Part shown: positions 1 to 43,657 of the stretch, in pieces
How positions within the stretch are numbered: position 1 is the stretch's first letter
How the letters are laid out: each line of letters begins with the position of its first letter
Assembly: GCA_900498245.1 (NCBI GenBank)
Contig: LS998015.1
Location: 3,088,687 to 3,132,343 of the forward strand
Length of the DNA stretch: 43,657 nucleotides
DNA from: Candidatus Zixiibacteriota bacterium
GTDB lineage: Bacteria; Zixibacteria; MSB-5A5; GN15; PGXB01
Direction: 5' to 3'
Notes under the pieces: generated by a model
Databases searched by the model: none
Told to the model about the DNA's origin: nothing
The model's input: only the letters and a program-made list of their open reading frames with translations
Translations under genes and position numbers: made by a program

Positions 1-815
1 ATTCCCTCTTTCCGGAACAGAAACGCGATATATAGCAGGAGAGCCGGCAGATATACTATACTGATCCAGTGCAGATATACGGCCAGCGCAAACGACAGCA
101 AGGGGACTATTGACCTCTTATCATTCTTCAGCGAGGCCATTCCGGAAAGCATCGCCAGATAAATGAAAGCCGTGGCCAGTGAATAGTTCTCTACATAACC
201 GTAGAATAAAATTGTCGCCGCGGCCAGTGAATTCAAAGTCAGAAAGACCGCCAGGGAAAACCATCCGGCAAACAGTTTGCGGCCATAGAAGACAAGCGCC
301 GAAGTGTAAATAATACCGGCCAATATGGAAAGATGACGGAAAGTGGCATAGGCATCCAGCTTGGCCCCGGTCCAAATCAAATTATGATAAATTATCTGAA
401 GAGCCCGCTCCCCGTAGGATCGCCCGAACATATTGGGCTGGGACGTCGAAAAGTTGAAAATCAGGGTATAGCCGTCGCCAAGAAAGTGCGCTTTTACAGA
501 AAGAAGATAATAGGCGACTGTCATCAGCGGGATTAGAAGAAAAGGCCAAAATCTGGAAATGATGTTATTTGATCTGCCCGGTGATTTTAGAGCGGCGCCG
601 CCGGTCGGTTTCCTGAAAAACCAATATATTATTATGACCGCCAGAAAGAGAACCGGGAAAAGATATTTAAGACCCGGTACAAAGGCGGCATGATTGATTC
701 CCCACAACCTTGCCTCAGGAAAAAAGGAACCGATAAACTGCAGAACAATGGCCCCGAGAGTCAGGACAAAAAGGGTCTCGAAAATACCGCGTGTCGGCTT
801 ATCCTTTGCCGCCAT
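1..815 (-). CDS. Polytopic membrane protein, GT-C glycosyltransferase-like (3' end cut by window edge)
   Basis: The frame is open from an ATG at 815 to the edge of the window, so about 271 N-terminal residues are visible and the C-terminus is missing. An in-frame TGA lies eight bases upstream of the ATG, which supports this start. The product is very hydrophobic: I see about seven likely membrane segments, starting near residues 15-32 and 50-67. A loop holding FLGDGY (residues 111-116) follows the third segment, and GYVENYS sits near residues 206-212. An acidic residue in the first large outer loop and an ENY-type segment resemble GT-C lipid-linked sugar transferases and related unnamed families. 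Specific activity cannot be assigned. It is the last visible gene of the operon that begins with the peptidase at 2832, 31 bases after its neighbour. Confidence 0.7.
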   Translation of the reverse strand, partial: MAAKDKPTRGIFETLFVLTLGAIVLQFIGSFFPEARLWGINHAAFVPGLKYLFPVLFLAVIIIYWFFRKPTGGAALKSPGRSNNIISRFWPFLLIPLMTVAYYLLSVKAHFLGDGYTLIFNFSTSQPNMFGRSYGERALQIIYHNLIWTGAKLDAYATFRHLSILAGIIYTSALVFYGRKLFAGWFSLAVFLTLNSLAAATILFYGYVENYSLATAFIYLAMLSGMASLKNDKRSIVPLLSFALAVYLHWISIVYLPALLLYIAFLFRKEG

Positions 816-846
816 AAAATCTCATCCCCATAACAGTCGCCCGGAC

Positions 847-1095
847 TCACACCAGGGCCGAATAATATACTATTTCAAGAATCAGCCCGATTGCAAATAA
901 TATCATTCCCCAATTATATAATTTGTATCCTTTCGGCTCCCAGAAATTTTTGTACCGCCAGAACAGGGCATGTTTGACGGTTCCCCCGCCAGTGATAGAC
1001 GGATGATCGGGCTTTCGGTACCATAATGACGCCAAAATCAGAATGATCCCGGCCACGAGGGCAATGCCTCCGACAAAAATAATTATTGTCGCCAT
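847..1095 (-). CDS. Small membrane protein with two transmembrane segments
   Basis: This 82-residue protein has an N-terminal hydrophobic segment (about residues 3-25), a central polar stretch rich in aromatic and basic residues (about 26-60), and a second hydrophobic segment (about 61-80). A strong ribosome site, GAGGAGG, lies just upstream of the ATG at 1095. A longer reading of the same frame from 1356 runs antisense-like through the Nudix gene and lacks such a site, so the short form is chosen. It lies 10 bases after the Nudix gene and 31 bases before the membrane protein at 815. I do not recognise the family. It may be a helper of the polytopic membrane protein, but that is only a guess from position. 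Confidence 0.7.
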   Translation of the reverse strand: MATIIIFVGGIALVAGIILILASLWYRKPDHPSITGGGTVKHALFWRYKNFWEPKGYKLYNWGMILFAIGLILEIVYYSALV

Positions 1096-1105
1096 AGTCG
1101 CCTCC

Positions 1106-1657
1106 TCATAAATGTTTGATGACTTCGTCGTGGAGCCGGGCGCGATAGTGCAGACCGCCCGATTCCAAACCGTCGATAATCTTCTTATAATTATCGAATT
1201 CCGATAACCCGGCCAGTTTCGCCTCCCGAATCTCGTGGATATCAACCGGATGAATCTTTCCGGAAACGTATTTCGCCGTAAAGACATGGGTCCGCCACGG
1301 GATAAACCGCCGCCCGCAGGTGAAATCGACATGCACCTGCAGAATATATTTGACAATTTCTATTTTGGCGCCGGTCTCTTCATACGCTTCCCGGTTCACC
1401 CCGTCCAGAAAATCCTCGCCCGGCTTAAGTCCCCCTGACGGCGCCCGGTACAGCCCCGGAGGATAATGATGCTTGGCGTTGACTATGACCTGGTTCCCTT
1501 TGAAAATATAGAGTGTGACATCGTGGCACCGCCGAAACGATTGGGTGGAGCGGATAAAATCGTACTCTTCCTCGTTGACCGGGGCCGCCATATGAATTAT
1601 CGGGGGGCGCCCGTAGCGATCGGCTACATCCTGTATCATCCGCAGGTTAAAATACAT
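1106..1657 (-). CDS. Nudix hydrolase
   Basis: The 183-residue product carries a complete Nudix box: G-x5-E-x7-R-E-A-Y-E-E-T-G-A, beginning at the second of the glycines after APS (around residue 75). The REAYEE glutamates are the Mg2+-binding catalytic residues. Such enzymes hydrolyse nucleoside diphosphates linked to another moiety; the substrate cannot be read from the box. The N-terminal 45 residues precede the fold and hold no motif I recognise. The ATG at 1657 is only two bases after the peptidase stop and has no clear ribosome site, so translational coupling is likely. A second ATG at codon 7 is possible. Confidence 0.9.
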   Translation of the reverse strand: MYFNLRMIQDVADRYGRPPIIHMAAPVNEEEYDFIRSTQSFRRCHDVTLYIFKGNQVIVNAKHHYPPGLYRAPSGGLKPGEDFLDGVNREAYEETGAKIEIVKYILQVHVDFTCGRRFIPWRTHVFTAKYVSGKIHPVDIHEIREAKLAGLSEFDNYKKIIDGLESGGLHYRARLHDEVIKHL

Positions 1658-1659
1658 GA

Positions 1660-2832
1660 TCAGGCCAGAATCGGGATAATCTCCTGTTGCATCGGAAGGG
1701 TGGTCACTTCGGGGCCGTTCTCAGTCAGCATGCAGTCGATTTCGGAACGGAAACCGTACTCCGGAAGATAAATCCCCGGCTCGATCGAGAACAGGTGTCC
1801 CGGCATCAGTTTTCTTCGATCCTCGGTTTCGAGGTTATCGATATTCGGGCCCGGGCCATGCACCGATTCCAGAATCGAGTGACCGGTGCGATGGAAAAAA
1901 TATTCGCCATAGCCGGCATCGGCGATAACTTTCCGGCAAGCGTCGTCGACATCGTAGCCGTAAAGGGTCGTCTTCCCGTAATTTTCCCGGATAAAACTTA
2001 TCGCCCGGTCGCGGGCCGAGGTCACAATCGAAAAGACAGAGCGGTATTTCTCCGGAATCTCTTTGCCGACATACCCCATCCAGGTGATATCGGCGAAGAC
2101 GGCGTGGGGCCGGTTGAGTTTGGCCCACATATCGAGAAGCACCAGTTTCCCCTTGGCAATTTCCGCGGACCCCTCCTCCGGCGGCTCGTAGTGGGGATTG
2201 CTGATATTGGCATCGACCGCGCATATTGGCCCGAAATCGATCATCAGTTCCTCCTCGCTGAACCGCATCATGATAAAATTCATCACCATCCGTTCATCGA
2301 GTTCGTCGCCGTTGCCGAGATTTTCTTTGATATAAGCAAACGCTTCATCCTTGATCTGATTGACCAAGAGTGCGGCCCGTTTGTGTGACTGCACCTGCTC
2401 CGGGGTCATCCGGGCCTGGAAATAGGCGACCAGATCGGCCGAGGAGACAATTTCGACCCCGAAAGAGCGGACCAGTTCGACCGTGCCGGCGCTGACCAGC
2501 CCGATATACGGCAGCCGCCCGTTAGGGGAATATTCCATCGCGATTCTATTCTTCCCTTTCAAGATATTCTGCAAGGACGATTCGAGCAGTTTGTACGAGG
2601 AAAAATAGATATGGCGCCCGGGAATGGAGGCGAATTTGTTTTTTTCGATATTGTGGATAATTGCGACCGGTTCCCCCTCGGCCGGGATAAAATAGCAGAA
2701 TCGCCGGGTGACATTATCGGGGAAATTCAGGAAGGAGACGGCGATAGTGTTGCGGGCATGGAAATCGGCCATCAGCCAGCCGTCGAGTTGTTCTTTCTTG
2801 AGGTAATTTTGAATCGCTTTGAGATCGAGCAT
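1660..2832 (-). CDS. M24-family metallopeptidase (Xaa-Pro aminopeptidase-like)
   Basis: The 390 residues match the creatinase/aminopeptidase P layout: an N-terminal domain (about 1-140) and a pita-bread M24 domain (about 145-385). All five metal ligands are in place: Asp234 (LLDMW), Asp248 (FADITW), His318 (HRTGHS), Glu351 (SIEPG) and Glu364 (RSEID). The usual PG-x-Y context follows Glu351. The family removes N-terminal residues before proline, or cleaves related dipeptides, in the cytosol; there is no signal peptide. It is the first gene of the operon with the Nudix hydrolase. Exact specificity is not readable from the sequence. Confidence 0.93.
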   Translation of the reverse strand: MLDLKAIQNYLKKEQLDGWLMADFHARNTIAVSFLNFPDNVTRRFCYFIPAEGEPVAIIHNIEKNKFASIPGRHIYFSSYKLLESSLQNILKGKNRIAMEYSPNGRLPYIGLVSAGTVELVRSFGVEIVSSADLVAYFQARMTPEQVQSHKRAALLVNQIKDEAFAYIKENLGNGDELDERMVMNFIMMRFSEEELMIDFGPICAVDANISNPHYEPPEEGSAEIAKGKLVLLDMWAKLNRPHAVFADITWMGYVGKEIPEKYRSVFSIVTSARDRAISFIRENYGKTTLYGYDVDDACRKVIADAGYGEYFFHRTGHSILESVHGPGPNIDNLETEDRRKLMPGHLFSIEPGIYLPEYGFRSEIDCMLTENGPEVTTLPMQQEIIPILA

Positions 2833-2962
2833 TACGATATTCTTTCGTTGAACGTGACAATCTTTGCCCCAATTACGGAAAGATTGACGGTAATTTCAAG
2901 GAGAAAATAAAGAGGCGGAATCCGGCTTGAGGAAAATCACGAACTGCCAGTCCGGGACTCCG

Positions 2963-3105
2963 GTAGGACAAGCATTCCTGCTTGTCCCGCTGCCCCGAAA
3001 CGTCGGTAGGACAAGCATTCTTGCTTGCCCAATTATCCCGAGGCATCAGTAGGACAAGCATTCTTGCTTGTCCCGTTAAAGGGTCAAACAGGAATGTTTG
3101 ACCTA
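2963..3105. repeat. Cluster of four REP-like hairpins, GTAG-tagged
   Basis: Three near-identical hairpins have arms GGACAAGCA/TGCTTGTCC around a four-base loop (2966-2987, 3009-3030 with one mismatch, 3052-3073), each preceded by GTAG or AGTAG. A fourth hairpin in the opposite orientation has arms GGTCAAACA/TGTTTGACC (3082-3103), followed by CTAC. The tetranucleotide GTAG at the hairpin foot is what the E. coli REP transposase recognises (established), so these look like REP elements. The fourth element overlaps the end of the symporter gene and its GTAG contains that gene's TAG stop codon. Confidence 0.85.
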
Positions 3106-4509
3106 CTTTCGCGGAGGTGCTGTGCCCGGGTCCCCAATATTCCGGCTTATATTGCCAAAGAGATAAATAACAATAGACAAAACCAACCCCGGGAAAATCG
3201 GCTCGAGGCCGAGCCAGTAAGTGCCCGTTCCCGTCCAATAGCGCGAGAGAAGCCAGATAAGAGAAATACCGCCGGAGGCAATCACGGTCATAAACGCACC
3301 CGAAGGGGATAATTTCCTCTTGCCGTACAAGGCCGCAAATAACGGCAACAATAAGGCCGGTGTCCCGACCGAGCCGAAATCGTGCCAGATATCGACAATC
3401 GATTTGAAATAAAGGGCCGCCACGACCGCGATGACCGCCGATACGATCAACCCCACCCGAGCGTAGTAGGTGATTTTATCTTCGGGAACCTTGAAAATCC
3501 GCCAGACAATGTCGCGCGAGAAGGTAGTCGCGGCCATGAAGAAATAAGCGTCGAGCGTGGAGTGGGTGGTCGCCAGAAGCGCCACGGCAAAGAGCCCCAG
3601 AAATCCGGCCGGAAGAATTTTGCCCGCCAGAGCGGTGTATGATTCCGCCGGATTGGCCAGGTTGGGAACAATGGCGCGGGCGTACATCCCGCAGGAGGTG
3701 GTCAAAAAGTCAAAAACCGCCCAGCAGAGAATGGCGATCAGGATGCCGTTTCGGGCCACTTTTTCGTTTTTCGCCGAATGACAGTGCTGGAAAAAGAGCG
3801 GCTCGACCAATGTCTCCAAGGCGATAAAATACCAGACCGCGATATACCACGCCGTGTTGCCGCCGTGCCAGGTCAAATTTGACGGCGGCACCGAGGCCTT
3901 GATAAACCCCAACCCGCCGAATTTGGAAACCAGTAGCACCAGCATCAGGGCAAAACCGATGTACATAATGGCGAATTGAAGATTATCGGTGCGCACGAGG
4001 GATTTGAATCCGCCCAGGAGAATCAGGCCGATGGAAAATATGGCTCCGACTATCGCCCCCAGCCAGAACGGCCAGCCGAAAATAAAATTGAATAGAATAG
4101 CGATCATCAAAATATAGGCGGCCGGAAGGGTCATAAAATAAAGAAGTACCGACCCGGCCACTGCTGTCTTGTGACCATAGGCCCGGTCGAGATTGTCCGG
4201 GATAGTGAATACTTCCGCCTTCCGCGCCTTTTTGGCATAAAACATGGCAAAGAGGAACGCCCCGATATAATACGGCACCCCGAATACCAGCCAATTGGAA
4301 ATGCCGAAACGGTAACTGAATTCCCCCACGCCCAGGACGCCCCCGTACCAGGTGGAGACAATCGAAGCCACGAAGGCCGGAAGGGTCAGGGTTCTGCCCG
4401 CCAGAAGATAATTCCCGGCCGAGGCTTTCCGTCCGAAATGATGGGTAAAGCCGAGATAGATGAGCCATCCCAGGTACGCCAGAATTATGACATAATCGAT
4501 CAGGTGCAA
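3103..4509 (-). CDS. Sodium:solute symporter (SSS family), candidate thiamin or thiamin-precursor transporter
   Basis: The 468-residue protein has about 12-13 hydrophobic segments. Family landmarks are the GRTLTLPAF segment after the first helix (about 38-46), GGFKSLVRTDNLQ (about 166-178) and THSTLDAYF (315-323), the last matching the SSS signature near the sodium site. The start appears to be TTG at 4509, six bases after the receptor stop; no ATG fits. It is co-transcribed with a TonB-dependent receptor behind a TPP riboswitch, so the likely substrate is thiamin or a pyrimidine/thiazole precursor. SSS members under THI-element control (called ThiV) have been proposed as thiamin-precursor transporters; equivalence here is inference. 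The stop codon lies inside a REP hairpin. Confidence 0.88.
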   Translation of the reverse strand: MHLIDYVIILAYLGWLIYLGFTHHFGRKASAGNYLLAGRTLTLPAFVASIVSTWYGGVLGVGEFSYRFGISNWLVFGVPYYIGAFLFAMFYAKKARKAEVFTIPDNLDRAYGHKTAVAGSVLLYFMTLPAAYILMIAILFNFIFGWPFWLGAIVGAIFSIGLILLGGFKSLVRTDNLQFAIMYIGFALMLVLLVSKFGGLGFIKASVPPSNLTWHGGNTAWYIAVWYFIALETLVEPLFFQHCHSAKNEKVARNGILIAILCWAVFDFLTTSCGMYARAIVPNLANPAESYTALAGKILPAGFLGLFAVALLATTHSTLDAYFFMAATTFSRDIVWRIFKVPEDKITYYARVGLIVSAVIAVVAALYFKSIVDIWHDFGSVGTPALLLPLFAALYGKRKLSPSGAFMTVIASGGISLIWLLSRYWTGTGTYWLGLEPIFPGLVLSIVIYLFGNISRNIGDPGTAPPRK

Positions 4510-4515
4510 ATTATT

Positions 4516-6972
4516 TTAATCCAGTTCCCATTTGAGTTGCAGGAAGAAATTCCGCTCCGCGGCCGGGAAGTACTCGGCGTACCATTCTCCGTCATACAGA
4601 TACGAATACCCGCTCAACTCGTATTTTTTGTTGAAGATATTGTTTAAATCGGCGCTCAGGGTGAGTCGCCCCATACCGGCGACATTTCCCAGCATGGCCG
4701 ACGCCGTCAATGACGAGACGACATACGGATCGATCGAGAGGTCTTTCATCTTCCCGTTATCGACATACTGCCGTCCGATCCCCCGCCAGCGCCAGGTCAG
4801 GCGCACCGGTTTATAGTCATAATCAAAAATCAGATTGCCAATGACATCGGGAAAACCGGCGACCGGATTGCCGGAATAATTCAACGAATCGATTCCCCCC
4901 TGCCCGTTGTCGGCGTAGACAAAATACTTCTTCAGAATATTATGATTGTACGAGGCGTTGGCGCTGATATTAAATCCCCGCGCGGCCAGATAACTGCCGT
5001 TGAGTTCGATCCCGGAATGAACGGAGCGGTCGGCGTTGCCGACCCGGGGACGGCCGTTTTCATCGAGACCCCCTTCGGGAACAATCTCGTGACGAAATTC
5101 CATCCAGAAGAGATTGGCGCCGAAATTAAATTTTTCGCCCCGGAGATGTCCCCCCAGTTCGAAATCATAAACCCGTTCCGGCTTTATGAAGGGATCGCCG
5201 AAAACGAAACTGGTGTCGCCGGGAGAAATGACCCGGATAGATTTTATCTGAAGCGCCGGCCGGGTGCCGACTTCTTCGGCATCATAGATGGTGACATCCT
5301 CCGGTTCCCGCGACGAAACCGAGGTACTGAAGTACATATCGGCGTTATCATGGAATCGATATGTTATTCCGCCTCGCGGCGAGAGGAACAGCCAGTGCAG
5401 TTTGTATTTGTATCCCGGCAGAAGACCGATCGGGGTTCCGTCGAAATTATAAGTCAAATATTTCAACTGCAGGTTTCCCATCAGACGAATATGATCGGAA
5501 AGGGTGTAATACTCGTTAATATATGACGATGACCAGTACTTCTTCCCGAAATATTCATAATAGCGGTGTTCCGGGCCCACCGTGGGTGTCAACCCCTGCG
5601 CCCATATGACATCGCCCCAGTGATCGGAATGAAAATAATAGAAGGACCCGCCGACGGATAGATTGCCCCGGCCGTGATCCCAGTCAAGGCGGGGGCTCCA
5701 GCCGAATTGGCTCTTGGTCACCCATTTTTGCACGTCGATATTTCCCTGCGTGGTCGAATCGACTGTAGCCTCGGGAAAAATATTATATTCATTATATGAT
5801 TGATCAGTTTTGTACTGCTCATAATATCCCTTGCCGGTGATATAAAAGAGGGTGTTGTGCAGAATCAGTTTGTCATTGACCCGGTAGGTGTTGTGCAGTT
5901 CGAAATGGGGCTGGTTGAAATTGTCGGTCTCATCGGGATAGGTCAGGTAGTTGGTTCGCCGGTCGATTTTTTCCGTGACCCGGCCGATTCCGTAGTACGC
6001 CAGGTGCATCTTCATCGGCCCGCCATAGAGGTTGAGGGTGGTGGTCATTTTGGGATCGAGCCGGGAGAGCGACAGGTAATAGGCCCAGCCATTGTACCAG
6101 GAATTGAGGCGGTAGCCGCCCGAGTACTGATTGGAATATCGTCCCGAAAGCGACCAGCGTCCGTCCAAAAGGCCCGAGGTGTACTCGACCGAATTTTTCC
6201 GCATCTGCGAAACGAAATCGCTTCCGGCGTAAAACCCGCCCCAACCGGTGGTCAGGGTCACTTTACGGGGCCGTTCCAGTCCGTTCGAGGCGATATTGAC
6301 CAGCCCGCCGAAGGAGGCTTCGCCATAGAGCGAATTTCCTACCCCGCGCTGGACCTGAATATCGGTCACATCGGCGGCGAAATCGGGAATATCGACAAAA
6401 TAAGTGGCCTGATCCTCGGGGTCGTTGAGCGGCACGCCGTTAATATAAACCGAAATCCTTTTGTCATCGAATCCGCGGATTTTCATATAACTGTACCCCA
6501 GCCCGCCGCCGGCATCGGCATAGGAATACATATTGGGCGTGGTCTCCAGAAGGAGAGGAAATTCCGTGATGGCGTAATCGCGTTTGATGTCATCGTTGCT
6601 GAAGTCGCTATACGTCATCGGGCTCACTCCGGAAACGGCGCGATTGGCGGTGACGACTATTTTCTGCCCGGGCAGGATCGCCGGCTGGAGGGTTATCTCA
6701 AGCGCTGCGACCGTTCCCGGTTTTACCGCAATCATCGCGGGCTGATAACTAATATGGCTGAAAGTAATATGAGTCGGTCCCATTCCCGTATATACAAGAG
6801 CAAAATTACCGGTGCTGTCGGTGACGGAGTTTAACGATGTTTGATCGGTCAGAACATTAACCCCCGGGATCGCCCGACCGTGGTTGTCAACGACCCGCCC
6901 GGTCAATTGCGAAGCGGCGGCTCCGGATATCGCAAACAGCATCAGAATCAATATTGAGGCCGGATATTTCAT
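4516..6972 (-). CDS. TonB-dependent outer-membrane receptor under TPP riboswitch control
   Basis: From the ATG at 6972 the product has 818 residues. A signal peptide (about 1-20, ending near SGAAASQ) is followed by a carboxypeptidase-regulatory-like domain (about 22-100), a KIVVTANR segment resembling a TonB box, a plug domain with the RGFDDKR and VEVQRG-like (VQRGVGNSLYG) motifs, and a long C-terminal beta barrel. The frame is open upstream to 7062, but that extension would be translated from the riboswitch terminator. A good ribosome site, AAGGAG, fits the 6972 start. Such receptors import scarce nutrients with TonB energy. TPP control points to thiamin. The symporter six bases downstream would carry the substrate across the inner membrane. 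Confidence 0.93.
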   Translation of the reverse strand: MKYPASILILMLFAISGAAASQLTGRVVDNHGRAIPGVNVLTDQTSLNSVTDSTGNFALVYTGMGPTHITFSHISYQPAMIAVKPGTVAALEITLQPAILPGQKIVVTANRAVSGVSPMTYSDFSNDDIKRDYAITEFPLLLETTPNMYSYADAGGGLGYSYMKIRGFDDKRISVYINGVPLNDPEDQATYFVDIPDFAADVTDIQVQRGVGNSLYGEASFGGLVNIASNGLERPRKVTLTTGWGGFYAGSDFVSQMRKNSVEYTSGLLDGRWSLSGRYSNQYSGGYRLNSWYNGWAYYLSLSRLDPKMTTTLNLYGGPMKMHLAYYGIGRVTEKIDRRTNYLTYPDETDNFNQPHFELHNTYRVNDKLILHNTLFYITGKGYYEQYKTDQSYNEYNIFPEATVDSTTQGNIDVQKWVTKSQFGWSPRLDWDHGRGNLSVGGSFYYFHSDHWGDVIWAQGLTPTVGPEHRYYEYFGKKYWSSSYINEYYTLSDHIRLMGNLQLKYLTYNFDGTPIGLLPGYKYKLHWLFLSPRGGITYRFHDNADMYFSTSVSSREPEDVTIYDAEEVGTRPALQIKSIRVISPGDTSFVFGDPFIKPERVYDFELGGHLRGEKFNFGANLFWMEFRHEIVPEGGLDENGRPRVGNADRSVHSGIELNGSYLAARGFNISANASYNHNILKKYFVYADNGQGGIDSLNYSGNPVAGFPDVIGNLIFDYDYKPVRLTWRWRGIGRQYVDNGKMKDLSIDPYVVSSLTASAMLGNVAGMGRLTLSADLNNIFNKKYELSGYSYLYDGEWYAEYFPAAERNFFLQLKWELD

Positions 6973-6996
6973 AACAGACTCCTTGTGACAATATCC

Positions 6997-7038
6997 AAAA
7001 AAATTCCGCTTGTCCGGAAATGCCGGACGAAGCGGAAT
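6997..7038 (-). terminator. Intrinsic terminator of the TPP riboswitch
   Basis: Read on the minus strand, ATTCCGCTT (7038-7030) pairs with AAGCGGAAT (7011-7003). An inner GTCCGG/CCGGAC stem closes a five-base loop, and seven U residues follow (7003-6997). It lies between the riboswitch and the receptor start, so excess TPP would stop transcription before the coding region. Confidence 0.88.
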
Positions 7039-7065
7039 GGCTTGGTTGAGTCTGTCGCTCAATCC

Positions 7066-7139
7066 CGTTTCCCTACGCCGGTATTATCCGGATCAGGTCG
7101 AGGGGGTATAATCTCAGGCGATCAGGTGCGCCACCCCCA
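7066..7139 (-). promoter_or_regulatory. TPP riboswitch (THI element)
   Basis: The minus strand carries the hallmark pieces of the thiamin pyrophosphate aptamer in order: GGGGTGG (7137-7131), CTGAGA (7117-7112), ACCCCCTCGACCTGATC (about 7106-7091), GGATAATACC (7089-7080) and GGCGTAGGGAA (7079-7069). It sits 94 bases upstream of the receptor start and directly upstream of an intrinsic terminator. This indicates transcriptional repression by TPP of the receptor and symporter genes. Confidence 0.95.
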
Positions 7140-7163
7140 ACGGAAATATTTTTTTCTACAATC

Positions 7164-7193
7164 AATTTACGATACTTCGATCATAAAAATCAA
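7164..7193 (-). promoter_or_regulatory. Possible promoter of the thiamin-uptake operon
   Basis: On the minus strand, TTGATT (7193-7188) and TAAATT (7169-7164) are 18 bases apart and would start transcription about 17-20 bases before the riboswitch. This is a consensus match only. Confidence 0.4.
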
Positions 7194-7266
7194 GAGGTTT
7201 TCGCAGAATAATTCTCGGGCCGTCATTTTGGCGGCAAAACTTCAATAGAAAAAACGGCCATTATAT

Positions 7267-7274
7267 TGTATAAT
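7267..7274 (+). promoter_or_regulatory. Possible promoter -10 region immediately before the metallophosphoesterase gene
   Basis: TATAAT at 7269-7274 lies nine bases before the ATG at 7283, and no ribosome site is visible. A start of transcription at about the ATG would give a leaderless mRNA. No convincing -35 element is seen. Confidence 0.4.
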
Positions 7275-7282
7275 ATCGAAGT

Positions 7283-8482
7283 ATGGTTGGCATTTATCCC
7301 CTTATTTTCAGTCTGGTTGTCCTCACTGTTTTTTCACTTCTTGAGATATTTTTAATTCGGGTTTTAAACCGGGTCTGGTGGAAACATCGTCTGGTGCGCT
7401 GGGGGGCCTATTTTTTGCCATTACTGGGAATCATCTCCATTACTATCTGGTTTTCCGCCATGTATCTCAATCACCGGCTTTTGGGCCGGATTTCCTCGGT
7501 GGTCGTCTCGGCCAGTCTTATATTATTGGTCGGGCTGACTTTGTCTCTTCCAATTTCCGGCATTTTGAATTTAATACATTCCCTTCTCGAAAAGAGAAAG
7601 GCGCGGAAAAAAGCGATTCGGCCAGGAACCGTTGATCCCAACCGGCGCCTGTTCTTGAAGGGTACCGCGGCGGCTCTACCGCTATTTACTATCGCCACCG
7701 GCACGACCGGTGTGGCCAGGGCCTTTCAGGAAACGCGGGTGTTTCTGTTGCCGATGACTTTTGACAATCTCCCCCCGCAACTCCACGGTTTCAGAATACT
7801 TCATATGACCGATTCGCATCTCGGTATCTACAAATTCCTCGATGATATCGAAAATATCCTGGTCCGAGCCGACACGTACAAGCCGGATTTGATTCTATAT
7901 ACCGGAGATATCGCCGACCGTCTCTCTCTTCTTCCGGAGACTCTCGATATGGTGGTCACCCTGAAAACCAGGCACGGCATTTTTGCGTCGCTCGGGAATC
8001 ACGAATATTATCGCGGCATTACCAATGTCCTGCGGGCGTTCGACGCCGGCCGGGTTCCTCTCCTGCGAAGCAGTGGAATTTTATTGGATATAAATGGCGC
8101 CAAATTGTATATCGGCGGAGCCGATGACCCCCGCGTCCTGCGGAAAGACAACCGCCAATTCCTTAAGACCACCGTGTCACTGGCCCTGGAGGGCGCGCCG
8201 GATGATGCCTTTAAAATTGTCATGACTCATCGCCCGGAAGGTTTTGACCCGGCCGCGGAAAATAATGTCAATCTGGTACTGGCCGGTCATACGCACGGCA
8301 GTCAGGTCGGTTTAGCGGGGCACAGCGTCTTCACCCCGCTCCTGCCGGGGCGGTATCTCTGGGGACATTATGCCAAAGGAAATTCCCAGATGTATCTTTC
8401 TTCGGGCATCGGCCATTGGTTCCCGTTCCGCCTGGGGTGCCCGCCAGAGGCCCCCGTGATCGAATTGCGCTCCCGGAATTGA
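7283..8482 (+). CDS. Membrane-anchored calcineurin-like metallophosphoesterase (YkuE-like)
   Basis: The 399-residue protein begins with about three hydrophobic segments (roughly 5-27, 37-58, 69-95). A basic stretch follows, then a twin-arginine-like motif NRRLFLKG with a second hydrophobic run (about 119-150). The catalytic domain follows, with all phosphoesterase motifs: DSH (metal ligands), GDIAD, GNHE, THRP and GHTHG. Such enzymes hydrolyse phosphomonoesters or diesters; membrane relatives act on lipid or cell-envelope substrates, so an outward-facing catalytic domain is likely. The internal Tat-like motif after membrane helices is unusual and may drive translocation of the folded domain. 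The gene is divergent from the thiamin operon. Confidence 0.9.
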   Translation: MVGIYPLIFSLVVLTVFSLLEIFLIRVLNRVWWKHRLVRWGAYFLPLLGIISITIWFSAMYLNHRLLGRISSVVVSASLILLVGLTLSLPISGILNLIHSLLEKRKARKKAIRPGTVDPNRRLFLKGTAAALPLFTIATGTTGVARAFQETRVFLLPMTFDNLPPQLHGFRILHMTDSHLGIYKFLDDIENILVRADTYKPDLILYTGDIADRLSLLPETLDMVVTLKTRHGIFASLGNHEYYRGITNVLRAFDAGRVPLLRSSGILLDINGAKLYIGGADDPRVLRKDNRQFLKTTVSLALEGAPDDAFKIVMTHRPEGFDPAAENNVNLVLAGHTHGSQVGLAGHSVFTPLLPGRYLWGHYAKGNSQMYLSSGIGHWFPFRLGCPPEAPVIELRSRN

Positions 8483-8610
8483 CCGCATAATCAGACAATT
8501 TTATCCATTATTACTGTTATAAATCCGCCATAACGGCCGATTTGTTAAATATTGGTTAACGGCGCGGGTAATATCGATGCAACTTCCGGCCACACAAGAC
8601 GATAGCGTAA

Positions 8611-8638
8611 TTGACAAAATTTGCCCATTTTTTATATT
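8611..8638 (+). promoter_or_regulatory. Promoter of the DUF5335/DUF2934 gene
   Basis: A perfect -35 TTGACA (8611-8616) and a TATATT -10 (8633-8638) are 16 bases apart. The implied leader is about 110 bases. The remainder of the 8483-8754 gap shows no gene or clear structure. Confidence 0.6.
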
Positions 8639-8754
8639 GCTCAAAGGAGTAAAACGTATATAAAGATATATGAACCGGCTCGGAACGATCCGGCCTGACG
8701 TGTGCGATTGGACATCCTTAATGAGCACAGGGAACAGCCAATCAAGGAGGATTT

Positions 8755-9237
8755 ATGGTTAAAGAAATTACAAAGAACAGTTGGCCGAAATTCTTTCGGA
8801 CCTTCAATTCGGCCAATCTCTACCGCCTGGCAGATATCAGCATCATAGATAAAAATGAAAGTTCCAACAGGGTGGCGTCGAATCTGACATTTCTCGGCCT
8901 CGGTCTCGAGAAAAAGGGGCGCCTGATCGATTCCCTTCGCTTCTTCGCCGGAAGTTGGAACCCGGAAAAACCGGCCGAATCGTTTCTGGCGGTCCGTCAG
9001 CCGTCGAAAATTTTCGTGGAAAAGGATGACCGCGGATTCGATCGAACCGTCCGGGTGCAGGCCAAGGACGGCACCGAGGCGATCATGCATTTATCGGGTG
9101 ATTCCCGTCCCGAACCGCTGGTGGAAAAAGTCGCTTATTCCATCTATGAGAAACGCGGGCGGAGCGACGGCAACGATATGGGCGACTGGCTCCAGGCCGA
9201 AAAGATTGTGAAGAAAACGCAGGAATCGCTTATATAA
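8755..9237 (+). CDS. DUF5335-like protein with C-terminal DUF2934 motif
   Basis: The 160-residue soluble protein has a strong ribosome site (AAGGAGG) before its ATG. Residues about 1-105 resemble the DUF5335 pattern: a W-P-x-F-F-R-x-F start, two internal strand pairs, and LTFLGLGLEKKGRLID. Residues about 119-155 match DUF2934: VAYSIYEKRGR, then a D-W-L-Q-A-E core. Both domains are of unknown function and common in soil and sediment bacteria. The combination in one short protein is notable. Isolated gene with its own promoter. Confidence 0.75.
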   Translation: MVKEITKNSWPKFFRTFNSANLYRLADISIIDKNESSNRVASNLTFLGLGLEKKGRLIDSLRFFAGSWNPEKPAESFLAVRQPSKIFVEKDDRGFDRTVRVQAKDGTEAIMHLSGDSRPEPLVEKVAYSIYEKRGRSDGNDMGDWLQAEKIVKKTQESLI

Positions 9238-9345
9238 ACGGCATCTTTTTCGGAAAGCCAAGCCGTATTACGGCTCGATAAATAGATTCAATTTAATCGC
9301 GGTCTATCCAGGATACAGGTCCGCCCGGCAAAATGCGGGTGAATG

Positions 9346-9834
9346 CTATCTCTTGTACCCGATATCGCGAAGGAACTTGTGCCGCTTGTTCTTGTCTTCG
9401 GGTCCTTCGATTCCTTTCGGCATGAATCCGTCGATCACGGTCAAAACCCCGCGTCCCTGCTCGGTCTCGGCGACAATCACTTCGACCGGGTTGGCGGTGG
9501 CGCAGAAAACATTCACAATCTCCGGCACATCTTTCAGGCGCGGCAGAAAATTGATCGGGTAGGCGTTGCGCATGAATATGACAAAAGTGTGGCCGCAGGC
9601 GATATCAAAAGCGATGGTCTCGGCGGCCTTGATCAATTCGTCATTGTTGCCGTCGGATCGAATCAGGCACGGCCCCGAGGCCTCGCAGAAACCGATGCCG
9701 AATTCCACCGTGGTCGATGTCCCGACCATCAGTTCGTAGATATCCTCGACCGTCTTGATAAAATGCGATTGCCCGAAAATGAAACTGCTATCGGGCGGCA
9801 GTTGAACCGTTATCTCTTTTGTTTTCATAGGCAT
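9346..9834 (-). CDS. Adenosine-specific kinase family protein (PF04008)
   Basis: The 162 residues follow the family pattern closely: SHFIKTVEDIYE, FGIGFCEASGP with a following R-x-x-G, AFDIACGHTFVIFMRNAYPIN split across two strands, CATANPVEV, and GRGVLTVIDG near the C-terminus, ending with the typical IGYK. The family was described from an archaeal protein binding adenosine and phosphorylating it; the physiological role in bacteria is unclear. The frame is open further upstream into the channel gene, but the ATG at 9834, four bases after the channel stop and with a GGA site, gives the usual length. An equally long open frame on the other strand is a shadow. Confidence 0.88.
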   Translation of the reverse strand: MPMKTKEITVQLPPDSSFIFGQSHFIKTVEDIYELMVGTSTTVEFGIGFCEASGPCLIRSDGNNDELIKAAETIAFDIACGHTFVIFMRNAYPINFLPRLKDVPEIVNVFCATANPVEVIVAETEQGRGVLTVIDGFMPKGIEGPEDKNKRHKFLRDIGYKR

Positions 9835-9838
9835 TTGT

Positions 9839-11248
9839 TCATTCCAAATAGGTGTCCTGATCCCGGTCCTTATCCTTATCGATAACACCGGTTTTCTCCA
9901 GGAATTTTTCTATCTTATAGGTGGCATTTTTCAGAAACTTCAATATCGTCAGAAGGGTTTTGTCGCGAACCCGAACCCGGGTTTCCAGATTCTCCATCAC
10001 ATGCCCCATCTCGACATCGATCGACGGCGATTTTTTGACCGCCAGCACCTGCGACGGATAAACACTGCGGTGACCGGTCATCAGAAAACTTATGACACAA
10101 GAGACCGTCGCGTACGGGGCCAGTTTCGCGCCGAAAAGTTCGACCGACATGATACTGGCGCTGATAGGCGAATTGGCGCATCCGGCGAGAACACTCACCA
10201 TGCCGAGCGCGGCATAGGTGGCCGGGTCGAGATTGAAAATCTGGGCAAAAAGCGATCCCGCGGCGGTCCCGACAAAAAAGATCGGGGTGACAATTCCGCC
10301 GCTGCCGCCAAAATTGAGGGTGATACTGGTGAAAACCGATTTTGTCAGAAAAGCATGCCAGGCCACTCTGGTTCCATTCAGCGCCGATTCAATCGGATCA
10401 AGTCCCAGCCCCAGATAATCACGGGAGAAAATAAACACCAGCGGTATCAAAATAAGCCCGCCGATAACCCCTTTCCAGGGGTCCCAGATTTTTATTTTCT
10501 TGGCGACTTTCTGACCAAGATTCAAAATCTCAATCATGATTGCGGAACAGATGCCGAAAAAGATTCCGGCCAGAATCACTTTGATAAACAGGGCCTCGCT
10601 GAAGACCGGGACAAAATTGACCGGGTGATAAAAGTAATGGACGCCGAGCGCGGCCGATATCTGGTAACTGGTGATACCGGCGATGAACGACGGCAACAGC
10701 ACGTCATACAGGATGGTCCCGACAAAAAGAACCTCGACCCCGAATATCGCCCCTCCAATCGGGGTGCCGAAAACCGAGGCAAATCCGGCGCTGATACCGC
10801 AAATAACCAGTTTTCGCCGATCCTTATCGGACAATTTGAAAAGATCCGCAAAAATCGAAGACAGCCCGGCGCCGATCTGGGCGCACGGCCCTTCCTTTCC
10901 GACCGAACCGCCGAAGGCCAGGGTCACAATGGTCGCCACCAGTTTCACCGGCACCACCATCGCTTTGATCTTGCCCGAAGTCTTATGAACCGCCTCGATT
11001 ACTTTTTCGGTCCCGTGCCCTTCGGCGTCAGGGGCGAGATATTTTATCAGCAGGACACTGATGAAAAGGGCGATCGGCAAGAGAACGAAGAAATAGGCAT
11101 ATTTCCCCGTGACATTGGTGCTCCAGGTCAGGATTTTCAGGAAGAGAGCGGTCGAGAAGCCGACTATGAGTCCCACGGCCGTCGCAAAAATTATCCATTT
11201 GACGACACTTATAAACAGGACCGTTTCTTCTCTTATCTGATTGCGCAT
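9839..11248 (-). CDS. ClC-family chloride channel or H+/Cl- antiporter
   Basis: The 469-residue protein has about 10-12 hydrophobic helices. Diagnostic motifs are GKEGP (117-121), in which Glu119 is the gating glutamate, and GSGGIVTPIFFVG in the second half. An AEGHGTEKV stretch (75-83) stands where GSGIP-type sequence is usual, so the first anion-coordinating loop is divergent. The C-terminus (about 440-469) is polar and charged, and no CBS domain is present. The adenosine-kinase-family gene follows four bases downstream, so both are probably co-transcribed. Confidence 0.93.
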   Translation of the reverse strand: MRNQIREETVLFISVVKWIIFATAVGLIVGFSTALFLKILTWSTNVTGKYAYFFVLLPIALFISVLLIKYLAPDAEGHGTEKVIEAVHKTSGKIKAMVVPVKLVATIVTLAFGGSVGKEGPCAQIGAGLSSIFADLFKLSDKDRRKLVICGISAGFASVFGTPIGGAIFGVEVLFVGTILYDVLLPSFIAGITSYQISAALGVHYFYHPVNFVPVFSEALFIKVILAGIFFGICSAIMIEILNLGQKVAKKIKIWDPWKGVIGGLILIPLVFIFSRDYLGLGLDPIESALNGTRVAWHAFLTKSVFTSITLNFGGSGGIVTPIFFVGTAAGSLFAQIFNLDPATYAALGMVSVLAGCANSPISASIMSVELFGAKLAPYATVSCVISFLMTGHRSVYPSQVLAVKKSPSIDVEMGHVMENLETRVRVRDKTLLTILKFLKNATYKIEKFLEKTGVIDKDKDRDQDTYLE

Positions 11249-11377
11249 TTTGCTTTCGCCGTTCTCACAGGAGGATTATGACCCTTTTACACATTAATAA
11301 GCGGATAAATGCGATTTGACAACAAAAAATTGCCCTTGAAACAAGAACCCTCTCCCGGACAGAAAAGGCCGTTTTTT

Positions 11378-12145
11378 CTAAAGTTTCAAGCAGGCGTCGA
11401 CCGCCAGCCAGAAGAGTTGTTCGCGGACCGAAGGTTGCCAGTCACTGCTGCGGCGGTCATCCCATTCTATTCCGGAGACATCATCGCCGGCATACAGAAT
11501 CTGCCCCAGTTTGACCCCGCGAAACTGCGCCACCGCGAAAAAAGCAGCCGCCTCCATTTCCACCGAGAGACACCCTTCAGAGCGCCGCAGTTGCACCTTG
11601 GCCGGGGTCTCGCGGCAAATGGCATCGGTGGTCCAGGTCTTTCCCACCAGATAATCGACTTTCTTTTCTTGGAGAGTCGCTTCGATCGCGGCCATCGCCT
11701 CGGGGTGAGCGGCCACTTCACGGGCCGGGGGCAAATAATGATACGATGTTCCCTCGTCGCGGACAGCGATATCGGGCACCATCAATTTTCCCCGGGCAAT
11801 TTCCCTGTCCAGCACGCCCGCCCCGCCGCAGACGATAAATTTCCGGCATCCCCGCGCGATCGCTTCTTCCAGATATACGGCCGCGCTGGGGGCAGAGACC
11901 GGGCAAACCCCAAAAGCCACTCTCCGGCCATTATGCTCCGTCTCATGAATATAAACCATGCCGGATTCCCAGCGGTCGGAATGCACGGTCTTCACCAGAT
12001 GCGTCTCTTTTACTTTAGAGACTACCTCACCGAAAAAAGTAATGACACAATGCTCGGCGATATCGATCGGCGGAAAAAGTTTTTGCGGCTCGATCACCGC
12101 CTCGCGGGACTCATCGAATTCGAGAATGGGGAAATCGGATTTCAT
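11378..12145 (-). CDS. Nucleoside phosphorylase (PNP/UDP family, uridine phosphorylase-like)
   Basis: The 255 residues show the phosphorylase-I fold pattern: CGGAGVLD (phosphate/ribose region, about 106-113), a purine/pyrimidine-binding strand with KTWTTDAICRE, and SVEMEAAAFFAVAQFRG, where the M-E-A-A core binds ribose. These cytosolic enzymes cleave nucleosides with phosphate for salvage. The ATG at 12145 has an AGGA site nine bases upstream. The 129-base gap to the channel gene contains no clear terminator. Base specificity is not readable. Confidence 0.88.
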   Translation of the reverse strand: MKSDFPILEFDESREAVIEPQKLFPPIDIAEHCVITFFGEVVSKVKETHLVKTVHSDRWESGMVYIHETEHNGRRVAFGVCPVSAPSAAVYLEEAIARGCRKFIVCGGAGVLDREIARGKLMVPDIAVRDEGTSYHYLPPAREVAAHPEAMAAIEATLQEKKVDYLVGKTWTTDAICRETPAKVQLRRSEGCLSVEMEAAAFFAVAQFRGVKLGQILYAGDDVSGIEWDDRRSSDWQPSVREQLFWLAVDACLKL

Positions 12146-12187
12146 ATATTTCCTGTATCTTTATAGAATGAATTTTCGTTTTCGGCG

Positions 12188-12211
12188 CCCACCCCAAGGG
12201 GTGGGTCACCC
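12188..12211. repeat. REP-like hairpin, RAYT1 family, copy a
   Basis: Perfect 8-base arms CCCACCCC/GGGGTGGG around AA, with the TCACCC form of the tag on the right. It lies immediately after the lipoprotein stop at 12214. Confidence 0.9.
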
Positions 12212-12213
12212 GA

Positions 12214-12780
12214 TTAATATAAGAAGGGCTGTCTTTCTACTGCCACAATTGTATCAAAATGCAGTGGCTGAGCGTTATAATATATGAAATTATCCATAAT
12301 TATTCGCAATTTAAAACCCTTACGTTGGTAGACTGATGCAACGATTAGTGAATCAGTACGCATATCATAGGCATAATCAAGGCCCACCGCATATTTATTA
12401 TTCGATAATGTATCTTCAAATGGTGAGGACCATATTGAATCATGTCTCATTAAATGCTCTTCAACATATACTTTTACTGATTCCGGCACAAATTTAAGTG
12501 AGTGTTTCATATATTCCGGGAACTTTGAATCAACTCTTATTCTCAAATGATAATCATCTTTTTCCGAACCTAAGTCGCTTGAACTCCTCAGATCAACTAG
12601 AATCTTATCATTGTGAAATCTAAATTTCATTTCTTTAGACAGTTTATTGTTGCTTAAAAAACATATATGTCTATTAGGATTAGGGCAGCCTGAAACCAAT
12701 ATCAATACTGCCAGCAATATTAAAAAAGGGTAACCCACCCCATGGGGTGGGCGTTGATTCGCAGTTTTTCGGGAATTCAC
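12214..12780 (-). CDS. Putative lipoprotein of unknown function, bracketed by REP hairpins
   Basis: The 188-residue product has a hydrophobic run and lipobox (FLILLAVLILVSGC, about residues 19-32), so the mature protein would start at Cys32 and be lipid-anchored. The rest is charged and AT-rich with no family I recognise. The GTG at 12780 overlaps, as GTGA, the stop of the duplicated gene 3' end upstream. That would make the REP copy b encode part of the signal-peptide n-region (QRPPHGVGYP). An alternative GTG lies inside the hairpin at 12738. Copy a follows the stop. Base composition is clearly more AT-rich than the neighbouring enzymes, suggesting transfer. Confidence 0.6.
   Translation of the reverse strand: MNSRKTANQRPPHGVGYPFLILLAVLILVSGCPNPNRHICFLSNNKLSKEMKFRFHNDKILVDLRSSSDLGSEKDDYHLRIRVDSKFPEYMKHSLKFVPESVKVYVEEHLMRHDSIWSSPFEDTLSNNKYAVGLDYAYDMRTDSLIVASVYQRKGFKLRIIMDNFIYYNAQPLHFDTIVAVERQPFLY
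12728..12753. repeat. REP-like hairpin, RAYT1 family, copy b
   Basis: GGGTAA tag then CCCACCCC/GGGGTGGG around AT. It lies within the 5' coding region of the lipoprotein frame, in inverted orientation to copy a with tags facing each other. Confidence 0.9.
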
Positions 12781-12792
12781 TTACTCCCGCCG

Positions 12793-12831
12793 TTCACCAC
12801 CGGGTTGGAATAGATTTCTTCGCCTTCGAAA
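12793..12831. repeat. Left copy of a 39-bp direct repeat (gene 3'-end duplication)
   Basis: This stretch matches 13480-13518 at 38 of 39 positions and in the same orientation. On the minus strand both encode FEGEEIYSNPVVN. Here the frame goes on to GGSK and a TGA whose last bases overlap the lipoprotein GTG, which suggests this is the ancestral 3' end of the gene at 13470-14258. Confidence 0.9.
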
Positions 12832-12834
12832 CCC

Positions 12835-12860
12835 GGGTAACCCACCCCTTGGGGTGGGCG
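12835..12860. repeat. REP-like hairpin, RAYT1 family, copy c
   Basis: GGGTAA tag (12835-12840) then CCCACCCC/GGGGTGGG around TT (12841-12858). It is the left border of the RAYT1 cassette. Confidence 0.9.
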
Positions 12861-12882
12861 TTGATACCGGCAAAGGTGCAAT

Positions 12883-13416
12883 TTATATTCCAAATTCATC
12901 AATCGCAATAGGCCCGTCCTTTCGCCCCAAGTACCAATTATAACTCGACCAACCCCAATCCCCGGCGGATTCAACTAGTCCTTTCTTCACCGGATTATCA
13001 TGACAATAATTTATCTTTTCCCTTACAATGTCGGGTGTTCGGCAATTGTGATCGTAACAGCGACGTTTCCAGAAAACATGTCTGTTTTTCTCGCCCCGAC
13101 GATTTACAAGTTCCTTTAATATTCCTCTATTTTGGTCTTGCCATAGTCCCAATATTTCTCGAGCAGAAAGAGACTTGATTTCACCTATCACCAAACCCAA
13201 CTTTAAATCGGCAGAAGGCCAGATAACAAGATGGACATGATTGGGCATGAGAACATAGCCAAGTAATTTGAAATTATGGACATTGCGGCCATTGTCAAGA
13301 TGCTTCAGAAATATTTCCTTCTCCCGATCGTCAGTCAGCAAGGGAAGATTATTATAACAGCCAAAAGTGACGAATCGGGCGGTATTAAGATTATCGTAGT
13401 GCTTAAGTCTGGTCAT
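12883..13416 (-). CDS. REP-associated tyrosine transposase (RAYT1, Y1/HUH family)
   Basis: From the ATG at 13416 the protein has 177 residues, a usual length for the family. The HUH metal-binding motif is in MPNHVHLVIWP (His-Val-His, about 59-61), and the catalytic tyrosine lies in NYCHDNPVKKGLV near the C-terminus, followed by the typical W-S-S-Y. RAYTs are single-copy domesticated relatives of IS200/IS605 transposases that nick single-stranded REP hairpins. The start 11 codons downstream of the longest frame is preferred because family members begin close to RxxxY-x-N; no ribosome site is evident. REP copies c and d flank it. Confidence 0.93.
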   Translation of the reverse strand: MTRLKHYDNLNTARFVTFGCYNNLPLLTDDREKEIFLKHLDNGRNVHNFKLLGYVLMPNHVHLVIWPSADLKLGLVIGEIKSLSAREILGLWQDQNRGILKELVNRRGEKNRHVFWKRRCYDHNCRTPDIVREKINYCHDNPVKKGLVESAGDWGWSSYNWYLGRKDGPIAIDEFGI

Positions 13417-13437
13417 TGATACATCATCGTATATTAG

Positions 13438-13463
13438 CGCCCACCCCAAGGGGTGGGTTACCC
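13438..13463. repeat. REP-like hairpin, RAYT1 family, copy d
   Basis: CCCACCCC/GGGGTGGG around AA (13440-13457) with TTACCC on the right (13458-13463). It is the mirror image of copy c and forms the right border of the RAYT1 cassette, just after the exported-protein stop. Confidence 0.9.
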
Positions 13464-13469
13464 GTTGAA

Positions 13470-14258
13470 CTATTTGTCATTCACCACCGGGTTGGAATAG
13501 ATTTCTTCGCCCTCGAAATAAATCCCCATGAAATACATCGCCTTGGCCCGCCCCTTGATATGAAACCGGCGTGGAAGCCAGATGGTCTCATCGTACGGTT
13601 CATAATCGAGCGACATATCGAGTTCGCTCATCTTGAACATGAACCGGCTGATCAGACTCGCCGGCGCGAATTCCGCCCGCACCACATGATATGATGACAT
13701 ATCGATATAATAGGTGATATTGACCAGGGTGTCGAGAATATCGGAGACGGTATGCACCGTGTCGGCGACGGCGCGGATAACATAACAGGGGAAATCGTCA
13801 ACCGGTTTGGGCGCAAGACCGTCATAGGTGACTGTATAATATTTCCGCATCTCCGGGCGCAGAATACTCACGATATCGAACGCGATATCTTTGCCGCCCC
13901 GCTTCTTCTTCCGGTCGGCCCGTTCCTCGGCGACCTTGGGCAGTTGCTTGTCATCCTGGCGGATGCCGTCGACAAAATATCCGGTGTACTCTTCGCTATA
14001 GGCAAATTTGCCGTCGGGCCCTTTCTTGAGAAAAACCGTCTTGATATATTTTTTGGTTTCCTTGACATTCCCGTCACCGTCCTCCCGTTTCTCATACGAG
14101 ACCGCGTCCATTTTCAGATTGTTCAGTTGGGCGATTTCGGCGTCGCGCACGGCAATTACTTTAGTTATGATCGAATCGAGCGCCGCATTACTCCCGGTCT
14201 GGGCGGAAGCAGAGCCAAGGGCGGCCAGTATCATGCCAGTTATAATAATCAATCTCAT
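13470..14258 (-). CDS. Exported protein of unknown function, 3' end remodelled by RAYT1 cassette
   Basis: The 262-residue product has a signal peptide (about 1-19, cleavage after SASA). The mature part is rich in beta-strand-like segments with a basic ERADRKKKRGG patch in the middle. The pattern (YYIDMSSYHVVRAEF, then a strand ending WLPRRFHIKGRAKA) is reminiscent of LolA-like or outer-membrane lipoprotein-sorting folds, but I would not assign one. The end FEGEEIYSNPVVNDK uses a stop that lies just before REP copy d. A second copy of its last 13 codons is found 690 bases downstream. The start ATGA overlaps the stop of the HEAT-cyclophilin gene, so the two are translationally coupled. Confidence 0.8.
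   Translation of the reverse strand: MRLIIITGMILAALGSASAQTGSNAALDSIITKVIAVRDAEIAQLNNLKMDAVSYEKREDGDGNVKETKKYIKTVFLKKGPDGKFAYSEEYTGYFVDGIRQDDKQLPKVAEERADRKKKRGGKDIAFDIVSILRPEMRKYYTVTYDGLAPKPVDDFPCYVIRAVADTVHTVSDILDTLVNITYYIDMSSYHVVRAEFAPASLISRFMFKMSELDMSLDYEPYDETIWLPRRFHIKGRAKAMYFMGIYFEGEEIYSNPVVNDK
13480..13518. repeat. Right copy of the 39-bp direct repeat
   Basis: This is the partner of 12793-12831 and is part of the coding 3' end of the exported-protein gene. The two copies differ by one silent base. Confidence 0.9.
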
Positions 14259-16252
14259 TTTTTCTTTTCCTCTATGATTTGTATCGCTTTTATTTTATCG
14301 CCTTTGACAATTTTATCCACCGCCTCCATCCCTTTTGAGACCTTCCCGAACAATGTGTACCGCGCATCGAGATGCGGCGCTCTCCCCAGCATGATAAAAA
14401 ATTGCGAGCCGCCGGTATCTTTACCCGACGTGGCGATTCCGACTGTGCCCCGGTCGAACGGTTTATCGCTGTATTCGCACAGAATATAATACCCCGGCCC
14501 GCCGGAACCGTCACCGCGCGGATCCCCGCCCTGCACCACGAATCCCGGCACCACCCGGTGGAAAGTCAGGCCGTCGTAGAATTGCTCTTTGGCCAATTTG
14601 ATGAAATTATAAACGGTCAGGGGAGCGATGTCGGGATATAATTCAATTTCGATATTCCCATAATCAGTACTTAAGAGCGCCTTAGGATTTACCGCATAAC
14701 GGGTAATGAAGTTCTTGATATCCCGCTTGCTCGCCAACCCCTCCGGTTTGTTGACATAAGCCGATTTATCGACCCCCAGTTTCTTTTTATAGACGGCGGC
14801 GGCATCCCGGCTGACCACATATTCTTTGTCCTGCAGGCCGTGGAAAATTATTTCCTCGGCGAGCGAATCGACAGCGGTGCTGTCTAGAAAGACAGCCGCG
14901 GCCGCGACAATGGATCGTTTCATATCCGGGTCGGTCTTCTCCCCGTTTTTCATGAAGGCTAGAAGCCGTCCCAGGTACTGATGCGCCTTCAGTTCGCCAA
15001 TTTTATCGGCGGCGGTCGACGCGACCACGTAATCGGTATCATTGAGAGCGGTGGTGATATAGTAATCGAGATTAACCGCGTCGTTTTTCAGCAATTCTTC
15101 AAAAGCCGCCGCGCGCACATCGGGCAAACTATCTTTGAAAAAGGCATTCAAACGCGGTTTGACATATTCCCCGCCGATCGCCCCCAGCGCATGCACGATA
15201 CCGACATTGATATAGCGGTTTTTCAATGACTCCAGAGAATCGATCAAAGGCAGAACTTCGGCACCGTCGATTTGGGCCAGATAGACAATCCCGGAGGCCT
15301 TGATATTGGGGCTGTCCAGCGAATCGATATCGCGGCGCACTTCTTCGGCGATGGCCGAGTCTTTCAGTTTCGCGAAAGAATCAATCAGAAGAACTTTCAG
15401 TTTTTCGTCCACTTCATTGTCATACTCGTTTTTGAGATATTCCACCGCTTTGGGGGAGCCGATCGACGCCAGCGAAATAATCGCCTGGGCCACGACATTG
15501 CCGTTTTTATCATTCAGGCCGATCGCCACCAGGTAGGTCTTGCCGTCATCCTTGGCCAGGCCGATACCGTTTATTGCCTGCACCCGGACAAAGGGATCGC
15601 TGTCCGGCAGGAATTGAGCGTAAAGGTCAGACGGCTCCTTTATGCCGAGACGCACCAGCGAATAGAGAGCGGCGATACGGACCGTCCGCACCGGGTCATT
15701 TTGAGCGATACCAATCAAATCATTCGCCGCCGATTTCGCCCCGGCGCGCCATAGCGCATAGCAGGCCTGGGTGCGAACGCGATGATCCGGAAGAGCCAGA
15801 TATGATGTTAATTCCGTAATGACATCGGTCATGCCGGAATCGGGCAGCCGCCCGATCGATTGAATCGCCGCCGCCAAGCGTTCCGGCGGCATATCGACAC
15901 ACTGCTCCAAGATTCCTTCGGCAAAACTTTTCTCGCCGGTCAATCCCAGGGCGAAAGCCGCCGTCTGCGCGACCGTATCCGAACTATCATTAATTAATTT
16001 GAACAGCCCCTCCGAGGCCCCGATATCGCCGATCCGCCCGACCGCCAGCGCCGCCCGGGCCCGGATTTCAGAATCGGGGTCGTTGAGATAATCCAATAAA
16101 CCGGCCGGTGCCCTTCGGGTGTCTTCATATTCGATTATTGACGCCAGAATATCCGCTTTGTCGCGTCGAAGATTGAAAATGTCCTGATAAAAAACAAAAT
16201 AGGCCCCGATAATCATCAGTATGATTATGGCGGCGGTCGTTACTTTTTTCAT
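14255..16252 (-). CDS. HEAT-repeat protein fused to a cyclophilin-type peptidyl-prolyl isomerase
   Basis: The 665-residue protein starts with a membrane anchor or signal (about 5-24), so the bulk is periplasmic. Residues about 40-490 are a series of 30-residue helical HEAT-like repeats (recurring ARAALAVGRIGD, AQTAAFALG, VRTQACYALWRAG). Residues about 524-660 are a cyclophilin domain with FHRVVPGFVVQGGD (catalytic Arg566) and GSQFFIML; HLDARYTLFG shows the His found in bacterial members in place of the cyclosporin-contacting Trp. The isomerase would speed proline isomerisation during folding of exported proteins, with the HEAT array as a client or scaffold platform (inference). Its stop overlaps the next gene by four bases. 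Confidence 0.92.
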   Translation of the reverse strand: MKKVTTAAIIILMIIGAYFVFYQDIFNLRRDKADILASIIEYEDTRRAPAGLLDYLNDPDSEIRARAALAVGRIGDIGASEGLFKLINDSSDTVAQTAAFALGLTGEKSFAEGILEQCVDMPPERLAAAIQSIGRLPDSGMTDVITELTSYLALPDHRVRTQACYALWRAGAKSAANDLIGIAQNDPVRTVRIAALYSLVRLGIKEPSDLYAQFLPDSDPFVRVQAINGIGLAKDDGKTYLVAIGLNDKNGNVVAQAIISLASIGSPKAVEYLKNEYDNEVDEKLKVLLIDSFAKLKDSAIAEEVRRDIDSLDSPNIKASGIVYLAQIDGAEVLPLIDSLESLKNRYINVGIVHALGAIGGEYVKPRLNAFFKDSLPDVRAAAFEELLKNDAVNLDYYITTALNDTDYVVASTAADKIGELKAHQYLGRLLAFMKNGEKTDPDMKRSIVAAAAVFLDSTAVDSLAEEIIFHGLQDKEYVVSRDAAAVYKKKLGVDKSAYVNKPEGLASKRDIKNFITRYAVNPKALLSTDYGNIEIELYPDIAPLTVYNFIKLAKEQFYDGLTFHRVVPGFVVQGGDPRGDGSGGPGYYILCEYSDKPFDRGTVGIATSGKDTGGSQFFIMLGRAPHLDARYTLFGKVSKGMEAVDKIVKGDKIKAIQIIEEKKK

Positions 16253-16391
16253 ATCGGCACTTCTTTTTTCATGATTTAAAAAAGACTCTTTTCCTCCTGA
16301 CTATACAGGGAATTTAGATTTATCCCTCGATGAGTCAACTAAAAATAGAGCGGGATAGAACTGCCGGGAGCATTAATGCTGACGGATTGCT

Positions 16392-17336
16392 TTACTTCTT
16401 CGATTTGGCCGGTGAACATTTTCGGGCCGCTTTTTCGAATGACGGTACGGTCATCCGCTTGATATCCCGATCCAGTTTTTTGAGCGTTGCATTATCTAGA
16501 GCGGACAATCGCCGTGCAAAATCGCCCCGCTTGATTTCGGCCAGCAGTTTTTTCATGCGGATCTTGACATCTCTCCCGATAATTGTTCCGCCCGATTGTA
16601 CCGATCCGACCCGGGCCGCCACCGAAATCCGCTTGAACATCCCTTCGATACCATATTTCTTGATCAAATCGACAATCAAATCGATCTGATAGGCGACTTC
16701 CAGATATGCTTTCTCCGGCGACAGGCCGTCCTCAACCAGCGTTTCATATCCATTCTTGATTAGTTGCGACAATCCCCCGCACAGAACCGCCTGCTCGCCG
16801 AAAATATCGCCGATCGCCTCATCGGCGAAAGTTGTTTTTATGAGCGCCTGACGATCAATATGAAGCCCTTTAAAGAGCAATTTCAAAACCGTGTCAGCCG
16901 TCTTTTTACAATCCTGCCCGATACCGTAGAAGTAGCCGATCGATTCGGCGGCCAGATATTTTTCTCGCACCGCCGCGCCCGGCCCAAGCGGGGCCAGAAG
17001 GATGACCGGGCAATTTTTGGGCGGAACTATTGTTTTGAAATGGATCGAGAAGCCATGCAAAAAAACCAGGGTGGTTCCCGGCTTCAAATGCGGCTCAATA
17101 TCCCTGGCGAAAACAGGGCCGTGCAAATGATCGGGGAAAGCGAAAATTAGAATATCCGCTTGTTTCACCGCCTCACTCACCGGGACAACAATTTTGAGGC
17201 CGTCTTTCGACGCTGTCCGCCTTGATTTGGATCTGACGGGAAGGCCGACTATTATATCCAGTCCTGAATCTCTCAGATTCAAAGCCCAGGCTCGTCCCTG
17301 AGAACCGTAACCGAGAACTGCAATCTTATGCGGCAT
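16392..17336 (-). CDS. Divergent ketol-acid reductoisomerase-like protein
   Basis: The 314-residue length and order match class I KARI. They include the Rossmann motif GYGSQG (9-14), an RSKSRR stretch suited to NADPH (35-40), HGF (94-96), DIFGEQAVLCGG (177-188) with metal ligands Asp177 and Glu181, and AYLE with Glu213. Two normally invariant active-site residues are changed: the lysine of APKGPG is Leu117, and the second glutamate of the E-x3-E pair is Gln217. The SNTAEYG segment reads SVAARVG. KARI makes branched-chain amino-acid precursors, but no ilv genes are near. The protein may have another substrate or be inactive as KARI. I therefore withhold the ilvC symbol. Confidence 0.8.
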   Translation of the reverse strand: MPHKIAVLGYGSQGRAWALNLRDSGLDIIVGLPVRSKSRRTASKDGLKIVVPVSEAVKQADILIFAFPDHLHGPVFARDIEPHLKPGTTLVFLHGFSIHFKTIVPPKNCPVILLAPLGPGAAVREKYLAAESIGYFYGIGQDCKKTADTVLKLLFKGLHIDRQALIKTTFADEAIGDIFGEQAVLCGGLSQLIKNGYETLVEDGLSPEKAYLEVAYQIDLIVDLIKKYGIEGMFKRISVAARVGSVQSGGTIIGRDVKIRMKKLLAEIKRGDFARRLSALDNATLKKLDRDIKRMTVPSFEKAARKCSPAKSKK

Positions 17337-17513
17337 AAAGGGAATATATCAGAAACCAATCTGCAATTAAAGCACAAACTTCCCTATCTTCTGAAACCTT
17401 TCATTATAGCGTCTCGTAATGAAAGTAAAATGGAGGAGTATTGCCGGCGGCATTTTTTTGAGATCGCCGTGCGCTACCGGTGTAATGCGACATATCAATC
17501 ATGAGTATTTTTA

Positions 17514-19790
17514 ATGATAAAATTTAAAGCCTCCAAATCGCTGTTTTTCATTTTTCTCACCGCAGGCGCACTGGGGATGTTCCGCAACGCCTCCGCCGAC
17601 GAAACTTTTCAACCGGTCTATGGGCCGTCGCTGACTATCCCCCGGTTCAGCGGCGCAATCAATATCGATGGCGACTTGAGCGAAGCGGCCTGGGGCACGG
17701 CGGGGGTGGCCGAAAATTTCAGCGAGACCAATCCGGGCGACATGATCAAACCGCCGGTCGAGACCCGGGTGCTGGTCGGGTACGACGAAGCGAACTTCTA
17801 TTTTGCCTTTATCGCCTTCGATAATCCCCGGCTGGTGCGGGCCTCGATGCGGGATCGCGATGATATCTGGCGCGATGACTATGTCGGGATAATCCTCGAT
17901 ACCTACAGCGATGCGGCCTGGGCCTACGAAATTTTTATCAATCCGCTCGGCATCCAGGGCGACCTGAAATGGCAGCAGAACGGCGAGGAAGACATGAGTT
18001 TCGATCTGGTCTTCCACTCTCGCGGGAAAATCACCGACTCCGGTTTTCAGGTCGAGGTGGCGGTGCCGTTCAGCAGTCTCCGCTATCCCGGCGACTCCAT
18101 TCAGACCTGGAAGGCAACCTTCTGGCGCAATATGCCGCGCGAGAGCCGTTACCAGTTATCCTGGTCGGCGTATGACCGGGGCAAACCGTGCTGGCCGTGC
18201 CAGTTCGGCACGATTACGGGGATCATGCAGACCAGGGCCGGAAAAAATTTCGAAATTCTTCCGGCGGTGACCGGTTCCGAGGCCGGCTATCGCACCGATT
18301 ACGGCAATCCCCACTCTTCCTTTCATAACGACAAGGTGGAGACGGATCTGGCACTCAATGGCCGCGCTCTATTGGCGTCGAACCTGACCGCCGATCTGAC
18401 CTGGAACCCCGATTTCAGCCAGGTTGAATCGGATCCGGGGCAGATCGATGTCAATAACAACTTCGCCCTTTTCTACGAAGAGCGCCGTCCTTTCTTCCAG
18501 GAAGGGGCCGACCTTTTCGAAACCCCGATCCAGATGGTTTATACCCGCATGTTCAACGAGCCGGACGGAGCCGGCAAACTGACCGGCCAGATTGGGCGGA
18601 CCAGTTTCGGATATATCGGGGCGATCGATAAATCGAGCCCGTTCATAATTCCGCTTGAGGAGCAGACGCTGGTGGTGCCGACCGAAGTCAGAAGCACGGC
18701 CAATATCATCCGGGCCAAGAGCGGTTTCGGGCAGGATTCCTATATCGGCCTCCTGCTCGCCGACCGCCGTCTCGACGGGGGCGGCTCGGGGAGTTCGTTC
18801 GGATCGGACATGTCGTTTCTGTTCCTCAAAAACTACCGTATTCTGGTGCAGGGTGAGGCGTCTTACACCAAAGAATTGAACGATACCGCGCTGAGTTCCG
18901 GATTCAACGATATGGCTTTCGGCAATCATGCCGAATACTCGGCCGGATTCAATGGCGAAAAATACTGGGGTCATTCCATTTTCGCCATGCTGGAACGCGA
19001 GGCCCGTCTTTGGAACATTGATTTGAGTTACTGGGAGGCAACCCCCACTTTCCGCGCCGAAAACGGTTTCGAGACCCGCAATGATGTTAAGCGATTGATG
19101 TGTGAAACCTCGCTCAATTTCCGTCCCAACGGCAAGTATATTATCAGTTGGGCCCCGGGCCTGACTCTGACCCGGATCTGGAATTTCCGCAATCAGCGCA
19201 AAGACGAGTGGGTGCAGCCGACCCTGACTTTCGTCACCAAGGGGATGACCACAATCAGTCTCAGTTACATGAGGAGCCGGGAGACATACCGGGGTATCTA
19301 TTTCCCCGGCATCCGTTCGTTCAGTGTCAATTTCGAAAGTGTCCCCAACGCCTTTCTGGAATTGAGCGGTTACATGGCCTGGGGGCACCGTGTCGCCCGC
19401 CGTTTTGTGCCGGCCTTTCTGGGGAAGACGACCGATATGACCTTTGACGCCGTCATCAAGCCGACCAGCCGCCTGGTGCTGGCCCCGTCGGTGGAGTACG
19501 CCCATATGACCACGCTCGACGGTCAGTATGAAATTTATGACGGATATATATTCCGGGTCCGCACCAATTACCAGTTTACCCGCGAACTGTTTTTGCGTCT
19601 GATCGTGCAGTATGATGATTTTGAGAAGAGCACCAATATCGAGCCGCTTTTGAGTTACAAAGTCAACCCGTTCACCATCTTTTATGTCGGGTCGTCGCAT
19701 AATTACCGGGATTTCGAGGAGCCGAAAGTCAAGTTCGCGCAGATGTCGCGGCAGTTTTTTATGAAGTTCCAATATTTGTTTCGGGTTTGA
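17514..19790 (+). CDS. CBM9-like domain plus DUF5916 outer-membrane beta-barrel protein
   Basis: The 758-residue product starts with a signal peptide (about 1-28, ending NASADE). Residues about 40-235 match a family-9 carbohydrate-binding-like domain (INIDGDLSEAAW, VLVGYDEANFYFAFIAFD, DDYVGIILDTY). The rest has the DUF5916 pattern (FEILPAVTGS, then NPDFSQVESDPGQIDVN and FEERRPFF-like FYEERRPFFQEGADLF) and ends in alternating aromatic strands typical of a barrel, with a C-terminal FLFRV-like end. Related proteins are widespread in Bacteroidota and allies; the function is unknown, possibly outer-membrane polymer handling. Two intrinsic terminators follow. An opposite-strand long frame is a shadow. 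Confidence 0.9.
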   Translation: MIKFKASKSLFFIFLTAGALGMFRNASADETFQPVYGPSLTIPRFSGAINIDGDLSEAAWGTAGVAENFSETNPGDMIKPPVETRVLVGYDEANFYFAFIAFDNPRLVRASMRDRDDIWRDDYVGIILDTYSDAAWAYEIFINPLGIQGDLKWQQNGEEDMSFDLVFHSRGKITDSGFQVEVAVPFSSLRYPGDSIQTWKATFWRNMPRESRYQLSWSAYDRGKPCWPCQFGTITGIMQTRAGKNFEILPAVTGSEAGYRTDYGNPHSSFHNDKVETDLALNGRALLASNLTADLTWNPDFSQVESDPGQIDVNNNFALFYEERRPFFQEGADLFETPIQMVYTRMFNEPDGAGKLTGQIGRTSFGYIGAIDKSSPFIIPLEEQTLVVPTEVRSTANIIRAKSGFGQDSYIGLLLADRRLDGGGSGSSFGSDMSFLFLKNYRILVQGEASYTKELNDTALSSGFNDMAFGNHAEYSAGFNGEKYWGHSIFAMLEREARLWNIDLSYWEATPTFRAENGFETRNDVKRLMCETSLNFRPNGKYIISWAPGLTLTRIWNFRNQRKDEWVQPTLTFVTKGMTTISLSYMRSRETYRGIYFPGIRSFSVNFESVPNAFLELSGYMAWGHRVARRFVPAFLGKTTDMTFDAVIKPTSRLVLAPSVEYAHMTTLDGQYEIYDGYIFRVRTNYQFTRELFLRLIVQYDDFEKSTNIEPLLSYKVNPFTIFYVGSSHNYRDFEEPKVKFAQMSRQFFMKFQYLFRV

Positions 19791-19810
19791 CGCTCGCAAA
19801 GAATTATAGA

Positions 19811-19835
19811 AGGCGCGCGTATGGCGCCTATTTTT
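19811..19835 (+). terminator. Intrinsic terminator 1 after the DUF5916 gene
   Basis: AGGCGC and GCGCCT pair around a short loop, and an A-T5 run follows, 20 bases after the stop codon. Confidence 0.75.
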
Positions 19836-19846
19836 CCTTACCGAAC

Positions 19847-19874
19847 GGGGCACGAGTTTCGTGCCCCAATTTTT
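19847..19874 (+). terminator. Intrinsic terminator 2 after the DUF5916 gene
   Basis: GGGGCACGA and TCGTGCCCC form a nine-pair stem with a three-base loop, followed by AATTTTT. Tandem terminators suggest strict isolation of the downstream region. Confidence 0.8.
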
Positions 19875-20122
19875 ATCTGCATGATAGATCATAAGATAGC
19901 CACCGTATGAAATGGGTTGGTGAGCGAACAAAGCGGCGAAATATTAGCGCAAGCGAATGCGGTACAACGGAAATATGATTTTTGGGTTTGAAATTTTATT
20001 TTTTCGGACGTTCTCGAAACAGGGGGAAAACTGCACTTATCTATTGGCAGACAAATAAGATACAGGCGCCGCAGAATGAAGTACAAAGTGGGTTCGGTAC
20101 TAAAAAGGAAGCCGATTTTCAT
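19875..20122. other. Intergenic, no supported gene
   Basis: The longest frames here are short, have no ribosome sites and resemble nothing I know. No hairpin of the REP families is present. Confidence 0.5.
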
Positions 20123-20395
20123 TTATCTCGCCTTATCGAGAATATTCATAATCGCCTGATTGACGGACCGTTTGCCGGATTTCCCCTGACACATACTGTC
20201 GAGAATCATTCTTATAAAGCGGTTCTGATATTTGGCCGGGATAGAGGCGAAGATTTGGGAGAGGTTGAATTTGGAATAGAGGCCGTGTTTGAGAGCGTTG
20301 CGGGACGAGCGGAGTTTGCCGAGCGGGGTGCGCGGGCCGGTCGATTTCAGGGCGTTCAAGCGGTTGGCGATTAACTGTTTCTGCGAAACGGGCAT
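20123..20395 (-). CDS. Small STGPRT-motif protein of unknown function
   Basis: The 90-residue protein has a very strong ribosome site (AAGGAGG) before the ATG at 20395. Its N-terminus holds QLIANRLNALKSTGPRT then GK and SSRNALKHGL. This pattern is found at the start of many short uncharacterised bacterial proteins. The C-terminal half is helical and basic. It is likely soluble and possibly nucleic-acid binding because of its basic charge, but no function is established. A nine-codon longer form lacks support. Confidence 0.7.
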   Translation of the reverse strand: MPVSQKQLIANRLNALKSTGPRTPLGKLRSSRNALKHGLYSKFNLSQIFASIPAKYQNRFIRMILDSMCQGKSGKRSVNQAIMNILDKAR

Positions 20396-20714
20396 AGTTT
20401 CCTCCTTATATAAGGTGCGCATTTAATGTCCCTCATATAAGGCCCGCCCCCAAAAACACATCAAAGTGGTAGAGAAAGTGCTTTTATGGAGTGATGAATG
20501 GATTGAGGACGATGAAGATATGATCCGATAGGTTTTATTCAGGAAAAGGATACCGACGGCGCTAGAAAAGTGATTGACTAAGTGATGAATAAAAATTAAT
20601 ATATCTTCTATTGAAGTATGTACATTCATAACAATAGCTTTTAATTCTTTCTTTTATAACGGGTCCATGTGAGCCAAGCAATTGTAATCATTAAATATTA
20701 TATCGGAGTAGGCT
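20396..20714. other. AT-rich intergenic region before the GmrSD-like gene
   Basis: No complete gene. On the plus strand about 20454-20590 two adjacent frames read like a broken coding remnant (VEKVLLWSDEWIEDDEDMIR, then a frameshift to QEKDTDGARKVID and a stop), but no family is recognisable. A GGAG site precedes the gene at 20715. Confidence 0.35.
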
Positions 20715-22451
20715 ATGGAAAGGGAATTTAGTTTTCAAGCAAAAGACACAACTTTGAAAAATATTCTTTTTGGAACATCAAAATATAAAATACCTCGGTA
20801 TCAGCGGCCATATAATTGGAACGAGGATCAACTATCCGATTTCTGGAGCGATCTCACTAATAATCAAAGTTCGTATTTCATTGGATCCTTTATATTAAAC
20901 AAGGAACCTCTTAAAGTAACTGGATACATTGATGTAATTGATGGCCAACAGAGGATGCTAACCACAACAATTTTTATTTCTGTCATTCGTAATTTAATGA
21001 AAGAGTACGATGATAAGATGGCAGATTTAATTCAGACTCAAGACATTGCTTTTAGAGACCGAGATGGGATAGACTCCTTTCGAATTGAATGCGGTGAATC
21101 TACGCGAGAATATTTTGAAAAATTTATTCAGTCCACATCTTCAGATATCTCTAAGAGCAATCCCAAATCTGCGGAAGAAATACGTATTTTCAAAAATTAT
21201 AATTATTTCTACAGCAATATCATGAGCAATCTTGAAAGATGCCAAAATATGGGGGAAAAAATAAACTACTTAAAGGATCTAAGATCTAAGATCGCGGATC
21301 TTGTAGTTATCGAAATTGAGATTGATAGCGAAGAGGACGCATATGAAATATTTGAAACTACAAATGCCAGAGGAGTGGAATTATCTATTGCTGATTTATT
21401 GAAAAATCTAATTTTGAAGAAAATTCCTGCAAAAAAGGACAAGGATTTTGCCAAAGATGTATGGCAGGAAATCGTCAATAATGTTCAGGCGACAAACACT
21501 GAATTAAATAGATTCCTCAGGTATTATTGGATATCGAAATATTCCTTCGTTACTGAAAAGAAATTATTTAAAGAAATAAAAAAGGAAATAACGGATTGGG
21601 AAAAGCTATTATATGAGTTGTGTGAAGCGTCCGAAGACTATTATAAACTAATTTCCGGCAATGAGGAAGACTGGCGTGACAAGAAAAATGGTGTAAGAAT
21701 CTATCGGGCTTTGTCTGCTATTAGAATCATGGGTGTGTCCCAGTGCTATGTTCTCTTCCTATCAATCTTGCGTAATTATAATAAATTTGAGACTGACCCC
21801 ACTAGGATTTTTGAAAAAATTGAAAATTTCACTTTTCAATATTCTTCTATTTGCAGAATGCCCGGAAACAAAGTCGAAAAGATCTATTCAAAATATGCTC
21901 GCAAAATAGAACAGATAGCCAAATCTGAGATAAAGAAAAATGCCACTAAGAAAGCCCAATCTACCTTTGAAGAGCTGCTCAAGGAACTATATGATGAAAG
22001 GCCTTCGCTTGAGGCATTTAAAGAAAATTTCTTGGAATTAGAGTATGGTCGATCCGAAAAGACGCGCATTTTGGCGACATATGTTCTTAGTAAAATAAAT
22101 GGTATTGCCGAAAGCGGTGAGTATTTAATCGATTTCAACAATGTTAATATTGAACACCTCTTGCCTCAAAATCCTGATCCGAAATGGAATTTGAACAAAA
22201 AGGATATAAGGGGATATGTTGATAAACTTGGCAACTTGACCCTTTTGGGCAGACGAATAAATGCGAAAGTTGGTAACAAAATCATAAAGGAAAAAATTGA
22301 GGAATTGAAGACTTCCAAGATAAAAATGACACAAGATCTGGTCGAATACTTGATCAAAAATGACTTCAAATGGGATGCCGAAGAAATAAATAAGAGGCAT
22401 GAGGCATTGGCCTTATTGGGATATAATAGAGTCTGGCTTATCGACAAATAG
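20715..22451 (+). CDS. DUF262-DUF1524 protein, GmrSD-like type IV restriction enzyme
   Basis: The 578-residue protein has an N-terminal DUF262 domain with IPRYQRPYNW (about 28-37) and IDGQQRMLTT (about 76-85). The latter is the DGQQR signature of the GmrS/ParB-like nucleotide-hydrolysing domain. The C-terminal DUF1524 domain holds NIEHLLPQNP (Glu480, His481) and KLGNLTLLGRRIN, the HNH-type nuclease pattern. Fused GmrSD enzymes restrict DNA with modified cytosines such as glucosylated hydroxymethylcytosine in phages; substrate here is not known. It stands alone, without methylase, and is markedly AT-rich compared with the ribosomal block next to it. Probable acquired defence gene; a REP mosaic follows it. 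Confidence 0.9.
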   Translation: MEREFSFQAKDTTLKNILFGTSKYKIPRYQRPYNWNEDQLSDFWSDLTNNQSSYFIGSFILNKEPLKVTGYIDVIDGQQRMLTTTIFISVIRNLMKEYDDKMADLIQTQDIAFRDRDGIDSFRIECGESTREYFEKFIQSTSSDISKSNPKSAEEIRIFKNYNYFYSNIMSNLERCQNMGEKINYLKDLRSKIADLVVIEIEIDSEEDAYEIFETTNARGVELSIADLLKNLILKKIPAKKDKDFAKDVWQEIVNNVQATNTELNRFLRYYWISKYSFVTEKKLFKEIKKEITDWEKLLYELCEASEDYYKLISGNEEDWRDKKNGVRIYRALSAIRIMGVSQCYVLFLSILRNYNKFETDPTRIFEKIENFTFQYSSICRMPGNKVEKIYSKYARKIEQIAKSEIKKNATKKAQSTFEELLKELYDERPSLEAFKENFLELEYGRSEKTRILATYVLSKINGIAESGEYLIDFNNVNIEHLLPQNPDPKWNLNKKDIRGYVDKLGNLTLLGRRINAKVGNKIIKEKIEELKTSKIKMTQDLVEYLIKNDFKWDAEEINKRHEALALLGYNRVWLIDK

Positions 22452-22633
22452 TTTTGCACAAAGAGGCCTCTGACGTAGTCGGGCCTCTCATCGGAAGAAT
22501 CTCGCAATTTCAATGAAGTCAAATCAAATTCGATCTATTTAAGCAAACCGCCAGGTGTGCTCGATCGATTTGAGGGTGTTTCATAACAATAAATGGGTGT
22601 AAGCGATACGCCCTTACGAGTTCAACTCTAAAT

Positions 22634-22830
22634 GTCGGGTTTCTCATCCGACCAGAGGTCGGCATCGGAACCCGACCTACACGGAAAAGGCGGAACCACG
22701 GGGGTTCCGCCCTACGAAAATTGCCGGGCATAAAAAAGACGGGCAGGAAAGATTCCTGCCCGCGCGTGTTTTGGCGATTTTTGATCGTGCTGGTTGGGCG
22801 GACGGGCAGATGGGGACATCTGCCGCGCAC
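22634..22830. repeat. REP mosaic: four different hairpin families in tandem
   Basis: Four hairpins follow one another: GTCGGGTT/AACCCGAC with inner CCGACC/GGTCGG and CTAC (22634-22680); GGCGGAACC/GGTTCCGCC and CTAC (22689-22715); GGGCAGGAA/TTCCTGCCC (22741-22761); and GGCAGATG/CATCTGCC with GCGCAC tag (22805-22830). The first two carry the GTAG tag on the minus strand; the last belongs to the GTGCGC-tagged family of RAYT3. They occupy the convergent gap between the GmrSD-like gene and rplS. Confidence 0.88.
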
Positions 22831-22845
22831 GAATCAAGCAAGCCG

Positions 22846-23214
22846 TTAGTTTTTGTCGTTGGCCTTGGTTTCTTCGAGCATTTCGTCGATACGGGCCGAC
22901 TTGCCGGTCAGGTCGCGCATGTAATACAATTTCGCCCGGCGGACCTTACCCTGACGAATCCGCTCGATTTTGGAAACATTGGGCGAATGAAGAGGAAAAA
23001 TTCTTTCCACGCCGATACCCGAAGACATCTTACGAACCGTGAAGGTCGCCCCGATTCCGGCGCCGCGCCGTCCGATGACGGTCCCCTGGAACACCTGCAC
23101 CCGCTCCTTGTCCCCTTCCTTGATTTTCACATGCACTTTGATCGTGTCGCCCGATTTGAACGCGGGGATTTTGTCGTTCAATAAAGCCTTTTCCAACTGC
23201 TGAATCTGTCTCAT
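22846..23214 (-). CDS. rplS: 50S ribosomal protein L19
   Basis: The 122 residues match L19 throughout: [55 protein letters not shown] split over adjacent strands, and [21 protein letters not shown]19 sits at the 30S-50S interface. It is the last gene of the ffh-rpsP-khpA-rimM-trmD-rplS block, 12 bases after trmD. The C-terminal tail (EETKANDKN) is slightly longer than in E. coli. Confidence 0.98.
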
Positions 23215-23226
23215 AAATCTATCCTC

Positions 23227-23997
23227 TCATTCTTTGTTATTTTCTTTTTTCGCCTTTTTCAATTTATCCAAAAACGCTTTCTCTTTCTTGTCCATTTCCA
23301 TCCCGGTCAAAAGTTCCGGGCGGTTTTCCCATGTTTTCCGGAGCGCTTCCAAGCGCCGGAAATTTTTTATCTCCTTATGGTTCCCGGTCACCAGCGGTTC
23401 CGGCACCCGAAGATTCAGGAACTCTTCGGGGCGGGTATAGACCGGGGTTCCGAGCAACCCCTCGCTGTGAGAATCCTCGAGCGCCGACTCGAAATTGCCG
23501 AGCACGCCCGGCACGAGCCGGGTGACGGCATCCAGGATCACGGCCGCGGCGGCCTCGCCGCCGGTCATGACATAATCGCCGATCGAGATTTCTTCGATGG
23601 CGAAGAGCGCCAGGATCCGTTCATCGACCCCGAGATAATGGCCGCAGATGATGGTCAGCCGTTCCAGAAGCGAGAATTCGACCGCCAAACTTTGCGTAAA
23701 TTTTTTCCCGGCCGCCGAGGTCAGCACCAGCCGTTCGCCCGGTTTCGGATCTTTTTCATAGCCGAGCGCTTTGAGGCAATTGTACAGCGGTTCGACTTTG
23801 AGAACCATCCCGCCGCCGCCGCCGAACGGTTTATCGTCGGCGGTCCGGTGCCTGTCCGAGGTGTACTCCCGCAGGTCGATTATATCGATGTCAAAGAGCC
23901 GTTTGGTCCGTCCCCGGCCAATGATCGATTCTTTTATGACGGAATCGAACCATCCCGGAAACAGGGTCACTATTTCAATTTTTATCCGGGGAGTCAA
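23227..23997 (-). CDS. trmD: tRNA (guanine-N1)-methyltransferase
   Basis: TrmD methylates G37 of tRNAs that read CNN and UNN codons. Its motifs are present: VTLFPGWFD, DDKPFGGGGGMV, ICGHYLGVDER, and EISIGDYVMTGGE, whose trefoil-knot residues bind S-adenosylmethionine, then HSEGLLGTPVYTRP. The chosen start is TTG at 23997, because GGAGG lies six bases upstream inside the rimM coding region. A TTG seven codons further upstream overlaps that ribosome site. The gene overlaps rimM by 23 bases. The C-terminal tail is lysine-rich. Confidence 0.96.
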   Translation of the reverse strand: MTPRIKIEIVTLFPGWFDSVIKESIIGRGRTKRLFDIDIIDLREYTSDRHRTADDKPFGGGGGMVLKVEPLYNCLKALGYEKDPKPGERLVLTSAAGKKFTQSLAVEFSLLERLTIICGHYLGVDERILALFAIEEISIGDYVMTGGEAAAAVILDAVTRLVPGVLGNFESALEDSHSEGLLGTPVYTRPEEFLNLRVPEPLVTGNHKEIKNFRRLEALRKTWENRPELLTGMEMDKKEKAFLDKLKKAKKENNKE

Positions 23998-24505
23998 ATA
24001 TACCCTCCGGAGGATCAATTACCACCAGTTTATTATCTATATCTATCTTTTTCAAAAACCGCCGCACGAGCGGCATTTCAAATTTTTTCTCGCCCACGCC
24101 GATCACCAGAATATCATTGGCCGGATACTGCTCCACGCCGAGCACCACTCCCATTTCCTTTCCGGCGGTGTCTTCCACCCGGCAGTCGACGAGGTCGAAC
24201 AGGTAGTAACTCCCTTCCGGGAGTTTCTCGAGTTTCTCGCTCCCGATATGCAGATACTCATTCAGGAGCGGCTTGACCGCCTCGGGCGAATCGAGCCCGG
24301 CTATTTTTATTACCGGCCGTCCCGAGACGAATTTCACATTTGTCACGTTCATCTCTTTCCAGCCGTCGACCGTCTCCACCCAGAACGATTTCAATTCCCG
24401 GAACCGGTCCGGATTGTCGGTCAAAGAATTTATATAAACTTCGCCGGAAACACCATGGGCGCGGCCGAATTGTCCGATCACGATATATTCCGGTCTTAAA
24501 GTCAA
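23975..24505 (-). CDS. rimM: Ribosome maturation factor RimM
   Basis: The 176-residue protein has the N-terminal RimM domain (VIGQFGRAHGVSGEVYI) and the PRC-barrel (SYYLFDLVDCRVED, MGVVLGVEQYPANDILVI, EMPLVRRFLKKID split by short loops). It assists 30S head assembly and binds S19. The start codon is TTG at 24505, directly after the khpA stop with no spacer, so translation is probably coupled. Confidence 0.96.
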   Translation of the reverse strand: MTLRPEYIVIGQFGRAHGVSGEVYINSLTDNPDRFRELKSFWVETVDGWKEMNVTNVKFVSGRPVIKIAGLDSPEAVKPLLNEYLHIGSEKLEKLPEGSYYLFDLVDCRVEDTAGKEMGVVLGVEQYPANDILVIGVGEKKFEMPLVRRFLKKIDIDNKLVVIDPPEGIFDSPDKN

Positions 24506-24736
24506 TTATTCCAGAATCTCCAGCACGGCCCGTTTCCCTTTCTTGGCCGAAATGGCCGCGATGAGGGTGCGGATCGATTTCGCGGTCTGTCCGTGTTTTC
24601 CGATAACTTTGCCCAGATCGCCGGAACCGACGCGGAGTTCGTAGACAGTGGTCCGTTCGCCTTGAACTTCGGTCAGGTCGACCTGATCGGGGTTATCAAC
24701 CAACGCCTTGACTATCGTCTCGATGAATTCCTTCAC
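24506..24736 (-). CDS. khpA: KH-domain RNA-binding protein KhpA
   Basis: The 76-residue protein is a single KH domain with the GxxG loop in [14 protein letters not shown]. The KhpA/YlqC family binds RNA, and in Firmicutes it pairs with KhpB to control cell division and elongation. The usual location between rpsP and rimM is conserved here. The start is GTG at 24736 with AAGGAG upstream. Confidence 0.95.
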
Positions 24737-24795
24737 AACAATCTCCTTTTCAGTACGTTTGCTGGTTTAGATCGAAGTAAGCGGAAGGCAAAAAA

Positions 24796-25161
24796 CTACG
24801 CTTCAGCCTTGGCTTCTTTGGCTTGTTTGGTCTTTTTCCGTTTCTTGGGACGTTCGGTGATGGTTTCCGACACGGTCATGGCGGAAATATCGCCGCCTTT
24901 CTTTTTGGTTTCGTATTTTTTGAGGAAGCCGACCTGTTTGAGAAGATTGATGACGGTATCCGACGGGGTCGCTCCCTGATCCAGCCAGTACATCATTTTA
25001 TCTTCGAACAGTTTCACGGTTCCCGGTTTTTCCAGCGGGTTATAGAAACCGAGCACTTCCACAAATCTTCCGTCGCGGGGCATGCGCGAGTCGGTCGCAA
25101 CAAATCGATAGGTGGGCCGTTTCTTTGCACCCAAGCGTCTTAGTCTGATTACTGCCGCCAA
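24796..25161 (-). CDS. rpsP: 30S ribosomal protein S16
   Basis: S16 motifs are AAVIRLRRLGAKKRPTYR (N-terminus), DSRMPRDGRFVEVLGFYNP, and a W-L-x-x-G-A-x-P-S-D-T-V segment near residue 70. The start is taken as TTG at 25161. GGAGG lies eight bases upstream, and the protein then begins with the typical MAAVIRLRR; a TTG eight codons earlier would add an atypical leader. The C-terminus carries a 30-residue lysine-rich extension. Confidence 0.95.
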   Translation of the reverse strand: MAAVIRLRRLGAKKRPTYRFVATDSRMPRDGRFVEVLGFYNPLEKPGTVKLFEDKMMYWLDQGATPSDTVINLLKQVGFLKKYETKKKGGDISAMTVSETITERPKKRKKTKQAKEAKAEA

Positions 25162-25185
25162 TTTCGGTACCTCCGTCAGTTTCAA

Positions 25186-26520
25186 TTATATGTTCATTTG
25201 GAAAGGGAATGCCCCTTTCGGCAGACCTTTTATTTTCATTTTACCCATGCTCTTAAACATCTTCTGCATCGCGAAAAACTGCTTCAAAAGAAGGTTCACG
25301 TTCTGCACCGAGTTCCCCGACCCGGAAGCAATACGCAGTTTGCGGGAACCATCGATAATATTCGGGTTGCGCCGTTCCTCGGGGGTCATCGATTGTATCA
25401 TCGCCTCGACCCGAACCATCCCTTTCTCGTCGATCTGCACCCCCTTGAGGGCCTTGCCCATGCCGGGGATCATGCCGAGAATCGATTCTAAGGGGCCCAT
25501 CTTCTTTATCTGCTGGAGTTGGTCGTAGAAATCCTCAAGCGTGAACGACTGCTTCTTGAGTTTTTCTTCCATTTTGGCGGCTTCTTTAAGGTCCACCGCC
25601 TCCTGGGCCTTCTCCACCAGCCCGACAATATCTCCCATGCCGAGAATCCGCGAGGCCATCCGGTCGGGATGAAACAGTTCGAGGTCGGCCAGTTTTTCGC
25701 CGACCGAGACCAGTTTGATCGGACAGCCGGTGACGGCGCGGATCGAAATCGCCGCCCCGCCGCGGGCGTCGCCGTCGAGTTTAGTCAGCGCCACGCCGGT
25801 CAGTTGGAGGCGCTCATGAAATTTTTCCGCCAGATTGACGGCATCCTGACCGGTCATCGAATCAGCCACGAGGATCGATTCATCGGGGACAACTTTCGCC
25901 TTGATATCTTCGAGTTCGACCATCAGTTCTTCATCGATATGGAGCCGTCCGGCGGTGTCGATTATCATCAGGTCGAAGAAATTCTTTTCGCAGTACTTTT
26001 TGGCCTCATCGCAGATGACCGGCGGTTTGGTGTTTTCCAGATGGAATACTTCCACGCCGATAGATTCCGCCAGCACTTTCAACTGCTTCACCGCCGCCGG
26101 GCGGTAAATGTCGGCCGCGACCAGAAGGACCTTTTTGTTTTTCCTTTTATTCTGAAGCGCCAGTTTGCCGGAGAGGGTTGTTTTACCGGACCCTTGCAGT
26201 CCGCAGAGCATGTAGATAGTTGGGAATTTGGTGGCGGGGGTCATCGGCTCGGCTTTATCGCCCAAAAGATGAACCAACTGGTCGTGGACGATTTTGACTA
26301 TCTGCTGACCGGGCTCGATTGCTTTGAGAACTTTTTCGCCGACCGCCTCGGTTTCTACATTGGCGATAAAGTCCTTGACCACCTTGTAGTTAACATCGGC
26401 CTCGAGGAGCGCGCGACGGACCTCGCGAAGAGAATCCTTTATATTTTTCTCGCTCAGTTTCCCGGAGCCGCGAAGGGTGCGGAAAATATTGTCAAATTTG
26501 TCTATCAGTTCGCCGAACAT
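25186..26520 (-). CDS. ffh: Signal recognition particle GTPase Ffh
   Basis: The 444 residues show the N domain (1-85), the GTPase G domain with GLQGSGKTT (107-115), DTAGRLHID, and TKLDGDARGGAA, and the methionine-rich M domain (about 300-440) with GMGDIVGLVEKAQ and the RNA-binding RKLRIASGSG (SRRxRIAxGSG type). Ffh with 4.5S RNA brings membrane-protein ribosome complexes to FtsY. It is the first gene of the six-gene block. I did not find the SRP RNA gene in the window. Confidence 0.97.
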   Translation of the reverse strand: MFGELIDKFDNIFRTLRGSGKLSEKNIKDSLREVRRALLEADVNYKVVKDFIANVETEAVGEKVLKAIEPGQQIVKIVHDQLVHLLGDKAEPMTPATKFPTIYMLCGLQGSGKTTLSGKLALQNKRKNKKVLLVAADIYRPAAVKQLKVLAESIGVEVFHLENTKPPVICDEAKKYCEKNFFDLMIIDTAGRLHIDEELMVELEDIKAKVVPDESILVADSMTGQDAVNLAEKFHERLQLTGVALTKLDGDARGGAAISIRAVTGCPIKLVSVGEKLADLELFHPDRMASRILGMGDIVGLVEKAQEAVDLKEAAKMEEKLKKQSFTLEDFYDQLQQIKKMGPLESILGMIPGMGKALKGVQIDEKGMVRVEAMIQSMTPEERRNPNIIDGSRKLRIASGSGNSVQNVNLLLKQFFAMQKMFKSMGKMKIKGLPKGAFPFQMNI

Positions 26521-26611
26521 AAATATCTACCCCGCAGAAAAAAGCAAAAGACCCTCTCTGCAAGCCCGTTAATATATAAAAATGGGGGAAATCCGCAAGG
26601 GGTTTATGGAA

Positions 26612-27316
26612 TTAAGACTTCATCTTGCGGACGAATTCGGCGTAATCGGGAGCCCGAAAAAAGGCCGACCCGGCCACAACAATATCGACTCCGGCCGTTT
26701 CGAGGATTTTGACATTATCCAACCCCACGCCGCCATCGACCATAATCTGGAAGTGATAGCCATCGTCCCGGCGCAGTTTGGCGGCAGTCGTAATCTTATC
26801 CATGACTTCGGGGATAAATTTCTGCCCGGCGAAACCGGGATTGACCGACATCAGGAGGAGGAGATCAATCTGCGCCAGGAACGGTTCGGCGGCCGAAAGA
26901 GGAGTCGGCGGGTTGACGGCAAGTCCGGCTTTGGCCCCAAGAGATTCTATTTGGGAAATAACCGCCTTAATTCTCGCGGTATCGGCCGCCTTTTCGACTT
27001 TATATACCCATCGGCCCGGGCCCAATTCAATTTTCGGGCCGCCGATTTCGATGTGGAAAGTGATATACTCGACTTTGATTTTGGCAAAAGAGTCCAGATA
27101 ACTTTCCGGGTCGGTGACCATGAGATGGGCGTCGTGCGGCAAAGATGAAATTGATTTGGACATGGCGGAAATGGCTTCGCCGAAGGAGAGGTTGGGGACA
27201 AAGTGGCCGTCCATGATATCGAGATGAATCCAGTCGGCGCCAGCGGTTTGGGCCTTTTTGATTTCCTCGCCGAGCCGGGCAAAATCGGCGGCGAGAATGG
27301 AAGGGGCGATTTTCAT
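26612..27316 (-). CDS. rpe: Ribulose-phosphate 3-epimerase
   Basis: The 234-residue TIM-barrel enzyme interconverts ribulose-5-phosphate and xylulose-5-phosphate. Conserved parts are IAPSILAADFARLG, HLDIMDGHFVPNLSFG (metal His and catalytic Asp), HLMV, MSVNPGFAGQKFIP and VDGGVGLDN (second catalytic Asp), with the phosphate-binding VAGSAFF. It lies 91 bases upstream of ffh on the same strand. In many bacteria rpe follows the rsmB-PASTA pair; here that pair ends at 32451 and about 5 kb of accessory DNA lies between. Confidence 0.95.
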   Translation of the reverse strand: MKIAPSILAADFARLGEEIKKAQTAGADWIHLDIMDGHFVPNLSFGEAISAMSKSISSLPHDAHLMVTDPESYLDSFAKIKVEYITFHIEIGGPKIELGPGRWVYKVEKAADTARIKAVISQIESLGAKAGLAVNPPTPLSAAEPFLAQIDLLLLMSVNPGFAGQKFIPEVMDKITTAAKLRRDDGYHFQIMVDGGVGLDNVKILETAGVDIVVAGSAFFRAPDYAEFVRKMKS

Positions 27317-27384
27317 AAGGATAAATTATCGGGAAGTCGGGCGGGTTAGTCAATTAAAAAAGAGGGTGGGAAAAGCAGAAAGAC

Positions 27385-27586
27385 GGCAGACGGGGACGTC
27401 TGCCGGGCGCGAATTCCGTCAGGAAAGGGTTCCTGACGGCGCATTAAGAGGAGCGGGCAGGTAGGATACCTGCCGCGCACATTGCCGGTTGCGTCAGTTC
27501 CTTAGCGAGCCCGGCGAGCGATGAACTGACGCCTTCTTTGCCGTCAGGTCATCATTCCGCCGTCGGCGGAATTAAGGACCTGACGG
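27385..27586. repeat. Cluster of five REP-like hairpins
   Basis: In order: GGCAGACG/CGTCTGCC (27385-27404), CCGTCAGGAA/TTCCTGACGG (27416-27439), GGCAGGTA/TACCTGCC with GCGCAC tag (27456-27480), GCGTCAGTTC/GAACTGACGC with a longer loop (27491-27532), and CCGTCAGGTC/GACCTGACGG with an inner ATTCCGCC/GGCGGAAT stem (27541-27586). They fill most of the 458-base gap between rpe and the DUF6794 lipoprotein gene. No coding remnant was seen among them. Confidence 0.85.
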
Positions 27587-27774
27587 AACATTTAAAACCA
27601 AGTTGTTGAGATTTATGGGGTTGTCCTGTATATTGTTGTATGGAAATTTGTTGTGAAAATATATTTTGGAAGGTCCCACGTTTTCCGTTTTTTTTCTTAT
27701 ATTTTGAACGGAGACGAATCTGCCTACGTCATATTTATGTAAGCAGAACGCGCCAATTATAGCAGGGTTGGATT

Positions 27775-28416
27775 ATGGCTTTTTGTGGGGTACAGCTCAA
27801 ATATCTTGTTGGTTTGCTGACAATTAGCTTATTAGTTTTGATGTCGTGTGTACCGAAAATCATTTCCATAAAAAAACACCCCTATATTCCTGTTGATCTA
27901 AGCGATTGTCTAACTCAACTTGATAAGACGCTAAGCCAGGAAGTTCATGATACGCTTATGGCCTGGGACGAAGAAGATTTGTGGAAGGCACATTTCAGAT
28001 TGGGAATGTGGATTCGTAATAACTGGGGGCTTTGGGGAAGATCTCGTCTTTCAAATTGGTTCAATGCGCAAGGAATTAAACATCCTGATGATATGTCAAA
28101 CATCATCCTGACTTCATATTGGCGATATTTACACGACAAACCGATAGGGCTTGATGATCAAATAAACCGCTTTGAAGTCTATTATAAGGATTGCAGCTAC
28201 CCGGATACATTGATATGTGCAAAATGCGGGAAGCATCTAAAAGAGGTCTATAATATAGGTCTTGGGCTTGACCCAGATTTCCCAAATGAAATCACCTTAG
28301 TGTTGTACTGCTCAAAGAAGCATCCATGGTTTTATTCGTGGAGACATGGCCTTTACAATATAAATGAAGTGAAAAATCGCGAACTGCTTGAGAGATTCAA
28401 GTCAACGCGTCTATAA
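27775..28416 (+). CDS. DUF6794-like lipoprotein
   Basis: The 213-residue product has a hydrophobic run and lipobox ending LLVLMSC (Cys25). Residues about 40-130 match the DUF6794 pattern: L-x-x-L-D-K-T-L, then MWIRNNWGLWGRSRLSNWF, then GIKHPDDMSNIILTSYWR. A C-terminal part has CAKC and LYC with spacing that could bind a metal. No function is known for the family. The gene is much more AT-rich than rpe and is isolated between two hairpin clusters, which suggests acquisition. Confidence 0.7.
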   Translation: MAFCGVQLKYLVGLLTISLLVLMSCVPKIISIKKHPYIPVDLSDCLTQLDKTLSQEVHDTLMAWDEEDLWKAHFRLGMWIRNNWGLWGRSRLSNWFNAQGIKHPDDMSNIILTSYWRYLHDKPIGLDDQINRFEVYYKDCSYPDTLICAKCGKHLKEVYNIGLGLDPDFPNEITLVLYCSKKHPWFYSWRHGLYNINEVKNRELLERFKSTRL

Positions 28417-28480
28417 GCAACTGCATTGAACCGCTAACCCTGCTCATTTTGTCAATAAATCGACCTTATTATATTATTTG

Positions 28481-28564
28481 CGCCGTCAGGTTAGATTGTC
28501 GAAACCCCCATATATTTTCTTTCCGAAAATATAAGGGGAAATTTCGACCTACTCGACTGACGGC
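28481..28564. repeat. Nested REP: GTAG-type hairpin inside a GCCGTCAG-type hairpin
   Basis: Outer arms CGCCGTCAG (28481-28489) and CTGACGGCG (28556-28564) enclose a complete GTCGAAA...TTTCGAC hairpin with CTAC tag (28498-28552), itself with an AT-rich inner stem. The inner element has the same outer arms as the RAYT2 family at 31690-32397. Confidence 0.82.
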
Positions 28565-28590
28565 GCGATGAAGGCGGGCCGGACACGAAG

Positions 28591-28811
28591 CACCCCCAAA
28601 CCCTAAAGAGCCGCGCCGCCACTCCCGGAGTTTGGGGGTGGCACCCATGCAGACGGGGATGTTTGCCGGGCACGACGTATGAACCCTCGGGCAGATGTGG
28701 ACATCTGCCGCGCACATTGTTGTAGGGGGCGGGCGCAAGACCCGCCCCTACAAATAATGTCAAGACCCCCCTTCTACGCCGCACCCGTCCCCCAAGGGGT
28801 CGTTGACCTAC
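28591..28811. repeat. Cluster of REP-like hairpins before the deacetylase gene
   Basis: Hairpins seen: CACCCCCAAAC/GTTTGGGGGTG (28591-28640), GGCAGATGT/ACATCTGCC with CGCGCAC tag (28690-28715), a GTAG-tagged GGGGCGGG/CCCGCCCC unit (28732-28750), and GTCAAGACCCC/GGGGTCGTTGAC with CTAC (28759-28811). With the nested REP they occupy the 550-base gap from 28417 to 28966. The remaining 155 bases hold nothing I recognise. Confidence 0.8.
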
Positions 28812-28966
28812 GAAGGCTAAAGAATGGCGGCCGGTTTGCCGTCAAAGGCCCGGCCCTGACGGGAGAACCCGTCGATCACATTGTTTTTGGACAGCCGCGC
28901 AGTGTTTTTCCGGGCACGGATTGACCTGCGATAATTAATTTAATTCTATTGAAAATGAAGGAATAG

Positions 28967-29824
28967 ATGGCCGTCTATATAAAGGAGACGTATTATTACA
29001 ATATGAGCAGGATAATCAGGTTGGCGATAATATTAATCCTGGCGGCAAACGCCCATGCGACCAAGGAGTTGGCTGTCACGATCGACGACTTGCCGTTTCT
29101 TTACGGCCGGTATCTTTCCGACAGCGCTCAAAACGCCAAATTTCACGATATATTGAAAATCCTCAAGAAGCATGATATCAAAGTTATCGGATTCGTAATC
29201 GGAGCACATGTCAATTCCGTGACTTCACCCCTTCTCGATGATTTTGTCACCGCCGGCCACGCGGTCGGCAATCATACTTTCAGCCATCCCGACTTGAACG
29301 ATACTCCGATCGACCGGTATGAGGATGATATCGCGCGGGGCGAGGACGCCATTTTCAAGTGGGTCGATTCCGTCAAATATTTTCGTTACCCCATGCTGCA
29401 TCAGGGTCCGACCGAGCATAAATATATCGGGGTCGCCAATTATCTGGCCGCCCACTCGTATGTCAATGTCCCGGTGACAATCGACAACGACGACTGGCTG
29501 TATAATCGGGATTTCACTGAGGCCCGCAAAAGAGGCGACACCGCCCTGGCCGACTCTATCGGGCTGGGATATCTGGCGCACATGCAGAAGATGACCCGGT
29601 ATTACGATTCTATCGCCGTGGCCAAATTACACCGCGATATCAAGCATATTCTTCTTATTCATATGACCGAACTTAACGCCCTCTATCTCGATACCCTTCT
29701 CTCCTGGTATGAATCGGAGGGGTGGAAATTTGTCTCGCCGCAGGAAGCCCTGACCGATCCGGTGTATAAAATCGAAGATACCTATATCGGGGAAATGGGG
29801 CTTTCGTGGCTTCTCCGCTTTTAG
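28967..29824 (+). CDS. Exported polysaccharide deacetylase-family protein
   Basis: The NodB-type fold is indicated by AVTIDDLPF (metal Asp-Asp), GNHTFSHPDL (metal His-x3-His) and FRYPMLHQG, the counterpart of the R-x-P motif. A hydrophobic signal (RIIRLAIILILAANAHA) precedes the domain, so the enzyme is exported. The family removes acetyl groups from chitin, peptidoglycan or xylan. The ATG at 28967 has an AGGA site; an ATG at 29003 would give a more typical signal-peptide length but its ribosome site is too distant. The gene is isolated between hairpin clusters. Confidence 0.88.
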   Translation: MAVYIKETYYYNMSRIIRLAIILILAANAHATKELAVTIDDLPFLYGRYLSDSAQNAKFHDILKILKKHDIKVIGFVIGAHVNSVTSPLLDDFVTAGHAVGNHTFSHPDLNDTPIDRYEDDIARGEDAIFKWVDSVKYFRYPMLHQGPTEHKYIGVANYLAAHSYVNVPVTIDNDDWLYNRDFTEARKRGDTALADSIGLGYLAHMQKMTRYYDSIAVAKLHRDIKHILLIHMTELNALYLDTLLSWYESEGWKFVSPQEALTDPVYKIEDTYIGEMGLSWLLRF

Positions 29825-29835
29825 AAAGCAGTTTG

Positions 29836-29912
29836 GTAGGTCAGGAGCGTCTTCGGTCCTGACAATTCTTTATCATACGCTGATGTCAGGATCTAAGAAG
29901 ATCCTGACCTAC
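29836..29912. repeat. Inverted pair of GTAG-tagged REP hairpins
   Basis: GTAG plus GTCAGGA/TCCTGAC (29836-29863) and GTCAGGATCT/AGATCCTGAC plus CTAC (29885-29912) face each other with tags outward, separated by 21 bases. They lie 11 bases after the deacetylase stop. Confidence 0.88.
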
Positions 29913-30103
29913 CAGCCTCTAAAAGTGACACCCAGGAAACAGCTATAAGACTTGCACTTAACCCGCTCGGCCAGGACTCCGCCGCAAAACTTATTATTTT
30001 CCGGCTCTCATTTATTTCGGCGGGGCGTAGTTATAGCACAAGAGATTTAAAGGGAAATTAAAATCAATTGTACATAACTTTTCTGTACTAAAGGAGTCTG
30101 AAT

Positions 30104-30613
30104 ATGGCAGTCAAGAATCACACCAAGAGCGCTGTTGAAGCCGATGAATTGGTCCTTTCGCGCACTTTCGACGCCCCGCCGGAGATGGTCTTCAGGGCCT
30201 GGACCGAACCGGACTATCTCACCCGCTGGTGGGGTCCCAAGATGTTCACCTGCCCGACGGCCAAAGTCGATTTGCGGGTGGGCGGAAAATATCTTATATG
30301 CATGCGCGGCCCGGACGGCAAAGATTACTGGAGCACGGGCGTATACCGCGAAATTGTACCGAAGAAAAAAATTGTCTGCACCGACTCGTTCGCCGACGAG
30401 AAAGGGAATGTCGTCCCGAGCACTCATTACGGTATGAGCCCGGAAATGCCGATGGAGATGCTGGTGACGGTGGCGTTCGAAGCAGCCAAGGGGAAAACCA
30501 AATTCACCCTGCATCATGCCGGAATCGCCAATATGAGCGATATCGACCGCAAGAATATGAATCAGGGGTGGAACGAAATGCTCGACAAATTGGAAAATCT
30601 GGTGCGAGGATAA
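30104..30613 (+). CDS. SRPBCC/AHSA1-family protein
   Basis: The 169 residues fit the Aha1-like START fold: LVLSRTFDAPPEMVFRAWTEPDYL, WWGPKMFTCP, DLRVGGKYLICMRGPDG and GWNEMLDKLENLV at the end. The family has a hydrophobic ligand cavity; bacterial members are often stress or detoxification related, with no single activity. AAGGAG lies before the ATG. GTACA/TGTAC arms (30070-30088) just upstream could be an operator but may be chance. The stop is two bases from the stop of the convergent HD-GYP gene. Confidence 0.88.
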   Translation: MAVKNHTKSAVEADELVLSRTFDAPPEMVFRAWTEPDYLTRWWGPKMFTCPTAKVDLRVGGKYLICMRGPDGKDYWSTGVYREIVPKKKIVCTDSFADEKGNVVPSTHYGMSPEMPMEMLVTVAFEAAKGKTKFTLHHAGIANMSDIDRKNMNQGWNEMLDKLENLVRG

Positions 30614-30615
30614 AT

Positions 30616-31608
30616 TTAGACTAAATCGGGGCGCGCCGGCCCCATCAATTGAATAAACTGCCGGAGCAGGGTCTCGTCGAATCCCTGTTCCCGGTCCGAC
30701 ATCGTCTTGAGCGCCGAGAAAGTCCCTTCGGCGACCCGATAGACCCGGTTGGTGGTCATGGCATCGAAGGTATCGGCGATAGAGACAATTTTGCCGTAGA
30801 TGTGCAGTTCACCTTCGGTAAGACCGTTGGGGTAGCCGATACCGTTCTGCCGCTCGTGATGCTGTAGAATCGGGATATAAGAGTTTTTCGGGATCATGTC
30901 GGTTTCGGACATCAGGTCGGCGCCCCATTGGGGGTGATGGCGCATCGTTTCCCACTCCGATTGATCCAGCGGTCCCGGCTTGAAAAGAATCGATTCCGGG
31001 ATTTTGGCCTTGCCGACATCGTGAAGCATCGCGCCGGTGGCCAACTCAATCAATTCGCCCGTTTTTGATATTCCGGACTCCTGCGCCAGCGCCAGGGAGA
31101 AGGTGCAGGTGTTGACCGAATGGGTGAAAACGCTGTAATCGAACGACATCACTTTCAGCATACTGAGAAAAGCGTTCTTCCCCTGAAGAATATATAAGAC
31201 GGTCGATTCCGCGAACTCCCGGCACTCCTTGATATTCTGCCCCTTGGTCGGATCGGAGAAAACATCGCGGACCATCTCTTTGGCGCTGTCATAGACAATG
31301 CTCGATTTCGTGAAATCATCGACCGCGTCATCGGCCAGGATCCGGTTGATATTGGTCCTCAAGTACTGCTGGTATTCGCGTCGATGCCCGACCGAGATAT
31401 AGAGCCGGTTGATATTTTGGCGCACCAACTCCCGGCAGGCCTCCGATGTCAGGGGCAGTTGGGCGGAGCGGTAGAGGACCATATTCTGGCCGTCATAGAT
31501 ATAGAGGTCGAAATCGAGGAAACTGTTGGCGGTCAGGGAGTGGGCATAGATCGGCATGTATCCCTTGATATTCTGTCGTCTCGGAGTGGCTTCGGCTTTG
31601 GTCGGCAT
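30616..31608 (-). CDS. HD-GYP domain phosphodiesterase
   Basis: The 330-residue protein has an N-terminal region (about 1-120) resembling the DUF3391-type leader of HD-GYP proteins, and a catalytic domain with His163, His196-Asp197 (LHDVGK), His224-His225, HHERQNGIGYP (250-260) and ADTFDAMTTNR (279-287). These are the metal ligands and GYP signature of cyclic-di-GMP phosphodiesterases. No membrane segment or receiver domain is visible. It is transcribed alone and toward the AHSA1 gene. Alternative substrates such as cGAMP occur in the family. Confidence 0.93.
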   Translation of the reverse strand: MPTKAEATPRRQNIKGYMPIYAHSLTANSFLDFDLYIYDGQNMVLYRSAQLPLTSEACRELVRQNINRLYISVGHRREYQQYLRTNINRILADDAVDDFTKSSIVYDSAKEMVRDVFSDPTKGQNIKECREFAESTVLYILQGKNAFLSMLKVMSFDYSVFTHSVNTCTFSLALAQESGISKTGELIELATGAMLHDVGKAKIPESILFKPGPLDQSEWETMRHHPQWGADLMSETDMIPKNSYIPILQHHERQNGIGYPNGLTEGELHIYGKIVSIADTFDAMTTNRVYRVAEGTFSALKTMSDREQGFDETLLRQFIQLMGPARPDLV

Positions 31609-31689
31609 GTTTCATATTATCGGCAGAATGCACGGGGGGCTTAACGGGTGTACTATTTATTGTGTCGATAAAAATTGGGATGATGGGAT

Positions 31690-31740
31690 GTCGAAACCCC
31701 GTGTCCGGCAGGAGCCGGGACTCAGGGGATTTCGACCTAC
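31690..31740. repeat. REP hairpin, RAYT2 family
   Basis: GTCGAAACCCC and GGGGATTTCGAC arms with an inner GTCCGGC/GCCGGGAC stem, followed by CTAC. It is nearly identical to the copy at 32347-32397. Confidence 0.9.
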
Positions 31741-31763
31741 ACTTCACATGGAAGATATTTATT

Positions 31764-31819
31764 GTAGGTCGAAATCCCTGCTTTGGAGAGCCGAAGGCGA
31801 AAAAAAGCAGGGTTTCGAC
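31764..31819. repeat. REP hairpin, RAYT2 family, left border
   Basis: GTAG then GTCGAAATCCCTGCTTT paired with AAAGCAGGGTTTCGAC. The tag faces left, away from RAYT2. Confidence 0.9.
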
Positions 31820-31830
31820 ATATTCATAAT

Positions 31831-32331
31831 CTATTCCCCAAAATCACCGTCGAATTTAATTTCCTTAACACCCCATTTCCTCTCATACGTCCCCTGTTCG
31901 TAATAATGTGACAATGAAGAATATTTATATTCAAACGGGTCTTCCACCATTCCGTGCTTCACCGGATTGTAATGAATATAATCCATGTGCCGGTTCAGAT
32001 CACTTTCATTTCTTATGATATGATCCCAATACCGATTCTGCCAGATCCGGCCCCGATTCGCATTCAACTTCTTTCGATATTCGGCGGAAAAACCGAGTTT
32101 TATTTTCCGCATTATTCCCGGCATTTCGGCCCTTTTGGGATTAATCAGAAGATGCATATGGTCGGGCATTATGGCCCAGGCAACGAGGTCATATAAGTAC
32201 ATAATTCGCGTTTTTTCGATGGCGTTCCATAATGATTCAAAATTATCAAGGAGTATCGATTCTCTATTATGAGTGATATGAGTAAGGAAACAACAATTGC
32301 CGGAGGTGAAATATCGGCGAATATTTGTCAT
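31831..32331 (-). CDS. REP-associated tyrosine transposase (RAYT2, Y1/HUH family)
   Basis: The 166 residues include the HUH motif MPDHMHLLINP (His-Met-His, about 57-59), GRIWQNRYWDHIIRNE and the tyrosine in DYIHYNPVKHGMV, then YSS. The protein differs from RAYT1 and RAYT3 in most non-motif positions, so it is not a recent copy of either. No ribosome site is apparent at the ATG. It would act on the GTAG-tagged GTCGAAA hairpins around it (inference from flanking position). Confidence 0.93.
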   Translation of the reverse strand: MTNIRRYFTSGNCCFLTHITHNRESILLDNFESLWNAIEKTRIMYLYDLVAWAIMPDHMHLLINPKRAEMPGIMRKIKLGFSAEYRKKLNANRGRIWQNRYWDHIIRNESDLNRHMDYIHYNPVKHGMVEDPFEYKYSSLSHYYEQGTYERKWGVKEIKFDGDFGE

Positions 32332-32346
32332 ATTGATTCAAGATTT

Positions 32347-32397
32347 GTCGAAACCCCGTCGTCCGGCAGGAGCCGGACTCAGGGGATTTCGACCTAC
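32347..32397. repeat. REP hairpin, RAYT2 family, right border
   Basis: GTCGAAACCCC (32347-32357) pairs with GGGGATTTCGAC (32382-32393); the inner stem is GTCCGGC/GCCGGAC and CTAC ends the element. The tag faces right, away from RAYT2. Confidence 0.9.
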
Positions 32398-32450
32398 GAA
32401 TTTTCTACAATATAGAATATAAAATTGACACAAACTTGCTCATCAGCCAA

Positions 32451-33248
32451 TCATTCCGTTGCCGAGACCACCAGATCGATCTCTTCACCCGGCTCCAGTT
32501 CGGTGTTCTCTTCGACCGATTGCTGCATCACGGTCTCGGGAAGGAAATTGTCGTTACGGACCTGCGACACCACCCCGACTTTGAGCCCCATCCCCTCGAT
32601 CACTTTGCGGGCGTCCTCCAGTTGCAGGCCGATGACTTTCGGCATATAGATGGTTCCGGCCAGTTTGCCGCGGTTGACCATCAGGTTGATGGACGTCCCC
32701 GAGGGGACCTCGGTGCCGACCGCCGGATAAGAAAAGACCACCACCTGCTCCGGCAAAGAATCGGAATAGGTCCAGGCGATTTCTCCCTGCGACAGCCCGG
32801 CCGCCTCGATATAGAGTTTGGCCTGACGGATCGAATAACCGGCCAGAGAGGGCACGGTTACCATCTGCTTGCCGGTCGAGACCGCCAGTTTGATGATTCG
32901 TCCCGATTTGACCATCGTTCCGGCAGGCGGATACTGCGAGATGATGGTCCCTTCGGGCTGATCGGAGTGGTACTCCTGCTTGGAGACCTCGGTCTCCAAC
33001 CCCTCGGCGTTCAATAATTGGCGGGCAATATCGATGTTCTTGCCGACCAGATCGGGAAGGGTCTTTTCGAAGCCGTGACGGGTGAAAAGCGGCATGGCGA
33101 CATTGTTGAGAAGAAGATAGAGCACCAGCAGGCAGGCAAAAGGAAGAAGAATATAATAATAGAGGAACCGCCCGAATCGTCCGGTGGGAGCGAAACGATC
33201 GAGAAAGAACGGTTTTGATTTGTGTCGACTCGGTAACGGGGCCGTCAT
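32451..33248 (-). CDS. PASTA-domain membrane protein without kinase domain
   Basis: The 265-residue protein has a basic cytoplasmic N-terminus, one membrane helix (about 30-48) and three periplasmic PASTA repeats (about 62-127, 128-192, 196-263), each with the P-x-x-x-G-x-x-x-x-x-A start (TLPDLVGKNIDIA, TVPSLAGYSIRQA, YMPKVIGLQLEDA). PASTA domains bind peptidoglycan or muropeptides in Ser/Thr kinases and PBPs. Here they are tethered with no catalytic partner in the same chain. It follows rsmB by 32 bases in the same operon. Confidence 0.93.
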   Translation of the reverse strand: MTAPLPSRHKSKPFFLDRFAPTGRFGRFLYYYILLPFACLLVLYLLLNNVAMPLFTRHGFEKTLPDLVGKNIDIARQLLNAEGLETEVSKQEYHSDQPEGTIISQYPPAGTMVKSGRIIKLAVSTGKQMVTVPSLAGYSIRQAKLYIEAAGLSQGEIAWTYSDSLPEQVVVFSYPAVGTEVPSGTSINLMVNRGKLAGTIYMPKVIGLQLEDARKVIEGMGLKVGVVSQVRNDNFLPETVMQQSVEENTELEPGEEIDLVVSATE

Positions 33249-33280
33249 ATTAAATTAAACACCCTTCATCCCCTAAAATG

Positions 33281-34648
33281 TCATTTTTCTTTCTTGGTGT
33301 CGAGAACTTTTTTCAACCGGGCCGCAAACGCTCCCGAGAGATCCCCTTTATTGGGATAGGTCTTCAGGAAGCCCCGCTCCGAGACAATTTCGCGGTCGAA
33401 ATATTCTTCGGCCGATTCGAGGGCGAAATCTTTCCGCCGCGCCAGAAATTCCTCGACCACCTGATCGTTTTCGTGACGGATAATGGTGCAGGTGGAATAT
33501 ATCAGGATGCCCCCCGGCTTGACCAGTTTGGCGGCCTTGTCGATCATCATGCTCTGCACCTTGAAGAGGCGCTCGACATCCTTGAGTTCTTTGGTCCAGC
33601 GCAGATCGCTGTGTTTGCCGGCATTGCCCCATCCGGAGCAGGGGGCGTCGAGCAGAACGCGGTCGAACGGCTCGGCATTGAATTCCAGGACATCGGCGGC
33701 GACGGGATTGATAATTTTTATCCCCATCCGGCGGCTGTTCTCCATCATTATTTCCAGCCGGGCATGGGAGCGATCGACCGCTGTCACCATCCCCTTGTTG
33801 CGCATTTTGACCGCCGCATAGGTCGCTTTGCCGCCCGGGGCGGCGGCCATATCGAGGACGCTCATCCCCATTTTGGGATTCATGAGCCGAACCGCCATCC
33901 CGGCTGACTCGTCCTGGATATATATCTTTCCCGTTTTGATCAATTCGTTGTCCATCGGGAAGGCGCCGTCCTCGACATGAAAAAATTCCGAAAGATATTT
34001 GCCGGTGTGGTACTTGATCCCCGATTTCTGTAAATATGTGGCGACCTCCTCCGGTTTGGCCTTGAGGAGATTCACTCGGAAAGTGATTTGCGGCGGCTCG
34101 TTCATGCTTTTCAGCAGTTTCTCGGTTTCTTCCATCTTGAATTCGTTCAGGCAGTACTCGACAAACCATTCCGGGTAGGAGTAAAAATCGGCGAGATGAC
34201 GCATCGGCTCTTCTTTTTTATCGCGGAAAGCGACCCGTTCGGGATTGCGGATGGCGGCCCGCAGGACGGCATTGACGACTTTGGCCCGCGGTTCATCGCA
34301 GAAATACCGGGTCAGATTGACCGACTCCGAAACGGCCGCCGCATGCGGAATCCGTTCCATGAAAAACAATTGGTAGAAGCCGAGCCGAAGAATATCGACC
34401 ATGCGACGGGGCATTTTTTCCGACGGTTTACTCAGGAAGAAGCGCATATCATGATCGAGGCGCCGTTTCAATTTTATTCCGCCATTGACCAGTTGCCGCA
34501 AGAACCGGATATCGAGCGGACTGAATTCGCGCCCGGCGATAATTTGCGTGACGGCTTCTTCGGAGGTATGCTTCCCCGCTTCCACCAATCCGAGCACTTC
34601 GACCGCCGCCGCCCGCACCGGGTCGAATTTTTTCCTCGTTTCCGCCAT
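33281..34648 (-). CDS. rsmB: 16S rRNA (cytosine-C5)-methyltransferase RsmB
   Basis: The 455 residues contain the N-terminal NusB-like domain (about 8-140: RAAAVEVLGLVEAGKH, FLRQLVNGG, VNAVLRAA) and a C-terminal Rossmann methyltransferase with the AdoMet loop DMAAAPGGKA, motif IV DAPCSGWGN and the catalytic cysteine motif STCTI. Both cysteines needed for m5C chemistry are present. RsmB methylates C967 (E. coli numbering). It starts two bases after the radical SAM gene stop. Confidence 0.95.
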   Translation of the reverse strand: MAETRKKFDPVRAAAVEVLGLVEAGKHTSEEAVTQIIAGREFSPLDIRFLRQLVNGGIKLKRRLDHDMRFFLSKPSEKMPRRMVDILRLGFYQLFFMERIPHAAAVSESVNLTRYFCDEPRAKVVNAVLRAAIRNPERVAFRDKKEEPMRHLADFYSYPEWFVEYCLNEFKMEETEKLLKSMNEPPQITFRVNLLKAKPEEVATYLQKSGIKYHTGKYLSEFFHVEDGAFPMDNELIKTGKIYIQDESAGMAVRLMNPKMGMSVLDMAAAPGGKATYAAVKMRNKGMVTAVDRSHARLEIMMENSRRMGIKIINPVAADVLEFNAEPFDRVLLDAPCSGWGNAGKHSDLRWTKELKDVERLFKVQSMMIDKAAKLVKPGGILIYSTCTIIRHENDQVVEEFLARRKDFALESAEEYFDREIVSERGFLKTYPNKGDLSGAFAARLKKVLDTKKEK

Positions 34649-34650
34649 AG

Positions 34651-37176
34651 TTAAAACTCCATCGGGGTGAAGCGATTTCCGGCCGGATCGATATGAAGCA
34701 GGTCTTTGCGATGTATGATAAGGGCCGGTAGAAATTTTTCATCGGCAATGCCGGCCGCCTGAATCACTTCGGGCGGACGGGCGTACCCGCCCGAACCGAC
34801 GCCCAGTTCCATATGGATGGCCGGCTTCGATGGTACAATCGTGCCGCTCTCGAGGCAGCGGATCTCGAATATCGCCGGACGGATATCGACCTGTTTCACT
34901 TCTTCCTTGCCTGCCCGATTGATTTCAATTGTCTCCCGGGAAAGTAAAGCGGTAATTTTCTCCTCGCAATCTATTTTATTTTCGAGAACGACTTCATAGA
35001 CGGCGCGATTGAGTTTGCTCGAGAGCGATTCTTTCATATTAATCAGGGAACGGGCCATGATAAGGGAAAAACCGTCGGGCAGGGCGCCCCTCAGCCGGTT
35101 GGCCATGTCGGAGGTGAATGGTCGTTCCAGCGCCAAATCGAAATATTCGGCTTCGGAAGTGTATCCCAATGGCAACGGCGGCCCGAAAGACATTTTCATA
35201 TGGGGATGAAACCCCTGCGAATATTCGACCGGCAGTTCCGAGCGGCGCAGGGCCCTTTCAATCACCCGGAGATTATCCAGGTGTGATAAGAATCGTGTCA
35301 GTCCGGTCCGTCCCCATTTCACCCGAACCTGTCCTTTGGTCGGGGCGACCGAGGCTTTGGCGGCGGCTTTTTTGCGGGAGCGACCGAAACCGTCATCCTC
35401 GTCCGGTTGCGGTTCCTCGGCGGGAATAAGCGGCTCAGTCCGGCGCGGCGATTCACGGAGCATGGTGGAGGTGCGGTTTCGTTCTTTCACCAGATGCTCC
35501 TGAGAAACATCGAGTTCAATATGGGACCACGGCAGGACTTCCGAGAAAGATTTCCCTTTCAAATAATCGTGGGGATTTATCCCGCTTTTCTCAAAGGCGT
35601 TCAGCCACAATTGAAAATCGAATCCCTCCGACCAGCCGTCGAAGCGCGCTCCCATGCGGAAGGCGGTTTCGATAACAGCGGCCATCTCCTGCCCGCCCCG
35701 CCCGAGGACACCTTCAAGAAACGACAGATGCGGGTCGCGCAGTTTGACGGCGACAAAGGCGTTGCCGGCGTTGCGGCGGATATATTCCCCTTTTTCCGCG
35801 ACCGCCTCCGGCGAGGGCTGCTCATCCCACTGGAACGGCGTATGCGATTTCGGCGAAAAGGGGGAAATCGTGACATTGATAGAATTTTTCCCGCGAACTT
35901 CGCGGGCGATACGGCTGACGGTACGAATCATCGTGACAATTCCCTGAATGTCCTCATCGGTTTCGGTCGGCAGGCCGATCATAAAGTACAATTTCACCAG
36001 GTTCCAGCTGTTTTGGAAGGCCAGGCGAATGGTATCATACAGGTCATTATCGGTGATATCTTTGCGGATAACCGCCCGGAGCCGTTCGGACCCGGCCTCG
36101 GGCGCGAAAGTCAGCCCGGTCTTGCGGGTCATCTTGATGGCATTAATCAGTTCCAGGGTCAGGGCGCCGGGGCGAAGCGACGGCAGCGACAGCGCCACTT
36201 TTTTCGGGAGCAACTCCCGCGACAATCGCACGGTCAGCGGGACAATATCGGGATAATCGCCCGAAGAGAGCGACAGGAGAGTGACTTCATCGAACCCGGT
36301 CCGGGCGATCTGGTCGTGAATCTGGGCGGCGATTTCTTCTTTGTCACGGGGACGGGTGGGACGATAGATGGCGGTCGCCTGACAGAAACGGCAGCCGCAC
36401 GGGCAACCCCGCATGATTTCGACCGACAGACGGTCATGCACGGTTTCGATGAACGGGATAATCGGCTGTGACGGATAAATCGATCGCGGCAGGGATTTGA
36501 CGCGGAAACTCCTGATTTTTTCCGGAGCAAAAGCGGCAGACGGCTTATGCGTTGCTGAATCGTAAAATTTTGGAATATAAACCGACGGTATCTCCTGCGC
36601 CAGTTTTTCCAGTTTCTTGTCGCGGGACAATTCCCGGTTTTCATGCAGGAGCGTCAGTAATTTAATGATATTCTCTTCAGCATCCCCGATATGGAAAATA
36701 TCTATGAAAGGCGCCATCGGTTCGGGATTATGCACCACCGGCCCGCCCGCGATAATGAGCGGATCATCTTCACCACGACCGGCGGAGCGAAGAGGGATAC
36801 CGGAAAGTTCCAGAATATTCAGAAGGTTGCTGTATACCATCTCATAGGCGAGAGTGAAACCGACCAGATCGAATTCTTTCAGCGGACGATGCGATTCCAG
36901 CGAAAAGTACGGGATATTATTGGCGCGAATTATTGCTTCGGCGTCCCGGTCGGGGGCGTAGAATCTCTCGCACAGAAAACGGTCGTCTTTGTTGATGATA
37001 TTATAGAGAATCTGGGTGCCGAGGTATGACATCCCGATTTCGTACATATCGGGGTAGCCGAGGGCCATTTTGAGACGGTTTTCCGGCGGCTTGACGATTT
37101 GTCCCAGTTCGCCACCGATATACCGACCCGGCTTAATGACAAAGGGAAATAATTTTTTTTCGAGGAGAGATCGCAT
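34651..37176 (-). CDS. Radical SAM protein fused to DUF2344 (TIGR03960/TIGR03936 type)
   Basis: The 841 residues begin with a B12-binding-like region (about 30-190), followed by the radical SAM core with Cys258, Cys262 and Cys265 in a C-x3-C-x2-C cluster motif (an extra Cys260 lies inside it). Next come GLTFAPEAGSERLR and FSPKSHTPFQW. After a charged linker (about 560-620) the DUF2344 domain starts with VRVKWGRTGLTRFLSHLD and holds SQGFHPHMKMSFGPPLPLG. The fusion is conserved near rRNA/tRNA modification genes in many bacteria, but its reaction is not established. The ATG is 15 bases from an upstream terminator hairpin with no ribosome site. That may mean a leaderless transcript or read-through. 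Confidence 0.93.
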   Translation of the reverse strand: MRSLLEKKLFPFVIKPGRYIGGELGQIVKPPENRLKMALGYPDMYEIGMSYLGTQILYNIINKDDRFLCERFYAPDRDAEAIIRANNIPYFSLESHRPLKEFDLVGFTLAYEMVYSNLLNILELSGIPLRSAGRGEDDPLIIAGGPVVHNPEPMAPFIDIFHIGDAEENIIKLLTLLHENRELSRDKKLEKLAQEIPSVYIPKFYDSATHKPSAAFAPEKIRSFRVKSLPRSIYPSQPIIPFIETVHDRLSVEIMRGCPCGCRFCQATAIYRPTRPRDKEEIAAQIHDQIARTGFDEVTLLSLSSGDYPDIVPLTVRLSRELLPKKVALSLPSLRPGALTLELINAIKMTRKTGLTFAPEAGSERLRAVIRKDITDNDLYDTIRLAFQNSWNLVKLYFMIGLPTETDEDIQGIVTMIRTVSRIAREVRGKNSINVTISPFSPKSHTPFQWDEQPSPEAVAEKGEYIRRNAGNAFVAVKLRDPHLSFLEGVLGRGGQEMAAVIETAFRMGARFDGWSEGFDFQLWLNAFEKSGINPHDYLKGKSFSEVLPWSHIELDVSQEHLVKERNRTSTMLRESPRRTEPLIPAEEPQPDEDDGFGRSRKKAAAKASVAPTKGQVRVKWGRTGLTRFLSHLDNLRVIERALRRSELPVEYSQGFHPHMKMSFGPPLPLGYTSEAEYFDLALERPFTSDMANRLRGALPDGFSLIMARSLINMKESLSSKLNRAVYEVVLENKIDCEEKITALLSRETIEINRAGKEEVKQVDIRPAIFEIRCLESGTIVPSKPAIHMELGVGSGGYARPPEVIQAAGIADEKFLPALIIHRKDLLHIDPAGNRFTPMEF

Positions 37177-37190
37177 TTGGGCTAAGATAT

Positions 37191-37221
37191 AAAAAAACCC
37201 GCCCTTTTCAAGCGGGTTTTT
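37191..37221 (-). terminator. Intrinsic terminator ending the DUF4388 operon
   Basis: AAAACCCGC (37194-37202) pairs with GCGGGTTTT (37212-37220). T-rich runs on both strands make it potentially bidirectional. It separates the operon ending at 37244 from the radical SAM gene. Confidence 0.85.
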
Positions 37222-37243
37222 GGAAACTCTAACTCAAAATCAA

Positions 37244-37429
37244 TCAACCATATACTTCGGAATGGTTGCACTTGCAGACGCCGACATTGCTGGTCTTGAA
37301 TTTCCAGCCGTTTCCGGTCCGTTCCGCCCTCACGAATTTGATAAAATTGATCGGCGACTCGCACACGGGGCAGTTCACCACATGCTTCTTTTTCGACGCT
37401 TTATCCGCGAAACTCTGTTTCTTTGCCAT
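37244..37429 (-). CDS. Small zinc-ribbon protein
   Basis: The 61-residue protein has CPVC (20-23) and a later CKC near residue 53-55, enough to form a zinc ribbon, within a lysine-rich context. GAGGAG lies about 10 bases upstream of the ATG. It overlaps the preceding gene by 29 bases. Fold is inferred; the function is unknown. Confidence 0.7.
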   Translation of the reverse strand: MAKKQSFADKASKKKHVVNCPVCESPINFIKFVRAERTGNGWKFKTSNVGVCKCNHSEVYG

Positions 37430-37649
37430 AACTCGATATCTCCTCTATTTCAATACGACTATTCTCTAACTCGAATATCTCTTCTTTGACCGCCAACAAG
37501 AGCGCGGTCGTGGCCTGTAATATACGAAATTCGAGCCGTTCTGTAAACTGATTTTCGGCCGTCTTAAAGAATCCTGAAGCGGCCCGATAATCCTTATTTT
37601 TCAGGGCCTCGAGCGCTTTGAAATAGGCCTTCTCGCCGTCAGCCAGCAT
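37401..37649 (-). CDS. Small helical (TPR-like) protein of unknown function
   Basis: The 82-residue product is predicted helical, with one TPR-like pair (KAYFKALEALKNKDYRAASGFF) followed by a leucine/alanine helix and an acidic tail. A GGGGGAG site precedes the ATG at 37649 closely. It overlaps its neighbours on both sides (11 and 29 bases), as expected in a compact operon. Confidence 0.6.
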   Translation of the reverse strand: MLADGEKAYFKALEALKNKDYRAASGFFKTAENQFTERLEFRILQATTALLLAVKEEIFELENSRIEIEEISSYGKETEFRG

Positions 37650-38286
37650 GGCTCCCCCCGCTTTTCGCCTGTTCTATCTCTTTGAGTCGCTTCACAAAAG
37701 GCCCGACTTTGTAGCCGTTCATTCGCATGAAATATATCATCGATGCCGCCAGATGGATATACATCGGATCCTCTTTGGCCTCCGCCGATTTCAAGACATC
37801 ATCGAGGATGGTCAAAAGATGCTCGCCCTTATTCGGCTCATATTCGAGAAATTCGGCCTCTTTCTTGAGCATCTCCAGAAATTTTTCGGTGATATTCGGC
37901 TGATCGCTCTCGGCTTTCCCCTTCAATATCAGCCGCCGTTTGGGGACAATCCCCTGTTCTTTCCAGTGCTCGATCTCATCGGCCAGTTTATCGGTCTCGG
38001 TGTCGGAGCGATCCATCCCGGATTGAATTTCATTCAACAGGTTGGCGATGCTCGAAATCTCGAATTCCTTCATGTCCTTAATATCTAACAATCCCTTGTT
38101 CCGCGCGAACCAGTTCCCCAGCCGGTTATTGATAAACCGCCCCTTCATCGAATCCCGGGCGATATCATCGAGCGTATCGATACTCTGAAAATGCTCCAGG
38201 CGGGCGGTTTCCGCCTCGACCGCCTGACGAAGGAAATTTTCAAGGGTCGTTTCCAGTTTCTTAAGGGTTTCCAGACGCGCCAATTG
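37639..38286 (-). CDS. Hypothetical coiled, helical cytoplasmic protein
   Basis: The protein is about 215 residues, highly charged and helical throughout (runs such as RLETLKKLETTLENFLRQ and DKLADEIEHWKEQG), with no membrane segment and no family I recognise. I take TTG at 38286 as start because AGGGAG lies eight bases upstream. A GTG at 38346 would overlap the DUF4388 gene by 35 bases and lacks a site. Its position suggests partnership with the DUF4388 protein. Confidence 0.65.
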   Translation of the reverse strand, partial: QLARLETLKKLETTLENFLRQAVEAETARLEHFQSIDTLDDIARDSMKGRFINNRLGNWFARNKGLLDIKDMKEFEISSIANLLNEIQSGMDRSDTETDKLADEIEHWKEQGIVPKRRLILKGKAESDQPNITEKFLEMLKKEAEFLEYEPNKGEHLLTILDDVLKSAEAKEDPMYIHLAASMIYFMRMNGYKVGPFVKRLKEIEQAKSGGSHAG

Positions 38287-38311
38287 ATTCACTCCCTGAA
38301 TCTTGATACTT

Positions 38312-39196
38312 TTAAATCTCGTCGGTTTCTTTATTGGCCGGGACACCGAAATCCCGAATATTCTGCGTTACCGTCCGCTCCGGCGCGGTCGTTTTGGTCT
38401 TTCGGGTGAGATATTCTTCGAGAAGTCCCGCCACTTTGTCGACCATCGCCGCCAGCCGGTCGCCTTCCGGTTCCGGTTTGCCGATTACCCGCACCAGTCC
38501 CGCCAGTTTGAGCGCCCCCAGTTTGCGGACGGCTTCAATTCTGGGTACTTTGGCCAGGTCGGCGATTTCAGCAATGGTGCGCCGTCCGTTGACCATCGCC
38601 AGCAGGTTCCACTCGTCGGACTGAAGCGAAATATCGGTCCGTCGCTCGGGCGAAGCCGGCGACATGATCAGGATACTATTCAAATCGGGAATTATTTCTT
38701 TGATACGGTTCATTTCATCCATGCGGCGCATTCCTTCCAGGATGGCATTCTCGACCGAGATATCGACCGTGATTTCCTCGTCGGTGGGGTACTGGTTCTC
38801 ATAAAACTTGAACGATCCGCTCTCCCAGTTGAGGAGGGAATAGATCAGTTCTTCCACCTGGCGGCGAACCACGGTTTCCAGATCGGTGCGGTTGATAAAC
38901 GCTTTTTCGATTAAAATCTGGCCGAGACGTTTGGAACTGGAGGTCTCGGCCTGGGCCCCGACCGCCTCGGACAACTGCTCGGAGGAGATTTTCCCTTTTT
39001 CGCGGAGGAGTTGCCCCAGATGGAGGGTCTGGCGGGGGCCGTAGCCGTAAACGATTTTCCCCTTTTTGAAATAGACCATGACGATATCATCGTCTTTCTG
39101 GATGCCGAGGGTTCCGGTCTTACGGCCGTTGGCGATTAACTGGAAAATTTCGGGGAGGGTGAATCGCCCGATTTTGCCTTGTAGGTCCTGTTCCAT
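38312..39196 (-). CDS. DUF4388 (PATAN) domain protein
   Basis: The 294 residues begin with the DUF4388 pattern: LQGKIGRFTLPEIFQLIANGRKTG, then VYFKKGKIVYG, then LGQLLREKGKISSEQLSEA. A second helical part (LLNWESGSFKFYEN) and a winged-helix-like C-terminal region follow (NGRRTIAEIADLAKVPRIEAVRKLGAL, about 209-235). DUF4388 proteins occur with two-component and gliding/type IV pilus regulators as protein-interaction modules. It is first of four overlapping genes and has a GGAG ribosome site. Confidence 0.85.
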   Translation of the reverse strand: MEQDLQGKIGRFTLPEIFQLIANGRKTGTLGIQKDDDIVMVYFKKGKIVYGYGPRQTLHLGQLLREKGKISSEQLSEAVGAQAETSSSKRLGQILIEKAFINRTDLETVVRRQVEELIYSLLNWESGSFKFYENQYPTDEEITVDISVENAILEGMRRMDEMNRIKEIIPDLNSILIMSPASPERRTDISLQSDEWNLLAMVNGRRTIAEIADLAKVPRIEAVRKLGALKLAGLVRVIGKPEPEGDRLAAMVDKVAGLLEEYLTRKTKTTAPERTVTQNIRDFGVPANKETDEI

Positions 39197-39359
39197 TGAT
39201 TCTCCAGATTAATGTTCAGCCAAGAATATAAACGGGTTAAACGGTTTGTCAATGAGATAAATTTTCTAATTTTTGCGCTAAATGTATTGAGAAGTAATGA
39301 AAGCAATCTGTTTTCAAAAAGTGATATTAATAAGCAAAAAGATAACTAAATTGCTTTCG

Positions 39360-39440
39360 GTGCGCGGTAGACTTTAGTTTGCCCTGGGATAATTGAGAGA
39401 AGACCGAGTGCCTTCGTGCGCGGCAGACTTTAGTCTGCCC
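39360..39440. repeat. Two direct REP hairpins, RAYT3 family, left border
   Basis: GTGCGC then GGTAGAC/GTTTGCC (39360-39383, imperfect) and GTGCGC then GGCAGAC-TTTA-GTCTGCC (39416-39440, perfect). Both have the tag on the left, outward from RAYT3. Confidence 0.9.
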
Positions 39441-39464
39441 GTATGTCCATAAAGGAAAATAGCA

Positions 39465-39983
39465 ATGGTACTTCGTCGCCGCCTGCAAAAGGACGGGCCG
39501 TCCGTGATTTTCGTAACCACCACCGTGGCCGATTGGAAACCGATATTCTCAAACGAAACTAATGCGGATATCTGTCTAAATCAACTCAATGAATGCTTGT
39601 CTTTCTTTGATGTTTCTCTCATAGGCTACGTCCTTATGCCTGATCATTTGCACCTTTTACTCGCACTTCAAGAAGCTAGACTGATATCGAAATTTATGCA
39701 AAGGTTTAAGGGACTTACATCAGTTAAAATCAAAGAAATCCGGAACATAATAAATAACGGCCCGGATCAACATACGTTCAGACTGTGGAGGCCGCGTTTC
39801 GACGATATTATTATTGTCTCAGAAGAGCAATTTAGAATCAAGCTTAATTATATTCATCAGAATCCGGTCAGAGCTGGGTTGGTTCTGGATGAAATTGACT
39901 GGAAATATTCGAGTGCCCGCGACTGGCTTTCGGATCGCGCCGGACCTTTGAGGATCGACAAAGATTACGAGTGGACAAGATAG
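39465..39983 (+). CDS. REP-associated tyrosine transposase (RAYT3, Y1/HUH family)
   Basis: The 172 residues contain MPDHLHLLLAL (His-Leu-His, about 59-61), WRPRFDDIIIVSEEQF and the tyrosine in NYIHQNPVRAGLV, then KYSSARDW. AAAGGA precedes the ATG by a good distance, unlike the other two RAYTs. GC content is below that of neighbouring core genes. It should process the GTGCGC-tagged hairpins on either side (inference from position). Confidence 0.93.
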   Translation: MVLRRRLQKDGPSVIFVTTTVADWKPIFSNETNADICLNQLNECLSFFDVSLIGYVLMPDHLHLLLALQEARLISKFMQRFKGLTSVKIKEIRNIINNGPDQHTFRLWRPRFDDIIIVSEEQFRIKLNYIHQNPVRAGLVLDEIDWKYSSARDWLSDRAGPLRIDKDYEWTR

Positions 39984-39988
39984 GCGAC

Positions 39989-40013
39989 GGGCAGACTAAA
40001 GTCTGCCGCGCAC
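39989..40013. repeat. REP hairpin, RAYT3 family, right border
   Basis: GGCAGAC (39990-39996) and GTCTGCC (40001-40007) surround TAAA, followed by GCGCAC. It is the exact mirror image of the left border and starts six bases after the RAYT3 stop. Confidence 0.92.
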
Positions 40014-40055
40014 GGGAATGAGATTTATATTTAGAAAGGAACAATATTATATTCA

Positions 40056-40733
40056 ATGAATGATTCACCTTCTGAGATGCAGCTGGATTCCAGGAATTCC
40101 AAATGCCCAAGTTGCGGGGCCGCCATTGCGAAAAAGCCGCAACGCAAGGTCAAATGCCAATCCTGTGGCAACTATATTTTTGTCCGTACTGACCCCATTA
40201 CAAAACAAAAAATTCTTCTAAATGAAGAAGGTGTCAGGCTAAACCAAATCGAATGGGAAAAAATTGTGGCTCGCCATGATTGGTTTCATCAATTAAACTT
40301 GCCTGGATTGAATGATGAGTTATTTGATTCGACCAAGTCCCATTTATCCCAGCAATCCGTGAGGCCTGTTGATGATCTAGATGTCATCAATTCGTTTATT
40401 CACCATTATGAGACACAAAACATTTCTTTACATGAACTAAAAATGATTTATTTGGCGACAGCCCACTTTCTAAACAAACTTGGCCATAACGCATTTGAGA
40501 TGCAGCAAAAGGCCGCTCGAATGGAGTTACTTAGCTATAAGGGCCAAGAAATTAGAAAAGTCGAAGTGCTGACATCGAGTGATTGTTGTAGCGCCTGCAA
40601 TAAATGGAGTGGTAGGATATTTGCCATTGATGAGGCATTAAAGCTAATGCCAATACCATGTAATAATTGCTCAAATATCGTATATGAGGGTAAGGCACCA
40701 TTTTGTCGATGCTGTTACGTCGCGGTTTTGTAG
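40056..40733 (+). CDS. AT-rich protein with N-terminal zinc ribbon and C-terminal cysteine cluster
   Basis: The 225-residue protein has an N-terminal zinc ribbon (CPSCG near 17-21, CQSCG near 34-38). The helical middle has no known motif. A C-terminal cysteine-rich segment contains SSDCCSACNKWSGRIF, PCNNC and CRCC. The last pattern (D-x-C-x-x-C-x-x-W-x-G, then C-R-C) resembles the C-terminal metal site of phage minor-head (SPP1 gp7/Mu F-like) proteins, but the rest does not. Function unknown. It is strongly AT-rich and lies between RAYT3 and another REP cluster, consistent with acquisition. Confidence 0.7.
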   Translation: MNDSPSEMQLDSRNSKCPSCGAAIAKKPQRKVKCQSCGNYIFVRTDPITKQKILLNEEGVRLNQIEWEKIVARHDWFHQLNLPGLNDELFDSTKSHLSQQSVRPVDDLDVINSFIHHYETQNISLHELKMIYLATAHFLNKLGHNAFEMQQKAARMELLSYKGQEIRKVEVLTSSDCCSACNKWSGRIFAIDEALKLMPIPCNNCSNIVYEGKAPFCRCCYVAVL

Positions 40734-40737
40734 CCCG

Positions 40738-40887
40738 GTAGGTCAGGATCGTCTTCGATCCTGACATCTGTCTGACTGCCTGTGCGCGGCAGATGTCCAC
40801 ATCTGCCCAAGGGCCGATATGGTGCAGGGCAGAAAAGATGTCGGGTTTCTCATCCCGGCAGGAGCCGGAATTCGAGACCCGACCTAC
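40738..40887. repeat. REP mosaic after the zinc-ribbon gene
   Basis: GTAG plus GTCAGGATCG/CGATCCTGAC (40738-40765), GTGCGC plus GGCAGATGT/ACATCTGCC (40782-40807), and GTCGGGTTTCTC/GAGACCCGAC plus CTAC (40840-40887, with inner CCGGC/GCCGG stem). Three hairpin families stand in a row. Confidence 0.88.
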
Positions 40888-41248
40888 AATTGCCTGGGGT
40901 GGGCCTGTACTATAATGCCTGTCTCTCAAATCAACGCAAATACTATATCAATTTGATGTGAAATGTCTCGCGGGGCCAATAGGTACAGAGAGGTATATAG
41001 TTATGTTATTCTGCAGACAAAAACCAATCGATCCCGGCCCGGCGTTATTGCCGCCTTATTTTACGCCAAAATATCGCCGTAATATCAACACGATCAATTG
41101 GTTGAGAGAAAAGACGCAAAAAATGGGGCCCCCCTTTTGTATCAGAAAAGCAAACCCACCGCGCCTTATCTTTTTCCCTATTACGGACTTGCACCATTAT
41201 TTTGCTCCCGGTTCGACCTGACTCTTCATTGTCGGGCAAGGAGTTATA
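40888..41248. other. Intergenic region upstream of the pnt genes
   Basis: No gene is supported. An 87-codon frame (40958-41221) has no ribosome site and unremarkable composition. A TATAAT at 41244-41249 could be a -10 element, but the same bases follow AAGGAG and form the start of a short frame. Confidence 0.4.
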
Positions 41249-41434
41249 ATGGACCCGTTATCACCGGTTTATCGCTTTTTCACGTTTTCCGGCCGGAAAA
41301 TAGTTTCCAAAAATCCATTTTACATGCGTAATTGGGAAAAAGGAATTATGATTCCAGAATGGCGGGAATATGCCGACGGCTCCCGGCCACGGCAACCCCC
41401 TATCAAAAACCTGGATAACCGGAGTTCGATATGA
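41249..41434 (+). CDS. Possible 61-codon leader peptide overlapping pntAB
   Basis: The frame has AAGGAG five bases before its ATG, and its TGA overlaps the pntAB ATG as ATGA. Both are features of a real, coupled gene. The peptide (aromatic and basic, ending NLDNRSSI) matches no family I know, and the overlap could be chance. Confidence 0.3.
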   Translation: MDPLSPVYRFFTFSGRKIVSKNPFYMRNWEKGIMIPEWREYADGSRPRQPPIKNLDNRSSI

Positions 41435-41856
41435 AATGGATAATGTCCCTGAAACAAAAAATCAAATTGGCAAAATATAAGACGGCAGGGCTCTTTGCCT
41501 TCCTGACCCTTGTGTCGGCGATCGCGGCGGCGCAGGAAACCGCTCCGGCCGAACCGGCGGCTCATGCTGCTCCGCCGGCAATCGATTACTGGTCAATGCT
41601 CCTCGTCTTCATCCTGTCCACCTTTATAGGTCTGGGCATCATCCGGCGCGTCTCGCGGCTTTTGCATACCCCCCTGATGTCCCTGACCAACGCCATCTCG
41701 GCTATCGCCGTGGTCGGCTCGATTGTGGTGGCCGGCTCCGATTATCCCCCGATGATCCGTCTTCTCGGCGCCATCGCCCTGTTCGCCTCGATGACCAATA
41801 TCGTCAGCGGGTTCCTTATCACCGACCGTATGCTCAAGATGTTCAAAAAGCAATGA
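41431..41856 (+). CDS. pntAB: NAD(P) transhydrogenase alpha subunit 2 (membrane domain)
   Basis: Residues about 50-141 match PntAB: three membrane helices with LHTPLMSLTNAISAIAVVGS, the conserved loop and helix of the proton channel, and FLITDRMLKMFKK at the end. GGAG lies six bases before the ATG. An unusual N-terminal extension (1-48) has a basic start, a hydrophobic run and AAAQETAPAEPAAHA, resembling a signal peptide plus Pro/Ala linker; most PntAB proteins start at the first channel helix. The expected upstream partner pntAA (the NAD-binding subunit) is absent. Confidence 0.93.
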   Translation: MKWIMSLKQKIKLAKYKTAGLFAFLTLVSAIAAAQETAPAEPAAHAAPPAIDYWSMLLVFILSTFIGLGIIRRVSRLLHTPLMSLTNAISAIAVVGSIVVAGSDYPPMIRLLGAIALFASMTNIVSGFLITDRMLKMFKKQ

Positions 41857-43259
41857 TACACAATATCGAACAACTGGCATACATCGTCGCCACCGCCCTG
41901 TTCATCTTTTCTCTGCACCTGATGAATGATCCCAAGACGGCGCGAAAAGGTGTTTATTTCGGGGTCGCGGCGATGCTTCTGGCGGTCATCACTACCTGGA
42001 TTCAGCCCCAGATTGTCAATCACAGTTGGATAATCATCGCTATTATCGCCGGATTTATTGTCGGAGTGCCGCTGTCGCTGGTCCCCCTGACAGCCGTCCC
42101 CCAGCGAACCGCCCTTTCGCACGCGTTCGGCGGGGTGGCGGCCGGGCTGGTCGGGACCGCCAAATATTTTCTCTGGCTCGGCGAGGGCTCCGAACAATTG
42201 ACCCATTTTCGGATGATTGCCATTGTCGCCGAAGTAATTCTTGGTTTCCTGACATTCACCGGAAGTTTGATGGCGGCAGGAAAACTTCAGGAGGTGCGCT
42301 GGATTCCCCAAAGGCCAGTGACTTACCCGTTGCAGAATATTACCAATATCGGGCTTCTGGTGGTTGCGGCTGCATTGGGGACGCTCATCGTTATTCATCC
42401 CGACGCTTCCTGGGCGCCGGCGGTATTCATGGGGATTATCGCCCTTTCACTGGTTTTCGGGGTGCTTTTTATTATTCCGATCGGCGGGGCCGACATGCCG
42501 ACCGTGATTTCGATTTTGAACTCGTACGCCGGTCTTTCCGCTGTCGCGATGGGTTTTGTTCTCGATAATAAACTTCTGATTACCGCCGGTGCGCTCGACG
42601 GTTCCAGCGGTTTGATTCTTTCTATCATCATGTGCCGCGCCATGAACCGCTCTTTCACCAATGTCCTTTTCGGGGCGTTCGGAAGCGTGCAGGCGGTCAA
42701 AACGACCGGCGAGCAGAAGGTGTACAAACAGGAGACAATCGAGGGAGCGGCGCAGATACTGGAACAGGCGCAACTGGTGGTCATTATTCCCGGCTACGGG
42801 ATGGCGGTGGCGCAGGCCCAACACCGGATTCGGGAATTGTATGACCAGTTGAAAAAGCGGGGGATTACGGTCAAATTCGCGGTTCACCCGGTGGCGGGGC
42901 GGATGCCGGGGCATATGAATGTCCTTCTGGCCGAAGCCAATATCCCGTACGAGGATCTGGCGGAGATGGATGATATCAATCCAGATATGCCGCAGTGCGA
43001 TGTGGCGCTGGTGGTCGGGGCCAACGACGTGGTCAATCCGGCGGCCCGGTACGACAAAGCAACGCCGATTTACGGGATGCCGATAATCGATGCCGACAAG
43101 GCCCGGCTGGTTTTTGCCATCAAGCGGAGCAAGAATCCCGGTTTCGCCGGAATCGATAACGAATTGTATTTCAAGGATAACACCTGGATGCTTTTCGGCG
43201 ACGCCAAGGCGGTGGTCGGCGACCTGGTCAAGCAGTTGGCCGGCGGCACGGGGCTTTAA
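41853..43259 (+). CDS. pntB: NAD(P) transhydrogenase beta subunit
   Basis: The 468 residues hold about eight or nine membrane helices (1-260) and the NADP-binding domain III with VVIIPGYGMAVAQAQH (GYGxAVAQAQ motif), HPVAGRMPGHMNVLLAEA, and ANDVVNPAA followed by IDADKARLVFAIKRS. The enzyme couples proton entry to hydride transfer from NADH to NADP+. The ATG overlaps the pntAB stop as ATGA. A strong terminator follows. Hydride transfer needs PntAA, which must be encoded elsewhere if the enzyme works. Confidence 0.96.
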   Translation: MIHNIEQLAYIVATALFIFSLHLMNDPKTARKGVYFGVAAMLLAVITTWIQPQIVNHSWIIIAIIAGFIVGVPLSLVPLTAVPQRTALSHAFGGVAAGLVGTAKYFLWLGEGSEQLTHFRMIAIVAEVILGFLTFTGSLMAAGKLQEVRWIPQRPVTYPLQNITNIGLLVVAAALGTLIVIHPDASWAPAVFMGIIALSLVFGVLFIIPIGGADMPTVISILNSYAGLSAVAMGFVLDNKLLITAGALDGSSGLILSIIMCRAMNRSFTNVLFGAFGSVQAVKTTGEQKVYKQETIEGAAQILEQAQLVVIIPGYGMAVAQAQHRIRELYDQLKKRGITVKFAVHPVAGRMPGHMNVLLAEANIPYEDLAEMDDINPDMPQCDVALVVGANDVVNPAARYDKATPIYGMPIIDADKARLVFAIKRSKNPGFAGIDNELYFKDNTWMLFGDAKAVVGDLVKQLAGGTGL

Positions 43260-43313
43260 TCCCGGAAAAGTACAAAAAAGCCCGGCCTGATCGCATTCGT
43301 ACTTTCAAGTCTC

Positions 43314-43346
43314 CCCGGCGGTTCATCCCTGGACCGCCGGGTTTTT
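43314..43346 (+). terminator. Intrinsic terminator after pntB
   Basis: CCCGGCGGT (43314-43322) pairs with ACCGCCGGG (43333-43341), and five T residues follow. On the opposite strand it lies just beyond the flavodiiron-like gene stop, so it may serve both. Confidence 0.88.
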
Positions 43347-43355
43347 CATGAAAAG

Positions 43356-43657
43356 TTACTTTTTAATAAAATCGATCAGACCGGTGCAAAATTCGTTCAA
43401 CTGATTCAGTTCCGCCTCCGACGGGATCAGGCGGGCCTTAATGGGGCTCTCGTAAACCTTGAGGCGCATCCCGGTCAGCCGTCCCGCTACCAGATCAATC
43501 CCCTCCCCACTCCAGCCGTATGACCCAAAGACCGCCGCTTTTTTGCCCAGACATCCCACCGTATTCAAGAGGCCGACCATATCCCAGATCGGCTTGACGG
43601 CATCGCCGTTGAAGGTCGGAGTACCGAACAGAATGGCGCGGCTTTTCTCGATATTGT
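43356..43657 (-). CDS. Flavodiiron/A-type flavoprotein, C-terminal flavodoxin domain (5' part outside window)
   Basis: About 100 C-terminal residues are visible. The frame enters from the window edge. ILFGTPTFNGDAVKPIWDM matches the FMN-binding GSPTFNG-D-x-x-P-x-W loop of FprA/ROO-type flavodiiron proteins, and AVFGSYGWSGEG is the second FMN loop. Such proteins reduce O2 or NO to protect anaerobes. The diiron beta-lactamase-like half would lie outside, so a lone flavodoxin-like protein cannot be excluded. Confidence 0.82.
   Translation of the reverse strand, partial: NIEKSRAILFGTPTFNGDAVKPIWDMVGLLNTVGCLGKKAAVFGSYGWSGEGIDLVAGRLTGMRLKVYESPIKARLIPSEAELNQLNEFCTGLIDFIKK

Follow-up and report, generated by a model that had tools for sequence, protein, structure and literature searches.

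A ketol-acid reductoisomerase homologue with replaced isomerase residues as a probable ketopantoate reductase of the Zixibacteria

The gene considered here lies on the reverse strand at positions 16392–17336 of the window, the whole stretch of 43,657 nucleotides that was analysed from contig LS998015.1 of a Candidatus Zixiibacteriota genome, which consists of a single contig of 3.5 Mb and is 98.9% complete. It starts with ATG and encodes a 314-aa protein that is placed among the ketol-acid reductoisomerases (KARIs) by domain and model matches and for which the role of ketopantoate reductase is proposed below. The Pfam domains KARI_N (157.2 bits, residues 3–155) and KARI_C (124.8 bits, residues 170–299) are both matched above their cut-offs, and with NCBIfam the protein scores 283 bits against TIGR00465 ilvC (cut-off 226) and 314 bits against the stricter model NF004017 (cut-off 336). 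Its nearest solved relatives by phmmer are class I KARIs, residues 4–287 aligning with residues 19–300 of the Methanothermococcus KARI 7q03, and these matches mark it as a class I KARI homologue of full length. An AlphaFold2 model based on an alignment of 28 sequences has a mean pLDDT of 92.4, and all 50 matches listed by Foldseek for this predicted model are KARIs (AHIR being another KARI name), with a TM of 0.91 by query length against 6aqj and 6bul. In the Pfam search of the protein, the ApbA_C domain and the PanG-type domain DUF2520 were not found, and the ApbA N-domain reached 20.2 bits against a cut-off of 22.2.

The Rossmann dinucleotide motif GYGSQG (residues 9–14, positions 17295–17312; this and all codons below on the reverse strand) is kept, with G9, G11, Q13 and G14 conserved both in the Zixibacteria clade and in other KARIs. 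Alignment and the ligands of 7q03 identify three further retained positions, namely the metal ligands Asp177 (16806–16808) and Glu181 (16794–16796) within DIFGEQ, and Glu213 (16698–16700), the first glutamate of ExxxE, within YLEVAYQ; the second glutamate of ExxxE is replaced in that segment by Gln217 (16686–16688), and the equivalents of the four residues in 7q03, assigned by residue offset, are Asp191, Glu195, Glu227 and Glu231, respectively. By direct reading and alignment, the lysine of APKGPG is replaced by Leu117 (16986–16988) to give APLGPG, and the active-site serine Ser238 (16623–16625) is kept in the alignment at the head of SVAARVG, which stands in place of SNTAEYG. These replacements, the persistence of the cofactor motif and first metal ligands, and the absence of adjacent ilv genes had been pointed out in a preliminary description of the sequence, and all are borne out by direct reading of the translation and by the lack of any ilv gene adjoining the gene in the window.

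Upstream of the KARI-like gene in the window lies a gene for a DUF5916 protein, and downstream, on the reverse strand at 14255–16252, a gene whose product carries HEAT repeats and a cyclophilin domain (Pfam and locus scan), for which no functional link is claimed. Across the 110 homologous loci scanned, a gene of this HEAT/cyclophilin cluster lies downstream in at least 27 genomes, and nadC and a biotin ligase gene lie divergently beside the KARI-like gene in at least 44 and at least 38 genomes, respectively, these counts being lower bounds because the flanks extended over ∼1.5 to 4 kb. Both nadC and the biotin ligase gene are cofactor genes, which is suggestive only, and no pan genes occur among the conserved neighbours within those flanks. 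Elsewhere in the window are found a GmrSD-type (type IV) restriction enzyme whose N and C domains are carried by a single protein (20715–22451, forward strand), an IS200-like (Y1_Tnp) transposase family protein that by its look is of the REP-associated type (12883–13449, reverse strand), and a member of the nucleoside phosphorylase superfamily (11378–12145, reverse strand), which reaches no NCBIfam equivalog cut-off and is nearest to AMP nucleosidase and uridine phosphorylase.

The closest named relatives of the window are Zixibacteria metagenome-assembled genomes, with 80% identity to CALMKK010000042.1. The KARI-like gene is present in 117 of the 132 genomes of the phylum, nearly always as a single copy, and in 75 of the 78 good genomes (≥90% complete and ≤5% contaminated; 77 others and the genome of the window). 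Sequences were read from 110 of the 117 gene-bearing genomes, the seven with fragments being left out, and counts were made on the 103 of these 110 homologues that have at least 285 aa and no in-frame stop. Gln217 is found in all 103 by alignment, as are Glu173, Asp177, Glu181 and Glu213, and Ser238 is found in 102, with an X at that position in the remaining row. Column 117 holds 78 His, 24 Leu, one Ala and no Lys; the Leu/Gln pair named in the preliminary description is a local form, and His/Gln is the commoner one. Gly176 (103/103, elsewhere mostly Thr) and Phe136 (98/103, elsewhere mostly Leu) are further columns specific to the clade. The comparison set comprised 79 other KARI-family proteins, 68 from the homology search of the window gene and 11 from plasmid records, in which the column of Gln217 holds 78 Glu and one Ser (a BurG relative, by register) and column 117 holds 76 Lys and three Arg, the latter in three divergent plasmid-record proteins. 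In the homology search, His or Leu117 together with Gln217 occurs in all of the first 12 homologous loci (L003–L014), 11 of them labelled Zixibacteria and one Ignavibacterium, and Lys and Glu are retained in the next 68 loci, which belong to Verrucomicrobia, Acidobacteria and a small number of other groups. The exchange of these residues thus extends beyond the window and is phylum-wide, and its occurrence in 103 homologues rules out sequencing or assembly error, or chance, at residues 117 and 217. The contig labelled Ignavibacterium sp. (L004, DYGG01000047.1), which carries the Zixibacteria form, matches the Zixibacteria genome G006 (L089) in motifs and identity and apparently represents the G006 locus, and its label is probably wrong.

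A tree was made by a quick method from 66 of the 103 clade members and 23 of the 79 other proteins. A branch with an SH-aLRT of 98 separates the Zixibacteria form from the other proteins, and most of its members group by family, as would be expected of vertical descent from a single origin. Estimates of dN/dS by the Nei-Gojobori method among eight near relatives were 0.08–0.17 (computable in 14 of 28 pairs), which points to purifying selection on the gene.

The genome of the window has no second KARI. The one other match in a PF07991 search (30.9 bits) is an S-adenosylhomocysteine hydrolase, and a canonical ilvC elsewhere in the genome, which the preliminary description had advised looking for, can be rejected. 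The protein had been regarded there as a paralogue, an idea that fails with the lack of any second copy and with the single phylum-wide clade formed by its homologues. Dihydroxyacid dehydratase (IlvD, PF00920) is found in none of the 132 genomes of the phylum, that of the window included (14/14 controls positive), nor in any of 60 in another search, and acetolactate synthase (TIGR00118) exceeds its cut-off of 538 bits in none of the 132 (14/14 controls positive), the best match in the genome of the window reaching 30 bits. Since the step that follows KARI has no enzyme, the known route to valine and isoleucine is ruled out in this genome, and on the same gene searches it is very probably excluded across the phylum. 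The preliminary description had also named, as a case against a changed function, that of the only KARI in a prototroph; the protein is indeed the only KARI, and its host, with neither dihydroxyacid dehydratase nor acetolactate synthase, should not be a valine and isoleucine prototroph by the known pathway. The loss of both enzymes indicates that branched-chain amino acid synthesis would not be the job of the KARI-like protein. The earlier suggestion, made with no substrate named, that the protein has changed its function and may be a different NAD(P)H-dependent reductase finds good support. Some genomes of the phylum hold TPP enzymes scoring up to 505 bits against TIGR00118, the value reached at G117:C55:3606-5270 in a genome without IlvD, and a few may hold a true relative.

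The pantothenate pathway of the phylum has a gap at ketopantoate reductase. PanB is found in 118 and PanC in 122 of the 132 genomes, the C-terminal domain of PanE (ApbA_C) is found in 16, and DUF2520, described as the domain of the PanG-type enzyme in PMC4572677, is found in none, with two of 14 control genomes positive, by which PanG is rejected as the missing reductase. Among the 77 other good genomes, 59 lack PanE but encode PanB, PanC and the KARI-like protein; with the genome of the window the count is 60 of 78, and in those 60 no candidate for the ketopantoate reductase other than the KARI-like protein is recognised. In the genome of the window, PanB and PanC are full length without stops, PanE and DUF2520 were not found, and the KARI-like gene lies ∼1.5 Mb from panC and ∼2.1 Mb from panB. 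One genome that is 100% complete in 40 contigs (G017) has PanB and PanC, yet neither the KARI-like protein nor PanE nor DUF2520, and either needs some other ketopantoate reductase or has an assembly gap; six poorer genomes share this state. Absence of the KARI-like gene shows no association with presence of PanE (2/15 against 14/116, Fisher p = 1.0, 131 genomes), and the two proteins occur together in 14 genomes. Its absence goes with absence of PanC in 131 genomes (p = 0.0001; p = 0.11 in the 77 good genomes), which draft incompleteness may explain. One PanC match, at G125:C1:118929-119774, lies within an open reading frame of 22079 aa, which either is a true giant or results from reading through a stretch of N.

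The KARI-like protein is probably an isomerase-dead KARI that has been specialised as a ketopantoate reductase (EC 1.1.1.169) for pantothenate and CoA. Its substrate would be 2-dehydropantoate (ketopantoate), which PanB produces; reduction of this compound with NAD(P)H, in the presence of Mg2+, would give pantoate for PanC and then for CoA synthesis. The isomerase half of the KARI reaction would have been lost and the reductase half kept, and we infer that Gln217 and Leu or His117 abolish alkyl migration but leave the reductase step working, and that the enzyme acts on ketopantoate, to which the genomic gap points, with PanB and PanC present, PanE rare and DUF2520 absent. An ancestral IlvC may have reduced ketopantoate as a side activity, which would have become the sole reason for retention of the gene when the ancestor lost valine and isoleucine synthesis, and the residues serving alkyl migration alone would have changed afterwards. 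Because ketopantoate needs reduction alone, relaxed selection on the migration residues would be expected after such a pathway loss. It is also reasonably likely that an isomerase-dead KARI is the main ketopantoate reductase of the phylum as a whole, a further reductase family that would have arisen by fixation of an IlvC side activity, with the main activity lost together with valine and isoleucine synthesis at the base of the phylum.

Gln217 replaces the second glutamate of ExxxE, which presumably has its match in E496 of spinach KARI. In simulations of the spinach enzyme, E496 was modelled with a proton, and the substrate without one, at the stage immediately preceding the methyl shift (PMC11264209). 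In one class I KARI, Asp191, Glu195 and Glu231 are described as the ligands of the two metals, Glu227 lying at a greater distance (PMC8615647), and Gln217 takes the place of Glu231. In the KARI-derived enzyme BurG, the exchange E232Q is reported to hamper carbon rearrangement, yet hydroxypyruvate is still reduced at half the rate (kcat of 8.2 per min, down from 16.3 per min; PMC9359912). Alignment of the BurG relative to BurG places E232 two helix residues beyond the position of Gln217, and the comparison would accordingly be an analogy of role and not of column.

An isomerase-dead KARI may instead reduce another 2-keto acid, such as hydroxypyruvate, one of the branched-chain 2-keto acids or an intermediate in some unknown cofactor pathway encoded near nadC and birA, with pantoate supplied by another, unrecognised reductase. 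KARIs are reported to reduce many 2-keto acids (PMC4353338) and BurG to reduce hydroxypyruvate (PMC9359912), the adjoining genes are nadC and the biotin ligase gene with no pan gene among them, and G017 has PanB and PanC without the KARI-like protein. Under this explanation, however, 60 of the 78 good genomes would possess PanB and PanC but lack any recognised enzyme for ketopantoate reduction, even though the protein they retain comes from a family in which that activity is known, and the explanation is considered rather unlikely.

That the protein is still a working acetohydroxyacid isomeroreductase, with the other branched-chain steps carried out by unrecognised enzymes, is very improbable given the absence of IlvD from 132 of 132 genomes, the best acetolactate synthase match of 30 bits in the genome of the window and the replacement of two catalytic residues throughout the clade, against which can be set the score above the equivalog cut-off of TIGR00465 ilvC and the near-cut-off TPP enzymes of some genomes (505 vs 538 bits in G117). 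A relic that is being lost, or a protein with no catalytic function, would fit with the disappearance of the other branched-chain enzymes and is the least credible of these explanations, as the gene has a dN/dS of 0.08–0.17 and is kept in 75 of the 78 good genomes, the cofactor motif and other active-site residues are conserved, and a KARI fold is confidently predicted (pLDDT 92).

Compared with class I KARI (IlvC, EC 1.1.1.86), the Zixibacteria protein shares the predicted fold, both Pfam domains, the dinucleotide motif and Asp177, Glu181, Glu213 and Ser238, but it is without Lys117 and Glu217, and the pathway partners acetolactate synthase (AHAS) and dihydroxyacid dehydratase (DHAD) are missing from its own genome and, above cut-off, from the phylum. 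A KARI-family protein standing in for an absent PanE has been described for Corynebacterium glutamicum, where ilvC makes up for missing panE (PMC4353338, citing Merkamm 2003), and for Buchnera, whose ilvC restores an E. coli strain mutated in both panE and ilvC (PMC4306246). Those enzymes have a dual role and still take part in branched-chain synthesis (PMC4353338, PMC4306246), whereas Zixibacteria have lost the remainder of that pathway and carry other residues at the isomerase positions. PanE/ApbA and PanG/DUF2520 would share the proposed reaction but have different C-terminal domains. In the open literature, no published report of a KARI-derived dedicated ketopantoate reductase, or of Zixibacteria in that connection, was recognised by title or start of abstract. 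If the proposed function is true, the pantoate step would be filled in most Zixibacteria, and the automatic ‘ilvC’ labels that follow from passing the TIGR00465 cut-off would wrongly imply branched-chain amino acid synthesis in the phylum. The protein would also offer a clear example from nature of an enzyme retained for a side reaction after its main pathway vanished, in which phylum-wide replacement of the residues of the lost half-reaction separates the isomerase and reductase halves of KARI.

BurG, a cyclopropanol synthase, resembles the Zixibacteria protein as a neofunctionalised KARI clade in which the lysine column is changed (Arg in the BurG relative L225), but it keeps the catalytic glutamate E232, needed for its carbon chemistry, where the Zixibacteria clade has Gln217, and the Zixibacteria protein differs further in being the sole KARI of its genomes. 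The BurG relative, encoded on Eleftheria terrae plasmid NZ_CP106953.1 (L225:2941-3993) and annotated with nothing more specific than an NAD(P)-binding domain, scores 546 bits to BurG (7pcc) over 342 aa. Adjoining genes code for an AMP-binding protein and for proteins with a thioester reductase domain and an fkbH domain, and the locus is probably related to the cyclopropanol pathway. A divergent ‘ilvC’ on Haladaptatus sp. YSMS36 plasmid NZ_CP119783.1 (L223:2920-3948), with Arg at the lysine column and mandelate racemase-like, enolase, SDR and cupin genes as neighbours, is probably another neofunctionalised KARI, in this case in an archaeon.
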